This document shows positions 1-64,000 of a DNA stretch of 64,000 bases, piece by piece (the first letter of the stretch is position 1; the number at the start of each line of letters is the position of its first letter). The position numbers and the translations under genes were made by a program. The notes under the pieces were generated by a model. The model saw only the letters and a list, made by a program, of their open reading frames with translations. It did not search any database and had not been told where the DNA came from. This DNA comes from Actinomadura rayongensis. GTDB lineage: Bacteria > Actinomycetota > Actinomycetes > Streptosporangiales > Streptosporangiaceae. The stretch covers positions 1 to 64,000 of the forward strand of contig NZ_WUTW01000004.1 in assembly GCF_009831215.1 (NCBI RefSeq), read 5' to 3'.

Positions 1-41
1 CGCCAGCGTTCGTCCTGAGCCAGGATCAAACTCTCCATCAA
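1..41 (-). rRNA. rrs: 16S rRNA gene, 5' end only (partial)
   Basis: The reverse complement carries the universal 16S start, the AGAGTTTGATCCTGGCTCAG primer site (positions 15-34), followed by the actinobacterial continuation up to the window edge. By alignment with E. coli numbering the mature 5' end lies near position 41. The rest of the gene, and the operon, lie to the left of the window. Confidence 0.97.
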
Positions 42-177
42 GGCCTACACGACACACCCAGGGGGCGAACCCCGGACGCGCCAAACCTTAAGGGATCGAA
101 ATCCCAGCATGCCGACCCCGAGATCGGCTTGCCTCAAAGAAATCCCAGACCACCACGCGAACGCGGCGGTCTCGGGG

Positions 178-202
178 ACGGCCCGAACCAATGTCGGGCC
201 GT
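178..202 (-). other. rRNA leader hairpin
   Basis: A perfect 9-bp inverted repeat (178-186 with 194-202, 7-nt loop) sits in the transcribed leader between the rrn promoter and 16S. In rrn operons such stems usually serve RNase III processing or shape the leader. That role is inferred from position only. Confidence 0.55.
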
Positions 203-226
203 ATAAAGGCACTGGCTTTTAACACG

Positions 227-246
227 CTGTTGAGTTCTCAAGAAAC
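227..246 (-). promoter_or_regulatory. rrn leader boxA-like antitermination element
   Basis: Read on the minus strand this is GTTTCTTGAGAACTCAACA, the conserved actinobacterial leader element related to boxA (consensus close to TGTTCTTTGAAAACT). It binds the Nus antitermination factors in characterised rrn operons. It lies about 190 nt before 16S, where expected. Confidence 0.75.
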
Positions 247-303
247 GGACACCCACCGCGCTCCCACCACTCACATGGTGTTCGCTCCGGGGCGACGTTT
301 TCT

Positions 304-331
304 ACTTTATCAGATCCGCTCGGACTGTCAA
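304..331 (-). promoter_or_regulatory. rrn promoter (TTGACA-N16-TAAAGT)
   Basis: On the minus strand a perfect -35 TTGACA (326-331) is separated by 16 nt from a -10 TAAAGT (304-309). This is the typical strong sigma-HrdB-type arrangement. It points towards 16S, with boxA downstream. Confidence 0.8.
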
Positions 332-395
332 TTCCGGGCTTTTCTGATTCCTTTGCGTCGGGTTCGCTTTCGCGTTCCGTCCGCAACGGCTCCGC

Positions 396-424
396 TATTT
401 CACCAGAGATCCCGCGGATGTCAA
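396..424 (-). promoter_or_regulatory. possible second, upstream rrn promoter
   Basis: A second TTGACA (419-424, minus strand) lies 93 bp upstream of the first. A weak -10 candidate, GAAATA (396-401), follows at 17-nt spacing. Tandem rrn promoters are common in actinomycetes; the poor -10 keeps this tentative. Nothing else is visible between here and the first gene at 751. Confidence 0.4.
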
Positions 425-750
425 ACCCGCAATTCCCGGCGCACCACAACACACCAGACACGGCGCAAGCCGACACTGGAGAAGGTTGTCGTGGAGGTCC
501 CTCGGGATCGGTCATCGCGATGCACGCGACGTCCCGCACCCCATCGGGGGACAAGCGATAAACCTACGCGCCCGCGCGGCCGATGTCAAGGCGGGGCGCG
601 CGGGCGTTGTCCGGGCGTGTGTCAGGTGGGGTGGACGGCGGGGGCGGCGGCGCTGGAGGATGCCGCACCGGACGCGGGGGTCGCTTGGTGACCCAATGGT
701 CACTTACGCTCGGGAGCGGCCGGGTCGTCCAGGAGCTGGGAGCCGCGAAC

Positions 751-2211
751 ATGGATGGACCGCACGAGGTCGTGATCATCGGCGCGGGGTTCGGCGGTGT
801 CGGCATGGCGATCACGCTCAAACGCGCCGGCGTGGAAGACGTGGTCGTCCTGGAGCGGGCGGAGTCCCTGGGCGGAACGTGGCGGGACAACACCTACCCC
901 GGTGCCGCGTGCGACGTCCCGTCCCATCTGTACTCGTTCTCGTTCGCACCGAAGACGGACTGGTCCCGGCGCTTTCCACCCCAGCGGGAGATCCTCGGTT
1001 ATCTGGAGGACACCGCGCGGAAGCACGGCGTCCTGTCGCACATCCGGTTCGGCGCGGACGTGCGCGGCGCGCGGTTCGACGAGCACGCGGCCGTCTGGCG
1101 GGTCGACACGAGCGCCGGCGAGGTCGCGGCGCGGGTGTTGGTCTCGGCGTGCGGGCAGCTCAACCGGCCGGTCGTCCCCGCGATCGAGGGCAGCGCGGAG
1201 TTCCAGGGCACGGCGTTCCATTCGGCGCGGTGGGACCACCGCGCCGATCTGCGGGGCAAGCGCGTCGCGGTGATCGGGACGGGTGCGAGCGCGGTGCAGA
1301 TCGTCCCGTCGCTGGCCGGACGCGTCGCGCGTCTCGACCTCTACCAGCGGACGCCCCCGTACGTCATCACCAAGGCCGACCGCGCGTACCGACTCTGGGA
1401 ACGCACACTGCTGGGCGCGTTCCCAGGTGTCCACACCCTGAGCCGGGCGAAGACGTACGCGCAGTACGAGGCCCGCGCGCTGGGGTTCGTGGTGAATCCG
1501 AAGCTCATGGGGTTCATGCGCGGCCGGTTCCTGCGGCGGCTGGCGGAGCAGGTGCCGGACGCGGAACTGCGGCGCAAGCTCGTCCCGGACTACCCGATGG
1601 GGTGCAAGCGCGTCCTCATCTCCGACGACTACTACCCGGCGCTGACCCGGCCGGACGTCGATCTGGTCACCGATCCGATCGCGCGCGTCACCGAGCACGG
1701 CGTCGTCACCGAGGACGGGACCGAACGCCCCGCCGACGTCATCATCTACGCCACCGGATTCGCCGCCACCGACTTCCTCGCGCCCATGCGGATCGAAGGC
1801 CGCGACGGACGCGAACTCAGCGAGGAATGGCGACACGGCGCCCAGGCCCATCTCGGCATCACCGTGGCCGGTTTCCCGAACCTCTTCCTGCTCTACGGCC
1901 CGTACACCAACCTCGGCCACAACAGCATCATCTACATGCTGGAATCGCAGTTCCGCTATGTGAGCGCGTGCGTCCGGGCGATGCGGCGGCACGGACTGGC
2001 GTCGATCGAGGTGCGTCCGCGCGTCCAGGAACGGTTCGTCCGGGCGATGCGGAAGCGGCTGAGCGGGTCGGTCTGGGAATCGGGCTGCACGAGCTGGTAC
2101 CAGACGGCGGACGGCACCGTCGTCAACAACTGGCCGGGGTTCACCTTCGCCTACCGGCGCGCGACGCGGCGGCCCGACCCCCGGCACTTCCGGGTGCGCC
2201 GCGCGGCTTAG
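751..2211 (+). CDS. flavin-containing monooxygenase, Baeyer-Villiger type
   Basis: A 486-residue FAD/NADPH enzyme predicted to insert oxygen next to ketones. It has an N-terminal Rossmann motif (VVIIGAGFGGVG, residues 8-19), the BVMO fingerprint FxGxxxHxxxW as FQGTAFHSARW (151-161), and a second nucleotide-binding motif (VIGTGAS) just after it. That order is diagnostic of class B monooxygenases. The open frame extends upstream to 583, but the conserved N-terminus begins at the ATG at 751, so the longer form is not used. It heads a rightward run and its stop codon lies inside the -10 of the next gene. The substrate is unknown; the adjacent SDR could supply or use the ketone (inference). Confidence 0.9.
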   Translation: MDGPHEVVIIGAGFGGVGMAITLKRAGVEDVVVLERAESLGGTWRDNTYPGAACDVPSHLYSFSFAPKTDWSRRFPPQREILGYLEDTARKHGVLSHIRFGADVRGARFDEHAAVWRVDTSAGEVAARVLVSACGQLNRPVVPAIEGSAEFQGTAFHSARWDHRADLRGKRVAVIGTGASAVQIVPSLAGRVARLDLYQRTPPYVITKADRAYRLWERTLLGAFPGVHTLSRAKTYAQYEARALGFVVNPKLMGFMRGRFLRRLAEQVPDAELRRKLVPDYPMGCKRVLISDDYYPALTRPDVDLVTDPIARVTEHGVVTEDGTERPADVIIYATGFAATDFLAPMRIEGRDGRELSEEWRHGAQAHLGITVAGFPNLFLLYGPYTNLGHNSIIYMLESQFRYVSACVRAMRRHGLASIEVRPRVQERFVRAMRKRLSGSVWESGCTSWYQTADGTVVNNWPGFTFAYRRATRRPDPRHFRVRRAA

Positions 2212-2214
2212 GGT
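2209..2214 (+). promoter_or_regulatory. -10 element for leaderless SDR transcript
   Basis: TAGGGT ends 6 nt before the ATG at 2221 and overlaps the stop codon of the upstream monooxygenase. No Shine-Dalgarno is seen, so transcription probably starts at or next to the start codon. The -35 is weak. Confidence 0.45.
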
Positions 2215-2220
2215 CGGATC

Positions 2221-2988
2221 ATGCCGACTGCCTTCATCACCGGCGCGACCGCCGGGATCGGCGCCGCGTTCGCCCGGCGCCTCGCGTCCGACGGATTCGA
2301 CCTCGTCCTGCTGGCGCGGAACGGCGAGCGTCTGGACGCGTCCGCGCGGGACCTGTCCGACCGGTACGGCGTGCGCGCCGAGACCGTCGTGGCGGACCTG
2401 GCGACGGACGCGGGAATCGAGACCGCCGAGAAGCGCGTCCGCGACGGCGTGGACCTGCTCGTCAACAATGCCGGGTTCGGCAACAAGGGGACGTTCCTGG
2501 ACGTCCCCGTGAACGCCGAGACGACGATGCTGAAAGTGCACTGCGAGGCGGTGCTGCGGCTGACGCACGCGGCGCTGCCGGGAATGCTGGAGCGCGGCCG
2601 GGGCGGAATCGTGAACGTGTCGTCGGTGGCGGCGTTCGCGACGCGCGGCACCTATGGCGCGTCCAAGGCGTGGGTGGTGAGTTTCAGCCGCGGCGTCGCG
2701 CACGACATCGCCGCCAAGGGACGGCCGAACGTGCGCGTCATGGCGCTCTGCCCGGGATTCGTGCGGACGGAGTTCCACGAGCGCGCCGGAATGGACGTCC
2801 AGGGAATCCCCGAGTTCATGTGGCTGCCGCAGGACAAGGTCGTGGACACCGCGCTGCGGGATCTGCGGCGCGGCGTGGACATCAGCGTGCCGGGCGCGCA
2901 GTACAAGGCGATCGTCGCCCTGTCGCGAGTGGTGCCGCAGGGATTGGCGGGGCGTCTGTCGTCGCGGGCCGGGCGCCGGTACGACTGA
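2221..2988 (+). CDS. short-chain dehydrogenase/reductase (SDR)
   Basis: A 255-residue classical SDR, the usual family length. The cofactor loop TGATAGIG lies near residues 8-15, the structural NNAG motif near 83-86, the active-site serine in VSSVAAF, and the catalytic YxxxK as Y145-GAS-K149. It probably oxidises or reduces an alcohol/ketone with NAD(P). The substrate is unknown. It follows the Baeyer-Villiger monooxygenase by 9 bp, but its own TAGGGT box suggests separate, leaderless expression. Confidence 0.92.
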   Translation: MPTAFITGATAGIGAAFARRLASDGFDLVLLARNGERLDASARDLSDRYGVRAETVVADLATDAGIETAEKRVRDGVDLLVNNAGFGNKGTFLDVPVNAETTMLKVHCEAVLRLTHAALPGMLERGRGGIVNVSSVAAFATRGTYGASKAWVVSFSRGVAHDIAAKGRPNVRVMALCPGFVRTEFHERAGMDVQGIPEFMWLPQDKVVDTALRDLRRGVDISVPGAQYKAIVALSRVVPQGLAGRLSSRAGRRYD

Positions 2989-3094
2989 AATTGCGGAATC
3001 GGCGACCGTGCGTTGTCATCCGGCGATCTAGCCGGGCGCGGGGGCGGCGGGCAGGCTGGACGGTCGCCGTCCGCTCGCCGAGAGGAACTCCCGC

Positions 3095-4039
3095 ATGGGC
3101 GACTCGCTGGGCAATTTCGTCCTGGCACTGCTCGCGTCCAGCGCTTATTACGTGGCGTTCGTGATCTTCCGGTCGGCGGCGGAGAAGATGCCGCCGCTGC
3201 GCGGGAGCCGGCCGTTCACGGTGGCCCGGTCGATGCTGTTCAGCCCGGTGTGGGTCGGCGGCGGGCTGGTGCTGGTGATCGGGCTGGGGTACGAGGTCGT
3301 CGCGTTCACGGTGATGCCGATGACGCAGGCGCAGCCGGTGTTCGCGGTGAGCCTGGTGCTGCTGTTGGTCTACACGGCGTTGTTCCTCGGCGAGAAGATG
3401 AGCGGCCGGGAGTGGACGAGCATCGCGCTGTTCGTCGTCGCGACCGTGCTCATCGGGCTGTCGGCGCGGACGGACGGCGTCCTGCGCGTCCAGCTCCACG
3501 CGACGGACGTGCTGCGGGCGCCGTGGATGATGGTCGCGGTGATGGGACCGGCGCTGGTCATCGCGGGCCTGGTGTGGCTGGTCGGGGACCGCAGGGCCAG
3601 CGGACGGCACGCGCGGCGCCTCGCCGGGGTCGCCTACGGGATCGGGTCGGGGGCGTGCGCGGGGCTCGCCGAGGCGGGCATCCGAGGCATGGCGATCCTC
3701 TACCACGACACGCAGAGCGTCGCGGCGGTGGCGCGGTCGCCCTATCCGTATCTCACGGTCGTGTTCGCGGGCATCGCGCTGGTCCAGCTCCAGGTGGCGG
3801 TGCAGCGGTGCCGGCTGTCGGTGGTGGCGAGCGTCCTGACCGTCATCGGGCGGACGTACCTGCTGATCAGCAGCATGATCCTTTTCCAGGAGCGGTGGCC
3901 GGGCGATCCGGTGCCGTACGCGCTGCGCGGCGTCGGGCTCGTCCTGGCGCTGGTCGCGCTGCTGCTGTTCCCCCGGTATGAGAACGCTCCGCGCGGGGAA
4001 AACGCCGGAGCGGGTGCGGGGCGGCGGTCCGTCGCCTAG
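3095..4039 (+). CDS. EamA/DMT-like multispanning membrane protein
   Basis: A 314-residue hydrophobic protein with about nine to ten predicted membrane segments. A segment after residue 85, ending in FLGEKMSGREW and then a long hydrophobic stretch, resembles the EamA repeat of drug/metabolite transporters. The ATG at 3095 follows a GAGGAA ribosome site; the 106 bp before it hold only this leader. A transport role is likely but the substrate cannot be told. It could also belong to a related uncharacterised membrane family. Confidence 0.75.
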   Translation: MGDSLGNFVLALLASSAYYVAFVIFRSAAEKMPPLRGSRPFTVARSMLFSPVWVGGGLVLVIGLGYEVVAFTVMPMTQAQPVFAVSLVLLLVYTALFLGEKMSGREWTSIALFVVATVLIGLSARTDGVLRVQLHATDVLRAPWMMVAVMGPALVIAGLVWLVGDRRASGRHARRLAGVAYGIGSGACAGLAEAGIRGMAILYHDTQSVAAVARSPYPYLTVVFAGIALVQLQVAVQRCRLSVVASVLTVIGRTYLLISSMILFQERWPGDPVPYALRGVGLVLALVALLLFPRYENAPRGENAGAGAGRRSVA

Positions 4040-4042
4040 ATT
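4037..4042 (+). promoter_or_regulatory. -10 element for leaderless protease transcript
   Basis: TAGATT ends 6 nt before the ATG at 4049 and contains the stop codon of the upstream membrane-protein gene. No ribosome site precedes the ATG. Confidence 0.45.
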
Positions 4043-4048
4043 GCCGGA

Positions 4049-4786
4049 ATGGACCTTCTCCCCCGGACCCTGGTCGCCCTGGGAGTCGCGGCGGGGGTCA
4101 TGGGGGCCGCTCCGGCGGCGGCCGTGGTGGGCGGGGCGCCCGCCGACGCGTCCCGGTACCCGTGGCTGGCGTCCGTCGGGTCGCCGTTGTTCTTCGTCCG
4201 GCCGGGCGGGCAGTTCTGCGGCGGCGCGCTCGTCGCGCCGGACCGGGTGCTGACGGCCGCGCACTGCGCCTCCCTGTTCAAGTTCGCGCCGGGGCTGATG
4301 ACCGTGACGTTCGGACGGTCCGACCTCGCGTCCGGCGGCGGCGAGCGGATCGCCGTGAAGAAGATCCGCATCGACGCGCGGTTCCGGGAGAGCGACTTCC
4401 GGGGCGAGACCGTCGAGCACCACGACCTCGCGGAGCTGACGCTGACGCGGCGGGTCGCGCGGACGCCCGTCCCGGTCGGCGCGGCGGGCGGGACGGGCCG
4501 GGTCCTCGGCTGGGGTCTGCGCAGCGAGAAGGACCTGTTCAACACGCGTCTGTACGCGGCGGACGTCCCGCTGCCCGGCGACGCGGCCTGCCGCCGGGCC
4601 TACGGCGGCGCGTACGACGCGTCCGACATGCTCTGCGCCGGGTCCCCGGCCGCCGACACGTGCCAGTTCGACAGCGGCGGGCCGCTGCTCGCCGGCGGGC
4701 GGCTGGTCGCGCTGACGTCGTGGGCGTACGGGTGCGCGCGGCCCGGCTACCCCGGCGTGTACGCGCGGGTGGCGCCCTTACGGTGA
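4049..4786 (+). CDS. secreted trypsin-like serine protease (S1)
   Basis: A 245-residue exported protease. A short charged start and hydrophobic core ending in an Ala-rich stretch form a signal peptide, followed directly by the VVGG start of a mature S1 domain. The triad is visible: His72 in TAAHC, Asp126 in HHDLAEL and Ser209 in DSGGPL, with paired cysteines around them. Oddly the usual Gly before Asp-Ser-Gly-Gly is Phe (CQFDSGGP). Since VVGG follows the signal peptide directly, no long propeptide is visible. Confidence 0.9.
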   Translation: MDLLPRTLVALGVAAGVMGAAPAAAVVGGAPADASRYPWLASVGSPLFFVRPGGQFCGGALVAPDRVLTAAHCASLFKFAPGLMTVTFGRSDLASGGGERIAVKKIRIDARFRESDFRGETVEHHDLAELTLTRRVARTPVPVGAAGGTGRVLGWGLRSEKDLFNTRLYAADVPLPGDAACRRAYGGAYDASDMLCAGSPAADTCQFDSGGPLLAGGRLVALTSWAYGCARPGYPGVYARVAPLR

Positions 4787-4795
4787 GGAGTTGAC

Positions 4796-5731
4796 ATGCG
4801 GGTCCTGGTGACGGGCGCGGGCGGTTACGTCGGGTACGCGGTGGCGCGGCGGCTGGCGGCGGACGGGCACGAGGTGTCCGGGCTCGTCCGGGACGTCCGG
4901 CGGGAGGTGCCGCCGGACGTGGCGCCGGTCGCCGGGGATCTGCTGGACCCGCCGGGGCTCGCGGCGGCGCTCGCCCGGTCGTCGTTCGACGGGGTGTGCC
5001 ATCTCGCCGCCGCCACCCGCGTCCGCGCCTCGTTCGAGAACCCGCTGGGGTTCTTCGCCGTCAACGCGACCGGGACCGCGAACCTGCTGGCCGCGCTGCC
5101 CGCCGGGGGACGGCCGCCGCGCGTGGTGTTCGCGTCCACCGCCGCCGTGTACGGGCCGTCCGGCGGGGAGCCGATCGGCGAGGACCGGGTGCCCGATCCG
5201 CGCAGCCCGTACGGGGCGTCCAAGCTCGCCGCCGAGCACCTGCTGCGGTTCCACGCGCGGACGGGCGCGATCGGCGTGACGGTGCTGCGGGCGTTCAACG
5301 TCGCGGGATCGGTCGACGGCCGTCCCGACCCGGACCGGACGCGGCTCGTCCCGGCGGCGCTGGAGGTCGCGGCGGGCCGTTCGGAGCGGCTGGCGGTGCA
5401 CGGGGACGGGTCGGCGGTCCGCGCGTTCGTGCACGTGGACGACCTCGCCGCCGCGTACGCCGCCGCGCTGTCGGCGACCGTGCCGGGCGCGGACCGCGTC
5501 TACAACGTGAGCGGGGACGAGGCCGTCGGCGTCGCGGCGGTGGTCGCCGAGGTGACGGCCGTGACGGGACGGCCCGTGCCGGTGGAACATCGTCCGGCGC
5601 GGCCCGAGCCGTCCCGGCTGGTGGGCGACGCGTCGCTGATCCGCCGCGACCTCGGCTGGCGTCCGCGCCGGTCCGCGCTGACCTCGATCGTCACGGACGC
5701 GTGGTCCGCCGCGGTCGCGCGCCGCGGCTAG
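4796..5731 (+). CDS. NAD-dependent epimerase/dehydratase (extended SDR)
   Basis: A 311-residue extended SDR. GAGGYVG at residues 7-13 binds NAD(P), and YGASK (Tyr139, Lys143) is the catalytic pair, as in UDP-glucose 4-epimerase-like enzymes. The C-terminal half has the sugar-nucleotide-type arrangement, including a HVDDLA segment. A GAGGAG ribosome site overlaps the end of the protease gene, 9 bp upstream, so the two may be co-transcribed. The nucleotide-sugar substrate is not predictable and no sugar cluster is adjacent. Confidence 0.88.
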   Translation: MRVLVTGAGGYVGYAVARRLAADGHEVSGLVRDVRREVPPDVAPVAGDLLDPPGLAAALARSSFDGVCHLAAATRVRASFENPLGFFAVNATGTANLLAALPAGGRPPRVVFASTAAVYGPSGGEPIGEDRVPDPRSPYGASKLAAEHLLRFHARTGAIGVTVLRAFNVAGSVDGRPDPDRTRLVPAALEVAAGRSERLAVHGDGSAVRAFVHVDDLAAAYAAALSATVPGADRVYNVSGDEAVGVAAVVAEVTAVTGRPVPVEHRPARPEPSRLVGDASLIRRDLGWRPRRSALTSIVTDAWSAAVARRG

Positions 5732-5734
5732 AAT
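5729..5734 (+). promoter_or_regulatory. -10 element for leaderless groES-like transcript
   Basis: TAGAAT (5 of 6 to consensus TATAAT) ends 7 nt before the GTG at 5742 and includes the epimerase stop codon. No Shine-Dalgarno is present. Confidence 0.5.
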
Positions 5735-5741
5735 CTGCCGC

Positions 5742-6062
5742 GTGTCCGCCGCCAAGTTCGAGATCCAGATGCTGCACGACCGCGTCATGATCCGGAGCGA
5801 GAAGGACGCGGGCGAGCGCCGCAGCAGCGGCGGCATCGTGATCCCCGCGACGGTCGAGCAGTCCAACCGCCTCGTGTGGGGCGAGGTGTGCGGCGTCGGC
5901 CACCACGTCCGGACGGTGAAGGTCGGCGACCGCGTCCTGTACCACCCCGACGACCAGTTCGAGGTCGAGGTGCAGGGCGAGAGCTACCTCGTCATGCGGG
6001 AGCGGGACCTGCACGCCGTCGCCAACGAGCGCCCCGAGCACGGCACCGGCCTGTACCTCTGA
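5742..6062 (+). CDS. GroES/Cpn10-family co-chaperonin-like protein, orphan
   Basis: A 106-residue single-domain protein with the Cpn10 fold pattern: a start similar to LHDRVMIR, a mobile-loop-like GERRSSGGIVIPATVEQSN segment, and the GDRVLYHPDD strand. Length is typical of GroES. It is not next to a groEL gene and has no visible HrcA/CIRCE site, so it is probably a divergent paralogue rather than the main co-chaperonin. GTG start with a TAGAAT box 7 nt upstream and no ribosome site. Confidence 0.8.
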   Translation: MSAAKFEIQMLHDRVMIRSEKDAGERRSSGGIVIPATVEQSNRLVWGEVCGVGHHVRTVKVGDRVLYHPDDQFEVEVQGESYLVMRERDLHAVANERPEHGTGLYL

Positions 6063-6854
6063 TCAGCGGGTCGCGGTGACGGTGACGGTCGCCATGCCCG
6101 GTTCGATGAGGCCCGGGCGCGACAGCCGGTCGATGACGGTGGTCACGTCGTCCGGGCCGATGCCGGGCAGGGCGCTGATCGCCGGACCCAGGTGCTGGAT
6201 GGTCATCCGCCAGAACCGGCCCATCGGGGTGTCATGGACCGCGGTGGGGCACGTGATGCGCATCTCGACGTCGGTCAGGCCGCGACCGGCCACGTCGTAG
6301 GGCAGGTCGAGCGGCCACTCGCAGTCGGTGCCGATCCGCTCCGCGAGCACCGTGAACACGCCCAGGGACACCTTGCGGTAGGCCTCGTCCCGTGCCGCCC
6401 ACAGCGGGAACAGGGCCGACTCCTCCAGGACCAGCCGGCCGCCGGGGGCCAGCCATCGGGCGATGTCCGCCAGGACGCGGTCGCGCTCGGGGAGGTGGAC
6501 CAGCAGGTAGCGGGCATGGATCAGGTCGAAGGACGCGTCGGGGAACGAGTCGGACGTCACGTCGTGGCGGACGTACTCCAGGTTGGGGTGGTCGGAGGCG
6601 TCCAGGAACCGCAGGTCCAGGTCGGTCGCGGTGACCTGCGCGGCGGGGTGGCGTTCGGCCAGGCGGCGCGCGACCGATCCGGTGCCCGCCGCCAGTTCCA
6701 GGCAGCGGCGCACGGGACGGCGCGGCAGCGCGTCCAGGGTCGCGAACGAGACCGGATCCAGCGCCGCGCACAGCGCCTCCAGGCGCTCCCGCTCGTCGGC
6801 GTCTTCGTGGCCGAAGACCGTGTCGCCGTAGCGTTCGGCGTTGCGGGTCGTCAT
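6063..6854 (-). CDS. class I SAM-dependent methyltransferase
   Basis: A 263-residue methyltransferase with the SAM-binding motif ELAAGTGSVA near residue 52, an acidic second motif (TATDLD) and a post-motif region FDLIHARYLLVHLPE typical of class I small-molecule enzymes. Its ATG overlaps the stop of the upstream FMN oxidase as ATGA, so translation is coupled. It is the distal gene of the leftward pair diverging from the synthase operon, so it may methylate a product of that pathway (inference). It ends one base from the convergent GroES-like gene. Confidence 0.9.
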   Translation of the reverse strand: MTTRNAERYGDTVFGHEDADERERLEALCAALDPVSFATLDALPRRPVRRCLELAAGTGSVARRLAERHPAAQVTATDLDLRFLDASDHPNLEYVRHDVTSDSFPDASFDLIHARYLLVHLPERDRVLADIARWLAPGGRLVLEESALFPLWAARDEAYRKVSLGVFTVLAERIGTDCEWPLDLPYDVAGRGLTDVEMRITCPTAVHDTPMGRFWRMTIQHLGPAISALPGIGPDDVTTVIDRLSRPGLIEPGMATVTVTATR

Positions 6855-8044
6855 GCCGTCATTCCTTTCTCGGTGGGCGGAACGGCGCGGACGTCGGCTT
6901 CCGACAGGGACGCGCAGGTCCGGTGGCCGGTCAGCGCGAGCGCGCCGGTGAACTCTTCGCGCAGGCTGCGCAGGACGTGTTCGACGCCCGCCTGTCCCCC
7001 GACGGCGAGGCCGTACAGCCAGGGGCGTCCGATCATCACGGCGTCGGCTCCGAGCGCCAGCGCGATCAGCGCGTCGGTGCCGGTGCGGACGCCAGAGTCG
7101 AACAGGACGGGGACGCGTCCGCCGACCGCCGCCGCCACCGGGGGCAGGCAGTCCAGCGCGGCCACTCCGGCGTCGAGCTGCCGGCCGCCGTGGTTCGACA
7201 CGATGAGGCCGTCGACGCCCTCCGCGCACAGGCGGGTCGCCTCGTCGGGGCGGCACACGCCCTTGACGACGATCGGGAGGCTGGTCCACGACCGGAGCAG
7301 CGCCAGGTCCTCGGGCTGGAGCGCGGGCTTGGTGAAGACGCGGTTCCACGTCTCGGCCGCCGCCGCGACCATCTCCGGGGTAAGGCCGTCGGGCACGGAT
7401 CCGAACCCCGCCAGCTCCCAGAACCGGCGGTCCGAGACGTAGTTGCCGAGGCCGTGCGCGTGCTGGAAGGGGAAGAAGCCCGAGGACAGTTCCCGCGTCC
7501 GCCACCCCGCCACGTGGCAGTCGCCCATCACCACGATCGCGGTGTATCCGGCGGCCTCGGCCCGCTCGATCAGGGAGCGGGCCAGTTTCTCGTCGTCGGG
7601 CCAGGCGAACTGGAACCATCGTTGCCCGTTCGGTGCAGCCTCGGCGACGTCCTCCAGCGGGGTCGACGTCACCGCCGACAGCACCTGGACCGCTCCGACC
7701 CGCTCGGCCGCCCGCGCCGCCGCCGCCTCGGCCTCGGGGTGCGCCAGCTCGGCCACCCCCGCCGGGGCCAGCATCACCGGCATGCTCATCGGGGTGCCCA
7801 GCACGGTGCGGGACGGGTCGGCGGGCGCTCCGTCGCGCAGCACCCGGTAGGTCAGCCCCCAGCGGCCGAACGCCGCCTCGTTCGCCGCCACGGTCCGCTC
7901 GCGGCCCGCGCCGCCCGCGATGTAGTCGAAGTGTTCGCGCGGCATGTCGCGCCGCGCCGCCTCTTCCAGTCCTTTCGGGGTGAAGGGGAACGGACTCCCT
8001 CCGGCGGCGAACACCTGGGTTTGGTAACTGCCCGTATAGGCCAC
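6851..8044 (-). CDS. FMN-dependent alpha-hydroxy-acid oxidase / lactate 2-monooxygenase-like
   Basis: A 397-residue flavoenzyme of the glycolate oxidase/lactate monooxygenase family, predicted to oxidise an L-2-hydroxy acid. The substrate-proton-abstracting His lies in SNHGGRQLD, the FMN-contacting lysine in IVVKGV, and DSGVRTGTD and GRPWLYG close the barrel. The frame is open far upstream, but the GTG at 8044 has AGGAG 8 nt before it and starts just before the conserved segment. It is divergent from the synthase operon across the dyad operator and coupled to the methyltransferase. Its role may be tailoring or precursor supply; the true substrate is unknown. Confidence 0.88.
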   Translation of the reverse strand: MAYTGSYQTQVFAAGGSPFPFTPKGLEEAARRDMPREHFDYIAGGAGRERTVAANEAAFGRWGLTYRVLRDGAPADPSRTVLGTPMSMPVMLAPAGVAELAHPEAEAAAARAAERVGAVQVLSAVTSTPLEDVAEAAPNGQRWFQFAWPDDEKLARSLIERAEAAGYTAIVVMGDCHVAGWRTRELSSGFFPFQHAHGLGNYVSDRRFWELAGFGSVPDGLTPEMVAAAAETWNRVFTKPALQPEDLALLRSWTSLPIVVKGVCRPDEATRLCAEGVDGLIVSNHGGRQLDAGVAALDCLPPVAAAVGGRVPVLFDSGVRTGTDALIALALGADAVMIGRPWLYGLAVGGQAGVEHVLRSLREEFTGALALTGHRTCASLSEADVRAVPPTEKGMTA

Positions 8045-8124
8045 AGCACCGTCTCCTCTCGTTGACGTCTTCCACCCCAGTAGTTCGCCGACCGCCGGGC
8101 GGATCAACGAGATCCCGCACCCTG

Positions 8125-8210
8125 ACATGTCACGCCTTGGGAGAACGTCACGCCTTCTCGTCGGGCGCTCGTCCGCGCAGGGCGTGACAACCGGAAAAGG
8201 CGTGACATGT
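8125..8210. promoter_or_regulatory. 86-bp dyad-symmetric operator in divergent promoter
   Basis: Four copies of one motif. ACATGTCACGCCTT (8125-8138) and GTCACGCCTT (8147-8156) read rightwards; AGGGCGTGAC (8179-8188) and AAGGCGTGACATGT (8197-8210) read in reverse. The outer pair is an exact 14-bp inverted repeat, and within each arm the copies are exactly 18 bp apart. It lies between the divergent FMN oxidase and synthase genes. The same 18-bp-spaced motif recurs at 17666-17695. Confidence 0.8.
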
Positions 8211-8252
8211 GGACCGCGCGACGTCCTGGCAAGGAAATCCGGGGGCGGAGTA

Positions 8253-8276
8253 GGCAGGGAAGAAGAACCCCCTGCC
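8253..8276 (+). other. 5' UTR hairpin before the synthase operon
   Basis: GGCAGGG (8253-8259) pairs perfectly with CCCTGCC (8270-8276) around a 10-nt purine-rich loop, 22 nt before the first synthase start codon. It could affect mRNA stability or act as an attenuator. No alternative pairing was evident by eye. Confidence 0.4.
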
Positions 8277-8298
8277 GTCATCGTCATGAAGGACACGC

Positions 8299-9576
8299 AT
8301 GCCAATCGAAGCGAAAACGACCATCGCCGGCTCACACGTGAACGGGCACGGATTGCCCGGGAAGGCCGTCCGGCGGAGAACCGCCGTCGTCTTCCCGGGG
8401 CAGGGCGCTTACCGGCCGGGCATCCTCCAGGAGCTGCGCACCGCCTCGCCCGAGTCCGGCGCCGTCCTGGAGGAGATCTCCGCCGCGCTCGACGGCGGAC
8501 TCGACCGGCTGCTCGGCAGGGACAGGGACGCGTCGCCCGAAGACCTCGCGGCCGACGCGCCGGACCTGCTCCAGACGGCCGTCTTCGCCGCCTCGGTCGC
8601 GCTCTGGGCGGCACGCCACCGCGACCTGCCGGACGACGCCGTGCTGGTCGGGCACAGCCTCGGCGAGATCGCCGCCGCCACCTGCGCGGGAGCCTTCTCG
8701 ATCGCCGACGGCGCCCGGATCCTCCAGGCGCGCAACGACGCGCTCATGGACCTCACCGTCCGCGACGGCGGCATGGTCGCACTCGGACTCGACGACGCGC
8801 GGGCCTCGGCCCTGCTCCGTTTCGTGGACGACCCCACCCTCGCCGTGGCGTGCCGGAACGCGCCGGACCAGACGGTGGTGTCCGGCTCGTCCGGCGCCCT
8901 GGCCCGCGTCGGGGAGACCGCGCGGGCCCTGGCCGTGCCCGCCGCCGCGCTCCCCGCGCCGTTCCCGTTCCACGGACCGCGCATGGCGCCGGTCGCGGCC
9001 CGGCACCGGGAGCTCATCGACGGCATCCCGCAGCGGCCCCTGTCCTGGAACCTCTACTCCACGCTGCGCCGCCGGCACCTGACCGACGCCGACGACATCG
9101 GCGCGACGCTGGTCGACCAGGAACTCGTCACCGTGGACTTCCTGGACGCGGTCCGGACGCTCCACGCGCACGGCGTCCGCGACTTCGTCGAATGCGGGGC
9201 CGGCGAGACCATGGTCCGGGCCGTGCGCCGCAGCGTGCCCGCGGTCGACTGCCGGACCTGGGACGAACGGCAGGAACACCGGCCGGCACCGCCGGTCGAG
9301 CGGTCCCCCGCGCCGGACGAGCCGCCGGAGGACGTCCTCGACGCCCTGCGCGCCCTCTACGCCGAAGTCCTCGGCTACCCGGTGGAGGTCATGGCGGACG
9401 ACGCCGACCTCGAAGCCGACCTCGGCGTCGACTCCCTCAAGCAGACCGAACTGCTCGTCCGGGCGGCCGGGCGGTTCGGGCTGCCCGAGACCGGCGATCT
9501 CAAGGTGTCCGACCTCCCCACGCTGGCGTGCGTGGCCGACGAGGTCCGCCGCCGCCTCGACCACGGGACGCGGTGA
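8299..9576 (+). CDS. malonyl-CoA:ACP acyltransferase fused to acyl carrier protein (MAT-ACP)
   Basis: A 425-residue two-domain protein. Residues about 28-330 form a FabD-type acyltransferase: FPGQG near the start, the nucleophile Ser120 in GHSLGE, and a histidine in FPFHGPRM. After a Pro-rich linker, residues about 350-420 form an acyl carrier protein whose phosphopantetheine serine is Ser379 in LGVDSLK, a form seen in PUFA- and enediyne-type carriers. ATG at 8299 preceded by GAAGGA. It lies 5 bp before the multidomain synthase, so the two should work as one enzyme: loading, tethering, then condensation and reduction. No phosphopantetheinyl transferase gene is present in the window. Confidence 0.92.
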   Translation: MPIEAKTTIAGSHVNGHGLPGKAVRRRTAVVFPGQGAYRPGILQELRTASPESGAVLEEISAALDGGLDRLLGRDRDASPEDLAADAPDLLQTAVFAASVALWAARHRDLPDDAVLVGHSLGEIAAATCAGAFSIADGARILQARNDALMDLTVRDGGMVALGLDDARASALLRFVDDPTLAVACRNAPDQTVVSGSSGALARVGETARALAVPAAALPAPFPFHGPRMAPVAARHRELIDGIPQRPLSWNLYSTLRRRHLTDADDIGATLVDQELVTVDFLDAVRTLHAHGVRDFVECGAGETMVRAVRRSVPAVDCRTWDERQEHRPAPPVERSPAPDEPPEDVLDALRALYAEVLGYPVEVMADDADLEADLGVDSLKQTELLVRAAGRFGLPETGDLKVSDLPTLACVADEVRRRLDHGTR

Positions 9577-9581
9577 GGGCC

Positions 9582-12500
9582 ATGTCGGAGTTCGACGGCA
9601 GGACCGTGCTCGTCACCGGGGGTGGCCGCGGGATCGGCAGGACCATCGGCGCCCGCTTCGCGCTCGACGGCGCCCGCGTCTTCCTCAACTACTTCCACTC
9701 CCGCGAGGCGGCCGAGGCCACGGCCGCCGAGCTGACCGAGGCCGGGGGCCGCGTGGAACTGCTCCACGGCTCCGTCGCCAAGCCCGACGACCTGTGCCGC
9801 ATGATGGACCACGTCCGGGCCGCGGCGGGCGGCCTCGACGTCCTGGTCAACAACGCCGCGCTGGGCACGCTCGCGCCCATGCGCGAGCTGACGGAACGCG
9901 CCTGGACGCAGAGCTGGCAGACCACCGTGCAGGGGACCGTCGACTGTTCGCTCCTCGCCGCCGAGATCATGCGGCCCGGCGGCGCGATCGTCACGATGTC
10001 CTCGATCGGCGCCGGTCTCGTCCTCGGCAACTACGCGGCGCTGGGCATCGCCAAGGCCGCGGTGGAGTCGGCGACCCGCTACCTCGCGGTCGAGCTGGCC
10101 CCGCTCGGGATCCGGGTCAACTGCGCGTCGTGCGGCATCATCGAGAGCCCGGTGCTGGGGAAGTTCCCCGAGTCGGACGAGCTGCGCGACGTCGTCGCGG
10201 CGGCGACGCCGTTCGGCCGCCTCGCCGAGCCCGACGAGTACGCCGACCTCGTCCTGTTCCTCGCCTCGGAGCGGGCGCGGTGGATCACCGGTCAGACCGT
10301 GCTCGCCGACGGCGGGCTCAGCCTCGGCGCGCCCCTGCTGACTCCGCCGACACACCGGGCCCCGAAACCGGCTCCCGTCGCGTCGCCCGAGCCGGTGGAC
10401 GCGGGCGAGGCGATCGCCATCGTGGGGACGGGCTCGGTGGTGCCCGGCGCGGACGGCTCCGACGCCCTGTGGAAATTGCTCACCTCCGGGGATCCGGTCT
10501 TCCGGGAGCCCGGACGGCGGTGGTCGGACAGCTACCACGCGCCCGACCTCATCTACGCGCGGGAGCTGGGGTTCGTCACCACCGACGAACCGGACCGTGC
10601 CGAGGACTACAACACCACGTGGCTGCGCAGGGCCCTTGCGGAGGCCTGGGACGGCGTGGTCAGCCGTCCGGACGACAGGACCGCGCTCTACGTCGGGGCG
10701 ACGCCCGACGGGAGCCAGCACCTGGAGGAGTCCGTGGTCCTTTCCGCTCTGCGCCGGGGCCTCGCCGGAGCGCCGGGCGCCGAGGAGGTGATCCGAGCGG
10801 CGCGCGAGCACCTGCGCCATGCCGCGCCGGATCCCGTCCGCTGTCTTCCGCACGTCGCGGTCACGGCGGCGGCCGAAGCCGTCCTGCCGCCGCGCTCCGA
10901 CGTCACGGTCGTCGACACGGCGTGCAGTTCGTCGCTGTACGCCGTCGACCTCGGCATGCGCCGCCTGCGCTCGGGCGCCTGCGACGTCGCCGTCTGCGGG
11001 GGCGCCTTCGCCCTCACGCCGCGGTCGGTGGCGCTGTTCGCCGCGCTGCGCGGGCTCAGCCCCACGGGCGCCGTGCGCGCCTTCGACGGCGCCGCCGACG
11101 GGACGCTGTTCGCCGACGGCGCCGCCGTGGTCGTCCTGAAGACCCTGGAGCGGGCGCGTGCGGACGGGGATCGGGTGCTCGGCGTCCTCACCGGCCTCGG
11201 CACGTCCTGCGACGGCAAGGGCAAGGCGATCTACGCGCCCAGCAGCCGGGGGCAGGTCCTGGCCGTCCGGCGCGCCTACCGGGCGGGCCCGTCGCCGGAG
11301 GACGTCTCGTGGATCATCGCGCACGGCACCGGGACGCGGGCCGGGGATCAGGCCGAGTTCGCCACGCTGGCGTCGGAGTTCGCGCACGGTCTCGTGCTGA
11401 CGTCGAACAAGTCGCTCATCGGGCACACCGGATGGCCGTCGGGCGTGCTGTCGGTGATCCACGCCGTGGAGGGGCTGCGGCGCTCCGCGATCCCCGCCCA
11501 GCGGCCCGCCGTCACCGCGCCCAGCCCGGACCTGCCCGCCCGGTTCACCGTCCCGGACGGCGAGGTGCCCTGGCCCCGTCCGGACGCCGGTGTCCGGACC
11601 GTGGCCGTCGACTCCTTCGGCTTCGGCGGCACCAACGCCCACGCCGTGATCACCGAGGACCATCCCGGGCTCCAGGCGAACCCGAGGCCGGCCGAGCGGG
11701 ATCCGGTCGTGCTGGTCGGCTGGAACGCCGTCGTGCCCGGACGGCCGTCCCGGCAGGACGTCGCGGACTGGCTGGTCTCCGGCGCGGGCGAGACTCCGGC
11801 GGCGTTCGCGACGGTGCCCCCGGTGCCGTTCCGCATGCTCCGGACGCCCCCGGCGACCCACCGGACCCTCGACCCGGCGCACCGGCTCGCGCTGCTGGCG
11901 GTCGACGGGCTCCACGACGAACTCGGCGCGTTCTGGTCCGAGGTCAAGGACACCTGCGGAGTGATCGGTGCGCATTGCGGTCTCACCTCGCATGCGGCGC
12001 GGCACACCGTCCGCTACGCGCTGGACGACCTCCGCGGCGCCGTGGGGCGCGCCGCGTCGTTCGACCGCTTCGCCGCCGAGGCGCGCGACGCCGTCGAAGA
12101 GGCCACCGAGGACTCCTTCCCCGGCGGCATGCCGTCGGTGATGCCGGCGCGCGTGGCCGCCGCGCTGGACTTCCACGGCCTGGCGATGAACTGCGACACC
12201 GGCACGTGCTCCGGCGTGGACGCGCTGCGGGCGGCCTGCGATCACCTGGCCTCCGGCGACCTCGACCTCGCCCTGGTGGTCTGCGTCAACGCCCACAGCG
12301 ACGCGGCGTGGGCCGACCTCGTCCTGCCCGCGTTCGACGACGGCGTCGCCGAGCTGGGCGAGGCGGCGGTGTGCTTCGCGCTGACGCGGCGGTCCCACGC
12401 CCTGCGCAACGACCTGCCGGTGCTCGCCACGCTCGGCGATGCGACCGGCGTCAGTGCGGAGGGCTCCCGTCCCCGGCCGCTCGAACGGCGCAGCTACATG

Positions 12501-14999
12501 GCGGCCGACTCCGCCTTCGCGGTGCTGGCCCACGTCCTGCGGCGGGAGGACGCGACGGTGTGCTGGACGGACCCCTTCACCGGCCGCACCGCGCGCCTGG
12601 CCGTCGCCGCTCCCGCTCCCCCGGCGTCCGAGGTCGTGCATCGTTACGCCCTCGCGCACCGGCCCGTCCCGGCCGTGGCCGCCGAGACGGCGGTCGAGAT
12701 GTTCCCCGACCACTGCCTCGTGCTCACCAACGGCCCGGAACCGCCCGCGACGCTCCCGCCGCACACGCTCGTCGTCTCCACGGCGGACGTTCCGGGGCGT
12801 CCCGGCGTGCACACGGCCGTGCCGGACGAGGGCGTCATCGCCGGCCTGGTCACGGCGACGGGCTGGCGGCCCCGGCACCTGCGGATCGTCGCCGACGCCG
12901 ACGCCGACGTCCTGGACCTCCACGACCTGGCCTTTCTCGCCCTCAAGGAGTGCTTCGACGACCTCGGGCGCGGCAGCGTGGCGACGCTCGTGCACAACGC
13001 GGTCGCCCACGGGCAGCCGGTCGCCCGGGCCGGACTGTTCACCGGCTTCGGCAGGACGGTGGCCTGCGACCTTCCGGACGCCACGGTCCACTGCGTCCTG
13101 TCCGACGCCGACATGCCGGAGAACGGCCTGCGCCATTGGGCCGAAGAACTCGGACGGCACTCCACCACCGGGACCGTTCTCCGCATCGGCGCCGACCGGT
13201 TCGAGCCGCTGCCCACGCCCGCGCCCGAACCACCGGCGACGCCGTCTCCGCCGCTCGACGACTCCAGCGTCATCGTCGCGGCGGGCGGGTCGCGCGGCAT
13301 CACGGCGGCGCTGCTGGACGATCTGACGCGCGCCGTCCGGCCGAAGATCTGGATCCTCGGGCGCGGCGAGATCACCGGCGGCCCGGCGCTGCCGCCCGGC
13401 ACGTCGCGCAGCGACCATCTCCGCGCCCGCAGACGCGACGACCCGTCCGTCTCGGTCGCGGCGGCCAGCCGCGAATACGACCGGCACGTCGAACGGCAGG
13501 AGACCCTCGACACCCTCCGGGCGCTGCGGGACCGGTGCGGCGCCGACCGCGTGACGTACCTGACGTGCGATGTCCGGGATCGGGCGGCGGTCCGGCGGAG
13601 CGTCGAACAGATCCTGGCGGAGGACCCGGTCATCGACCTGCTGCTGTTCGCGGCGGGCGTCAACCGGTCCACCGAGACGCGCCGCAAGTCGCTGGAGGAG
13701 TTCCGGCTCGTCCGGGACGTCAAGGTCCGCGGGCACGCGCACCTGCGCGACGCCTTCGGCCCGCGCCGGCCGCGGACATGGATCGACATGGGCTCGGTCT
13801 CGGCGTTCACCGGCCAGCCCGGCAGCACCGACTACACCTCCGCCAACGACTACCTGGCGACCGCCGCCCAGCAGGCGAACGCGGAGGGCTTCGACCACCG
13901 CACCATCGCCTGGCCCATCTGGAAGGAGACCGGGCTCGCCTCCGGCGCGATCATGCGCGAGCAGCTGGCCCGGCAGGGCTACACCGCGATCACGACGGCG
14001 GAGGGCGTCCGGCAGTTCCGGCACGTCCTGGCCGGGCCGTCGCATCCGCCGTGCACGCTGCTCCTCGGCCCGCTGGACGCGGAGGTCGCCGACCGGCGTT
14101 TCCCGGGCGTCATGGCCGCGGCCGACGCACCGGACCACCCGCTCCTGAGCGAGGCTCCGTCCGGGGCGGGCGACGTCGGGTGCAGCCTCGACGTCGCGCG
14201 CCACGCCTACCTCGACGACCATCTGGTCGACGGCAGGCCGACCGTTCCGGGCGCCTTCCTCGTGGAGGCGGCGGTCGAGGCCGCGGCGGCGGTGTGCCCG
14301 GGGCGTCTCCCCGTCCGCGTTCTCGACGGGATCTTCGAGGGCTTCCTCAAGGCGCACCCGCGCACCGGCACCGTCGACTTCCGGATCAGGACCGCGATCG
14401 ACCGCTCCGACGACCGGGAGACCCACGTCGCCGTCACCTTCCACAGCGACCTTCCCGGCGGGCTCGCGAGCCGTCGGCACGCCCGCTGCACCGTGGTCCT
14501 CGCCGACGCCGCACCGGACGCGCCACGGCATCCGATCGTCGTCCCGCCCGGCGCCGTGCCGCTGCCCGACCCGTACCACCTGCCGAACGGCTCGATCGTC
14601 CTGCGCGGGGCCTTCGCCACGACCGCCGCCACCTCCGTGCACGACGGCACCGCCTACGGCCGCTTCGCGCCGCCCGAACACGTCCACCGGCCGCCCTTCA
14701 CCGGCTTCCGCACACCGGCGCTCCTGCTCGACGCGCTCGCCCGGATCGCCGTTCTGCTGGAAGGGACGGCGACCGACCTCCCGGTCCACGCGCTCAAGTC
14801 CTTCCGGGAGATCACCTTCCACCGGACGGGCAGCGATCGCGACGTCGCGGACCGGGCCGTCCTGCTGAGCGCCGTGCGGGACCACGGCTGTTCGTGCACC
14901 GCCGCCGACGAGGAAGGGGAGGTCGTCCTCACGATCCGCGGTCTCGAAGGCCATCCGAAGGGCGTGGCCCGCCTCGACCCGGCCCCGGATCGTCCTTGA
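9582..14999 (+). CDS. multidomain iterative synthase: ER(FabL)-KS-CLF-like-KR-DH
   Basis: An 1805-residue polyketide/fatty-acid synthase. Residues 1-250 are an SDR of the FabL enoyl-reductase type, with Y151-x6-K158 rather than the ketoreductase Y-x3-K spacing. A ketosynthase follows (about 275-690) with Cys448 in DTACSSS, His581 in HGTGT and His615 in NKSLIGHT. A shorter KS-like domain (about 700-1020) keeps Cys876 in DTGTCSG but has no HGTGT or second histidine, like chain-length-factor domains. Next come a KR (about 1225-1460; GGSRGITA, Tyr1418, Asn1422) and a hot-dog dehydratase (about 1520-1800; His1547 in HLVDGRPTVP). With MAT-ACP this gives a complete iterative cycle resembling PUFA synthases in content but not in order. 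No thioesterase is visible. The product is probably a fatty acyl or polyene chain (inference). Confidence 0.9.
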   Translation: MSEFDGRTVLVTGGGRGIGRTIGARFALDGARVFLNYFHSREAAEATAAELTEAGGRVELLHGSVAKPDDLCRMMDHVRAAAGGLDVLVNNAALGTLAPMRELTERAWTQSWQTTVQGTVDCSLLAAEIMRPGGAIVTMSSIGAGLVLGNYAALGIAKAAVESATRYLAVELAPLGIRVNCASCGIIESPVLGKFPESDELRDVVAAATPFGRLAEPDEYADLVLFLASERARWITGQTVLADGGLSLGAPLLTPPTHRAPKPAPVASPEPVDAGEAIAIVGTGSVVPGADGSDALWKLLTSGDPVFREPGRRWSDSYHAPDLIYARELGFVTTDEPDRAEDYNTTWLRRALAEAWDGVVSRPDDRTALYVGATPDGSQHLEESVVLSALRRGLAGAPGAEEVIRAAREHLRHAAPDPVRCLPHVAVTAAAEAVLPPRSDVTVVDTACSSSLYAVDLGMRRLRSGACDVAVCGGAFALTPRSVALFAALRGLSPTGAVRAFDGAADGTLFADGAAVVVLKTLERARADGDRVLGVLTGLGTSCDGKGKAIYAPSSRGQVLAVRRAYRAGPSPEDVSWIIAHGTGTRAGDQAEFATLASEFAHGLVLTSNKSLIGHTGWPSGVLSVIHAVEGLRRSAIPAQRPAVTAPSPDLPARFTVPDGEVPWPRPDAGVRTVAVDSFGFGGTNAHAVITEDHPGLQANPRPAERDPVVLVGWNAVVPGRPSRQDVADWLVSGAGETPAAFATVPPVPFRMLRTPPATHRTLDPAHRLALLAVDGLHDELGAFWSEVKDTCGVIGAHCGLTSHAARHTVRYALDDLRGAVGRAASFDRFAAEARDAVEEATEDSFPGGMPSVMPARVAAALDFHGLAMNCDTGTCSGVDALRAACDHLASGDLDLALVVCVNAHSDAAWADLVLPAFDDGVAELGEAAVCFALTRRSHALRNDLPVLATLGDATGVSAEGSRPRPLERRSYMAADSAFAVLAHVLRREDATVCWTDPFTGRTARLAVAAPAPPASEVVHRYALAHRPVPAVAAETAVEMFPDHCLVLTNGPEPPATLPPHTLVVSTADVPGRPGVHTAVPDEGVIAGLVTATGWRPRHLRIVADADADVLDLHDLAFLALKECFDDLGRGSVATLVHNAVAHGQPVARAGLFTGFGRTVACDLPDATVHCVLSDADMPENGLRHWAEELGRHSTTGTVLRIGADRFEPLPTPAPEPPATPSPPLDDSSVIVAAGGSRGITAALLDDLTRAVRPKIWILGRGEITGGPALPPGTSRSDHLRARRRDDPSVSVAAASREYDRHVERQETLDTLRALRDRCGADRVTYLTCDVRDRAAVRRSVEQILAEDPVIDLLLFAAGVNRSTETRRKSLEEFRLVRDVKVRGHAHLRDAFGPRRPRTWIDMGSVSAFTGQPGSTDYTSANDYLATAAQQANAEGFDHRTIAWPIWKETGLASGAIMREQLARQGYTAITTAEGVRQFRHVLAGPSHPPCTLLLGPLDAEVADRRFPGVMAAADAPDHPLLSEAPSGAGDVGCSLDVARHAYLDDHLVDGRPTVPGAFLVEAAVEAAAAVCPGRLPVRVLDGIFEGFLKAHPRTGTVDFRIRTAIDRSDDRETHVAVTFHSDLPGGLASRRHARCTVVLADAAPDAPRHPIVVPPGAVPLPDPYHLPNGSIVLRGAFATTAATSVHDGTAYGRFAPPEHVHRPPFTGFRTPALLLDALARIAVLLEGTATDLPVHALKSFREITFHRTGSDRDVADRAVLLSAVRDHGCSCTAADEEGEVVLTIRGLEGHPKGVARLDPAPDRP

Positions 15000-15095
15000 C
15001 AGATTTTGTTACGTCTGCCAGAAACGAGAAGGACGGCCCGCGCAGGACGATGCCGCGTTCGCCGAGGCCGCCTCCTCCGACTCGGGAGCGTTGCC

Positions 15096-16202
15096 ATGAC
15101 GCTGTCACGTCCCCCCGGCCGAGGACCGAACGGCGCGTTGCGGAGACTGCTCGCCGAGGCGCTGGCGCGCGGGCTGGGCCGACGGGTCACGGCCGCCGCG
15201 CCGACTCGGGACCCGGTGACCGTCGACGCCCCGCCGGGCGGCCCGATCGCTCCGACGGCGCCGCCGCGCGGCACCGGCCGCGCCCGCGCGCACCCGAGCA
15301 CGCCGGCGCCCGACGCCGAGGCCATGGTGCGCGCGTTCGCCACCATCGACGACGGCTTCGGCGGCGGCCACTCCCGCGTCGCGCTGGCCGCGTACCTCGC
15401 CCGCGACATCGCCCCCCGGCTCGGCGACATCGGCGCCGGCGGGGCGGCGCGCAGCGGGCTCTGGTCGGCCGCGACCCGGCTGACCTACCGATGCGGGTTC
15501 ATGTGCTTCGACGAGGAACTCCCCGATCTCGCGCAGCGCTACTACCGCGTCGCGCTGGACCTGGCGTCCGCGGCCGGGGACGCCGCCGCCCGCGCGGTCG
15601 TCCTGCGCACGATGTCGAACCAGGCCCGGCTGCTCGGCCACCGCCGCCGCGCGGTCCATCTCGCCGAGGCCGCCGTGGTGACCGGCGGACGGGCGGTCCC
15701 CCCGGCCCGCAGCGCGTTCCTGCTCGGCCAGGTCGCCGTCGCGTCGGCCGCCGCCGGTGACCGGACCAACGCGGTGTCGTCGCTGAGCGCGGCGGAGCGC
15801 CAGTTGAGCCGCGCCACGTCGCAGTCGGCGGCCGAGGACGCGGCGATGGGCGGCTACCATCTCGCCGCGCTGTGGCACCAGCAGGCCGCCGTCCGGGCCC
15901 TGCTGGGCGACCGGGCGGGCGCCGTCTCGGCGCTCGCCGTCTCCCTCGCGCACCGTCCGGCCCAGGAACGACGGTCCCGCACGATCACCCGGGCGCGTCT
16001 CGCGGAACTCCAGCTCGCCCAGGGCGAGGTCGAGCAGGCGGTCGGGACCTGGCACGCGTTCCTGGACGACTACCGCCACCTGCGCTCGGCCCGCGCCACC
16101 ACCGCGCTGCGCACCCTGCGCTCCCGGCTCGCCCCGCACGCGGCCGACCGGGACGTCGCGGGGCTCCTGGCGCGCGCCGGCGCCGAATCCCGGCCGCGCT
16201 GA
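15096..16202 (+). CDS. TPR regulator paralogue lacking the HTH domain
   Basis: A 368-residue protein closely related along its length to the regulator at 17806. Both share DDGxFGGG, a YR/YLCxFxCFD segment, LLGQVAVA and a WHAFLDDY ending near the C-terminus, with tetratricopeptide-like helices. The N-terminal HTH of the paralogue is missing: only its last few residues (ALGRRVT-like) remain, at residues 24-30. ATG at 15096 has GGGAG 7 nt upstream. It lies just after the synthase gene, in the same direction. It may bind a ligand or heterodimerise with the intact regulator rather than bind DNA (inference). Confidence 0.75.
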   Translation: MTLSRPPGRGPNGALRRLLAEALARGLGRRVTAAAPTRDPVTVDAPPGGPIAPTAPPRGTGRARAHPSTPAPDAEAMVRAFATIDDGFGGGHSRVALAAYLARDIAPRLGDIGAGGAARSGLWSAATRLTYRCGFMCFDEELPDLAQRYYRVALDLASAAGDAAARAVVLRTMSNQARLLGHRRRAVHLAEAAVVTGGRAVPPARSAFLLGQVAVASAAAGDRTNAVSSLSAAERQLSRATSQSAAEDAAMGGYHLAALWHQQAAVRALLGDRAGAVSALAVSLAHRPAQERRSRTITRARLAELQLAQGEVEQAVGTWHAFLDDYRHLRSARATTALRTLRSRLAPHAADRDVAGLLARAGAESRPR

Positions 16203-16211
16203 CCCGGGCGA

Positions 16212-17558
16212 TCAGACGAGCGAGTCGGGACGTTCCGCGACGGCACCGCCCGCCGGAGCGTCCTCGACCGGCCCGGCGGCCCGGACGGGGTAGGGCGTGG
16301 TGTCGACGGAGCGCCGCCGGCACGTCAGCGGCCCGAGGCCCGCCAGCGCCGCGACGACCTGCTCCCGCAGCCCCGCCGGGGCCGACCGGGTGACGACGAG
16401 CCCGAGCGCGGTGGCACCGGCCAGCGGCTCGGCCTCCAGATCCGCCAGACGGGTCACCACCCGCACCGCGGGGAAGCGGGCCGAGCGGCGGGCGACCCGC
16501 ACGTCCGGATCACGCTCGTCGGCGGCGAGGACGAAGGTCAGCTCGCTGCCGGACGACACCGAGGCGATCGTCTGCGCCCGGTCGGACGCGGCGTCGCACA
16601 GCACGTCGAAGTGGTGCCCGGCCAGCTCCGGGACGTGGTCGCGCAGCGCCGTCACGATCGGCAGGGCGTCCTCGACGGCCATGCCGGGGTCGATCACGAA
16701 GGACACCGCGTCGCGCGCCCGGGCCGCCGCCGGGACGTCCGCCACGTCGTGGACGACCTCGGCGGCGGGGCCCGCGCAGGCCGTCAGGACGGGGAGCGAC
16801 GCGTGGCGCCGGTCCCCGATCACCACGACGCGATCGCCCCGGGCCGCGTAGGCGGCGGCGTCGGCCTGGACGGCGGTCACCAGCGGGCACGTCCCGTCGA
16901 TCACCCGCAGCCGCCGCCGGGCCGCCTCCGCCCGGACCGCCGGGGGCACGCCGTGCGCGGGGAACGCCACCGGGGCTCCGTCGGGCACCGCGTCGAGGTC
17001 GTCGACGCAGACCACGCCGGCCTGTTCCCACCCCGTCGGCCACGGCGCGCCGGTGACGGGACGGCCGACGACGAACACCCGGCCGCCGTCCGATCGGGTC
17101 GCCGCGCGCGCCATGCCGTCGATCATCCGCGCCGCGCGCCGTCCGCCCCGGCACAGGGCCGGCATGTCGGTCACGAGCAATCGGCGGCTCCGCAGCAGCG
17201 CCGTCCATCGCCCCATCGCCGCGCTCACCGCGGCCGAGGCGACGCCGTCGTCGCGATGGGCCACGAGCGCGAATCCGCCGACGCCGCCGTCGCGGCCCAC
17301 CCACGAAACCGCGGACAGGACACCGGCGGCCGACGGCCCCGCGCCGATCTCCCCGCCGCCCGGCACCGCGCGCAATTCCACGACGCGATCATTTCCGGCG
17401 CCGCGCGCGAGCGTTTCGGACATCCATTCGACCAGCAAAGGGGCGGCGTCACAGCGGACCACGCCGCGTTCCGGATCAGTGAACCACGGCAGGACCAGCA
17501 CGCACCCGATCCGGCCGTCGGGGACCCGGACCTGCCGCCGCTGCAGAGTTAGTTTCAT
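16212..17558 (-). CDS. IspH(LytB)-like iron-sulfur protein with N-terminal extension
   Basis: A 448-residue homologue of 4-hydroxy-3-methylbut-2-enyl diphosphate reductase. The three cluster-ligand cysteines are kept with IspH spacing: Cys136 (LCRGGRRA), Cys224 (DGTCPLV) and Cys321 (LCDAASDRAQ). So are AHGV (His202) and a later His252. But the IspH HPEVEG segment holding the catalytic glutamate reads HASLPV here, and about 125 residues precede the IspH-like core. It therefore probably does a different reductive dehydroxylation or electron-transfer reaction, perhaps on an acyl chain made by the neighbouring synthase (inference). ATG at 17558 sits 4 nt after GGAG; a GTG one codon earlier is less well spaced. 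It converges on the truncated regulator with 9 bp between them. Confidence 0.8.
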   Translation of the reverse strand: MKLTLQRRQVRVPDGRIGCVLVLPWFTDPERGVVRCDAAPLLVEWMSETLARGAGNDRVVELRAVPGGGEIGAGPSAAGVLSAVSWVGRDGGVGGFALVAHRDDGVASAAVSAAMGRWTALLRSRRLLVTDMPALCRGGRRAARMIDGMARAATRSDGGRVFVVGRPVTGAPWPTGWEQAGVVCVDDLDAVPDGAPVAFPAHGVPPAVRAEAARRRLRVIDGTCPLVTAVQADAAAYAARGDRVVVIGDRRHASLPVLTACAGPAAEVVHDVADVPAAARARDAVSFVIDPGMAVEDALPIVTALRDHVPELAGHHFDVLCDAASDRAQTIASVSSGSELTFVLAADERDPDVRVARRSARFPAVRVVTRLADLEAEPLAGATALGLVVTRSAPAGLREQVVAALAGLGPLTCRRRSVDTTPYPVRAAGPVEDAPAGGAVAERPDSLV

Positions 17559-17584
17559 CACGCTCCACTGAACGCGCCAACGTT

Positions 17585-17600
17585 AACACGGGCCCGCGTT
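17585..17600. promoter_or_regulatory. near-perfect palindrome in the ispH-like/regulator divergent region
   Basis: AACACGGGCCCGCGTT is a 16-bp palindrome with one mismatched pair, 27 bp upstream of the IspH-like start. It is a candidate operator for the leftward gene. No match to a known regulator site is recognised. Confidence 0.35.
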
Positions 17601-17665
17601 GATCACATTGCACGGCACAAAGAGCAGGGAAGGTATAGCGCATTCACGCCCGGCGGCCCAGAAAT

Positions 17666-17695
17666 ATGTCTCGCTTGAACGGCATGTCTCGCCTG
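17666..17695 (+). promoter_or_regulatory. 18-bp-spaced direct repeats upstream of the TPR-HTH regulator
   Basis: ATGTCTCGCTTG (17666-17677) and ATGTCTCGCCTG (17684-17695) are 18 bp apart. They match the ATGTCACGCCTT core and the spacing of the synthase operator at 8125-8210. A TACGAT -10 candidate lies at 17735-17740. Shared sites suggest the regulator controls both itself and the synthase. Confidence 0.6.
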
Positions 17696-17805
17696 CGGTC
17701 GACGCGACGGAGGATTGAACGCAAAGAATCCAGGTACGATCCGCCCATGACTCCCAAGGCGAAGAACCGTCGGGAGCGCGACAATCCCCCTAGTGGAGCA
17801 CGGAA

Positions 17806-19194
17806 ATGGCGGATTCCCGGATCCCCAACCCTTTGCTGCGCGCCCTGCTCGACGAGACCGGATGGAGCGGTGCCGAGCTGGCGCGGCACGCCGCCGCGGT
17901 CGCGGCCGAACAGGGCTCCCCGCACACCTTCGACCGCAAGACGGTGTCGTTCTGGCTGACGGGGCGCCGTCCGCGACCGCCCGTTCCGGCGATCGTGGCC
18001 GAAACCTTCTCCCGTGCCCTCGGCCGCCGCGTGACCGTCGCCGAGACCGGTCTGGCCCGCGCGGCGCCGCGCCCCTCGGCCGCCCGCACGAGCCCGCACG
18101 CCGGACCGTCCGACCCCGCGGCGGCGCTGCGCGACCTCGGCCGGACCAAGCATCACGGGCCGGCGGACGCCGCGTACCGCCTCGCCCTGCTCGACGTCCC
18201 GACGTGGACCCGGGCCGCGGGCGGACGGACCGCGCCGACCATCCCGACGGACCAGGCCGAGACGGTGACCGCGCCGCAGGTGGAGACGGTCGAGCAGATG
18301 GTGCGGCTGTTCCTGGACAACGACGGCGCGTTCGGCGGCGGCTACGCCCGCGGGCCGCTCGCCGCGTACCTGGCCCATGACGTGGCGCCCCTGCTTCGGG
18401 CGTCCGCCCCGCCGCCGCTGCGCCTGCGGCTGCTCCGCGCCGCGACCCGGCTGACCTATCTGTGCGCGTTCACCTGCTTCGACGACGAGGAGCACGCCCT
18501 CGCCCAGCGCTACCACCGCGCCGCCCTCGACCTGGCCGTCGAGGCGGCGGACCCGGCGGGCTACGCTGTCGTCCTGCGGGCCATGTCGGTCCAGGCCCGC
18601 TCGCTCGGGCACCACCACGAAGCCCTCGTCCTCGCCGAGAACGCCGCCGCCACCGGGCAGCGGAAGGCGGGCCCCGCCCGGCACGCGTTCCTCCTCGGCC
18701 AGGTCGCCGTCGCCGCCGCGGCCGAGGCCGACCGCTCGACCGCGCTCTCGGCCCTCGCGGCGGCCGAACGCCTGCTGGACCGGTCGACCTCGCGGTCCAC
18801 GGCCCACCAGGTCCGGCCGTCGCAGACCGCGCCCGGGCCCGCGGACGTCATCGGGGGCTACCATCCGGCCGCGCTCGCCCACCAGGAGGCCGCCGTCCGG
18901 GCGCTGCTCGGCGACCTCCGGGGCGCCATCGCGGCGCTGAAGACCTCCCTGCGGCACCGGCCGTCCGACGAGCGCCGGTCCCGCGCGGTCACCACCGCCC
19001 GCCTGGCCGAACTCCAGCTGCGGACCGGGCACCTCGACCAGGCCGTCTGCACCTGGCACGCGTTCCTCGACGACTATCCCCATCTGTCGTCCGGCCGGGT
19101 GACCTCGGCGTTGCGCACCATGAAGGCCCACCTGCGTCCCCACGCCGACAACGCCGGAGCACGCCACCTCCTCGCCCGGGCCGCCGAGCTGTAG
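17806..19194 (+). CDS. HTH-TPR transcriptional regulator (cluster regulator candidate)
   Basis: A 462-residue regulator. Residues about 10-80 form a Xre-like helix-turn-helix with the pattern LLDETGWSGAELARHA, then a D-K-T-V-S-F-W-L recognition segment and RPRPPVPAIVAE. This N-terminus is common to a large actinomycete family of HTH proteins with tetratricopeptide sensor regions. The remaining residues are Ala/Leu-rich helical repeats, paralogous to the product of 15096-16202. ATG at 17806 has GGAG upstream. The 18-bp-spaced direct repeats in its promoter match those at the synthase promoter, making it the best candidate for the factor that binds both (inference). Confidence 0.85.
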   Translation: MADSRIPNPLLRALLDETGWSGAELARHAAAVAAEQGSPHTFDRKTVSFWLTGRRPRPPVPAIVAETFSRALGRRVTVAETGLARAAPRPSAARTSPHAGPSDPAAALRDLGRTKHHGPADAAYRLALLDVPTWTRAAGGRTAPTIPTDQAETVTAPQVETVEQMVRLFLDNDGAFGGGYARGPLAAYLAHDVAPLLRASAPPPLRLRLLRAATRLTYLCAFTCFDDEEHALAQRYHRAALDLAVEAADPAGYAVVLRAMSVQARSLGHHHEALVLAENAAATGQRKAGPARHAFLLGQVAVAAAAEADRSTALSALAAAERLLDRSTSRSTAHQVRPSQTAPGPADVIGGYHPAALAHQEAAVRALLGDLRGAIAALKTSLRHRPSDERRSRAVTTARLAELQLRTGHLDQAVCTWHAFLDDYPHLSSGRVTSALRTMKAHLRPHADNAGARHLLARAAEL

Positions 19195-19267
19195 GCGGCA
19201 TGGGCGCGGGTCGTCCCGGGTACATGATCATCGCCGCGCCGGGGGGCGCGCGGCGGGGGGTGGCCGC

Positions 19268-21058
19268 ATGCCGGGACGGATCGCGCCGCGCGTGCCGCCG
19301 CGGCGGGCCGAGCGGGAGCGGCTCGGCGCGTTCGGCGGGCTGGCGGCGCTCTCGCTGGACGCGCTGAGTTCGGTCGCGTACGGGCCGGAGGCGATCGTCC
19401 TCGTGCTCGTCGCGGCCGGGACGTCGGCGGTGCGGCTGACGCTGCCGGTCGCGGGCGCCATCGCGGTGCTGCTGGCGGTGCTCGTCGTGTCGTACCGGCA
19501 GGTCATCGCCGTCCATCCGAACGGCGGCGGCTCGTACGCGGTCGCCAAGAGCGAGCTGGGCGGGCCGGTCAGCCTGCTGGCGGCGGCGAGCCTGGTCGTC
19601 GACTACGTCCTGACGGTCGCGGTGAGCCTGTCGGCGGGCGCGGCGGCGGTGGTGTCGGCGTTCCCAGGGCTGTCGGGGCACATGCTGACGCTCGCGCTCG
19701 GCGGGCTCGCGGTGCTGACGGCGGTGAACCTGTGGGGCATCGCCGAGAGCGCGCGGGTGCTGATGCTGCCGATGGCCGCGTTCGTCACGGTGATCCTCGC
19801 GGTGATCGTCACCGGGCTGGCCCGGGGGCATCCGGCGGCGGCGGTCGGCGGGGCGCCGGCCGTGCACGCGGCGGAGGCGGTCGGGTTCCTGCTCGTCCTC
19901 AAGGCGTTCTCGGCGGGCTGCTCGGCGCTGACGGGCGTCGAGGCGATCGCCAACGCCGTCCCGGCCTTCCAGGAGCCCCGGGCGCGGCGGGCGCAGCGCA
20001 CCGAGATGATGCTCGGCGCGCTGCTCGGGACGATGCTGCTCGGGCTCGCGCTGCTCATCACCCGCGACCACGTCGCGCCGCGCGCGGGCGTGACCGTCCT
20101 CGCGCAGCTCACGGCGGGCGCTTTCGGGACGGGCCCGCTCTACTACGCCGCGAACCTCGTCACGACGCTCGCGCTCTGCCTCGCCGCGAACACGAGCTTC
20201 GGCGGGCTGCCGGTGCTGCTCAGCCTGCTCGCCAAGGACGGGCGGCTGCCGCACCTGTTCGCGCTGCGGTCGCGGCGGCCGGTGTACCGGTTCGGGATCG
20301 TCGCGCTCGCGGTGTGCGCGGCGGTGCTGCTCCTCGCGGTGGACGCCGAGACGTCCCGGCTCATCCCGCTGTACGCGATCGGCGTGTTCATCGGGTTCAC
20401 GGTCAGCCAGACGGGCCTCGTCCGGCACTGGCGGACGAGGCGTCCCCCGCGCTGGGCGGTGCACGCCGTCCTGAACGGCACCGGGGCGCTGCTGACGGCG
20501 ACGGCGGCCGTCGTGTTCCTCGTCACCAAGTTCCTTGAGGGCGCGTGGGTCGTCGCCGTGATCATCCCGCTGCTCATGCTGCTGTTCTCGCGGATCCAGG
20601 GCTACTACCACGCGGTGGAACGGGAGCTGGCCGCGGGCGAGATCGTGCCGCCGCCGCGCGCCACCGCCGGGCTGGTGATCGTCCCGGTCGGCGGCATCGA
20701 CCGGCTGACCGCGCAGGCGCTGCGGGCCGCGCTGACGCTCGGTCCTGAGGTCGTCGCGATCGCCGTCCACGACGACCCCGAGCGCGGCGCGGCGTTCCGG
20801 GACCGGTGGAACCGGTGGGGCCCGGGCGTGCGGCTGGAGACGCTGAGCAGCCCGGACCACACGGTCGTCCACCCGATCGTCGGCTACGTGAAGGAGCGGC
20901 GGGACCGGCAGGTCGCGGTGCTCGTCCCGGAGGTCGAGCCGCGCCGGTGGCGGTTCCGGCTGCTCCAGGACCCGCGTCCGGTGATCCTCGCGACCCTGCT
21001 GCGCGCCGAGACGGACGCGATCGTCTGCACCTACCCCTACCGGCTGACGTCGCGGTGA
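19268..21058 (+). CDS. APC-superfamily amino-acid permease
   Basis: A 596-residue integral membrane transporter. After a basic N-terminus, LSLDALSSVAYGPEAI begins the first APC membrane helix, and NGGGSYAVAKSELG is the conserved motif between helices 2 and 3. About twelve hydrophobic segments fill residues 20-440. The last 150 residues are a soluble cytoplasmic tail, longer than in plain amino-acid permeases, resembling the larger KUP-like/APC proteins of actinomycetes. ATG at 19268 follows a G-rich ribosome site. Substrate unknown. Confidence 0.88.
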   Translation: MPGRIAPRVPPRRAERERLGAFGGLAALSLDALSSVAYGPEAIVLVLVAAGTSAVRLTLPVAGAIAVLLAVLVVSYRQVIAVHPNGGGSYAVAKSELGGPVSLLAAASLVVDYVLTVAVSLSAGAAAVVSAFPGLSGHMLTLALGGLAVLTAVNLWGIAESARVLMLPMAAFVTVILAVIVTGLARGHPAAAVGGAPAVHAAEAVGFLLVLKAFSAGCSALTGVEAIANAVPAFQEPRARRAQRTEMMLGALLGTMLLGLALLITRDHVAPRAGVTVLAQLTAGAFGTGPLYYAANLVTTLALCLAANTSFGGLPVLLSLLAKDGRLPHLFALRSRRPVYRFGIVALAVCAAVLLLAVDAETSRLIPLYAIGVFIGFTVSQTGLVRHWRTRRPPRWAVHAVLNGTGALLTATAAVVFLVTKFLEGAWVVAVIIPLLMLLFSRIQGYYHAVERELAAGEIVPPPRATAGLVIVPVGGIDRLTAQALRAALTLGPEVVAIAVHDDPERGAAFRDRWNRWGPGVRLETLSSPDHTVVHPIVGYVKERRDRQVAVLVPEVEPRRWRFRLLQDPRPVILATLLRAETDAIVCTYPYRLTSR

Positions 21059-21115
21059 CCGTTTCCGGCGCGCGGGCGCCGGGTAGGCGGCCGGTCCGAC
21101 CTGGAGGGAGCGACG

Positions 21116-21982
21116 ATGACGGCCGCGACGACGATCGTGATCGCGACCCGGGACCGCCGCGACCCGCTGCTCCGCACGCTCGGCGAGCTGACCGCGCTGC
21201 CGGACCGGCCGCCGGTGATCGTGGTGGACAACGGCTCGCGCGACGGGTCGCCGGACGCCGTGCGGGACGCGTTCCCCGGCGTCCGGGTCGTCGGGCTGCC
21301 CCGCAACCACGGCGCGTGCGCGCGCAACGTCGGCGTCCGGCTCGCGACGACGCCGTACGTGGCGTTCAGCGACGACGACTCGTGGTGGGAGCCGGACGCG
21401 CTCGGCGCGGCGGCGCGGCTGATGGACGCCCATCCCCGGCTGGCCGTGCTCATCGGCCGGATCCACCTCGGGTCCGGGGACGTCGACGTCGTGTCGCGGA
21501 AGATGCGCACCGCGCCGATCGGACGCGCGCCGGATCTGCCCGGGCCGTCCGTGCTGGGCTTCCCGGCGTGCGCGGCGGTCGTGCGGCGCACGGCGTTCCT
21601 CGCGGCGGGCGGCTTCGACGACCTGCTGTTCTTCGGCGGCGAGGAGAGCCTACTCGCGCTGGACCTGGCGGCGGGCGGCTGGGGCCTGGCGTACGCCGAC
21701 GAGGTCGTCGCGCGGCACTCCCCCGCGTCCGGACGGGACGAGACCCCGCCCGAACGCTGGGCGCTGCACCGCCGCAACGACCTGCTCGTGACGTGGATGC
21801 GGCTGTCCGGTCGACGCGCGCTCGCGCGGACGCTGGGGCTCGCCGCGCAGGCCGTCCGGGACCCGGCGGCGCGCAGCGCGTTCGGCGGGCTGCTGCGCCG
21901 GCTGCCCGCCGCGCTCGCACGGCGGCGCCCGGTGCCGCCGGCCGTGGCCGGGGGCGTCCGGGCGCTGCGCGAGCTGGAGTGA
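21116..21982 (+). CDS. family 2 glycosyltransferase
   Basis: A 288-residue GT-A fold enzyme. It starts with the strand TIVIATRDRRD, then VVDNGSRDGS (nucleotide-sugar binding) and the metal-binding DXD region as FSDDDSWW near residues 85-90. An acidic GGEES motif near 170 corresponds to the acceptor-site ED/EE of GT2 enzymes. No membrane segment is evident, so it is probably cytosolic, acting on a cell-surface precursor. GGAGGGAG lies 5-6 nt before the ATG. It stands 57 bp after the permease. Confidence 0.9.
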   Translation: MTAATTIVIATRDRRDPLLRTLGELTALPDRPPVIVVDNGSRDGSPDAVRDAFPGVRVVGLPRNHGACARNVGVRLATTPYVAFSDDDSWWEPDALGAAARLMDAHPRLAVLIGRIHLGSGDVDVVSRKMRTAPIGRAPDLPGPSVLGFPACAAVVRRTAFLAAGGFDDLLFFGGEESLLALDLAAGGWGLAYADEVVARHSPASGRDETPPERWALHRRNDLLVTWMRLSGRRALARTLGLAAQAVRDPAARSAFGGLLRRLPAALARRRPVPPAVAGGVRALRELE

Positions 21983-21986
21983 CGCC

Positions 21987-22352
21987 CTAGTCCTGCCGGT
22001 TCGGGTTCTCCAGCCGGAAGAAGTTGCTCGGCGTCCCGTCCTTCTTGTGCTCCTGGTAGAGGAAGTTGAGCCTGCGCTCCTCGAACGTCCGGAACCAGTC
22101 GTCCCAGGAGATCTCCTGGAGGTCCTGGCCGCCGTAGCCGGGGAAGTCCAGCAGCAGCCGCCCGGGACGGCCGTCGTACTCGCTGCCCGGGACGGTCGCC
22201 GGACGCGCCCCGCGCTCCTCGGCCCACTGGCGGATCACGCCGTGGTCGGTGGTGATCAGGCTGCGGCCCTCCCGCTCCTCGTGCTCGTCGGGGGAGGTCA
22301 CCACCTGCTGGTACGCGTGCTCGCCCTGGATGTCATGCCCCTGTGCGGACAT
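21987..22352 (-). CDS. small conserved hydrophilic protein, function unknown
   Basis: A 121-residue protein with a conserved C-terminal region: ITTDHGVIRQWAEERGARPATV, an acidic FPGYGG segment, ISWDDWF, and a final YQE-rich part. Proteins with this pattern are widespread in actinobacteria and some proteobacteria and carry no established function; database names for them vary. The ATG at 22352 has a strong GGAGGA ribosome site, so the N-terminal extension of the open frame is not used. It lies 75 bp downstream of the antiporter on the same strand. Confidence 0.8.
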   Translation of the reverse strand: MSAQGHDIQGEHAYQQVVTSPDEHEEREGRSLITTDHGVIRQWAEERGARPATVPGSEYDGRPGRLLLDFPGYGGQDLQEISWDDWFRTFEERRLNFLYQEHKKDGTPSNFFRLENPNRQD

Positions 22353-22427
22353 GGTCGTCCTCCTCTCGCGGTGCTCCGGACGCCGCCCCTCCCCGGACGC
22401 GGCGCTCGGCAAACCCCGCAGGGCCGC

Positions 22428-24014
22428 TCAGGGCCGCTCGGAGCGCAGGTCGAGGCGGCGCATCAGCCGGTCGACCAGATCGGGCGGCATCGCGCCCTCG
22501 CGGCGCGCGGCGAGGGCCTCGCGGCGGCCGGCGGCCAGGACGTCCTGCTGGATCTCGCGCATCATCCCGGCCTTGCGCATCGTCCGGCGGGCGCCGGCGA
22601 GAACCTCCTCGTCGGCCGCCTCGGGGTCGGCCTGCGCGAGACGCTGGACGAACGCGCCGCGCAGCCGCTCGTAGACCTCGTCGGGGATGTCGTCGCGGGA
22701 CCCGGCGATCTCCTTCAGCCGGGCCAGCTCGGCGCGCAGAACCCGCGTCATCAGCTCGCGCTCCAGGCGGCGTTCGACGGCCGTGTCGGCGGTGACGCCC
22801 GTCCAGCGCACGACGAGCGGGAGCGTCGGACCCTGGACGAGCAGCGTGAACAGCACGACGCCGAACGCCGTCACCATGATCTCCGAGCGGTACGGGAACG
22901 CGGCGCCGTGCTCGGTGGTGAGCGGCAGCGCGAGGGCCAGCGCGACGGACGCGACGCCGCGCATCCCCGCCCACCACGTGACGATGGTCTCCTGCCAGGT
23001 GTACGGCTCGTCCACGGTGTGCTCGCGCCGGCGGCTGGTGAACGCCCACCAGGTGACGAGCAGCCACGCCAGCCGCAGCAGCACGACCACGGCGACGACG
23101 GCGGCGGCGCTGCCGAGCATGCCGGTCCAGGACGTCCCGGTCGTCGCGAGGACGGTCGCCAGCTCCAGCCCGATCAGGCCGAACGCGAAGCCGCTGACGA
23201 GCAGTTCGATGACGTCCCAGACCGAGTCGCCGACGAGCCGGTAGGAGCTGTCGTCGGTCGCGGCGGCCTGCTCGGTCAGGTACAGCGCGGACACCAGCAC
23301 CGCGAGGACGCCGGACGCCTCGAACGCCTCCGCCAGCCCGTAGGCCGCGAACGGGACGAGCAGGCTGAACGCGACCTTCCACACGGCCTCGTCCAGGTGC
23401 TCCATCAGCCGGCTCGCCGCCCAGCCGAGGACCGTTCCACCCGCGACCGCGATCAACGCCGACAGCAAGAACGCGCCGACCGCGTGCCACGCCGAGAAGT
23501 GGCCCGTCACGACCGCCTCGACCGCGACGCCGTAGACGACGATCGCGGTGACGTCGTTGAACAGGCCCTCGCCCTCCAGCACGGACACCAGGCGGCGCGG
23601 CAGGCCCAGCCGGGACGCCAGCGCCGTCGCGGCGATCGGGTCGGGCGGGGCGACCAGCGCGCCGAGCGCGACCGCCGCCGCGACCGGCACCGCCACGTGC
23701 AGGGCGTGGAACGCCGCCGCCACGGCCGCCGCCGTGACCAGCACCAGCGCGACCGCCCGCGCGGTGATCGCCTGCCAGCTCGCCGCGAACTCGCGGAACG
23801 ACGTGCGGCGCGCCGCCGCGTACAGCAGCGGGGGCAGGACGAGCGGCAGGATGAGCTTCGGCTCGATCCGGATGTTCGGGACGGCCGGGATCACCGCGAG
23901 CACGCAGCCGAACACCGTCATGGTCACGGCCGGGGCCAGGCCGATCCGGCGGCTCAGCGGCTCGGCGAGCACGGCGCCGAACAGCACGACGAACAGCAGG
24001 GCGAGCTGGTCCAC
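22428..24014 (-). CDS. CPA1-family Na+/H+ antiporter (NhaP-like)
   Basis: A 528-residue cation/proton antiporter with about twelve membrane segments in residues 1-400. The paired motifs GALVAPPDPIAATAL and LEGEGLFNDVTAIVVY are the conserved ion-binding region of CPA1 proteins. A charged cytoplasmic tail of about 120 residues, rich in Arg, Glu and Ala, follows. It should expel Na+ in exchange for H+. It lies just downstream of sbcC on the same strand, with 24 bp between, so it may be co-transcribed. Confidence 0.92.
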   Translation of the reverse strand: MDQLALLFVVLFGAVLAEPLSRRIGLAPAVTMTVFGCVLAVIPAVPNIRIEPKLILPLVLPPLLYAAARRTSFREFAASWQAITARAVALVLVTAAAVAAAFHALHVAVPVAAAVALGALVAPPDPIAATALASRLGLPRRLVSVLEGEGLFNDVTAIVVYGVAVEAVVTGHFSAWHAVGAFLLSALIAVAGGTVLGWAASRLMEHLDEAVWKVAFSLLVPFAAYGLAEAFEASGVLAVLVSALYLTEQAAATDDSSYRLVGDSVWDVIELLVSGFAFGLIGLELATVLATTGTSWTGMLGSAAAVVAVVVLLRLAWLLVTWWAFTSRRREHTVDEPYTWQETIVTWWAGMRGVASVALALALPLTTEHGAAFPYRSEIMVTAFGVVLFTLLVQGPTLPLVVRWTGVTADTAVERRLERELMTRVLRAELARLKEIAGSRDDIPDEVYERLRGAFVQRLAQADPEAADEEVLAGARRTMRKAGMMREIQQDVLAAGRREALAARREGAMPPDLVDRLMRRLDLRSERP

Positions 24015-24038
24015 GTGATCAACCGTAACCCGGACGGG

Positions 24039-27000
24039 TCAGACGCGGACGTCCGTGGTCGATCCGGCGCGCTCCTTGCGGACGTGGAGCTGCGCGGGCA
24101 CGCGGGCGCGCAGCTCGGCGACGTGGCTGACGACGCCGACGGCCCGGCCGCCGTCGCGCAGGCCGTCCAGGACGTCCATCACCTCGTCGAGGGTGTCCTC
24201 GTCGAGGGTGCCGAAGCCCTCGTCCACGAACAGCGTGTTGATCTCGGTGCCGCCCGCCTCGTCGGTGACGACGTCGGCGAGGCCGAGCGCGAGCGCGAGC
24301 GAGGTGATGAACGACTCGCCGCCGGACAGGGTGGCGGGGTCGCGGGTCTGGCCCGTCCAGGCGTCGGCGACGCGCAGGCCGAGACCGCCCGCGCCCCGGC
24401 TGCGGTCGCCCGCGGCCTTCTCGACGGTGTGCGCGAGGACGTACCGGCCGGACGACATGCGGCCGAGCCGTTCGTTGGCGGCGTGGACGACCTGCTCCAG
24501 CCGCGCCGCGAGGACGTACGCCGACAGCGACATGTCGCGCCGGTTCGCCGGGTCCTTGCCGGACGCCAGGCCCGCGAGCCGCGCCGCGACGGCGTGTTCT
24601 TCGGCGGCCGGACGCCAGGCGTGGAGCGCCGCGCTCAGCTCGGCGCGGAGCTGGTCGAGGCGGGCGCCGCGGCGGCGGGCCTGGTCGGCGGCGGACGCGG
24701 CGGCGGTGCGGGCCGCCTCGGCGACGGCGAACGCGTTCTCCAGCGCGGGCAGGTCGGGGGCGGGGCCGTCGGCGGCGGCGCGCAGCTCGGCGTTGTCGAG
24801 TTCTTCGCGGACGAACGCCTCTTCCCGGTCGAACCGCCGCTGCCGGTCGCGCAACGGGGCCTGCTGCTCGTCGGTGAGCGCCGCCGCGCGGGCGTCCTCC
24901 GGGGTGCGGAAGCCCTCGTCGGCGAGGGCGGCGTCGGCGGCGGCGCGGGCGGCGGCCCGTTCGTCGCGGGCGATCACGGCGTCGCGGGCGGCGTCGGCGG
25001 CGGCGCGCAGCGCGTCGGCCTCGTGGCGGAGGCGGTCGACGCGGGCGTCCAGGGACGGGTCGTCGCCGCGCGCCCGGTCCAGCTCGGCCCGCAACCGGTC
25101 CTGCTCGGCGGCGTGCTCGGCGGCCCGGGCGCGGCGCGTGGCGAGGGTGCGCGCGATCTCCTCGGCCTCGGCGCCGGCGGCTTCGAGTTCCTTCTCCTCC
25201 GCGCGCAGGGCGGTCTCGTGGGCCGTCTCGTCGGCGGCGCGCCCGGTCGTCTCCGTCAGCTCGGCGCGCGCGTCGGCGAGGACCGTGTCGAGGTCGGCGA
25301 CGGACGCGTCGCCGACGCTCTCCACGAGCGCCGCGTGCTCGGCCGACAGTCGGCTGACCTCGTTGTGGGCCGCGTCGCGGGCCCGGTCGGCGCGGGCCGT
25401 CGCCTCGCGCGCCCGTTCGATCTCGTCCTCGTCGGGGATGACGGCCGTGGACACGGCGGGCGCGGGGTGCTCGGCCGAACCGCACACCGCGCACGGCGTC
25501 CCCTCGCGCAGCTCGCCCGCGAGGACGGCGGCCATGCCGTCCAGGCGCGCCTGGAGCAGGTGTTGCGCGACGTCCTTCACGCGCTGGGCCTCGTCCACGG
25601 CGGCGCGGTGGGCGTCCTCGGCGGCGGCGAGGTCCAGGGCGACGCGGTCGCGGCGGCGGGCGTCGTCGCGGCGGCGTTCGGCGTGCTCGGCGGCGGCGCG
25701 CAGGCCCGGGACGGACGCGGCGGCCCGCTGCGCCGCCGCGAGCGCCGTCCGGCGCTCCTCGACGCGGGCGGGCAGCGCGGCGAGCGCGGCTTCCGCGCGG
25801 CGCGCCCGCTCGGTCAGCGCGGCGATCTCGCGGTCGGCGCGCTCGCGCTCCCCGGCGAGTTCGTGCAGGCGGCGGACGGCGGAGCGGCGGGTCTCCAGCG
25901 CGGCGACCTCGTCGCGGCGGTCCCGTTCGGCCTTGCCGAGGACGTCGTCGGACGCGCCCGGCGGCAGCAGCACCGCGACCCGCTCCCGCGTCTCGTCTTC
26001 GCGCCGGGCGGCCTGCACGGCGCGGTGGCGGCGGTCCTCGGCGGCGCGCAGCAGCGGGAGGACGCGGTCGGCGCGGGCGGCGGCGTCCAGCCGGGACGCC
26101 AGGTCCGAGCGTTCCGCCGCGCGCTCCTCCAGCGCCTGTTTGCGGGCGAGGGCGGCGGCGCGGCGCGTCTGGGCCTCGGCGCGGACGCGCGCCGCGTCGA
26201 GGGCCGCGCGCGTCGCGTCGAGCGCGGCGGCCGACGTCCGAGCGGCGTCCGCAGCCGCGTCGGCGGCCACGGCGAGGTCGGCGGCGAGGCCCGCCGCCCA
26301 GCCGGGCAGGACGTCCAGGTCCAGCGGGACCGCGTCGCCGGGCCGGGGCGCGGGCACCTGGCCGCGCGGTCCGAGCGGCGCGGGCGACCCGGTGGTCTCG
26401 GCGATGCGGTCGGCGACGGACTGAGCGGCGGCGCTCAGCTCGTCCGCGCGGCGGTGCGTCGCCTGGCGGCGGTCGGCGAGCCACTTCTCGACCTGGGTGA
26501 ACACCTCGGCCGCGAACAGCTTCTCCAGGACCTTGCGGCGCTCCTCGGCGCCCGCGCGCAGGAACCCGGCGAACTCGCCCTGCGGCAGCAGCGCGACCTG
26601 GCAGAACTGGGCGGGGTTCATGCCGAGCAGCCGGGTGACGACCTCGCCGGCCTCGTCCAGCCGGGTGGACAGGGCCGTCCACGCGCCGCGCTCGAACTCC
26701 TGGAGCAGGACGCGCGCCTTCTCGCTCGTCGTGCCGGTGCCGCGCAGCTTCGGGCGTTCCCACGCGGGCGACCGGGTGACGCGCAGCCGCCGTCCCCGGA
26801 TCGTCGTCTCCAGCGAGACTTCCGGGGCCGTGCCGGGGGCGGCGTGGTCGCTGCGCAGGTTCTTCGCCGCGTTCCGGACGCCGGGGACCTGGCCGTAGAG
26901 CGCGAAGCACACCGCGTCCAGAACGCTGGTCTTGCCCGCGCCCGTCCGGCCCCGGATGAGGAACAGGCCCGCGTCCGACAGCGCGTCGAAGTCGATGTCC

Positions 27001-27053
27001 TCGGTGCCGGAGAACGGGCCGAACGCCGTGATCGTGAGCCGGTGCAGCCTCAC
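24039..27053 (-). CDS. sbcC: exonuclease subunit SbcC (SMC-like ATPase)
   Basis: A 1004-residue Rad50-type ATPase that forms the SbcCD nuclease, cutting DNA hairpins and double-strand ends. The P-loop IRGRTGAGKTSVLDA lies near residue 32. Two long Ala/Arg/Glu-rich coiled coils flank a zinc hook, CAVC, near residue 517. The C-terminus has SGGE followed by the Walker B DEGFGTLDEDTL and the conserved histidine loop VVSHV. Its GTG start overlaps the sbcD stop (GTGA), so the two subunits are translationally coupled. Confidence 0.95.
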   Translation of the reverse strand: MRLHRLTITAFGPFSGTEDIDFDALSDAGLFLIRGRTGAGKTSVLDAVCFALYGQVPGVRNAAKNLRSDHAAPGTAPEVSLETTIRGRRLRVTRSPAWERPKLRGTGTTSEKARVLLQEFERGAWTALSTRLDEAGEVVTRLLGMNPAQFCQVALLPQGEFAGFLRAGAEERRKVLEKLFAAEVFTQVEKWLADRRQATHRRADELSAAAQSVADRIAETTGSPAPLGPRGQVPAPRPGDAVPLDLDVLPGWAAGLAADLAVAADAAADAARTSAAALDATRAALDAARVRAEAQTRRAAALARKQALEERAAERSDLASRLDAAARADRVLPLLRAAEDRRHRAVQAARREDETRERVAVLLPPGASDDVLGKAERDRRDEVAALETRRSAVRRLHELAGERERADREIAALTERARRAEAALAALPARVEERRTALAAAQRAAASVPGLRAAAEHAERRRDDARRRDRVALDLAAAEDAHRAAVDEAQRVKDVAQHLLQARLDGMAAVLAGELREGTPCAVCGSAEHPAPAVSTAVIPDEDEIERAREATARADRARDAAHNEVSRLSAEHAALVESVGDASVADLDTVLADARAELTETTGRAADETAHETALRAEEKELEAAGAEAEEIARTLATRRARAAEHAAEQDRLRAELDRARGDDPSLDARVDRLRHEADALRAAADAARDAVIARDERAAARAAADAALADEGFRTPEDARAAALTDEQQAPLRDRQRRFDREEAFVREELDNAELRAAADGPAPDLPALENAFAVAEAARTAAASAADQARRRGARLDQLRAELSAALHAWRPAAEEHAVAARLAGLASGKDPANRRDMSLSAYVLAARLEQVVHAANERLGRMSSGRYVLAHTVEKAAGDRSRGAGGLGLRVADAWTGQTRDPATLSGGESFITSLALALGLADVVTDEAGGTEINTLFVDEGFGTLDEDTLDEVMDVLDGLRDGGRAVGVVSHVAELRARVPAQLHVRKERAGSTTDVRV

Positions 27054-28186
27054 GCGCGGGCCTCCTTGCGGCGGACGTCGCCGAACGCCTCGTCCAGCAG
27101 CGCCCGCTCGGCCGGTCCCGCGGCGCTCCCGGTGACCTCGGCGACGAAGTCCGCGGCGAGGTCCAGGGCGGTCTTCTCGCGGTGGCGCTCGGCGAACGTC
27201 CGGACGGGGCGGTCGTCGCCGCCGCGCGGTTCGTAGCCGAGGACGAGCGTGTGCGGGAACCGGCGGCGCAGCTTCTCCATCGCGCCGGACGGACGGTCGG
27301 CGTCGGTCAGCGTGATCTGGACCCAGCGGTCCTCGTGGTCGGCATAGCGGTCGTTCGACAGCAGGTCGTCCAGCGTGCCGGTCAGCCGCCCGAGACGGCG
27401 CGGCACCGGCGCCTCCACGAACTCGGCGGCGACCTCGCCGTCCGCGCCGAGGTCCACCAGCCACGAGCCCTTCACGTGCCGGGCCTCGGAGAACGAGTAC
27501 GCCAGCGGCGAGCCCGAGTAGCGGACGCGGTCGGTCATCGTCTGCCGACCGTGCAGATGCCCGAGCGCGACGTAGTCCACGCCGTCGAACACCCCGGCCG
27601 GGACGCTCGCCGCGCCGCCGACGCTGATGTCGCGCTCGCTGTCGCTGGCCTCCCCGCCCGTCACGAACGCGTGCGCGAGCACCACCGACCGCGTCCCCGG
27701 ACGGGTCGCGAGGTCGGCGCGGACGCGGCGCATCGCGGCGGTGAGGGCGGCGGTGTGCCCGCGCTCGTCCAGTTCCCACGGCGCCCGGACGAGTTCCGGT
27801 TCGAGATACGGGATCCCGTAGAACGCGACGCCGTCCACCAGCACCGGTTCCCCGACCGTCGCGAAGTCGGTGCGGACGTGCACGCCCGCCGCGTCCATCA
27901 GCGCCGACCCGAACCCGAGGCGCCGCGTCGAGTCGTGGTTGCCCGCGATGAGCACGACACGGACGTCCAGCGAGGCGAGCCGGGCCAGCGTCTCGTCCGC
28001 GAGCTTCACCGCCTCGACGCCCGGCAGCGCCCGGTCGTAGACGTCGCCGGAGACGACCACGCAGTCCACCCGTTCCGCGCGCACCGTGCCGACGAGATGG
28101 TCGACGAAGGCCGCCTGCGCGGAGAGCAGGTCCTCGCGGTGGAACGAGCGGCCGAGATGCCAGTCGGACGTGTGGAGGATTCGCAT
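27050..28186 (-). CDS. sbcD: exonuclease subunit SbcD (Mre11-like)
   Basis: A 378-residue calcineurin-like phosphoesterase, the nuclease partner of SbcC. Metal-binding motifs appear in order: SDWHLG (7-12), VSGDVYD, AGNHDS, VLAHAF and GHLHG. The ATG at 28186 follows GGAGGA-like bases and matches the conserved MRILHTSDWH start. It is the first gene of the leftward sbcDC unit and diverges from the reductase gene at 28337 across 150 bp. Confidence 0.96.
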   Translation of the reverse strand: MRILHTSDWHLGRSFHREDLLSAQAAFVDHLVGTVRAERVDCVVVSGDVYDRALPGVEAVKLADETLARLASLDVRVVLIAGNHDSTRRLGFGSALMDAAGVHVRTDFATVGEPVLVDGVAFYGIPYLEPELVRAPWELDERGHTAALTAAMRRVRADLATRPGTRSVVLAHAFVTGGEASDSERDISVGGAASVPAGVFDGVDYVALGHLHGRQTMTDRVRYSGSPLAYSFSEARHVKGSWLVDLGADGEVAAEFVEAPVPRRLGRLTGTLDDLLSNDRYADHEDRWVQITLTDADRPSGAMEKLRRRFPHTLVLGYEPRGGDDRPVRTFAERHREKTALDLAADFVAEVTGSAAGPAERALLDEAFGDVRRKEARA

Positions 28187-28324
28187 GTCGGGACGACACC
28201 CTAGGGACCGCCGCCGACAGTCGCTCGGTGAAACGCCGATCGCCCGCAAAGCCGGGGAAATGTCGGATTTCCCGTACCGCGCGGCCGGGCGTGAGAATCT
28301 CTCCTGATCAACGGGCGGTTCCCC

Positions 28325-28330
28325 TACAGT
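28325..28330 (+). promoter_or_regulatory. -10 element for leaderless reductase transcript
   Basis: TACAGT ends 6 nt before the GTG at 28337; no ribosome site precedes the start. A weak TCCTGA -35 lies 17 nt upstream. Confidence 0.45.
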
Positions 28331-28336
28331 GATCAC

Positions 28337-29023
28337 GTGAGCGACCGCCCCTACACGCTGCTGAGCTGCGCGATGTCGGCCGACGGCTACATCGACGACG
28401 CCTCCCCCGAGCGGCTGCGGCTGTCCAGCGCCGCCGACTTCGACCGCGTGGACGGCGTCCGCGCCACCTGCGACGCGATCCTCGTCGGCGCCGAGACGAT
28501 CCGCCGCGACGACCCGAAGCTGCTGCTGCGCTCCCCCGCGCGGCGCGAGCGGCGCGTCGCGCGCGGCGTCCCCGGCGACCTCGTCAAGGTCACGCTGACG
28601 TCCGGCGGCGACCTCGACCCGGCCGCGCGGTTCTTCACCACCGGGGACGTCGCCAAGCTCGTCTACACGCGCGCCGACGTCGTCCCGGCGCTCGCCGAAC
28701 GGCTCGGCGACGCGGCCGAGGTGATCGACGCGGGCGACCCGGTGAGCCTGCCGCGCGTCCTCGCCGACCTGTGGACGCGCGGGATCCGGCGGCTCATGGT
28801 GGAGGGCGGCGGCGGCATCCACACCCGGTTCCTCACCGAGGACCTCGCCGACGAGCTGCAGCTCGTCGTCGCGCCGTTCTTCCTCGGCGACCCGGCCGCG
28901 CCCCGGTTCGTCCGGCCCGGCGTGTTCCCGCAGAGCCCGCGCCGACCGATGCGGCTGGACGCCGTCACGCGCGTCGGCGACCTCGCGCTGCTGCGCTACC
29001 TGATCGGCGGTGCCCGTGGCTGA
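28337..29023 (+). CDS. RibD C-terminal-type (DHFR-like) reductase
   Basis: A 228-residue NADPH reductase of the RibD-C/DHFR fold. MSADGYIDDAS near residue 13, LVGAETIRRDDP near 50 and VEGGGGIHTRFL near 155 are the family's cofactor and substrate motifs. In riboflavin synthesis this domain reduces the phosphoribosylaminouracil intermediate. Here it is a separate protein overlapping a separate deaminase gene by 14 bp. Both could serve riboflavin/deazaflavin synthesis or a related pathway; no other rib genes are nearby. Confidence 0.85.
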   Translation: MSDRPYTLLSCAMSADGYIDDASPERLRLSSAADFDRVDGVRATCDAILVGAETIRRDDPKLLLRSPARRERRVARGVPGDLVKVTLTSGGDLDPAARFFTTGDVAKLVYTRADVVPALAERLGDAAEVIDAGDPVSLPRVLADLWTRGIRRLMVEGGGGIHTRFLTEDLADELQLVVAPFFLGDPAAPRFVRPGVFPQSPRRPMRLDAVTRVGDLALLRYLIGGARG

Positions 29024-29483
29024 ACCGCAGGCCCCCGGCTCGACCGACGCCGACCTCGTCTGGCTGGACCTGGCCTGCGACCTCGCCGCGCTGTGCCCGC
29101 CGTCGGAGTCGGCGTTCTCGGTCGGCGCGGTGATCGTCGCGGCGGACGGCACGCGGATCGCGCGCGGCCACTCCCGCGAGGACGACCCGAAGGACCACGC
29201 CGAGGAGTCCGCGCTGCGCCGCGTCCCGGCCGGGACCGACCTCGGCGGCGCGACCCTGTACAGCAGCCTGGAGCCGTGCGGGCGCCGCGCGTCGCGGCCC
29301 CGGCCGTGCGCGGACCTGATCCTGGCCGCCGGGATCCGCCGCGTCGTGTTCGCCTGGAGCGAGCCGGACGTGTTCGTCCCCGCGACCGGCGCCGACCGGC
29401 TCCGCGCGGCGGGCGTCGAGGTCGTGGAGATGCCCGCCCTCGCCGCCCGCGCGAAAGAACCCAACGCCCACCTGCTCGGCTGA
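29010..29483 (+). CDS. RibD N-terminal-type cytidine/deoxycytidylate deaminase
   Basis: A 157-residue zinc deaminase. The zinc site is visible as HAEE (near residue 66) and a PCGRRASRPRPC motif (near 91-102), matching the RibD pyrimidine deaminase pattern. The GTG start overlaps the end of the reductase gene by 14 bp, indicating coupling. In most bacteria both activities sit on one RibD chain with the deaminase first; here they are two chains in reverse order. Confidence 0.87.
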   Translation: MPVAEPQAPGSTDADLVWLDLACDLAALCPPSESAFSVGAVIVAADGTRIARGHSREDDPKDHAEESALRRVPAGTDLGGATLYSSLEPCGRRASRPRPCADLILAAGIRRVVFAWSEPDVFVPATGADRLRAAGVEVVEMPALAARAKEPNAHLLG

Positions 29484-29490
29484 GCCCGGT

Positions 29491-30519
29491 TCAGCCGATC
29501 GACACGACGATCCAGCCCCGGCGGGCGCGGCACGCGGCGAGGACGTCCGGGTCGGGGCGCCCGGTGACCAGGAGCCGGACGTCCCCGACCGGGATCTCGG
29601 CGTGGCCGAAGGCCAGCGCCCGCAGTTTGGCGGGAGTGACCACCGCCGTCGTGGCCCGGTGCCGGCCGATGGCGGCCAGCAGCTCGGGCAGACCCGGCTC
29701 GGGCACGGCGACGAGCGTCGCGCCGTGCAGCAGGCACAGGTCGACCAGGCCCGTCCACGCGGGGGTGGAGCAGTCCCCCGGGTGGCAGGCCAGGACGTCA
29801 TCCACGCCGAGCCCGGCCGTGCCGCCGAGGCGGTACAGATCGGCCAGTCGCTCGGCGTGGGTGATCCCCTCCGGTGGGTCGCAGAGGCGCAGCGCGAGGT
29901 CGCGCAGCGGGTCGGCGGGCGCGATCGGACCCGGTCCCGGGTCGGGCGCGACGGGAGGCGCGCCCGCCTCGACCAGCCGCGCGAACGGCGTCGCGCCCGG
30001 GACGTTCCCGAACGCGAACACCTGCCGGACGTAGGACCGCTCGGTCGCGGCCAGCGCCTCGGCGGCCGTCGCGGCGCCGGTCAGCAGGAAGCGGGCGCCG
30101 CACTCGGTCATCATCGCGGCCAGCTCGGGGACCTCGGCGTTCGCGGGCAGCGGCGCGGGCACGGCGCCCGCGGCGGCGACCGCGTGGACGGCGAGCGCGT
30201 GGTCGCAGACGCCCGTGACGTGGATCGCCGCGACGTCCCCGGTGCGCACGCCGAGGCGGCGCAGGCCGGTCGCGGCGGCGGGCACCGAGGCGGCGAACCG
30301 GCCGTAGTCCAGTTCGCGGTGCGGGTCGACCAGGGCGGGACGTCCCGAGCCGCGCTCGGCGTGCTCCCGGGCCGCCGCGAGCACCGCCTGGGTCACCGTC
30401 GTCTCGGATACGGCCGCGTGGCCGAACTGTCCGTCGAACATGCGCCGAACGTACGCGCGGCGCCGTCGCCACCACATCCGCAGAAGTGTGTAAGGGGGTG
30501 TGTAGGTCAGCGGTGTCAT
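29491..30519 (-). CDS. truncated ANL-superfamily (acyl-CoA ligase-like) pseudoenzyme
   Basis: A 342-residue protein resembling only the N-terminal half of adenylate-forming ligases: GLRRLGVRTGDVAAIH and a HAVAAAGAVPAPL-type segment are recognisable. The ATP-binding P-loop (SGTTGxPKG) is absent: the chain passes from LRLCDPPE straight to ITHAERL. It ends before the YGxTE motif and lacks the C-terminal lid. It should not adenylate substrates. The ATG at 30519 overlaps the stop of the upstream ANL gene (ATGA); inner methionines at WWRRRR and FDGQF are alternative starts. It may be a partner subunit of the longer ANL protein (inference). Confidence 0.7.
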   Translation of the reverse strand: MTPLTYTPPYTLLRMWWRRRRAYVRRMFDGQFGHAAVSETTVTQAVLAAAREHAERGSGRPALVDPHRELDYGRFAASVPAAATGLRRLGVRTGDVAAIHVTGVCDHALAVHAVAAAGAVPAPLPANAEVPELAAMMTECGARFLLTGAATAAEALAATERSYVRQVFAFGNVPGATPFARLVEAGAPPVAPDPGPGPIAPADPLRDLALRLCDPPEGITHAERLADLYRLGGTAGLGVDDVLACHPGDCSTPAWTGLVDLCLLHGATLVAVPEPGLPELLAAIGRHRATTAVVTPAKLRALAFGHAEIPVGDVRLLVTGRPDPDVLAACRARRGWIVVSIG

Positions 30520-31997
30520 GATCCGAGTCCCGCCCGCTCCAGGAGGGCGCGGCGGCGGACGCGCCCGCCGGGGCCGCGCGGGATGGCGTCGACGACGTGG
30601 ACGGCGGCCACGCCCCGGCTCGGCGGGACGTGCGCGTTGACGTAGGCGAGCAGGTCGGCGGCGGGCACCGGCTCGGCGAGGACGGCGAACGCGTGCGGGA
30701 CGAGCCCGAGGTCCAGGTCGGGGGCGGGCGCGACGGCCGCGTCCCGGACGGCGGGGTGCGCGGCGAGGACGGCGTCCGGTTCGGGCTGCGGCTCGGGCCG
30801 CCGCCCGCCGATGCGGCCGAGGACGAACACGCGCCCGTGCTCGTCGGCGAACGCCGAGTCCCCGGCGGGCAGCCAGCGCGACGCGTCGCCCGCCGCCGGG
30901 ACCCGCACGCACAGCTCGCCCGGCTGGTAGGCGGACTGGTCGTCGCCGGTGGCCGGGTCCACGACGCGCCAGGACACGCCGGGCAGCCCGCGCCCGACCG
31001 AGTCGGCGGTGCACTCCTCGGCGGCGCGCAGGTTGAGGTGGGTGAGGCCGCCCGCCTCGGCGAGCCCGTACGCCTGCCGGACGGGACAGCCGAGCCGCTG
31101 CGCGAGGGCGCGGGCCGTCCGCGCGTCGAGCGGCCCGGCGGTGACGACGATCGCGCGCAGCCGCAGCCGGTACCGGGAGACGGCGCGGTCGTAGGCGAGC
31201 ATCGTGGCGCGTCCGGGGTCGAGGAGCGCGACGGTGACGTCGTGGTCCTGGAGGGCGCGCAGCAGGTCGTGGTGGCCGCCGCCGGGCAGCGCGACGACGG
31301 TCGCGCCGAGCCGCAGCGCCGGGTTCAGCAGCCCGTTGAGCGCGAGGACGTCGGCGAACGGCACCGCCGACAGGACGGTGTCGGCCGCGCCGATCATGCC
31401 CGCGTCCGCGACGCGCAGCAGCCCGGCGACGACCTCGGCGTGGGTGAGCGGCACCGGGCGCGCCGGCCCGCCGTCGCCGCGCGTGCAGACGAGCAGCGCG
31501 GTGTCGCGGGCGGCGTCCACGTCGACGTCGGGCGCGGCGCCGCCGGTGAGCAGCGCCGCGAACGGCTCGGTCCCGGGGACCGAGCCGAAGCAGAACACCC
31601 GGCGCAGGCCCGGGACGGTGCGCGCGGCGGCGCGGACCTGGTCCAGCGGCGCGCCCGGCCACGTGACGAGCGCCTGCGCGCCCGCGGCGTTGAGCAGCCG
31701 GGACAGTTCGGTGCACGTCGCGGTGACGCGGACCGGGAACGGCACCGCGCCGGCCGCCGCGACGGCGTGCAGCGCGAGCGCGAACTCGGGCCCGTCGGGG
31801 AGGTGCAGCGCCACGACCGTCCCCGGGCCGACGCCCTCGCGGGCCAGTCCGGACGCGGCCGACCCGACGGCGGCGGCCAGTTCGGCGTGGGTCGGTCCGT
31901 GGCCGGTCACGGCGTCGAGGACGGCCGTCCGCGCGCCCCGGACCCGGTCGTCCGCGGCGCCGAACACGGCCCGCGCCATCGTCATGGTCATCGTCAT
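30516..31997 (-). CDS. divergent ANL-superfamily (acyl-CoA synthetase-like) protein
   Basis: A 493-residue protein of near full family length. It keeps YGLAEAGGLTH (A5), GDSAFADEHGRVFVLGR (A7/A8) and the C-terminal PRGPGGRVRRR segment. Two key lysines are missing: the P-loop reads TRGDGGPARPV instead of SGTTGxPKG, and the A10 lysine is Arg (GGRVRR for SGKIRR). Catalysis would be altered or lost. It is translationally coupled to the truncated ANL gene. The start is uncertain; the ATG at 31997 after GGGGGCG is chosen, with the neighbouring MTMTMTM codons and an ATG at 32030 as alternatives. Confidence 0.72.
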   Translation of the reverse strand: MTMTMTMARAVFGAADDRVRGARTAVLDAVTGHGPTHAELAAAVGSAASGLAREGVGPGTVVALHLPDGPEFALALHAVAAAGAVPFPVRVTATCTELSRLLNAAGAQALVTWPGAPLDQVRAAARTVPGLRRVFCFGSVPGTEPFAALLTGGAAPDVDVDAARDTALLVCTRGDGGPARPVPLTHAEVVAGLLRVADAGMIGAADTVLSAVPFADVLALNGLLNPALRLGATVVALPGGGHHDLLRALQDHDVTVALLDPGRATMLAYDRAVSRYRLRLRAIVVTAGPLDARTARALAQRLGCPVRQAYGLAEAGGLTHLNLRAAEECTADSVGRGLPGVSWRVVDPATGDDQSAYQPGELCVRVPAAGDASRWLPAGDSAFADEHGRVFVLGRIGGRRPEPQPEPDAVLAAHPAVRDAAVAPAPDLDLGLVPHAFAVLAEPVPAADLLAYVNAHVPPSRGVAAVHVVDAIPRGPGGRVRRRALLERAGLGS

Positions 31998-32077
31998 CAG
32001 GGCGCCCCCGCCCGAACCGAGGGAGATCATGGGGCGACCGTAGGCGCGCATCCGCACGGTGCGCATGCTCCAGAGTG

Positions 32078-32091
32078 CGCAACCGGTTGCG
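32078..32091. promoter_or_regulatory. 14-bp perfect palindrome between LuxR gene and ANL pair
   Basis: CGCAACCGGTTGCG is a perfect palindrome, about 80 bp upstream of the ANL start and 41 bp after the LuxR regulator gene. It is a good candidate site for a dimeric HTH regulator, probably the adjacent LuxR protein. Confidence 0.5.
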
Positions 32092-32131
32092 TATTCGGCG
32101 GCGGGTGCCGTGTGTACGCATATCCGGCGGG

Positions 32132-40232: not shown

Positions 40233-41741
40233 GTGCGCGTCTTCCTCACCGGTGCTTCCGGTTTCGTCGGGTCCCATGCCGTGCGGGCGCTGGTGGAGGC
40301 GGGGCACCGGCCGCGCGCCCTCGTCCGCGACCCCGCCAAGGCCGTCCGGGTGCTCGGGGCGCTCGGCATCGCCGCCAAGGACATCGAGCTGGTGCGCGGC
40401 GACATGCTGGACGCGGCGGCGGTGACCGCCGCGCTGGAGGGCTGCGACGCGGCGATCCACGCCGCCGCCGCGCTCGGCGTGACGGGCCGCGCCCCGGCCG
40501 ATCTCGACGCCGTCAACGTCACCGGGACGCGGAACGTGGTCGGCGGCGCGGTCGCGGCGGGCCTGTCGCCGGTCGTCCACGTGTCGACGGTCGCGGTGTT
40601 CGTGCCGACGTCCGCGCCGGTCATCACGGCCGAGACGCCGCTCGCCGGGGGCCGCACCGGGTACGGCCGGTCCAAGCTCGCCGCCGAGCAGTACGTGCGC
40701 GGGCTGCAAGAGGAGGGCGCGCCCGTCACGATCGTGTACCCCGGCGGGGTGTGCGGGCCGGACCAGCCCACACCGGACGCGCTGATGGAAGGGCTCGCCG
40801 CCGCGCTGCGGGTCGCGTGGCCGCTGACGGCGGGCGGGGTCTCGGTGCTGGACGTCCGCGACCTCGCCGAGGCGCTGGCCCGGACGGTCACCGGCGGCAA
40901 GACCGGCGAGCGGTGGGTGCTCGGCGGGCACTACCTGACGTGGCCGCAGCTGGCCGCGCTGTGCGACGCGGTGACCGGCGTCCGGTCGGTGAAGATCCCG
41001 CTGCCGGGAGCGGTGGTGACGGGCGCGGGCGCGGCGCTGGACGCGGTCCGGCGCGTCCGGCCGGTCCCCTATCCGCTGACGCGCGACGCCGCCGAGTTCA
41101 TGGCGCGGCTCGTCCCGACCGACGACCGGCCCGCGCTGGACGCGCTCGGACTGGAGCTGCGCCCGGTGCGGGAGACGGTCACGGACGCGCTGCGGTTCCT
41201 CGCCGCGTCCGGCCGCCTGGACGCGCGGCACGCCGGACGGCTCGGCGGCGCGCGGCGGCCGACGCTCGTGCAGCGCGGGCTCGGGCCCGCCGTCCGGCGG
41301 ATGGCGGCGGCGCCGTGGTTCCGCAGGGTCGGGCCCAAGGTCGTCCCGCCCGTGGACCGGGCGCTGAACCGGCTCACCGGCGGACGGTTCCTGCTGTCGC
41401 AGGCGATGGTCCCGAGCCTGCTGCTGACGACGCGCGGCGCCGTCACCGGCCAGCCCCGGCGCACCCCGCTGGCCTGCCTGCCCGACGGCGACGGCTGGCT
41501 CGTCGTCGGCTCCAACTTCGGGCGGGCCGCGCATCCGGCGTGGACGGGGAACCTGCTGCGCCACCCGTCCGCCCTCGTGACCTGGCGGGGGCGGACCGTC
41601 CCCGTCACCGCGCGGCTGCTGGACGGCCCCGAACGCGCGGCGGCGTGGCCCCGGCTGGTCGCGGTGTGGCCCGTCTACGACCGGTACGTCGAGTCGTCCG
41701 GACGGACGCTGCGCGTGTTCCGGCTGAGCCCGCGCCGCTAG
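40233..41741 (+). CDS. fusion: NAD(P)-dependent extended SDR + F420-dependent nitroreductase-type domain
   Basis: A 502-residue two-domain protein. Residues 1-330 are an extended SDR: TGASGFVG near the start, the AVNVTGTRN segment and YGRSK (the YxxxK pair) near residue 147. From about 385, LLLTTRGAVTGQPRRTPLACLPDGDGWLVVGSN and HPAWTGNLLRHPSALVTW match the split-barrel deazaflavin(F420)-dependent nitroreductase family (DUF385/Ddn). Each domain usually occurs alone. It may couple NAD(P)- and F420-dependent steps on one substrate (inference). It converges on the VanZ-like gene with stops overlapping by 4 bp. Confidence 0.85.
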   Translation: MRVFLTGASGFVGSHAVRALVEAGHRPRALVRDPAKAVRVLGALGIAAKDIELVRGDMLDAAAVTAALEGCDAAIHAAAALGVTGRAPADLDAVNVTGTRNVVGGAVAAGLSPVVHVSTVAVFVPTSAPVITAETPLAGGRTGYGRSKLAAEQYVRGLQEEGAPVTIVYPGGVCGPDQPTPDALMEGLAAALRVAWPLTAGGVSVLDVRDLAEALARTVTGGKTGERWVLGGHYLTWPQLAALCDAVTGVRSVKIPLPGAVVTGAGAALDAVRRVRPVPYPLTRDAAEFMARLVPTDDRPALDALGLELRPVRETVTDALRFLAASGRLDARHAGRLGGARRPTLVQRGLGPAVRRMAAAPWFRRVGPKVVPPVDRALNRLTGGRFLLSQAMVPSLLLTTRGAVTGQPRRTPLACLPDGDGWLVVGSNFGRAAHPAWTGNLLRHPSALVTWRGRTVPVTARLLDGPERAAAWPRLVAVWPVYDRYVESSGRTLRVFRLSPRR

Positions 41742-42232
41742 CGGCGTCCGCGCAGGGTGCGCGACAGGCGGCGGCCGAGCACGAGGTAGGCGAGCAGCAC
41801 GCCGGCGGTGTTGAGGATGATGTCGTCCACGTCGAAGGCCCGTCCGGTGACCGCGAGGCCCTGCGTGCACTCGATGACGAACGACACGAGCGCGCCGAGG
41901 AACACGAGGCGCAGCGGCCCGCGCAGCCGCACCGACGCGACGGGCGCGAGCACGCCGAGCGGCGCGAGCAGCAGCAGGTTCCCGCCGATCTGGAGCGCCG
42001 CGTCCTTGAACGGACGGTCCCAGTAGAAGCGGAGCGAATGGCCGGGGTCGGTGTTGCCGCCCGCCTGGCCGTGGTCGGCGACCGGCGTGAGCGTCAGCCG
42101 GTACGCCGCATAAGAGAACGCCGCGAGCCCCGCGAGGGCGATCAGCACCGCGACGACGCGCAGTGCCCTGACGTACCACCGGACCGGCTCGCGGGGCTTG
42201 GCCGGCTGCTGGAGTTCGATCGTTCCCGACAC
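41738..42232 (-). CDS. VanZ-like membrane protein
   Basis: A 164-residue protein with four predicted membrane helices. It shows the VanZ pattern: GNLLLLAPLGVL, then SFVIECTQ, then RAFDVDDIILNTAGVLLAY. VanZ proteins are linked to low-level teicoplanin resistance, but most homologues have no proven role. Its stop overlaps that of the convergent SDR fusion gene. Confidence 0.85.
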   Translation of the reverse strand: MSGTIELQQPAKPREPVRWYVRALRVVAVLIALAGLAAFSYAAYRLTLTPVADHGQAGGNTDPGHSLRFYWDRPFKDAALQIGGNLLLLAPLGVLAPVASVRLRGPLRLVFLGALVSFVIECTQGLAVTGRAFDVDDIILNTAGVLLAYLVLGRRLSRTLRGRR

Positions 42233-42242
42233 GCTCGGCTTG

Positions 42243-42282
42243 TCCCCCGCCCCGCGCGGTTCATTCCACGCGGGACGGGGGA
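42243..42282 (-). terminator. GC-rich hairpin terminator after lon
   Basis: A 14-bp inverted repeat with one mismatch (42243-42256 with 42269-42282) and a 12-nt loop begins 12 bp after the lon stop. It has no U-tract, as is usual for actinomycete terminators. Confidence 0.65.
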
Positions 42283-42293
42283 CCGTGGCCGGA

Positions 42294-44690
<2,397 letters not shown>

Positions 44691-44753
44691 GCTCAGCTCC
44701 GTTCTCCGTCCGTGCGGCCCTCCCGGACCGCTCCGGATGACCCGCCCCAGAGG

Positions 44754-44774
44754 GTTGAGTCATACACACTCAAG
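44754..44774 (-). promoter_or_regulatory. HAIR operator (HspR-binding inverted repeat) upstream of lon
   Basis: GTTGAGT-N7-ACTCAAG differs from the HspR consensus CTTGAGT-N7-ACTCAAG at one end base only. It lies 64 bp upstream of the lon start. HspR binding to such repeats controls dnaK, clpB and lon in actinomycetes. No hspR gene is in the window. Confidence 0.88.
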
Positions 44775-44873
44775 AAAACGTAGCCGAGTTTTGTTTCCTC
44801 CCCGCGTTCGCTCTCAGCGATCAGGCGCGGGGACCGTACCCCGGGGAACGCCCGGGGGGCGGGGGCGCTTCCC

Positions 44874-45266
44874 CTAGTCGTTCAGTTCGTGTTCGCCGAA
44901 CAGGGGCGCGTAGCCGGACGGGAGCTGGCTCAGGACGTGGTTCAGCTCGCCGCCCGAGACGGTCGCCGCGACCGTCGAGAGGACGGCGCTCGCGTCCATC
45001 TGGGCCGTCGTGCCCGCCGCGTGCGTGCGTTCGGCGATCCTTCGGCAGAACTCGTCCACGCCGAACGACTCGGGCAGGTCGGGGTCGTCGGCGAGCAGGA
45101 CGTCGTCCAGCGGCTCGGGGAGCTGGGCGGCCAGGTGCGCGGCGCCCTCGGGCGTCATCCGGCTGCGCAGCACCTCCAGCACCGAGACCGTGACGTGCTC
45201 GGCCTCCCGCCGGTCGGTGTACTCCCCGTTCTCCCGCACCGTCTTGATGAACTGGCCGTACTTCAT
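44874..45266 (-). CDS. DUF2267 family protein
   Basis: A 130-residue soluble protein of the DUF2267 type. It starts MKYGQFIKTVREN, then AEHVTVSVLEVLRSRMTPEGAAHLAAQLP and a GVDEFCRRIAERT segment. The family is common in actinobacteria and cyanobacteria near stress or membrane genes and has no defined function. A GGAGAGGGAGGG leader precedes the ATG. It lies upstream of lon on the same strand, beyond the lon promoter, and diverges from gadB. Confidence 0.82.
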   Translation of the reverse strand: MKYGQFIKTVRENGEYTDRREAEHVTVSVLEVLRSRMTPEGAAHLAAQLPEPLDDVLLADDPDLPESFGVDEFCRRIAERTHAAGTTAQMDASAVLSTVAATVSGGELNHVLSQLPSGYAPLFGEHELND

Positions 45267-45410
45267 GTCGTCCCTCCCTCTCCGGAGAGCCTCCGCTACC
45301 CGCCGCGCCGCCCGGTGAACCCCGCCGCCGGTTCTTTACGCGCATGGGGGATTCTGGACGGAACGTCCGGCGGAAGGATCACCGGAGACCGCCGGAGACG
45401 AGGAGGCGTG

Positions 45411-46784
45411 ATGCCGCTCCACCGTGTGGCGACCGGGACGTCCGGGGCCGACGACGTGTTCACCGCGCCGCTGGCCGAGCAACCCCTGCCGAAGTCGCGC
45501 ATTCCCGACGATCCGAGCGACCCGAAGGTCGTCTACGACCTGCTGCGCTCCGAACTGCTGCTGGACGGCAACTCCGCGCAGAACCTCGCCACCTTCTGCA
45601 CCACCTACAACGGCGACGAGGTCAAGCGGCTCATGGCCGACGCCCTCGACAAGAACATGGTGGACAAGGACGAGTATCCGCAGACCGCCGAGATCGAGCG
45701 GCGGTGCGTCCGGATCCTCGCCGACCTGTGGAACGCGCCCGGCGGGCCGGACACGATGGGCTGCTCCACCACCGGGTCCAGCGAGGCCGCCATGCTCGGC
45801 GGGCTCGCGCTGAAGTGGCGGTGGCGCAAGGCGCGGGAGGCGGCCGGGAAGCCCGCCGACAAGCCCAACCTCGTCTGCGGGCCGGTGCAGGTGTGCTGGG
45901 AGAAGTTCGCGCGGTACTTCGACGTGGAGCTGCGGCAGATCCCGCTGGAGCCGGGCGCGACGGGCATCCGCCCGCACCAGCTCGCGCACTACGTGGACGA
46001 GAACACGATCGGCGTCGTCGCGATCCTCGGCGTCACGTTCACCTGCGACTACGAGCCGGTCGCGGAGATCGCCGGGGCGCTGGACGCGATCCAGGCCAAC
46101 ACCGGGCTGGACGTGCCGATCCACGTGGACGCGGCGAGCGGCGGGTTCGTGGCGCCGTTCGTCCGGCCCGACCTCGTCTGGGACTTCCGGCTGGACCGGG
46201 TCGCGTCGATCAACTCGTCCGGGCACAAGTACGGGCTCGCGCCGCTCACCTGCGGGTGGGCCGTCTGGCGGGCGGCGGACCTGCTGCCCGAGGAGCTGAT
46301 CTTCCGGGTGGACTACCTCGGCGGCGAGATGCCCACGTTCGCGCTGAACTTCTCCCGGCCGGGCGGCGAGGTCATCGCGCAGTACTTCAACCTGCTGCGC
46401 CTCGGCCGGGAGGGGTACCGGCGCGTCCAGCAGAGCTGCATGGACACCGCGCAGTACCTCGCCGGGCGGCTGCGCGACATGAAGGTGTTCGAGCTGCTGT
46501 ACGACGGGTCGTCCGCGCTGCCCGCCGTCTGCTACACGCTGCACGGCGACCCCGGGTTCACGCTCTACGACATCACCGAGCAGCTTCGGACGCGGGGCTG
46601 GCAGGTGCCGTCGTATCCGCTGCCCGCCGGGCGGAGTTCGACGGTCGTGCAGCGGGTGCTCGTCCGGCACGGCATCAGCCGGGACGAGATCTCGCTGCTC
46701 GCCGACGACATCGAGGCCGTCCTGGCGAAGCTGCGCGCGGGCGGCGGACGGGGCGGGCCGCAGGAGCCGTCCTTCCACCACTGA
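45411..46784 (+). CDS. gadB: glutamate decarboxylase
   Basis: A 457-residue PLP enzyme converting glutamate to GABA and CO2 while consuming a proton, as in acid resistance. STTGSSEAAMLGGLALKWRWR, the HVDAASGGF cofactor motif and the PLP-binding lysine in SINSSGHKYGL identify it clearly; length is usual for GAD. The ATG at 45411 follows GAGGAGG. No glutamate/GABA antiporter is adjacent; the next gene is a convergent MFS transporter 4 bp away. Confidence 0.95.
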   Translation: MPLHRVATGTSGADDVFTAPLAEQPLPKSRIPDDPSDPKVVYDLLRSELLLDGNSAQNLATFCTTYNGDEVKRLMADALDKNMVDKDEYPQTAEIERRCVRILADLWNAPGGPDTMGCSTTGSSEAAMLGGLALKWRWRKAREAAGKPADKPNLVCGPVQVCWEKFARYFDVELRQIPLEPGATGIRPHQLAHYVDENTIGVVAILGVTFTCDYEPVAEIAGALDAIQANTGLDVPIHVDAASGGFVAPFVRPDLVWDFRLDRVASINSSGHKYGLAPLTCGWAVWRAADLLPEELIFRVDYLGGEMPTFALNFSRPGGEVIAQYFNLLRLGREGYRRVQQSCMDTAQYLAGRLRDMKVFELLYDGSSALPAVCYTLHGDPGFTLYDITEQLRTRGWQVPSYPLPAGRSSTVVQRVLVRHGISRDEISLLADDIEAVLAKLRAGGGRGGPQEPSFHH

Positions 46785-46788
46785 CCGG

Positions 46789-48048
46789 TCAGCCGGCGAC
46801 CGCCAGATCGGCGGCGGGCCCGAGCGCGGCCCGGTCCCGCTCGGGCCGGACCAGCGCCCCGGCCAGCAGCCCGCCCGCGACCAGCAGGACGGCGGCCAGG
46901 TCGAACGCGTGCCCGAAGCCCTCCGCCGCATCGGGCGCGCCCTCGACCAGCGCCCCGGTCACCGCCGGGCCGAACGCGCCCGCCGTGGACGCCAGCGCGA
47001 TGACCGCGCCGAGCAGCGGCGCCCGCTGCCGCACCGGCGCGATCTCGGCCAGCGCGGTCTGGGTGAGCGTGATGAACGTGTGGGCGCCCGCGAACGCGAC
47101 GAGCAGCACGAGGACGAGCGCGGCCGTCCCCTCGACGCGGGTGAGCAGCGCGACCGCCAGCCCGGACGCCGCGATCGCCGACCCGCCGACCACGCCGCGC
47201 GCGATCCGGCTCGGCGCGCCCGCATGCAGCATTTTTCGCGACGCGACGGCGACGCCGAGCACCAGCGCGATCGACCCGGCCTGTGCGACCGCCGCGACCA
47301 TGCTCGCCCGGCCCAGCGAATGGCCGTGGACGCGCTGGAGGTACTGCGGCAGCCACGTCGTCGCGACCGCGAGCATCCAGTACGCGGCGAAGCACGCGGC
47401 CAGCGCGGCGAGGACGCTGCCCCGGCCGAGCAGCCGCAGGTAGGGGACGGCGCGGGCGTCGGCCTCGGGGGCGCGGGCCGCGTGCGGGCCGTCCGCGCCG
47501 AACCGCAGCCACGCGACCGTCCAGGCCAGGCCGAGGACGCCGGTCAGCGCGAACGCCGACCGCCACCCCCACTGGCCGATCGTCAGCGCGAGGACGGGCG
47601 CGCCGACCGCGACGCCCGCCGCCGCGCCGATCGGCAGCATCGCGCCCGGGACGGCGCGCTCGCGGTCGGGGAACCAGCCGAACGCGGTGTGGTTGGCCAG
47701 CGGGAACGCCGGCCCCTCGGCCGCGCCGAGCACGACGCGCGTCGCGACCAGGGCCGCGAATCCCGCCGCCGGGAGCGCCGCCACGAGCTGCGCGCCGCTC
47801 CACAGCAGGACCAGCGCGGCGAGCAGGCCGCGCGCCGGGACGCGGTCGGCGAGGAACCCGACGATCCCGCCGGACACGCTGAACAGCAGGTAGAACGCGC
47901 TGCCGACCGTCCCGAACGCGGTGTCGCCGAGGCGCAGGTCGGCCTGGATGTCCCTGCCCGCCAGGCCGAGGACGGCCTTGTCGGCGAAGTTCACCACCAT
48001 GAACAGGAACAGGAGCCAGACGATCGTCCAGGGACGCCGTGCCGTCAT
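46789..48048 (-). CDS. MFS transporter
   Basis: A 419-residue twelve-helix major facilitator. The motif between helices 2 and 3 reads GFLADRVPARGLL, and helix 4 has TRVVLGAAEGPAFPLAN, a pattern of the anion:cation symporter-like branch. ATG at 48048 has GGGGGG 5 nt upstream; a GTG two codons earlier is less likely. It converges on gadB. The substrate (perhaps an organic anion) is inferred only from family. Confidence 0.88.
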   Translation of the reverse strand: MTARRPWTIVWLLFLFMVVNFADKAVLGLAGRDIQADLRLGDTAFGTVGSAFYLLFSVSGGIVGFLADRVPARGLLAALVLLWSGAQLVAALPAAGFAALVATRVVLGAAEGPAFPLANHTAFGWFPDRERAVPGAMLPIGAAAGVAVGAPVLALTIGQWGWRSAFALTGVLGLAWTVAWLRFGADGPHAARAPEADARAVPYLRLLGRGSVLAALAACFAAYWMLAVATTWLPQYLQRVHGHSLGRASMVAAVAQAGSIALVLGVAVASRKMLHAGAPSRIARGVVGGSAIAASGLAVALLTRVEGTAALVLVLLVAFAGAHTFITLTQTALAEIAPVRQRAPLLGAVIALASTAGAFGPAVTGALVEGAPDAAEGFGHAFDLAAVLLVAGGLLAGALVRPERDRAALGPAADLAVAG

Positions 48049-48066
48049 GGACACCCCCCGTGGCCG

Positions 48067-48326
48067 ATCGTGACGCTGCGTGAGCGTCCACCTTCGCGGG
48101 CGGGTGGGCGCCGCCGCAAGACCCCCGGACGTCTTGTGGCTTGACGGCGACTCCTCGGTGGCGTTTCCCGGCCGGTTTTCTGGCGCTCCCGGTCGGGCGC
48201 CCGTCCCGGCGGCGGACCCGGCGTCCGGCGGCCCACGCGCCCCGGGCGTCCCGCCAACTTCTTCCTTGACCTGGGTTTACGCCCGCGATGACGGCGGGTA
48301 CCTTCCGCATGGAAATCGTGACGCTG
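48067..48326 (+). repeat. pair of 12-bp direct repeats (ATCGTGACGCTG)
   Basis: ATCGTGACGCTG occurs at 48067-48078 and 48315-48326. Each is followed, after one differing base, by GTGA. The first copy lies 19 bp before the MFS start, the second just after the rightward promoter candidate. They might be sites for one regulator. Confidence 0.35.
48276..48304 (+). promoter_or_regulatory. promoter candidate (TTTACG-N17-TACCTT)
   Basis: A -35-like TTTACG (48276-48281) and -10-like TACCTT (48299-48304) at 17-nt spacing point into the gene-poor stretch, giving an 80-90-nt leader before the ORF at 48395. Confidence 0.35.
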
Positions 48327-48394
48327 GGTGACGGTCAACGTCGAGGTCCGGTCAAGGGGACTTCGCCTGATCCCACCGGAGAAAGGGGGTTTCG

Positions 48395-48865
48395 ATGCCG
48401 TTCACTCGCGGGGGCGACGCCCCTGCCGGCAGCGTCGCCGTTCCGGGCGCACGATCGTCCGGTTCCGTCCCGGCGGCCGAGGACGTCCCCGACGGGCCGT
48501 CCCGCGACGCGCACCGGCCCCCTTGCCCTCCGGTGCGCGTCGCGGCGACGGTCGCCGGGTGCACACCTCGGGTCCTCGGCCGTCCAGGACGCGCACCGGC
48601 GAGCACCCGACGGCCCTCGACCGGCCCGCCGCCGCGCGTGCGCGGAGCGGCGGCGGGCCGCTCCAGTCCCGCCCCAGTCCCGCACCGGCCCCGGGGTCGC
48701 GGCGCCGTGCGCCCCCGCGGCACCGTGACCAGCCGGGCCGGCGGCGCAGGCGAAGCGCAGCGCCGCCCGCCGGTCCGGCCTCCTCGCCTCCGGCGGCGGC
48801 ACGCCCGCCCCGGCCCGCCCCCGACCCCGTCCGGCGCGCCCCGCGCCCCGGACGCGAGGGGGTGA
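48395..48865 (+). CDS. doubtful small Pro/Arg/Ala-rich protein
   Basis: A 156-codon frame whose ATG follows AAAGGGGG with 5-nt spacing, close to an ideal ribosome site, and has a promoter candidate upstream. Against it: the sequence is low-complexity, rich in Pro, Arg and Ala, without hydrophobic core or motif. Its third-position GC (about 85% by hand count) is lower than in neighbouring genes. It may be a decayed gene or chance. Confidence 0.25.
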   Translation: MPFTRGGDAPAGSVAVPGARSSGSVPAAEDVPDGPSRDAHRPPCPPVRVAATVAGCTPRVLGRPGRAPASTRRPSTGPPPRVRGAAAGRSSPAPVPHRPRGRGAVRPRGTVTSRAGGAGEAQRRPPVRPPRLRRRHARPGPPPTPSGAPRAPDARG

Positions 48866-48973
48866 GGCCCCGGACAGACCATCCGGCGCACGCCGGCGCG
48901 GCCCCGGGCGTCCGGTTCACGTCCCGACCCCCGTCCCGGACGGCCCGCGGCCCCAGTGGAGAGACACTGCCCA

Positions 48974-49010
48974 CCCGTCCCGGGCGGCATCGATGACCGC
49001 CCGGGACGGG
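48974..49010 (-). terminator. perfect 14-bp hairpin terminator
   Basis: CCCGTCCCGGGCGG (48974-48987) pairs perfectly with 48997-49010 across a 9-nt loop, 87 bp past the stop of the leftward GNAT gene. It is the probable end of the 50347-49097 operon; no U-tract. Confidence 0.65.
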
Positions 49011-49096
49011 CCGCGCCCCACCCACGCGGGCGCGGGCGTGGCGGCGGGCGGGTTGTGTCCGCCCGGTCGCGCGTGTGCGTCGGCCGGTGGGGCGGG

Positions 49097-49597
49097 TCAG
49101 AGGGGACGGGCCCAGAACTGCCCGTGGATCTCGTCGCCGAAGCGGCGGGCCGGCGGGTCCTCGCTCGTCAGGCGGAAGCCCGCGCGCTCGTAGAGGCGGA
49201 TCGCGGCGCGCTGCAGGACCGTCGTCCACAGCGTGATCTCCCGGTACCCGGCCTCCCGGGCGAAGGTCACGCACGCGTCGATCAGCGCGGTGCCGACGCC
49301 GGCGCCGCGCGCGAACGGTTCCACGTGCAGGATGCGGAGCTGCGCGACGTCGCCCTCGCGGGGCGAGCAGAAGATCGCGCCCGCGCGTTCGCCGTCGAGT
49401 TCGGCGATCCAGCCGTTGGAGCGCGCCGGGTCCCGGTTCAGCACATAGGCGGACAGGACGCCCGCCACATGCGCCTCGTACGTCTCGTCCCAGTTGCACT
49501 CGGCCGCGTAGAGGGCGCCGTTGCGGGAGATCACCCAGCCGAGGTCGCCGGGCGCCAGGGCGCGCAGGCGCAGCCCCGGCGGAGCCTGCGCCGTCAC
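49097..49597 (-). CDS. GNAT-family N-acetyltransferase
   Basis: A 166-residue acetyl-CoA-dependent acetyltransferase. The acetyl-CoA loop lies in LRILHVEPFARGAGVGTALIDA (V-x-P-x-x-R-G-x-G-x-G) and the C-terminal motif in RAAIRLYERAGFR. The GTG at 49597 overlaps the stop of the preceding DUF3817 gene (GTGA), which fixes the start and shows coupling. Substrate unknown. A strong hairpin follows downstream. Confidence 0.88.
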   Translation of the reverse strand: MTAQAPPGLRLRALAPGDLGWVISRNGALYAAECNWDETYEAHVAGVLSAYVLNRDPARSNGWIAELDGERAGAIFCSPREGDVAQLRILHVEPFARGAGVGTALIDACVTFAREAGYREITLWTTVLQRAAIRLYERAGFRLTSEDPPARRFGDEIHGQFWARPL

Positions 49598-49932
49598 GCC
49601 TGGACCGGCGCGGACGCGGCCTCGTTCCCGGCGGCCAGCTCGGCGCGCGCCGCGCCGACGATCTTGTGCTCGATGTAGAACGCGAGGAACGGGATCAGGC
49701 CCGCCGTGACCATCAGCGCCATCCGCGGCAGCGGCCACGAGAACCGCCGCCACAGGTCGTACGCCATGACGAGGTAGACGATGTAGAGGATGCCGTGGAT
49801 CGGCGAGATGATCCCCGACGGCGTCGCGTTGCCGCCGATGTAGCGGATCGGCATCGCCACGAAGACGAGGAGCAGCAGCATCACGCCCACCGTGAAGGCG
49901 AGGGCGCGGTAGCGGGTGACGGCCGCTTCCAC
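49594..49932 (-). CDS. DUF3817 small membrane protein
   Basis: A 112-residue protein with three predicted membrane helices. SPIHGILYIVYLVMAYDL and the run before EHKIV are typical of DUF3817, an uncharacterised actinobacterial integral membrane family. GTG start with AAAGGTG upstream. It lies between the larger membrane protein at 50347 and GNAT, all in one leftward unit. Confidence 0.82.
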   Translation of the reverse strand: MEAAVTRYRALAFTVGVMLLLLVFVAMPIRYIGGNATPSGIISPIHGILYIVYLVMAYDLWRRFSWPLPRMALMVTAGLIPFLAFYIEHKIVGAARAELAAGNEAASAPVQA

Positions 49933-49981
49933 AGGTTCACACCTTTCTCGACGCGCCCGGCGCGCGGGCGGCCACGACCGG

Positions 49982-50347
49982 TCAGGCGCGCTTGCCCTGC
50001 GCGTTGAGCCGGGCCAGATAGCGGTTGTAGGCGGCGAGCGCGGGGTCCTCTTCCTCCTGCCGCCGGATGATCTCCCGGGTCACCTTCGCCTCGGCGGGCT
50101 CCTCGATCGGCTCGGCCGACGGGGGCTTCACGCCGTTCAGCTCGTCCCGGATCATCTTGATCCACATCACCACGACGAAGACCGAGAACACCGGCCACTC
50201 GAACGTGTACGCCCAGCTCCGGTCGTTGCCGCCCGTCGCCCGCTCGAACTGCCACCAGCCGAAGAACAGGAACGAGAAGAACAGCACGACGGCGATGGCA
50301 TGGAGACCGAGCCAGCCGGGGGTGAGGAACCTGCGCACGTCACCCAC
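49982..50347 (-). CDS. small two-helix membrane protein
   Basis: A 121-residue protein with two membrane helices (about 13-31 and 50-62), a FFGWWQFERA turn between them and a charged cytoplasmic tail (KPPSAEPIEEP, then RRQEEEDPALAAYNRYLARL). The same type of protein is commonly found next to DUF3817 genes in actinobacteria. GTG start. Function unknown; association with DUF3817 suggests a shared membrane complex (inference). Confidence 0.75.
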   Translation of the reverse strand: MGDVRRFLTPGWLGLHAIAVVLFFSFLFFGWWQFERATGGNDRSWAYTFEWPVFSVFVVVMWIKMIRDELNGVKPPSAEPIEEPAEAKVTREIIRRQEEEDPALAAYNRYLARLNAQGKRA

Positions 50348-50397
50348 CGTACCCCCGCCCCCACCGAGCCCGCGCCCGCCCCCGCACTACCGCGTCT

Positions 50398-50598
50398 CCC
50401 GAACGTCGCGGGCACGCAGCCGACTCCACCGCGCGCACTCCCCAGCACGTGCGCGAGCCGACCGACGGTCCGGGCGACGGCGAGCCCGCGCCGCGGACGA
50501 GGCCGAGCGGGCACCCGCCGCGCGTCGCCGGACCGGTACACGGCGTGCCCGAGGCCGGGGATTCGCTTGCCCGCGCAGAGCCGTCCGGCGAGTCGTCG
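50398..50598 (-). pseudogene. citrate synthase-like C-terminal remnant
   Basis: The minus strand encodes, in one frame, RLCAGKRIPGLGHAVYRSGD (50524-50583), the hallmark citrate-synthase loop (G-F/L-G-H-x-V/L-Y-x-x-G-D-P-R). Sixteen residues later comes LAVARTVGRLAHVL, like the C-terminal FxxxRTxGxxAH segment. About 100 residues that normally separate these are missing, DPR has become DAR, and there is no start: upstream the frame runs antisense into the SWIM gene. It appears to be a decayed, internally deleted fragment. The rest of the 50348-50679 gap holds only the SWIM gene's promoter. Confidence 0.6.
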
Positions 50599-50666
50599 CG
50601 CGCTGCCCGGACGGGCTGGCGCTGGCGTTTCCTGAGCAACTCGCCTGATTTGTCGGTCGTCTCCCC

Positions 50667-50672
50667 TACGGT
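50667..50672 (+). promoter_or_regulatory. -10 element for leaderless SWIM-gene transcript
   Basis: TACGGT ends 7 nt before the ATG at 50680; CTGATT lies 16 nt further upstream as a poor -35. No ribosome site is seen. Confidence 0.42.
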
Positions 50673-50679
50673 GACGGGC

Positions 50680-51990
50680 ATGTCGATCACGGCACCGGCC
50701 CACGGGTACTCGTACGCGCGCCCGTCGGGGCTGTCGGACGGGCGGCTCGGCCTGTCCACCTCGGGCGGGCGCACCGCCAAGGGACCCGCGGCCCGGCCGC
50801 ACTTCTTCAGCGGCGTCGTGACCCGTCCGGCACCGGCCGCCGCCGCGCTGCTGGCCGTCGCCGACGTCGCGACGACGCGCTACCACCGGCCCGGCGGCGC
50901 GTCCCGCGACCCGGTCGTCACGTGCAACGGGGACCGGCTGCGGCTGGAGGCGTTCTCCGGCTGCGGCGGCGTCTACGCGCGGCTCGACCTGCTGGCCGGG
51001 GCGCTGGACGGCGACGTCCACGACCTCGGCACCACCAACGTGGACGTCAACCCGCCGCTGCGCACGGCGCTGGCCCGGGTGGGCGCGGGCGACCCGCTGC
51101 ACTTCGCGGTCGGCGCGGACGAGCTGGTCGTCACCACCGGCGACGGCGCCGCCGTGGAGAAGAAGGTGCCGCTCCCCGACCGGTGGCTGCGCGGGTTCGC
51201 CGAGGTCCAGGTCATCACGGCGGGCTTCGACCCCCGCGCGGAGCTGCGCGGCCCGGAGGCGGTCCGGTTCGTCCGGTCGCTGCGGTCGGGCGGGGCGCCG
51301 TGGTTCGTCCCGGCGGGGCGGACGCTGCGGCCGGCGGCGCGTCCGGTGCCCGGCGCGGTGTGCGCGGCGGCGCCCGAACGGCTCCGCACGATGCTGCCGC
51401 TGCTGCGGTTCGCGACGGCGCTGCGCGCGTACGGACCGCCCGCGCCGGACGGCCCGGCGGCGAGCGTGTGGGAGCTGGAACTGCCGGGGATGCGGTACGT
51501 CCTCGCCCTGTCCCCCGAAGTCCACCGGGGGTTCTCCGGCGAGGGCGCGGTGCTGGACGCCCTCGCCGGGGACGACACCGCCGACGACGCGGACCTGGTC
51601 GGCGCGCTGCTGGCGTTCGAGCCGCGCCTGGACACCGATGTCCTCGCCGAGCGCTCCGGACTGCCCGCCAACCGCGTCCGCGCCGCGCTGACCTGCCTCG
51701 GGACGGCCGGACGCGTCGGCTTCGACGCCGCCGAGGCCGCCTACTTCCACCGCGAGCTGCCCTACGACGGCACCCGCGTCACCGCGCTGAACCCCCGGCT
51801 GCGGGCGGCGCGGGAGCTGGCCGCGTCGGTGCGGTTCGCGACGGACGGCACGGCGCTCGTTCCCGGCTCGGAACGCGAACACCGGGTGCGCGAGACGTCC
51901 TGCACCTGTGAATGGTGGACACGGCACGGCGGCGGGCGCGGTCCCTGCAAGCACGTCCTGGCCGTCCGGCTCGCCGGGGAGGCGCGATGA
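50680..51990 (+). CDS. SWIM zinc-finger protein
   Basis: A 436-residue protein ending in a SWIM domain: CTCEWWTRHGGGRGPCKHV (CxC-x12-CxH) near residues 410-428, a zinc site that binds DNA or protein. Residues about 290-380 hold an acidic segment and a winged-helix-like stretch (TDVLAERSGLPANRVRAALTCLG). Its stop overlaps the ATG of the DUF6493-like gene (ATGA). In other actinomycetes SWIM genes of this kind sit with MoxR ATPase and VWA genes, which are absent here. Function unknown. Confidence 0.87.
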   Translation: MSITAPAHGYSYARPSGLSDGRLGLSTSGGRTAKGPAARPHFFSGVVTRPAPAAAALLAVADVATTRYHRPGGASRDPVVTCNGDRLRLEAFSGCGGVYARLDLLAGALDGDVHDLGTTNVDVNPPLRTALARVGAGDPLHFAVGADELVVTTGDGAAVEKKVPLPDRWLRGFAEVQVITAGFDPRAELRGPEAVRFVRSLRSGGAPWFVPAGRTLRPAARPVPGAVCAAAPERLRTMLPLLRFATALRAYGPPAPDGPAASVWELELPGMRYVLALSPEVHRGFSGEGAVLDALAGDDTADDADLVGALLAFEPRLDTDVLAERSGLPANRVRAALTCLGTAGRVGFDAAEAAYFHRELPYDGTRVTALNPRLRAARELAASVRFATDGTALVPGSEREHRVRETSCTCEWWTRHGGGRGPCKHVLAVRLAGEAR

Positions 51991-54581
51991 ACGTCGGCGA
52001 CCTGATCGAGGCGGGCGACGCGGCGGGCGTGGTGCGGCTCGTCCAGACGATGCCCGAGGACGAGCGCCGCGCGACCGCCCGCGAGCTGCCCGTCCTGCTC
52101 CGCGAGCTGAAGAAGGGCGACTGGCACCCCTGGGGCAAGGACGGCGACCGCGCCGACGCGCTGGCCCTCGCCGGGGCGGGCTGCATCGCCGGGGCCGCGG
52201 CGGCGGCGACGTGGCTGTGCAAGAACGACATCGCCGACGTCGGGATGCGCGAACGCGGCTACCCGGCGCTGATCGTCGCGGCCACCGAGCACCGGACGCC
52301 CGCGTGGCGCGCGGACGTCGCCGCGCGCATGACCGGCCGCCTGCGGTTCCGCGAGGACCCGATGACCTCCGTCGGACGCTGGCGCGCGGCGGCGGCGCTG
52401 ACGCTCGCGGCGGACGCGGAACCGCCCGGGGACGACGCGTTCGTCGCGGGCTGGGCCACGTGCGCGCTCACGCTCGCCGACGACCCGTTCCTGCCCGCCC
52501 TGCTCCCCCGCCTGTTCGAGGCCGACGGCGTCGGCGCGGCGCTCCAGTGGGACGCGGGCGAGACCGCGCAGGTCTGGACGGGCGTCTCCCGGGTCGTACG
52601 GCCGTCCTGGCTGGCCGCGCTCACCGCGCTGGCCGACACGGGCCGCGTCGACCGCGACCTCCTGCTGGACGGCTGCCTCGGCAGGTTCCTGCGCGGCGGG
52701 CGCCTGATCGACCTCCAGTGGTTCGTCCGCCTCTACGACGCCCTCGCGCCCGGCCCGGACGAGACGACCGCGCGGCTGCGCGACCATCTGCGGCTGCTGC
52801 CGTCCGCGCCCGTCCCGGTGGCGGAGCGGGCGCTTGCGGCCGTCCGGACGGCCGACGAGGCGGGCGCCCTCGACCCGGCGGCGTTCGCCGAGGCGGCCGA
52901 CGCGCTGCTGTTCCGGCCCGAGAAGAAGCTGGTCAAGGCGGCGCTCACCTGGATGGACCGCACCGCGCGGAGCCGCGAGCGGGTGGACGCCACGCTGCGC
53001 GCGCTGCCCGTCCTGTTCTCCGCCGAGGCCGCCGACCTCAGGGACCGGGCCGTGCGGTGCGCGGTGAAGCACGCCGCGCACGCCGGAGCCGACGTCCGCG
53101 CTGAGATCCGGGACGCCGCCGCCGAGCTGCCCGCCCCGTCCCGCGCGACGATCGCGACCGCGTTCGGCGAGGTCGCGGCACCCGTCACGATCGCGTTCCC
53201 CGACCTGCCCGCCTACACGCCCCGCCCGTTCCCCGCACCCGCCGAGTCCGCCGCCGAGCTGGCCCACCGGCTCGCGGCGGTACGGTCCGACACGGCGGCC
53301 TGGCAGGACGTCGAACGGCTCGTCGCGGACGTCGTCGCGTTCGCCTGGCGGGACGGCGCCGCCCTGCGCGCCGCGCTGGACGGCGTCGTGCCGCGCCGCC
53401 CCGACACCCGGCTCGCGGCGGACTTCGGGACGGCGACGACCTGGCTCGGGCTCGCGACCGCGGCCGTCCTGGACGGGCGCCTCCGGCCGCGTCCGAAGGA
53501 GGCGCACGGCCGCTTCCGCCGGGACCGGCCGCACGGCGCCGGCGCGAACCGCTGGCTGCCGCCGATCCTCCAGCGGTTCCTGGCGTGGCGGATGCGGGAG
53601 GCGGCGGACGCGGTGGGGCGCGTCCCGCTGCTGCTCGCGACGCCGACCGACGCGTCCGGGGCGCTCGACCCGGACGTCCTGCTGCGCCGCCGCGCCGAGC
53701 TGGACGCCGCCGGGGTGCGGCCGGGCCGGGCCGACGCGGTCCAGGCCGTCCTGCGGCTGCCGCGCGAGGCCGCCGCCGTCGCCGAGCGGCTGCTGCCGGG
53801 CGCGGGCGCGTGGTTCGACGCCCCGACGGTCGCCTGCGCGGTGGAGCCGGTGCGGGTCGGGCGCGGCGACGGCGAGTACGCGCCGCGCCTCGCCGGACGG
53901 GTGACGCTCAAGGAGAAGGTGCCCGACGAGCTGGACCGGGCGGCGCGGCTGCCGTCCGGACGGTCCTTCGGCGACGCGTTCGCCACCGGCTACACGATCG
54001 GCGTCGGCCAGTGGCCCGGGATGTTCCCGCACCACCGCGAGGTCGCCGCCGCGCACCTGCTGCCGTCCCTGCCGCTCGGCATGACCGTCGACTGGTTCCC
54101 GTCCGGGGTGACGGCGGGCCTCGCGGCGGCGGGCGGCCCGCCGGGACCCGCGACCGCCGCCGTCCTCGCCTGCGGCCTGAGCGGCACGCCCGCCGCGCGC
54201 GCCGAGGCGGTGGACGCGCTGCTCGTCCTCGCCGCCCGCGACGCCCTCGCCGCCGCCGACCTCGGCGCGGCCGTCGTCACCCTGACCGGCCAGGCCATCG
54301 TCAAGGTGAACCGCGTGACCGAGTCACTGGGGCAGGCGGCGGACGCGGGCGCCCACCGGCACGTCTTCACGGCGATCACGACGGCGCTGCCCGGCCTGCT
54401 GCCCGCGCCGGGCGCGCGGCCCGCCACCGGACTGCCCGACCTGCTCGCGCTCGCCGCCCGCATCGCCGAGACGGCGGGGCTGCGCGCGGACCTGCCGGAG
54501 GTCGCGGCGGTCGCGGCGCGCGGCGGATCGAGCCGGCTCGTCCGCGAGGCCGCCCGGCTGCACCAGGCGACGAGCGCCTGA
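51987..54581 (+). CDS. large helical-repeat protein, DUF6493-like
   Basis: An 864-residue soluble protein coupled to the SWIM gene. The N-terminal half (about 1-400) is built of Ala/Leu-rich helices like HEAT repeats, with a conserved KKGDWHPWGKDGDR segment near 40. The C-terminal half has a GRRPDTRLA-like stretch, and a WPGMFPHHREVAAAHLLPSL region near 670. This matches the DUF6493 type that partners SWIM proteins; the assignment is from memory of the family. No catalytic motif is seen. It probably forms a scaffold with the SWIM protein. Confidence 0.72.
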   Translation: MNVGDLIEAGDAAGVVRLVQTMPEDERRATARELPVLLRELKKGDWHPWGKDGDRADALALAGAGCIAGAAAAATWLCKNDIADVGMRERGYPALIVAATEHRTPAWRADVAARMTGRLRFREDPMTSVGRWRAAAALTLAADAEPPGDDAFVAGWATCALTLADDPFLPALLPRLFEADGVGAALQWDAGETAQVWTGVSRVVRPSWLAALTALADTGRVDRDLLLDGCLGRFLRGGRLIDLQWFVRLYDALAPGPDETTARLRDHLRLLPSAPVPVAERALAAVRTADEAGALDPAAFAEAADALLFRPEKKLVKAALTWMDRTARSRERVDATLRALPVLFSAEAADLRDRAVRCAVKHAAHAGADVRAEIRDAAAELPAPSRATIATAFGEVAAPVTIAFPDLPAYTPRPFPAPAESAAELAHRLAAVRSDTAAWQDVERLVADVVAFAWRDGAALRAALDGVVPRRPDTRLAADFGTATTWLGLATAAVLDGRLRPRPKEAHGRFRRDRPHGAGANRWLPPILQRFLAWRMREAADAVGRVPLLLATPTDASGALDPDVLLRRRAELDAAGVRPGRADAVQAVLRLPREAAAVAERLLPGAGAWFDAPTVACAVEPVRVGRGDGEYAPRLAGRVTLKEKVPDELDRAARLPSGRSFGDAFATGYTIGVGQWPGMFPHHREVAAAHLLPSLPLGMTVDWFPSGVTAGLAAAGGPPGPATAAVLACGLSGTPAARAEAVDALLVLAARDALAAADLGAAVVTLTGQAIVKVNRVTESLGQAADAGAHRHVFTAITTALPGLLPAPGARPATGLPDLLALAARIAETAGLRADLPEVAAVAARGGSSRLVREAARLHQATSA

Positions 54582-55484
54582 TCAGGCGAAGGTCACGCCG
54601 GTCAGGCGCTCGGACGTCTCCCACAGGCGGCGGCCGAGGTCGGCACGGTCCGCCGTGCGGCCCATCGGGACGCGGCCCGGCGCGCCGCGCAGGTTGAACA
54701 CGCCGCGCGGGCCGTAGCAGGCGCCGGTGGTGACGTCCGGGGCCGTCGCCGCGTACAGGGTCGGCAGCGCGCCGCCCGCCGCGGACTGGCCGATCAGCGT
54801 GTTGCCGAGGACGGCGATCCGGTCGGTGACGGCGTTGCCCTCCATCTTCGGACCCGCCTGCTGGAGGTTCGTGGACGCGTACCCGGGATGCGCCGCGACG
54901 CTCACGACGTCCGGATAGCGGCGCGCCAGCTCCTTGGCGAACACCAGGTTCGCCAGCTTGGAGTCGGCGTAGGCGACCCACTTGCGGTAGCGGCGCTCGC
55001 TCTGCAGGTCGTCGAAGCGCAGCCGCCCGACCCTGGCGAACCCGCTGGTGACCGTCACCACGCGCGGCGCGGCGGTCGCGCGCAGAGCGGGCAGCAGCAG
55101 GCCCGTCAGGGCGAAGTGGCCGAGGTGGTTGGTGCCGAACTGCATCTCGAAGCCGTCGGCGGTCGTGCGGTGCGGCAGCGCCATCACGCCCGCGTTGTTG
55201 ACGAGCAGGTCGAGCGGCCCGTCGTGCGCGGCGGCGAACGCGCGGACCGACTCCAGGTCGGCGAGGTCGAGCGCCGCCAGCTCGACGGCGGCGTCCGGGA
55301 CGGCGGCGCGGAGCCGACCGAGGGCCTCCGCCCCGCGTTCGGGACTGCGGCAGGCGAGGACGACCGCCGCACCGTGCCGCGCCAGTTGCAGCGCGGTGTG
55401 ATACCCGATCCCGCTGTTGGCGCCGGTGACGATCGCGCGCCGTCCGCCGAGGTCGGGAATGTCGTCCGCCGTCCAGTCCGTCAT
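54582..55484 (-). CDS. SDR oxidoreductase (retinol dehydrogenase/protochlorophyllide reductase-like)
   Basis: A 300-residue SDR. VTGANSGIG near residue 20 binds NADP, LVNNAGVM follows, FGTNHLGHFALTGLL is typical of the light-independent protochlorophyllide/retinol dehydrogenase-like branch, and YADSK is the catalytic YxxxK near 180. The C-terminal YGPRG and TADRADLGRRLWE segments are also family features. It is convergent with the DUF6493-like gene, stop to stop. Physiological substrate unknown. Confidence 0.92.
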   Translation of the reverse strand: MTDWTADDIPDLGGRRAIVTGANSGIGYHTALQLARHGAAVVLACRSPERGAEALGRLRAAVPDAAVELAALDLADLESVRAFAAAHDGPLDLLVNNAGVMALPHRTTADGFEMQFGTNHLGHFALTGLLLPALRATAAPRVVTVTSGFARVGRLRFDDLQSERRYRKWVAYADSKLANLVFAKELARRYPDVVSVAAHPGYASTNLQQAGPKMEGNAVTDRIAVLGNTLIGQSAAGGALPTLYAATAPDVTTGACYGPRGVFNLRGAPGRVPMGRTADRADLGRRLWETSERLTGVTFA

Positions 55485-55567
55485 GGCCCCTCCGCCGTCG
55501 CTCTCGGTTCTGGTGACAACGACCGGCGCTCCGGATCCGTCCCCGGGGCGCCGGATCGGCCGCCGGA

Positions 55568-56056
55568 TCAGGCGGGCAGCGCCGCCTCGACGGCCGCGAC
55601 GACCTCCGCCGACTCCGGTTCGGTCTGCGGGGAGAACCGGGCGGCCACGGCCCCGTCCGGTCCGACGACGAACTTCTCGAAGTTCCACCGGATGTCGCCG
55701 GTGTGGCCCTCGGCGTCGGGCACGTCGACCAGCTCGCGGTACAGCGGGTGCCGGTGCTCGCCGTTGACGTCGACCTTCTCCGTCAGCGGGAACGTCACCC
55801 CGTAGGTCGCCGAACAGAACGCGGCGATCTCCTCGGAGGTGCCCGGCTCCTGCCCCATGAACTGGTTGCAGGGCACGCCGAGGACGGTGAAACCGCGCTC
55901 GGCGTACCGCTCGTGCAAACGTTCCAGGCCTTCGTACTGCGGGGTGAGGCCGCACTTGGACGCGACGTTCACCACGAGGACGGCCTTGCCCCGGTACTGG
56001 CCGAGGTCGGCGGAACCGCCCTGAAGGGCGTCGATCTCTACATCGAAGACAGACAT
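55568..56056 (-). CDS. glutathione peroxidase-family thiol peroxidase
   Basis: A 162-residue peroxidase of normal length. The peroxidatic Cys35 lies in NVASKCG, the conserved Gln in PCNQF and Trp-Asn in IRWNFEKFVV, completing the GPx tetrad with cysteine in place of selenocysteine. Actinomycetes lack glutathione, so it probably uses thioredoxin or mycothiol-linked electrons to detoxify hydroperoxides (inference). A separate leftward gene after the SDR. Confidence 0.94.
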   Translation of the reverse strand: MSVFDVEIDALQGGSADLGQYRGKAVLVVNVASKCGLTPQYEGLERLHERYAERGFTVLGVPCNQFMGQEPGTSEEIAAFCSATYGVTFPLTEKVDVNGEHRHPLYRELVDVPDAEGHTGDIRWNFEKFVVGPDGAVAARFSPQTEPESAEVVAAVEAALPA

Positions 56057-56093
56057 GCGGCCGATCCTAGAAGACCGGCCCGCAGGCCCCGCG

Positions 56094-56261
56094 TCAGCCT
56101 CCCAGCACGCCGATCGACGTCACGAACGTGCCGAGCTGGTTGCCCGCGTCGCCGAGCCGCGCGAAGGCGTTGTTCACCACGTCAGCCGCCGCACGGGGCG
56201 AGCTGAGGAGATAGAAGATGACAAACGCGATGGCGACAAAGCGGCCGTACTTCTTCATCAT
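56094..56261 (-). CDS. microprotein A: small single-helix membrane/secreted protein
   Basis: A 55-residue protein. It begins MMKKYGRF, then a hydrophobic stretch (residues 8-20), an SSPRAAAD break, and a small-residue amphipathic tail ending in TSIGVLGG. It is paralogous to microprotein B at 56484-56639: both start with KKY, share AIAF/TIAF, S-P/R-P, an AAxxVN segment, an L-G-x-A repeat and a final F-x-S-I/A-I. GAGGA lies about 12 nt upstream. It could be a signal-anchored or secreted peptide. No function known. Confidence 0.65.
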   Translation of the reverse strand: MMKKYGRFVAIAFVIFYLLSSPRAAADVVNNAFARLGDAGNQLGTFVTSIGVLGG

Positions 56262-56304
56262 CTGGCAACGCCGTCCTCGTAGTAGCGCAGCGACACAGGG
56301 ACCC

Positions 56305-56332
56305 GATCACATTGTGCCCCGCTGCTGTGATC
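56305..56332. promoter_or_regulatory. inverted repeat overlapping microprotein A promoter
   Basis: GATCACA (56305-56311) and TGTGATC (56326-56332) form a 7-bp inverted repeat with 14-nt spacing, resembling Crp/Fnr-type half sites. On the minus strand a TTTGCA-N16-CACAAT promoter candidate overlaps it. Confidence 0.35.
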
Positions 56333-56483
56333 TGCAAAGCGGGATTTTACTGTGACCTGACGGCAACCGCTGGCTGTCCCGCGATACCCGGACTTGACGG
56401 ATCCGACCGCGTCCGGCACGCTCCGCTCCGCCGCGACGCAGCCCCGCGCCCGCCGGGGGCACGGGGCGCCGGGCCGGCGGGCG

Positions 56484-56639
56484 TCAGGGAATGGCGCTCA
56501 TGAACTGCGCCAGCGAGTCCGCGGCGTTCCCGAGCCCGCCCAATCCGCTGTTCACCAGGCTGGCCGCACCGTCGGGACGACTGATGACGTACCAGGCGAT
56601 AAACGCGATCGTGGCCATTTTCAGGTATTTCTTGTTCAC
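56484..56639 (-). CDS. microprotein B: paralogue of microprotein A
   Basis: A 51-residue protein starting at a GTG (56639) preceded by GGGGGA. MNKKYLKMATIAFIAWYVIS forms a positively charged start and a membrane helix, followed by a tail with AASLVNSGLGGLGNAADSLAQF. The similarity to microprotein A, 222 bp away, supports both as real genes and supports the GTG over the inner ATG. Together they form a tandem pair on the minus strand. Function unknown; the amphipathic Gly/Ala-rich tail could insert in membranes (inference). Confidence 0.65.
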   Translation of the reverse strand: MNKKYLKMATIAFIAWYVISRPDGAASLVNSGLGGLGNAADSLAQFMSAIP

Positions 56640-56790
56640 GTCCCCCACCCTCTGCGGTGACTTGCCTACAGAGAGTAATTCCCTGGGGCCGGGGACGTCA
56701 GGCGCACCCAGGGTAAAGACACGGCGACAGAACGTGATCGCCGGGACGGGCCGCCGGGAACGGGCAGCTCAGCGCGCCGCGCGCCGCCGG

Positions 56791-57078
56791 TCAGCCGCCG
56801 TGCTCGGTGAGATAGCTCACATACACGGGCCGCAGCGCGTCGGCGATGTCGCTGTCCCCCGCCTGCCGGAACTCCTCCAGCAGCGACATGACGTGCAGCA
56901 TGTCGAACTCGGCGCGGTCGACCTCCCCGGTGGCCGCGGCGGCGGCCGGGATGGCGCGCAGCAGCTCCCAGAGAAAGCCGAGGTCGCGGCGCTCGCGGGC
57001 GCGCGCCACCGCCCGGTCGTGCAGCTCCGCGGTCGGGAGCAGCTCCAGTTCGGCCGCGTCGGGCGTCTTCTCGGACAT
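56791..57078 (-). CDS. small acidic helical protein, function unknown
   Basis: A 95-residue hydrophilic protein. TAELHDRAVARARERRDLGFLWELLRAIP and EFDMLHVMSLLEEFR form amphipathic helices; the end reads RPVYVSYLTEHGG. No signal peptide, membrane helix or catalytic motif. ATG at 57078. It lies between the microproteins and the LCP gene, all leftward, but the LCP terminator separates it from LCP. Not recognised as a named family. Confidence 0.65.
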   Translation of the reverse strand: MSEKTPDAAELELLPTAELHDRAVARARERRDLGFLWELLRAIPAAAAATGEVDRAEFDMLHVMSLLEEFRQAGDSDIADALRPVYVSYLTEHGG

Positions 57079-57160
57079 GCCACCGACTCTAACCGCTGCC
57101 CCCGTCACTCCCGCGCCACCCGCCCCCGCGCCCGGCGAGCGGGCCCAGGCCGAACCCGCG

Positions 57161-57192
57161 CCGCCGCCGCGCCCGGGCGGGCGTGGCGGCGG
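57161..57192 (-). terminator. GC hairpin terminator after the LCP gene
   Basis: CCGCCGCCGCGCCC (57161-57174) pairs with 57179-57192 around a 4-nt loop with a single G-U/mismatch, starting 12 bp past the LCP stop. Confidence 0.62.
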
Positions 57193-57203
57193 TGCGGGCG
57201 GGT

Positions 57204-58262
57204 TCAGTTGCTGATCGCGCTCGCGGGGACGGGCTCGTCGTGGGCGAGGGCGCCGAACAGCTTCCCGGCGCGGGCGCCGTCCCAGGTGATGTAGGCGCCG
57301 ACGGACGGCGTCGAGCCCATGCCGCCGATCGGCACGGTCGTCGTCCGCCCGCTCCCGCCGCTGACGCCGCGCATCGCCCACATCATCCGGGCGAGGTCGT
57401 ACAGGTGGTCGTGGTCGTCCACCAGGAAGTTGCTGGTGGCGTTGAGCGCGAGCGGGACGCTGCGGAACGGGTTGAGCAGCACGCCCGGCCCGGTCGACTT
57501 CTTCATCAGGGCGCCGAAGAACTGCCGCTGGTGCTCGACGCGCTCCAAGTCGGCGCGGGCGTAGGCGCGGGACCTGACGTAGCCGAGCGCGTCCTTGCCG
57601 TCCAGCGTCTGGCAGCCGGGCTTGAGGTCCAGCTTGGCCTTCGGGTCCTTCATCCGCGACTTGACGCAGATGTCCACCCCGCCGACCGCGTCCACCACGC
57701 CGACGAACCCGCTGAACCCGATCTCGGCGTAGTGGTCGATGTGGACGCCGGTCGCCCCCTCGACCGTCCGGACGAGCAGCTTCGGCCCGCCGAACGCGAA
57801 CGCCGCGTTGAGCTTGTTGGAGCCGTGCCCGGGGATCGGGAGGTAGGAGTCGCGCGGGAGGCTGACGAGCGTGGTGCCGCCCGAGCCGTAGTGCAGCAGC
57901 ATCATCGAGTCGGTGCGGCGGCCCGCGGCCTGGCCCGTCCCGAGCTTGTGCCGCTGCTCGCGGGACAGGCCCGCGCGGCTGTCGGAGCCGACGATCAGCC
58001 AGTTCGTGCCGGGCGTGTCGGCGACGCGGCCCGCGTAGTCGGTCAGGACGTCCTCGCGCTTGAGCCGCGAGTCCAGATAGAAGTAGCCGCCGACCACGAC
58101 CAGCACCAGCACGAGCGCCAGCACCCCGAGCACCCGGGGCCAGCGCCGCCGCCGCGGATACCCGGACGGGCCGTCGTAGGAGCCCTGCCCGTGCCCGCGG
58201 AGCTGATCCCCGTAGGCGTACGGGTCCTCCGGCGGGACGGAGGCGGACCTGCTGTGCGCCAC
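57204..58262 (-). CDS. LytR-CpsA-Psr (LCP) family cell-wall glycopolymer ligase
   Basis: A 352-residue membrane-anchored enzyme. A basic stretch (PRRRRWPR) precedes one membrane helix (about 44-63). The extracellular LCP domain follows: NWLIVGSDSRAG, an RTDSMMLLH strand, SLPRDSYLPIPG, and a KLNAAFAFGG segment with the conserved Arg/Asp residues that bind polyprenyl pyrophosphate. It should attach teichoic-acid-like or arabinogalactan polymers to peptidoglycan. The GTG at 58262 with AGGAAGG 8 nt upstream is preferred over upstream codons. Confidence 0.93.
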   Translation of the reverse strand: MAHSRSASVPPEDPYAYGDQLRGHGQGSYDGPSGYPRRRRWPRVLGVLALVLVLVVVGGYFYLDSRLKREDVLTDYAGRVADTPGTNWLIVGSDSRAGLSREQRHKLGTGQAAGRRTDSMMLLHYGSGGTTLVSLPRDSYLPIPGHGSNKLNAAFAFGGPKLLVRTVEGATGVHIDHYAEIGFSGFVGVVDAVGGVDICVKSRMKDPKAKLDLKPGCQTLDGKDALGYVRSRAYARADLERVEHQRQFFGALMKKSTGPGVLLNPFRSVPLALNATSNFLVDDHDHLYDLARMMWAMRGVSGGSGRTTTVPIGGMGSTPSVGAYITWDGARAGKLFGALAHDEPVPASAISN

Positions 58263-58426
58263 GGGAACGACCTTCCTGCGAACCACCCGGCCCGGACGCC
58301 GGGAACGTCCCCCAACACTAGACATTCCCGCCGCGTGCCCGCGTCCCTCCGGCGCATGATTCACCGGCCCGTGACGTCATCTTCGCCGCCGACCCGCCAC
58401 GGCCCGCCGTCAGACGAAAGGCGCAA

Positions 58427-61400
58427 TCACAGGTAGTTCCCGGGTTCGAGGTCGCGGACCGGCGGGGAGGCGGCCAGGTCCTCGGCCCGCAGCTCGCGCA
58501 CCTCGTCCGCCCCGGGCGTGCCCGCGCCGGTGATGCGGCGGCCCTGCTGCGCGATGGCCGCGTCCAGCAGGTTGCGGACGAACCGGGCGTTGCCGAACGA
58601 CGCGCCGCGCGGCTCCTCCGCGATCCTCCGCCGGACGGCCGGCAGCACGTCCTCGGCCAGCGTGTACCCGTTCGCGGCGGCCATCGACTCGAAGATCGTG
58701 ACCAGCTCGGCCGTCGAGTAGTCCGGGAACCGCAGCACCTTCGGGAACCGCGACGCCAGCCCGGGATTGGAGTCCAGGAAGGCGCGCATCTCCGCGTCGT
58801 ACCCGGCGACGATCACCACGAGGTCGGACCGGTGCTCCTCCATCAGCCGCAGCAGCTCGGCGACGGCCTCGTGCCCGAAGTCGCGCCGGTCGCCGCCGGC
58901 CGTGCCGAGCGTGTACGCCTCGTCGATGAACAGGACGCCGCCGAGCGCCCGGTCCACCGCGGCCCGCACGCGCGGCGCGGTCTGCCCGATGTACTGGGCG
59001 ACGAGGTCCGCGCGCGTCACCTCGACCAGGTGCCCGGACGACAGCAGCCCGAGCCGCAGGTAGACGGCCGCTATCAACCGCGCGATGGTCGTCTTGGCGG
59101 TGCCCGGGTTGCCCATGAACACCATGTGCCGGGTGGGCGTGCCGAGCGGTATCCCGGCGTCGCGGCGCATCTGCTCGGCGCGGGCCTCGGCGACCAGCGC
59201 CGCGACCTCCTGCTTGATCGCCGACAGCCCGATGAGCCGCTCGATCTCCGAGAACGGGTCGCCGGGGACCGTCTCGAAGTCGGGCGCGGGGCTGTCGGGG
59301 ACGTCCACGAGCAGGATCTCGTCCAGCGACTCGGTCTCGTCCACGACCCCGTCGGCGAGGACGCGCCGCCCCTGCCGGGCGATCGCGCGGTCCAGCAGGC
59401 TGATCGCGAGCCGCGCGTTGGCGAGGCCCCGGTCGCGCGGCGCCGCGCGGACGACCGCGCGGACCTTCTCCAGGACGCCGTCCGCGAGCGCGAACCCGCC
59501 GTCGGCGGCGCGCGCGGCGAACAGCTCGGCCAGCTCGTCGTCGGTGAGGTCGGGGAAGCGCAGCGTCCGGACGAACCGCGCCGACACCTCCGGGTGCGAC
59601 TTCAGCAGCCCGTTCAGCTCGGCCTCCGGCCCGCCGAGGACGACGACCAGCTCGTTGCGGTGCGTCTGGACGGCCGTGAGCAGCACGTCCAGCAGCTCCT
59701 GCCCGCGTCCGGCGTCGGAGGCGAAGGTGTGGGCGTCGCGGACGAGCAGCACCCCGCCGACGGCGCGCTCCACCACGCGCCGCACCCGCAGCGCGCTCTC
59801 GCTGCTGTACTCCCCGATCAGGTCGGCGCGGTCGACCTCGACCAGATGGCCGCTGGCGAGGACGCCGAGGTCGGCGTAGATGCGGCCGAGGATCCGCGCG
59901 ATCTTGGTCTTGCCGGTGCCGGGGTTCCCGGCGAACACCAGGTGCCGGGACCGCTCGGCGATGCCCATCCCGGCCTCGCGGCGCATCCGGGCGGCGCGGG
60001 TCTCGGCGACGAGCGCGTGGATCTCCCGCTTGACCGGCTCGATCCCGACGCACGCCTCCAGCTCGGCGAGCGGGTCGGTCTCGACGGCCCCGGCCGGGAC
60101 GAGCCGCTGCGGCAGGTCGCCGAGCCGCACCTCCGGCGGCACCGCGCCGGGCCGCGACCGCGCGGTGGCCGCGCACTCCTCGGCCAGGTGCTCCACGAGC
60201 CGCGCGCCGCGCAGGTTGAGCAGCGGCGGCGTCCGGCTGAGCAGGACCCCGGCGGTGCGGGCGACGTCGGGCGCGACGGTCGCGCCCCGCGCGGTGACGG
60301 CGCGGCGGAACAGCTCGGTGAAGTGGTCCTCGGCGAAGTCCACCGTGCGGGCGGTGCGGAACGCGCGCACGAGGGCCGGGTTCAGGTCGAACAGCCGCAG
60401 GTCGCCGTCGGGACGGCAGAGCGCGACGACGTCCAGCCCCGGGCAGCGGGCCATCAGGCAGCGCAGCTCCTCGACGGCCGCCGCGCCGCAGGTCTCGTGC
60501 CCGGCGAGGCGTTCCAGGTCGTCCACGACGAGCAGCAGCCGGCTCTCGACGCACTCGCGGACGCGCGCCTGCAGCCACAGGACGGCGTCGCTGACGGTCA
60601 GCGAGGCGAAGACCTGGTCGGAGATCCACAGCGCCTCGCGGACGGCCCCGGCGTCGACTAAGGCCAGCTCGACCAGCTCGGCGGCCGTCCCCTTGCCGGT
60701 GCCCTCGGGTCCCGCGATGAGCAGCCGGACGGGCCGGTCGGCCGTCAGCCGCTCGGTCAGCGCCCGCTGCAACGCGGCCGTCAGCTCGGGCTGCCCGACG
60801 AGCACCCCGGACCCGGCGTCGGGGGCGGCGATCTCGGCCGGGGCGGGCGCGGCCTCCTCGCGCGGCCGGGGCACCTGGAGCGCGGACGTCAGGATGTTCG
60901 CGACGGGCCGGTGCCCGAACAGCCGCCGCACGTCGAGCTGGAACGCCCGGACGGGCAGCGGGCTGCGCGGCGCGGTCGCGGCCTCGGGCAGCCCCTGGAG
61001 CGCGCCGATGACGCGGGTGCCCATGTCGAGCCAGGCGCGGCAGGCGTCGGCCTCCCCGGCGACGAGCCCGCGCGCGAGCCACGACCGGACCTCGCGCTGC
61101 CAGGTCTCCACGACGAAGCCGCCGCGCAGCGCGCGCGTCCGGTCCTCGACGGCGGCGTAGACGGCGAGGCCCGCGGCGGGCGCCAGCTCGGCGGGGACGG
61201 CGGTGAGCCCGGCGGCCAGCAGCAGCCGGGCGAGCGCGGCGTCGAACGCGTCGAACCCGCCGAGCGCGGCGAGCAGCCGCTCGTGCGCGGCGGCCAGGCC
61301 CGCGCAGGCCCAGCCGAGGTAGGCGACCGGCCCGGCCAGCTCGGGCAGGACGGCGAGGGTCTCGTCGGGCAGCCCGGCCGTCCACTCGTCGGCGAGCGCG

Positions 61401-61972
61401 GCCTGCGGGACGGTCAGCGCCCGCTGCCGCAGCACCGGGTCGGCGGCGCGCCGGTCGAACACCTCCAGCAGCGCGCGGCGCCGGGCGTCGACCGGCGCGA
61501 GCCCGGCGAACAGCTCGACGCCGTCGCGGGCGAGGTCGAAGGTGACGGCGCGCAGCTCGGCGTCGTCCCCGGCGGGCTCGGGCAGCCACAGGCCCGGCGG
61601 ACGCCACCGGCCGCCCTGGGTGAACCAGGCGACGGCGTCGCGGACGGGCGGCTCCGGCGCCGCGAGCAGCCCGGCCAGCAGCTCGTAGTCGACGTCGCCG
61701 CGCGAGCCCCCGCGCACGGCGGCGGCGCCGAGCAGGAACGTCAGCAGCGACCATGCCTCCGCACCGGCGGCCGTGGTCGTCGGGGCGTAGATGTCGCGCA
61801 GCGACCGCGTGAGCCGGCGGGCGCGCGGATCCCGGTTATAGACCGCGACCCGCTCGCGCAGCTCCTCGTACAACCCGTCGGGGACCCGCCACGGACCGTG
61901 CGCGTACACGTCGAGCACGGGCTCGTCCGTGAGGAGCAGTTCGAGGTGGTCGGGCAGACGGGGAGCGCTCAC
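58427..61972 (-). CDS. three-module CbbX/EccA-like AAA ATPase
   Basis: An 1181-residue protein. The first 400 residues are helical and unfamiliar. Three AAA modules follow. Module 1 (about 405-610) has a modified P-loop GPEGTGKGT and Walker B LLVVDDLER. Module 2 (about 640-860) has GNPGTGKTKIA, but its Walker B reads LLVRDAH in place of IDEAH. Module 3 (about 900-1150) is fully canonical: GNPGTAKTTIA and LFIDEAYTL, like CbbX, SpoVK and EccA. So one good motor is joined to two altered ones. The GTG at 61972 is chosen because GAAGGA lies 9 nt upstream; the upstream TTG overlaps the ribosome site. No type VII secretion genes are adjacent. Confidence 0.88.
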   Translation of the reverse strand: MSAPRLPDHLELLLTDEPVLDVYAHGPWRVPDGLYEELRERVAVYNRDPRARRLTRSLRDIYAPTTTAAGAEAWSLLTFLLGAAAVRGGSRGDVDYELLAGLLAAPEPPVRDAVAWFTQGGRWRPPGLWLPEPAGDDAELRAVTFDLARDGVELFAGLAPVDARRRALLEVFDRRAADPVLRQRALTVPQAALADEWTAGLPDETLAVLPELAGPVAYLGWACAGLAAAHERLLAALGGFDAFDAALARLLLAAGLTAVPAELAPAAGLAVYAAVEDRTRALRGGFVVETWQREVRSWLARGLVAGEADACRAWLDMGTRVIGALQGLPEAATAPRSPLPVRAFQLDVRRLFGHRPVANILTSALQVPRPREEAAPAPAEIAAPDAGSGVLVGQPELTAALQRALTERLTADRPVRLLIAGPEGTGKGTAAELVELALVDAGAVREALWISDQVFASLTVSDAVLWLQARVRECVESRLLLVVDDLERLAGHETCGAAAVEELRCLMARCPGLDVVALCRPDGDLRLFDLNPALVRAFRTARTVDFAEDHFTELFRRAVTARGATVAPDVARTAGVLLSRTPPLLNLRGARLVEHLAEECAATARSRPGAVPPEVRLGDLPQRLVPAGAVETDPLAELEACVGIEPVKREIHALVAETRAARMRREAGMGIAERSRHLVFAGNPGTGKTKIARILGRIYADLGVLASGHLVEVDRADLIGEYSSESALRVRRVVERAVGGVLLVRDAHTFASDAGRGQELLDVLLTAVQTHRNELVVVLGGPEAELNGLLKSHPEVSARFVRTLRFPDLTDDELAELFAARAADGGFALADGVLEKVRAVVRAAPRDRGLANARLAISLLDRAIARQGRRVLADGVVDETESLDEILLVDVPDSPAPDFETVPGDPFSEIERLIGLSAIKQEVAALVAEARAEQMRRDAGIPLGTPTRHMVFMGNPGTAKTTIARLIAAVYLRLGLLSSGHLVEVTRADLVAQYIGQTAPRVRAAVDRALGGVLFIDEAYTLGTAGGDRRDFGHEAVAELLRLMEEHRSDLVVIVAGYDAEMRAFLDSNPGLASRFPKVLRFPDYSTAELVTIFESMAAANGYTLAEDVLPAVRRRIAEEPRGASFGNARFVRNLLDAAIAQQGRRITGAGTPGADEVRELRAEDLAASPPVRDLEPGNYL

Positions 61973-62129
61973 CGATGGCAATCCTTCACGTGCGAGGGCC
62001 GCGGTACGTAGGTTTCTGGTGAGCAGATTACGACCCTCCGCGACCGGACACAGCCCCCCATGACGCGAAGACCGACCGCCTCGCGGCGTTAGTCCGCAAT
62101 GGTCGTGCTGGAAGTTTCCGTACCGGCCG

Positions 62130-62909
62130 TCAGAGCGGCAGCGGCGTGGGACGCTTCGGCTCCCGCCCGTCCCCGGACGAGCGGCCCGTCGCGCGGCGGC
62201 CGATCCACGGGAGCAGGTAGGTCCGCGCCCAGTGGAGGTCCTGGCGGCGCTGGGTCAGCCAGTCGGGGGCCGCGCCCGGCTCGGGCCAGGGCTCGTGCCA
62301 GCTCCCGTCCACGTCGAGCCCGATGGCGTCGGCGACGCGCAGCGCCATCCTGCGGTGCCCCTCGGGCGACAGGTGCAGCCGGTCCTCGTACCAGGCGCGC
62401 GGGTCGTGGAACGCCGATGCCGACCACAGGTCCACGACCGTGCAGCCGCGCACGTCGGCGATGGCGCGCAGGTGCATGTTGAACGTGGCCGCCTTGCCGC
62501 GGATGCGCCCGCCGGCGCGCAGCTTGCCGGTGTCGAAGCCGGTGAAGATCACGACATGGGCGCCGGTGCCGCGCAGCCGCCGGACGGCGTCGTCGAACAC
62601 CACCGCGAGCGCGTCCGGGTCGGCGCCGGGACGGATCATGTCGTTGCCGCCCGCGCAGAACGTCACGAGGTCGGGGTCCAGCGCGACGGCGCGCGGCACC
62701 TGGTCGTCCACGACCTGGCGGAGCAGCTTGCCGCGCACGGCGAGGTTGGCGTAGCGCAGGCCGGGCCGCTCGCGCGCGAGGTGCTCGGCGAGCCGGTCGG
62801 CCCAGCCCCGGAAACGGTCGGGCGCGCCGCTCGGGTCCGGGTCGTTCAGCCCCTCGGTGAAACTGTCACCGATCGCGACATAGGTCGTGGCCTGCTTCGC
62901 TTCCCTCAT
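62130..62909 (-). CDS. SGNH/GDSL hydrolase
   Basis: A 259-residue esterase/lipase-like hydrolase. The four family blocks are present: GDSFTEG (nucleophile Ser, near residue 16), Gly in VRGKLL, GGND near 87-90, and DRLHLSPEGH with the catalytic Asp/His. It has no signal peptide, so it is probably cytosolic. ATG with GGAGGG upstream; a 13-bp palindrome lies 43 bp before the start. The C-terminal tail of about 50 residues is Arg/Trp-rich. Confidence 0.92.
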   Translation of the reverse strand: MREAKQATTYVAIGDSFTEGLNDPDPSGAPDRFRGWADRLAEHLARERPGLRYANLAVRGKLLRQVVDDQVPRAVALDPDLVTFCAGGNDMIRPGADPDALAVVFDDAVRRLRGTGAHVVIFTGFDTGKLRAGGRIRGKAATFNMHLRAIADVRGCTVVDLWSASAFHDPRAWYEDRLHLSPEGHRRMALRVADAIGLDVDGSWHEPWPEPGAAPDWLTQRRQDLHWARTYLLPWIGRRATGRSSGDGREPKRPTPLPL

Positions 62910-62951
62910 GACGGTCCCTCCGGGCCTGGTTCTATCACCACCGACGTAATG

Positions 62952-62964
62952 ATGCAGTCTGCAT
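62952..62964. promoter_or_regulatory. palindrome upstream of SGNH hydrolase
   Basis: ATGCAG-T-CTGCAT is a perfect 6+6 inverted repeat around one base, 43 bp before the hydrolase start, in an AT-richer promoter region. It is a candidate operator; no regulator is adjacent. Confidence 0.4.
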
Positions 62965-63020
62965 ACATCCTTACGCGACCGTAACTCCCGACCCGCGGCC
63001 CGGCCAGAATATTCCCGGGG

Positions 63021-63656
63021 TCAGCTCCAGCTCGGGGAAACGTTCCCGGACGGCGCCCGCGAACCGCCGGACGCGTGCAGCGTCAACGCGTGCTGCACGA
63101 GCGTGATCAGCACCCGCTTGGTGGACTCGCGGTCGCGCGCGTCGCACTCCAGCACCGGCACGTGCGCGCGGATCGACAGCGCCTCGCGGATGTCCTCGAC
63201 GGCGTACTGGAACTCGCCGTTGAACCCGTTGACGCCCACGACGAACGGCAGGCCCAGCTCCTCGAAGTAGTCGACGGCGGCGAAGCAGTCCTCCAGCCGC
63301 CGGGTGTCCACCAGCACGACCGCGCCGATCGCGCCGCGCACGAGGTCGTCCCACATGAACCAGAACCGCGTCTGGCCGGGCGTGCCGAACAGGTACAGGA
63401 TCAGCTCGCTGTCCAGCGACACGCGGCCGAAGTCCATCGCGACCGTCGTGGTCGTCTTGTCCGGGACGGCCGTCAGGTCGTCCACGCCCGCGCTCGCCGC
63501 CGTCATGACCGCCTCGGTGGTCAGCGGCATGATCTCCGAGACCGAGCCGACGAACGTCGTCTTGCCGACGCCGAACCCGCCGCCGACGACGATCTTCACC
63601 GAGGTCAGCTCGCCGCCCGGGCCGCCCGGCGGCCGGTCAGAGGTTGCGAAGTCCAC
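63021..63656 (-). CDS. cvnD: conservon GTPase-like ATP/GTP-binding protein (CvnD)
   Basis: A 211-residue small GTPase-like protein. The P-loop GGGFGVGKTTFV lies at residues 25-36, a switch-like TTTTVAMDFGR, the DxxG counterpart FGTPGQTRFW, and a VGVNGF base-recognition segment. CvnD proteins work with CvnA (sensor-kinase-like), CvnB (roadblock) and CvnC in membrane-associated complexes affecting development and secondary metabolism in Streptomyces. The GTG start overlaps the cvnC end by 20 bp. Confidence 0.93.
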   Translation of the reverse strand: MDFATSDRPPGGPGGELTSVKIVVGGGFGVGKTTFVGSVSEIMPLTTEAVMTAASAGVDDLTAVPDKTTTTVAMDFGRVSLDSELILYLFGTPGQTRFWFMWDDLVRGAIGAVVLVDTRRLEDCFAAVDYFEELGLPFVVGVNGFNGEFQYAVEDIREALSIRAHVPVLECDARDRESTKRVLITLVQHALTLHASGGSRAPSGNVSPSWS

Positions 63657-64000
63657 TGAGCACCCTTTCCAGAAGCCGGACGTCCGCCTGCGCGCCCGGC
63701 GGACGCGACTGGTGCAGCCGCAGCAGTCCCTCGGCGGCCATGTCGGCGATGAGGACGCGCGCGACGCCGAGCGGCAGCCGCAGCAGCGCCGACACCTCCG
63801 CGACCGACCGCGCCGACCGGCACAGATCCATGATCGCCCGGTACTCGGGCGTGAGCACCGCCACGTCGCGCGGCGGGAAGGGCGCGGCCGTCACCAGCGC
63901 CTCGACCGCGAGGTCGTAGCGCGGCCTGGTCCGGCCGCCGGTCACCGCGTACGGGCGCACCAGGGAGCTGCCGTCGTCGCCGCCCGCGTCCGGCCCCGCC
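63637..64000 (-). CDS. cvnC: conservon DUF742 protein (CvnC), 5' end beyond window
   Basis: A DUF742 protein; at least 120 residues are in the window. It has VRPYAVTGGRTRP, then LTPEYRAIMDLC, and a winged-helix-like SVAEVSALLRLPLGVARVLIADMAAEG typical of CvnC. The reading frame continues past the right edge: residues before VRPYAVTGG (an acidic, Gly-rich GGDDGSSL) are also in frame and match the family's usual N-terminus. It precedes cvnD, so cvnB and cvnA should lie beyond the window. Confidence 0.92.
   Translation of the reverse strand, partial: AGPDAGGDDGSSLVRPYAVTGGRTRPRYDLAVEALVTAAPFPPRDVAVLTPEYRAIMDLCRSARSVAEVSALLRLPLGVARVLIADMAAEGLLRLHQSRPPGAQADVRLLERVLSGLRNL

Follow-up and report, generated by a model that had tools for sequence, protein, structure and literature searches.

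The locus raises the question of what a set of short repeats does in the space between two divergent genes, which protein reads them and with what effect on the flanking promoters. The window, that is the whole 64,000-nucleotide stretch of Actinomadura rayongensis DNA that was analysed, carries an oxidase gene to the left of the repeats and synthase genes to the right. These names, proposed in the preliminary description, agreed with the domains found (FMN_dh at 6851-8044 on the minus strand, AT-ACP plus polyketide synthase at 8299-14999 on the plus strand). The genes around the repeats were the following:

6063-6869, minus strand: methyltransferase gene that follows the oxidase gene.
6851-8044, minus strand: FMN-dependent alpha-hydroxy-acid oxidase-type gene (FMN_dh), proposed left target.
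8299-9576, plus strand: gene of an acyltransferase-ACP (AT-ACP) protein, proposed right target.
9576-14999, plus strand: polyketide synthase with SDR/ketoreductase, ketosynthase and dehydratase-type domains.
15096-16202, plus strand: second NsdA-family protein, without the N-terminal helix-turn-helix region.
16212-17561, minus strand: LytB/IspH-like protein with an N-terminal extension of ~125 residues, often a neighbour of the regulator; in the window its gene sits between both NsdA-family genes.
17806-19194, plus strand: NsdA-family regulator with an N-terminal helix-turn-helix-like domain and a TPR superhelix, the proposed binder (the 17806 protein in what follows).

The half-site GTCACGCC was found at 8129 and 8147 on the plus strand and at 8181 and 8199 on the minus strand, at the positions first reported, and a direct count reproduced the step of 18 bp inside either arm. 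The longest exact inverted repeat in 8101-8235 was ACATGTCACGCCTT (14 bp, 8125-8138 and 8197-8210), which corresponds to the outer inverted repeat described earlier. Among 20,000 first-order Markov copies of the intergenic region, 127 contained an exact 8-bp repeat with a period of 18, and none contained one 8-mer repeated at this period on both strands. The inventory of four copies was correct and incomplete, a third pair upstream of the regulator gene being also part of the system:

8128-8154, plus reading: left arm, direct-repeat operator TGTCACGCC-N9-CGTCACGCC, which would serve the leftward oxidase promoter.
8181-8207, minus reading: right arm, direct-repeat operator TGTCACGCC-N9-TGTCACGCC, which would serve the rightward synthase promoter.
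17667-17693, plus strand: third pair, TGTCTCGCT-N9-TGTCTCGCC, preceding the regulator gene and flipped relative to its promoter.

When the window's genome was scanned with the pattern of the preliminary description, seven matches with up to two mismatches were obtained (three in the reversed control), and the only three with 0-1 mismatch genome-wide (8129, 8180 and 17668) all fell inside the window cluster. A looser pattern gave a fourth, unrelated match (C1:419342), with 10 matches in the reversed control; noise thus rose quickly in this genome as the pattern was loosened.

Two other genomes, G011 and G176, the latter from another genus of the family, have this cluster too and keep both arms as well as the pair at the regulator promoter; their regulators were 88% and 78% identical to the 17806 protein, respectively. 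The preliminary description had named a lack of the motif in orthologous loci as grounds for refutation, and the motif occurred in both such loci that were found, so that its reading was not refuted in this way. Over 65 genomes of the genus, the loose pattern matched in 41, with 21 matches in Actinomadura rubrisoli (G062; reversed control 8) and 0-4 in the others, often below the control. The strict pattern was found in four of the 345 genomes of the order (18 matches in A. rubrisoli, two in A. mexicana (G056) and one each in G077 and G426; reversed control, 4 matches in 3 genomes) and in none of 394 genomes of the class, where the control gave 6 matches. A. mexicana, A. rubrisoli and G077 carry 55-56% identical relatives of the 17806 protein. 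G426 has its one strict match, yet no match to this protein at E<=1e-20, and the context of the match reads as repetitive coding sequence. With up to two mismatches allowed, 28 matches were obtained in A. rubrisoli (control 5). When the gap was left free between 0 and 30, the period was 18 in 19 of the 21 repeats of this genome, 19 in one and 10 in one (reversed control 1), indicating that the phase belongs to the system and was not imposed by the search. The exact 18-bp phasing of the first account holds in the window; elsewhere it is a strong preference and not absolute, as one oxidase-side arm in G176 has a period of 17 and one A. rubrisoli site a period of 19. Looser half-sites, TGTCNNGCTT, were found in 17 of the 345 genomes of the order (15 in A. 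rubrisoli, two in G024, one in each of the rest), with no convincing promoter outside the known genomes. Several of these matches, on inspection, were tandem or coding-like repeats, and the recurrent pairs in L054 were coding sequence. Upstream of 118 NsdA-family genes the period 18 was weakly in excess (17 versus 7.1 in mononucleotide shuffles) and the period 10 equally so (18 versus 4.5); the excess at period 10 being as large, an operator common to the whole family is not claimed.

Promoter-like boxes were located next to each of the three pairs:

8077-8107, minus strand: oxidase boxes TTGATC (8107-8102) and TACTGG (8082-8077), separated by a 19-bp spacer, 20 bp from the left arm.
8226-8256, plus strand: synthase boxes CTGGCA (8226-8231) and TAGGCA (8251-8256), placed by hand from the conserved TAGGCAGG(G)AAGAAG.
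17712-17740, plus strand: regulator boxes GGATTG and TACGAT.

On the synthase side the block TAGGCAGG(G)AAGAAG with TAGGCA lies 43 bp from the arm in the window, G011 and G176 by hand count, the best fit of the script having picked another -10 box than the conserved TAGGCA. On the oxidase side the boxes in G011 are TTGTTC and TACTGG, at the same distance as in the window; in G176 TTGATG is kept within 1 bp and TACTGG is not kept. Read against the motif arrow, the sites show a TTGNCN-like box at ~20 bp and a TACTGG-like box at ~45 bp. A box score of at least 8/12 was reached on the proposed side of 23 of the 35 scored sites, two coding-like ones having been left out, and on the opposite side of a single one (shuffles, 10%); a -35/-10 pair at such a constant spacing, confined to one flank, is that of a class I-like arrangement. 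The box consensus was derived from the scored sites themselves, so that the opposite side provides the fair comparison, and 12 of the 35 sites remained below the score. The same asymmetry was seen for TAC[TC] at +42-48 (12 sites versus 1 on the other side) and for TTG at +18-23 (14 versus 0). ORFs of at least 200 aa starting 40-320 bp away were found on the proposed side of 15 of 25 A. rubrisoli sites and on the opposite side of 4, a difference that was smaller at lower cut-offs (15 versus 8 for at least 150 aa, 19 versus 11 for at least 80 aa). Since both boxes and ORFs are one-sided, the operator comes to lie upstream of the -35 box, as in upstream activators, which pairs the left arm with the oxidase and the right arm with the synthase. 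The operators are most likely on-switches, acting by activation and not by repression.

We propose, as the model toward which we lean, that the two arms are independent operators, each bound head to tail by the 17806 protein in a class I-like activation. The operator unit would be the 9-bp TGTCNCGCY, repeated once head to tail 18 bp apart, with the -35-like box of the nearest promoter ~20 bp downstream of it. The left arm would drive the oxidase-methyltransferase genes and the right arm the AT-ACP/polyketide synthase genes. The regulator, bound head to tail on the two copies of an arm, would recruit RNA polymerase from upstream, and the variant pair TGTCTCGCY at its own promoter would exert a feedback of either sign.

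The same operators and the same regulator could instead serve to repress both promoters, as is reported for Streptomyces NsdA, and we consider this unlikely. In the accessible part of the reports, NsdAsr reduces rimocidin production and the expression of its targets (PMC12243394) and NsdA is termed a repressor (PMC13098539). The operators described here are linked to a cluster, are made of direct repeats and stand in an activator-like position, upstream of the -35-like boxes and not over the core promoter. In addition, the 17806 protein falls far below the cut-offs of the equivalog models of Streptomyces NsdA and NsdB (88.1 versus 830 bits and 70.5 versus 700 bits), so that function need not carry over. 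Family membership itself is clear, with 334.1 bits against NCBIfam NF053720 (NsdA family; cut-off 75) over residues 11-458.

The structural model of the 17806 protein, with a mean pLDDT of 88.6, consists of an N-terminal helical domain, which we read as a helix-turn-helix, followed by a TPR-like superhelix, and the best 50 PDB matches listed were TPR proteins. Both parts are in keeping with the NsdA family, to which Streptomyces NsdA and NsdB belong. In the protein encoded at 15096-16202 an in-frame deletion, seen by comparison with G011, has removed the N-terminal helix-turn-helix region. This protein is unlikely to be a DNA binder, which leaves the 17806 protein as the only plausible one among the two NsdA-family proteins of the window; the 15096-16202 protein may be a modulator with TPRs only or a paralog in decay. 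Linkage points in the same direction in other genomes. Both strict sites of A. mexicana are 13 kb from its NsdA-family gene, that of G077 is 1.2 kb from the corresponding gene, and one A. rubrisoli site is on the same 24.8-kb contig as the two close paralogs of the 17806 protein. When 36 proteins were placed in a tree, one supported set of 15 (96/98) contained all eight regulators linked to an operator; this set also holds seven rows without a known site. The operator label changed three times on this tree compared to 7.3 times in shuffles, of which 1 in 500 was as low. Close relatives of the 17806 protein without a clear site were those of G023 (55%), G013 (51%, partial) and G150 (50%); G023 has a degenerate site only and G150 has none. 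Next to an NsdA-family regulator gene, the degenerate operator of G023 (L039:11073) lies upstream of a seemingly broken P450 gene. In 79 named NsdA-family loci, 34-52% identical, no site was found at >=15/16 (control 1), two of these loci being stretches of A. mexicana and A. rubrisoli that omit the sites of those genomes. We take the paired sites to be a real and conserved operator system of one regulator clade. The 17806 protein is most likely the binder, a view that rests on linkage, co-occurrence and phylogeny, all of them correlations.

Another binder might be the IspH-like protein, the LuxR-family regulator at 32132-34738 or a protein encoded elsewhere, and we regard this as rather improbable. 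When seven operator loci were compared, a LytB/IspH-like gene was present in six of them, and the NsdA family was the sole ORF family that every one of them had. Most of these loci had been retrieved by way of their NsdA-family genes, which partly builds in the presence of this family, and the result is that no other family is common; the window was taken to 30 kb, with the 32132 gene outside, and the G023 site among the loci is the degenerate one. The IspH-like protein showed a LYTB domain only in the Pfam scan.

The preliminary description had seen a four-copy dyad, with one regulator controlling both directions and cooperative binding. The single regulator is retained, by inference, and is likely the 17806 protein; that the four copies form one symmetric dyad occupied as a whole, with cooperation across its centre, is very unlikely. 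The exact 14-bp outer inverted repeat would suit such a unit, and convergent arms are found also in G011, in G176 and in a different locus of A. mexicana. However, the spacing between the arms is not fixed across orthologs: the gap measures 26 bp in the window, 78 bp in G011 and 172 bp in G176, and 62 bp in the non-orthologous A. mexicana locus. Furthermore, most of the fetched A. rubrisoli sites are single arms with the same coupling to a promoter. The gap between the arms being variable while the distance from arm to promoter is kept, the arms are, as far as comparison of the loci can tell, two independent direct-repeat operators and not a single dyad. Cooperation is likely between the two copies inside one arm. 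A conserved helical phasing between the arms was considered in view of the difference between 26 and 78 (52 bp) and was abandoned in view of the gaps of 62 and 172 bp.

In A. rubrisoli, whose assembly is 96% complete, 7% contaminated and split into ~800 contigs, ~25 copies of the operator were counted (L184, L188-L204, L264-L268, L270, L303), mostly upstream of enzyme genes; L195, inside a coding-like ORF, and L269, with a coding-like flank, were dropped from the counts and third half-sites were merged at two places. That these copies are a dispersed repeat or a mobile element rather than a regulatory site is hardly credible in spite of their number, as the printed sites have half-sites and promoter-like boxes in common and not their flanks, and nearly all lie outside coding-like ORFs, most of them adjoining enzyme genes. 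Three half-sites in tandem, in 18-bp steps, were observed at L188:5329-5373 and L196:3784-3828.

A gene in the same direction with an enzyme-type Pfam match followed 21 of the 25 A. rubrisoli sites, the genes at L196, L266, L268 and L270 being outside the scan; at L188:14043, L194 and L204 the enzyme gene is not the first ORF. The targets comprise P450s (L189, L190, L200), terpene synthases (L191, L201, L264, L265, L267), a squalene-hopene-cyclase-like protein, KAS III-like proteins, an adenylating enzyme, flavin enzymes, and an LYTB fragment followed by a polyprenyl synthase. Terpene-synthase-domain matches numbered 22 in A. rubrisoli versus 6-8 in four relatives; the 22 matches, some of which are fragments at contig ends, were grouped into 19 loci. 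Half of the operators (13 of 26) had a terpene synthase no more than 6 kb away (expected 0.6; 12 of the 19 loci; binomial p 5e-15) and six of 26 had one within 1.5 kb (expected 0.18), in a hand-entered list of 26 sites that includes the doubtful two-mismatch site C653. In A. mexicana, the convergent arms are located between P450 and DXP synthase genes, with a terpene-synthase match ~3 kb away. None of the eight terpene-synthase matches of the window's genome was on the contig of the operators, so that the target in that genome is something other than terpenes. With so concrete an operator, fixed in its 18-bp phase, the regulons of the clade would become readable from sequence and open to testing. 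In A. rubrisoli one regulator might jointly switch on ~25 promoters, among them those of terpene synthases, P450s, a cyclase and a prenyl synthase.

Operators of cluster-situated regulators are already known, and the one found here would be of this kind. A resemblance exists with the operators of SARP regulators such as AfsR and PimR, which are also direct repeats bound by antibiotic-cluster regulators (PMC5930380, PMC10936776, in the parts available). In these sources the repeats bound by SARPs have a spacing of 11 or 22 bp (10 in one PimR site), compared to 18 bp here, where 11 or 22 bp was not the rule (19 of 21 repeats at 18 bp in A. rubrisoli). SARP repeats often overlap the -35 box, whereas the PimR site and the operator described here do not. 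The Pfam scan of the 17806 protein gave no family, hence no SARP domain, and no SARP-type family was seen in the 19 window proteins scanned, a subset of the ORFs. BldC of Streptomyces forms head-to-tail oligomers on direct repeats, as proposed here, according to the accessible part of PMC5859096. It is a MerR-like protein of 68 residues with sites of variable length, and is set beside the 17806 protein by its binding mode only. No description of the present operator was found in the literature searched, most subscription papers being outside reach, and a search with the letters of the motif gave nothing relevant by title among the papers listed. No NsdA binding motif was found in this literature either, including the available parts of PMC12243394 and PMC13098539; the former reports ChIP-seq and EMSA for NsdAsr, and the words "motif" and "footprint" do not occur in its available text. 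NsdA is widely distributed in Streptomyces and is a target for strain improvement (PMC13098539, available part).

The IspH-like neighbour has homologs in six of the 79 named NsdA-family loci (two Catenulispora, Longispora, Actinorhabdospora, A. mexicana and A. rubrisoli). Three cysteines are kept in eight homologs (C137, C225 and C322 in the window) and align with cysteines of solved IspH, which we take to be the ligands of the iron-sulfur cluster. The window protein has not retained the catalytic positions, presumably H41, E126, T167, S225 and N227 in E. coli IspH. A role as a sensor is speculation. On a wider scale, one may imagine that the NsdA-family clade is a new class of natural-product activators reading 18-bp-phased direct repeats, that in A. 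rubrisoli it has become a genome-wide switch for an enlarged terpene set, and that the IspH relative senses isoprenoid supply or the iron-sulfur state; taken together this is a tentative picture, and a doubtful one.

The pair at the regulator's own promoter differs from the two arms. It is kept in G011 and G176, where the -10-like box is TACAAT and TATACT, respectively, and the -35-like box is not kept; its orientation is flipped relative to the -10-like box, 41-44 bp away by hand measurement, which counts against the proposed model. When the fifth base of the half-site was compared by eye in the window, G011 and G176, it was always A in the structural arms (12 of 12) and always T at the regulator promoter (six of six). 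This split perhaps reflects two specificities or two modes. An extra site in G176 (L263:7441) has a mixed fifth base. The regulator's own operator, with T at the fifth base and flipped, is located at 17667-17693 in the window, at L038:8937 and at L183:11243.

Follow-up and report, generated by a model that had tools for sequence, protein, structure and literature searches.

The question raised by this locus is whether a compact pair of genes, which places a MAT and an ACP on one protein and SDR, KS, CLF, KR and DH domains on a second, belongs to a known type of iterative synthase or to a line of its own. We addressed it for the pair found in a 64,000-nucleotide stretch of Actinomadura rayongensis DNA, which is called the window below.

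Genes and domains of the island

The following features were assigned (positions in the window, strand, description).

6063-6854, minus: SAM-dependent methyltransferase (Methyltransf_11), overlapping the end of the FMN gene
6851-8044, minus: FMN-dependent alpha-hydroxyacid dehydrogenase/oxidase family protein (PF01070, 387 bits)
8299-9576, plus: MAT-ACP protein, 425 aa (Ser120 in GHSLGE, His225, Ser379)
about 8389-9240, plus: MAT (GHSLGE at 118, with Ser120; His225)
about 9340-9558, plus: single ACP (GVDSLK at 376, with Ser379)
9582-14999, plus: putative iterative synthase, 1805 aa, SDR-KS-CLF-pseudoKR/KR-DH
9582-10331, plus: FabL-type SDR domain, putative enoyl reductase (Tyr151-X6-Lys158; FabL match and tree)
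10392-11696, plus: ketosynthase domain (Cys448, His581, His615)
11709-12611, plus: chain-length-factor domain (altered Cys motif; neither HGTGT nor GH motif)
12654-14096, plus: pseudo-KR plus ketoreductase (Ser1405, Tyr1418, Asn1422)
14109-14966, plus: double-hotdog PKS-type dehydratase (PKS_DH_N; His1547 and Asp1717 conserved in the family)

A domain search, which the initial annotation had proposed as a check, returned AT, ACP, SDR, KS, KR and a PKS-type DH above the Pfam cut-offs: Acyl_transf_1 and PP-binding in the 425-residue protein, and adh_short_C2, the N- and C-terminal ketoacyl-synt models, KR and PKS_DH_N in the 1805-residue protein. Together with the open reading frames and the motif positions, these results bear out both the MAT-ACP protein with Ser120 and Ser379 and the SDR/KS/KS-like/KR/DH protein described earlier, the KS-like part being the CLF. 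NCBIfam models found the same domains in both proteins, as partial matches below cut-off. The best NCBIfam model for both, NF045894 (PKS_plus_SDR), was considered and rejected, since membership requires 1740 bits and the two proteins score 311 and 182. Codon-position GC scoring gave 9582-14999 by far the strongest coding signal when compared with the overlapping frames of the region. The catalytic residues of the window synthase are all intact, its 5.4 kb contain no stop or frameshift, and dN/dS is below 1 in each domain. Between them the two large proteins carry all the activities that assembly of a fatty-acid-like chain requires. No release domain is encoded. The genome holds two PPTases, which are available for charging the ACP.

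Residues 710-1010 of the synthase received no Pfam call. The active-site Cys motif is changed here in every family member (DTACSS in the KS versus DTGTCS, DAGLAS, DQGEAS and similar forms in the CLF), and no HGTGT or GH motif is present in this region of the window protein. An AlphaFold model of the KS and CLF region (pTM 0.82), built on six sequences and with a mean pLDDT of 71, had as its top PDB match the KS-CLF of Moritella PfaC (6riw; E 7e-34, TM 0.66), which it matched over both halves; the remaining matches listed, to KS-only or KS-AT structures, had TM values of at most 0.44. The family profile also aligns colinearly with the CLF of 6riw. Because of the altered Cys motif, the structural match and the colinear alignment, residues 710-1010 are a CLF, and the earlier call of this domain survives comparison with 6riw and with the profile.

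The FMN enzyme is a member of the lactate oxidase/MftD superfamily that scores below every NCBIfam cut-off; its GTG start at 8044 was placed from the related locus L038. Genome G464, from a different genus within the same family, has genes for the FMN dehydrogenase, the methyltransferase, MAT-ACP and the synthase in an identical layout (86, 78, 73 and 74% identity to the window, respectively), and a gene for an acyl-CoA carboxylase carboxyltransferase stands between the FMN gene and MAT-ACP. This carboxylase subunit inside the G464 island fits malonyl extension. No counterpart of the other window genes was found in the 20 kb stretch of G464. Since the FMN dehydrogenase and the methyltransferase travel with the pair into G464, we take the functional unit to be 6063-14999, with four genes. 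The locus had previously been described as a two-gene system, with coordinates that miss these two co-conserved genes (6063-8044, minus strand), and this description has to be widened.

The FMO gene at 751-2211 was rejected as part of the island: its family is broad, it lies 6 kb away and it has no counterpart at locus L139. It clusters with FMO genes adjoining the Burkholderia relatives.

On the other side of the synthase, 15216-16202 (plus) encodes an NsdA-family TPR regulator that matches its NCBIfam model from profile position 153 of 432; the copy in genome G011 (L038:5577-6875) extends further at its N terminus, and the window protein seems to have been truncated there. Another NsdA-like gene, which is complete, is found at 17806-19194. 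Between the two NsdA-like genes stands an IspH-like gene (16212-17558, minus), whose 448-aa product has an N-terminal extension and scores below all NCBIfam IspH cut-offs.

A widespread family with its own KS clade

A genome-neighbourhood search for the pair, another check that had been suggested, recovered the same core in at least 28 other loci, in actinomycetes and in Burkholderia/Paraburkholderia. Because of this recurrence, the pair is not a chance arrangement. Homologues were present in 9 of 198 relatives (window included) and in 7 of 395 genomes of the class (E<=1e-60), and were found in Streptomyces, Nocardia, Kribbella, Amycolatopsis, Saccharopolyspora, Solihabitans, Burkholderia and Paraburkholderia, so that the stand-alone pair is conserved across phyla. 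MAT-ACP followed by SDR-KS-CLF-KR-DH is the usual order, and a few loci have split genes or lie at contig ends; among 26 loci compared by clustering, MAT-ACP precedes the synthase in 20, and an ACP was recognised in 23. The window has one ACP and its relatives have at most two. A large subgroup carries an extra third protein, a pseudo-KR/KR, together with a P450. Within the host genome (6.9 Mb on 15 contigs, and rich in PKS genes) we found no second copy of the system and no PfaA; a candidate copy at C1:639403-641871 proved to be an SDR adjoining a type II KS/CLF set.

Several variants were seen among these loci. In the three-gene subfamily, the P450 and the pseudo-KR/KR are separate genes in actinomycetes; in Burkholderia (L048:13660-17661 and L051:13708-17715) the P450 is fused to the pseudo-KR/KR, the fusion being seen in L048. 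An EF-hand calcium-binding protein is encoded directly 5' of the MAT-ACP gene at L040:4692-5249 and L041:6188-6745, and L041 has a second EF-hand protein downstream with a weak CMD match. A stand-alone protein encoded at L142:17314-18336, in a cluster where the synthase genes are split, reaches 335 bits with the family DH profile.

KS phylogeny, likewise proposed at the outset, placed the 24 family KS domains in one clade (100/100) with a long stem (1.55). In our trees this clade lies outside the PfaA-like, PfaC, HglE-like, enediyne and modular KS, where the reference KS are mostly unnamed homologues classed by TIGR02813 score or by a DUF1702 neighbour. It was unchanged after Moritella PfaC and mycocerosic acid synthase were added and long branches were dropped. 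As to where the clade attaches more deeply, neither a grouping with lipid-synthase KS nor one with modular KS was preferred (AU p 0.31). The distinct family that the initial annotation had inferred, MAT-ACP plus a FabL-type SDR-KS-CLF-KR-DH protein, is thus upheld by a KS clade of its own. Deep, widely distributed and with no described product found for it, this clade of compact synthases is a direct target for genome mining.

The FabL-type SDR domain and its loss

The best PDB match of the SDR domain is Bacillus subtilis FabL (3oic, 172.6 bits; next match 140.1). In a tree that also took in FabG, AntM, glucose dehydrogenase and SDRs from this and related genomes, FabL, represented by one reference, grouped at 100/100 with 21 SDRs of the family. 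FabL has a YX6K motif with upstream Ser and Asn (PMC9260719); this spacing is that of FabL and FabI, as opposed to YX3K in other SDRs, and it is kept in 20 of the 21 SDRs in the tree and in L043 and L139-L142, that is, in 25 of 26 domains. The Asn of the catalytic tetrad is present in most family members; it is Thr in the window, and Thr, Cys or Ser across the window's subclade. Against the NCBIfam FabL model the window SDR reaches 217.8 of 328 bits, below cut-off. Since the SDR groups with FabL at full support and keeps YX6K, enoyl reductase is its likeliest activity, and the FabL-type assignment made earlier withstood the structural match, the tree and the motif.

Relatives of the window differ in this domain. 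The G011 locus is syntenic with the window and its synthase is 83% identical, but its SDR reads EHAALGIGN where the window has NYAALGIAK, so that the catalytic Tyr and Lys are lost, and a stretch of the substrate loop is deleted; the remaining synthase domains look intact. The SDR branch of G011 is five times longer than that of the window (0.27 versus 0.054). Between the window and G011, the SDR is the least conserved domain (78% versus 86-89%), with a dN of 0.114 versus 0.06-0.08 in the other domains, whereas in the comparison of the window with G049, which is more distant, it is the most conserved (64.7%). Two further synthases, from Streptomyces aculeolatus (L060) and Streptomyces sp. CNH099 (L062), have no SDR at all. 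Because G011 lost the Tyr and Lys and these two synthases lack the domain, reduction is probably optional; by the same comparison the core probably works without an SDR reductase, and ER activity may be lacking or not required. Where the SDR was lost the product would probably have more double bonds, and polyene products are plausible. Together these loci form a natural series, with the ER intact (window, G464), its residues lost (G011) or the domain absent (S. aculeolatus), in which one can ask how an iterative synthase sets its reduction state.

The synthases of L060 and L062 have as neighbours a KASIII, a PreATP-grasp ligase, a DAP/ornithine-type decarboxylase, a free ACP, an acyl-CoA dehydrogenase and a PPTase. 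This set resembles the butirosin amino-acyl-ACP route and suggests an amino-acyl starter unit at these two loci.

Proposed reactions, alternatives and known systems

We consider it likely that the four-gene island serves to make a specialised acyl chain by means of an iterative, reducing synthase. The MAT, acting in trans to the large protein, would load malonyl units on the single ACP, and the KS-CLF of the large protein would condense them repeatedly, while the CLF would influence how long the chain grows. Reduction of the keto group would fall to the KR and dehydration to the PKS-type DH, and the N-terminal FabL-type SDR would reduce the enoyl bond, whether in every round or in some; the resulting chain could be saturated, partly reduced or a polyene. 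Once the chain is released, it or its head group may be modified by the FMN dehydrogenase and the methyltransferase. Counting against this reading are the replaced tetrad Asn, the loss of Tyr and Lys in G011 and of the whole SDR in L060 and L062, the lack of a release domain and the single ACP.

The main alternative, which we regard as possible though doubtful, is a polyene synthase in which the SDR has stopped reducing enoyl bonds, or has become a scaffold or an additional ketoreductase, and the KS-CLF-KR-DH core makes a conjugated polyene. It is consistent with the loss of YX6K, the loop deletion and the longer branch in G011 beside apparently intact other domains, with the SDR-free synthases of L060 and L062, with the replacement of the tetrad Asn in the window's subclade and with the trans enoyls that a PKS-type DH gives. 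It is opposed by the intact YX6K of the window, by the motif's retention in 25 of 26 SDR domains and by the SDR being the most similar domain in the comparison with G049. That the island is decaying and non-functional is unlikely: its genes are about 82-88% identical between the window and G011, compared with 93-98% for most neighbours, the ER is lost in G011, and the adjoining NsdA-family regulator looks truncated in the window, but the intact catalytic residues, the uninterrupted frame and a dN/dS below 1 in every domain argue against decay.

A true PUFA synthase that forms methylene-interrupted cis double bonds would share KS, CLF, MAT, ACP, KR and DH with the window, and would account for the PfaC structural match. 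Such chemistry is very improbable because the genome has no FabA-type dehydratase/isomerase (PF07977), a domain present in 9 of 14 control genomes, and because its sole PfaD-like protein, itself below cut-off, is encoded on a different contig, beside a series of PKS genes; the single ACP and a KS outside the PfaA-like clade also speak against it. Least probable of all is an enediyne-like synthase or a fragment of an ordinary modular PKS. The KR and DH are broadly similar to their PKSE counterparts and the genome has many modular PKS genes, yet the KS clade is apart from both PKSE and modular KS, a CLF is present, no DUF1702 enediyne gene occurs in the genome and the stand-alone pair is kept across phyla.

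A more far-reaching reading, possible though less likely than not, is that the family is a class of iterative type I acyl synthases that evolved separately and differs from the PUFA and secondary-lipid synthases in KS descent. It would have taken up a FabL reductase at the N-terminal ER position, and its members would make saturated or polyene products according to whether the SDR is kept, inactivated or dropped. FabL itself (B. subtilis, 3oic; PMC9260719), the nearest relative in the tree, shares the SDR fold and YX6K with the window domain, but is free-standing in a type II FAS, whereas the window SDR is fused to a synthase.

The Pfa (PUFA) and secondary-lipid synthases (PMC3098273; PMC13291983) have in common with the window the iterative KS, CLF, MAT, ACP, KR and DH, and the PfaC KS-CLF didomain (6riw) is matched by the window model. 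The island departs from the Pfa group in four of the features tested: it has one ACP instead of a tandem array, a FabL-type ER and no PfaD-type TIM-barrel ER, no PF07977 in its synthase in place of the FabA-like DH/isomerase, and a KS clade separate from those of PfaA and PfaC. Its MAT-ACP also stands on a protein of its own, unlike in the Pfa and secondary-lipid synthases. The tandem ACP array is described in PMC3098273 as distinguishing and not obligatory. Shulse and Allen 2011 (PMC3098273) divide these synthases into types A-T; the comparison was made with their text descriptions, and a type that the text leaves undescribed (e.g. M or Q) could still match. Enediyne PKSE is likewise an iterative type I system with KS, AT, ACP, KR and DH, but has no CLF and no SDR, and its KS falls in another clade.

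According to the initial annotation, this domain order is not known from any characterised system. In open-access papers we too found none with this order or with a described product, and no paper for the names of PDB entries 7ZMA and 7ZSK; the order is nevertheless less isolated than was supposed. In Desulfospira joergensenii (L069:98-11809), one 3903-residue protein is organised as NMO-KS-CLF-MAT-KS-like-ACP4-KR-DH, with the ER N-terminal of the KS and with CLF, KR and DH in the same order as in the window, and actinomycete NMO-KS-MAT-ACP-KR proteins (L113) also have an N-terminal ER preceding the KS. Unlike the window synthase, these proteins carry MAT and ACPs in cis, have a KS in another clade and use an ER with the nitronate-monooxygenase/PfaD fold. 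A fused pfaD-pfaA is reported from Ottowia (PMC13291983). The PfaD-type ER of L069 and L113 occupies the position held here by the FabL-type SDR, and an exchange of enoyl-reductase folds at this site may have taken place among related megasynthases. Taken together, these comparisons suggest that the island follows a PUFA-like iterative synthase logic, yet is not a PUFA synthase, and presents a known set of activities in a FabL-type variant.
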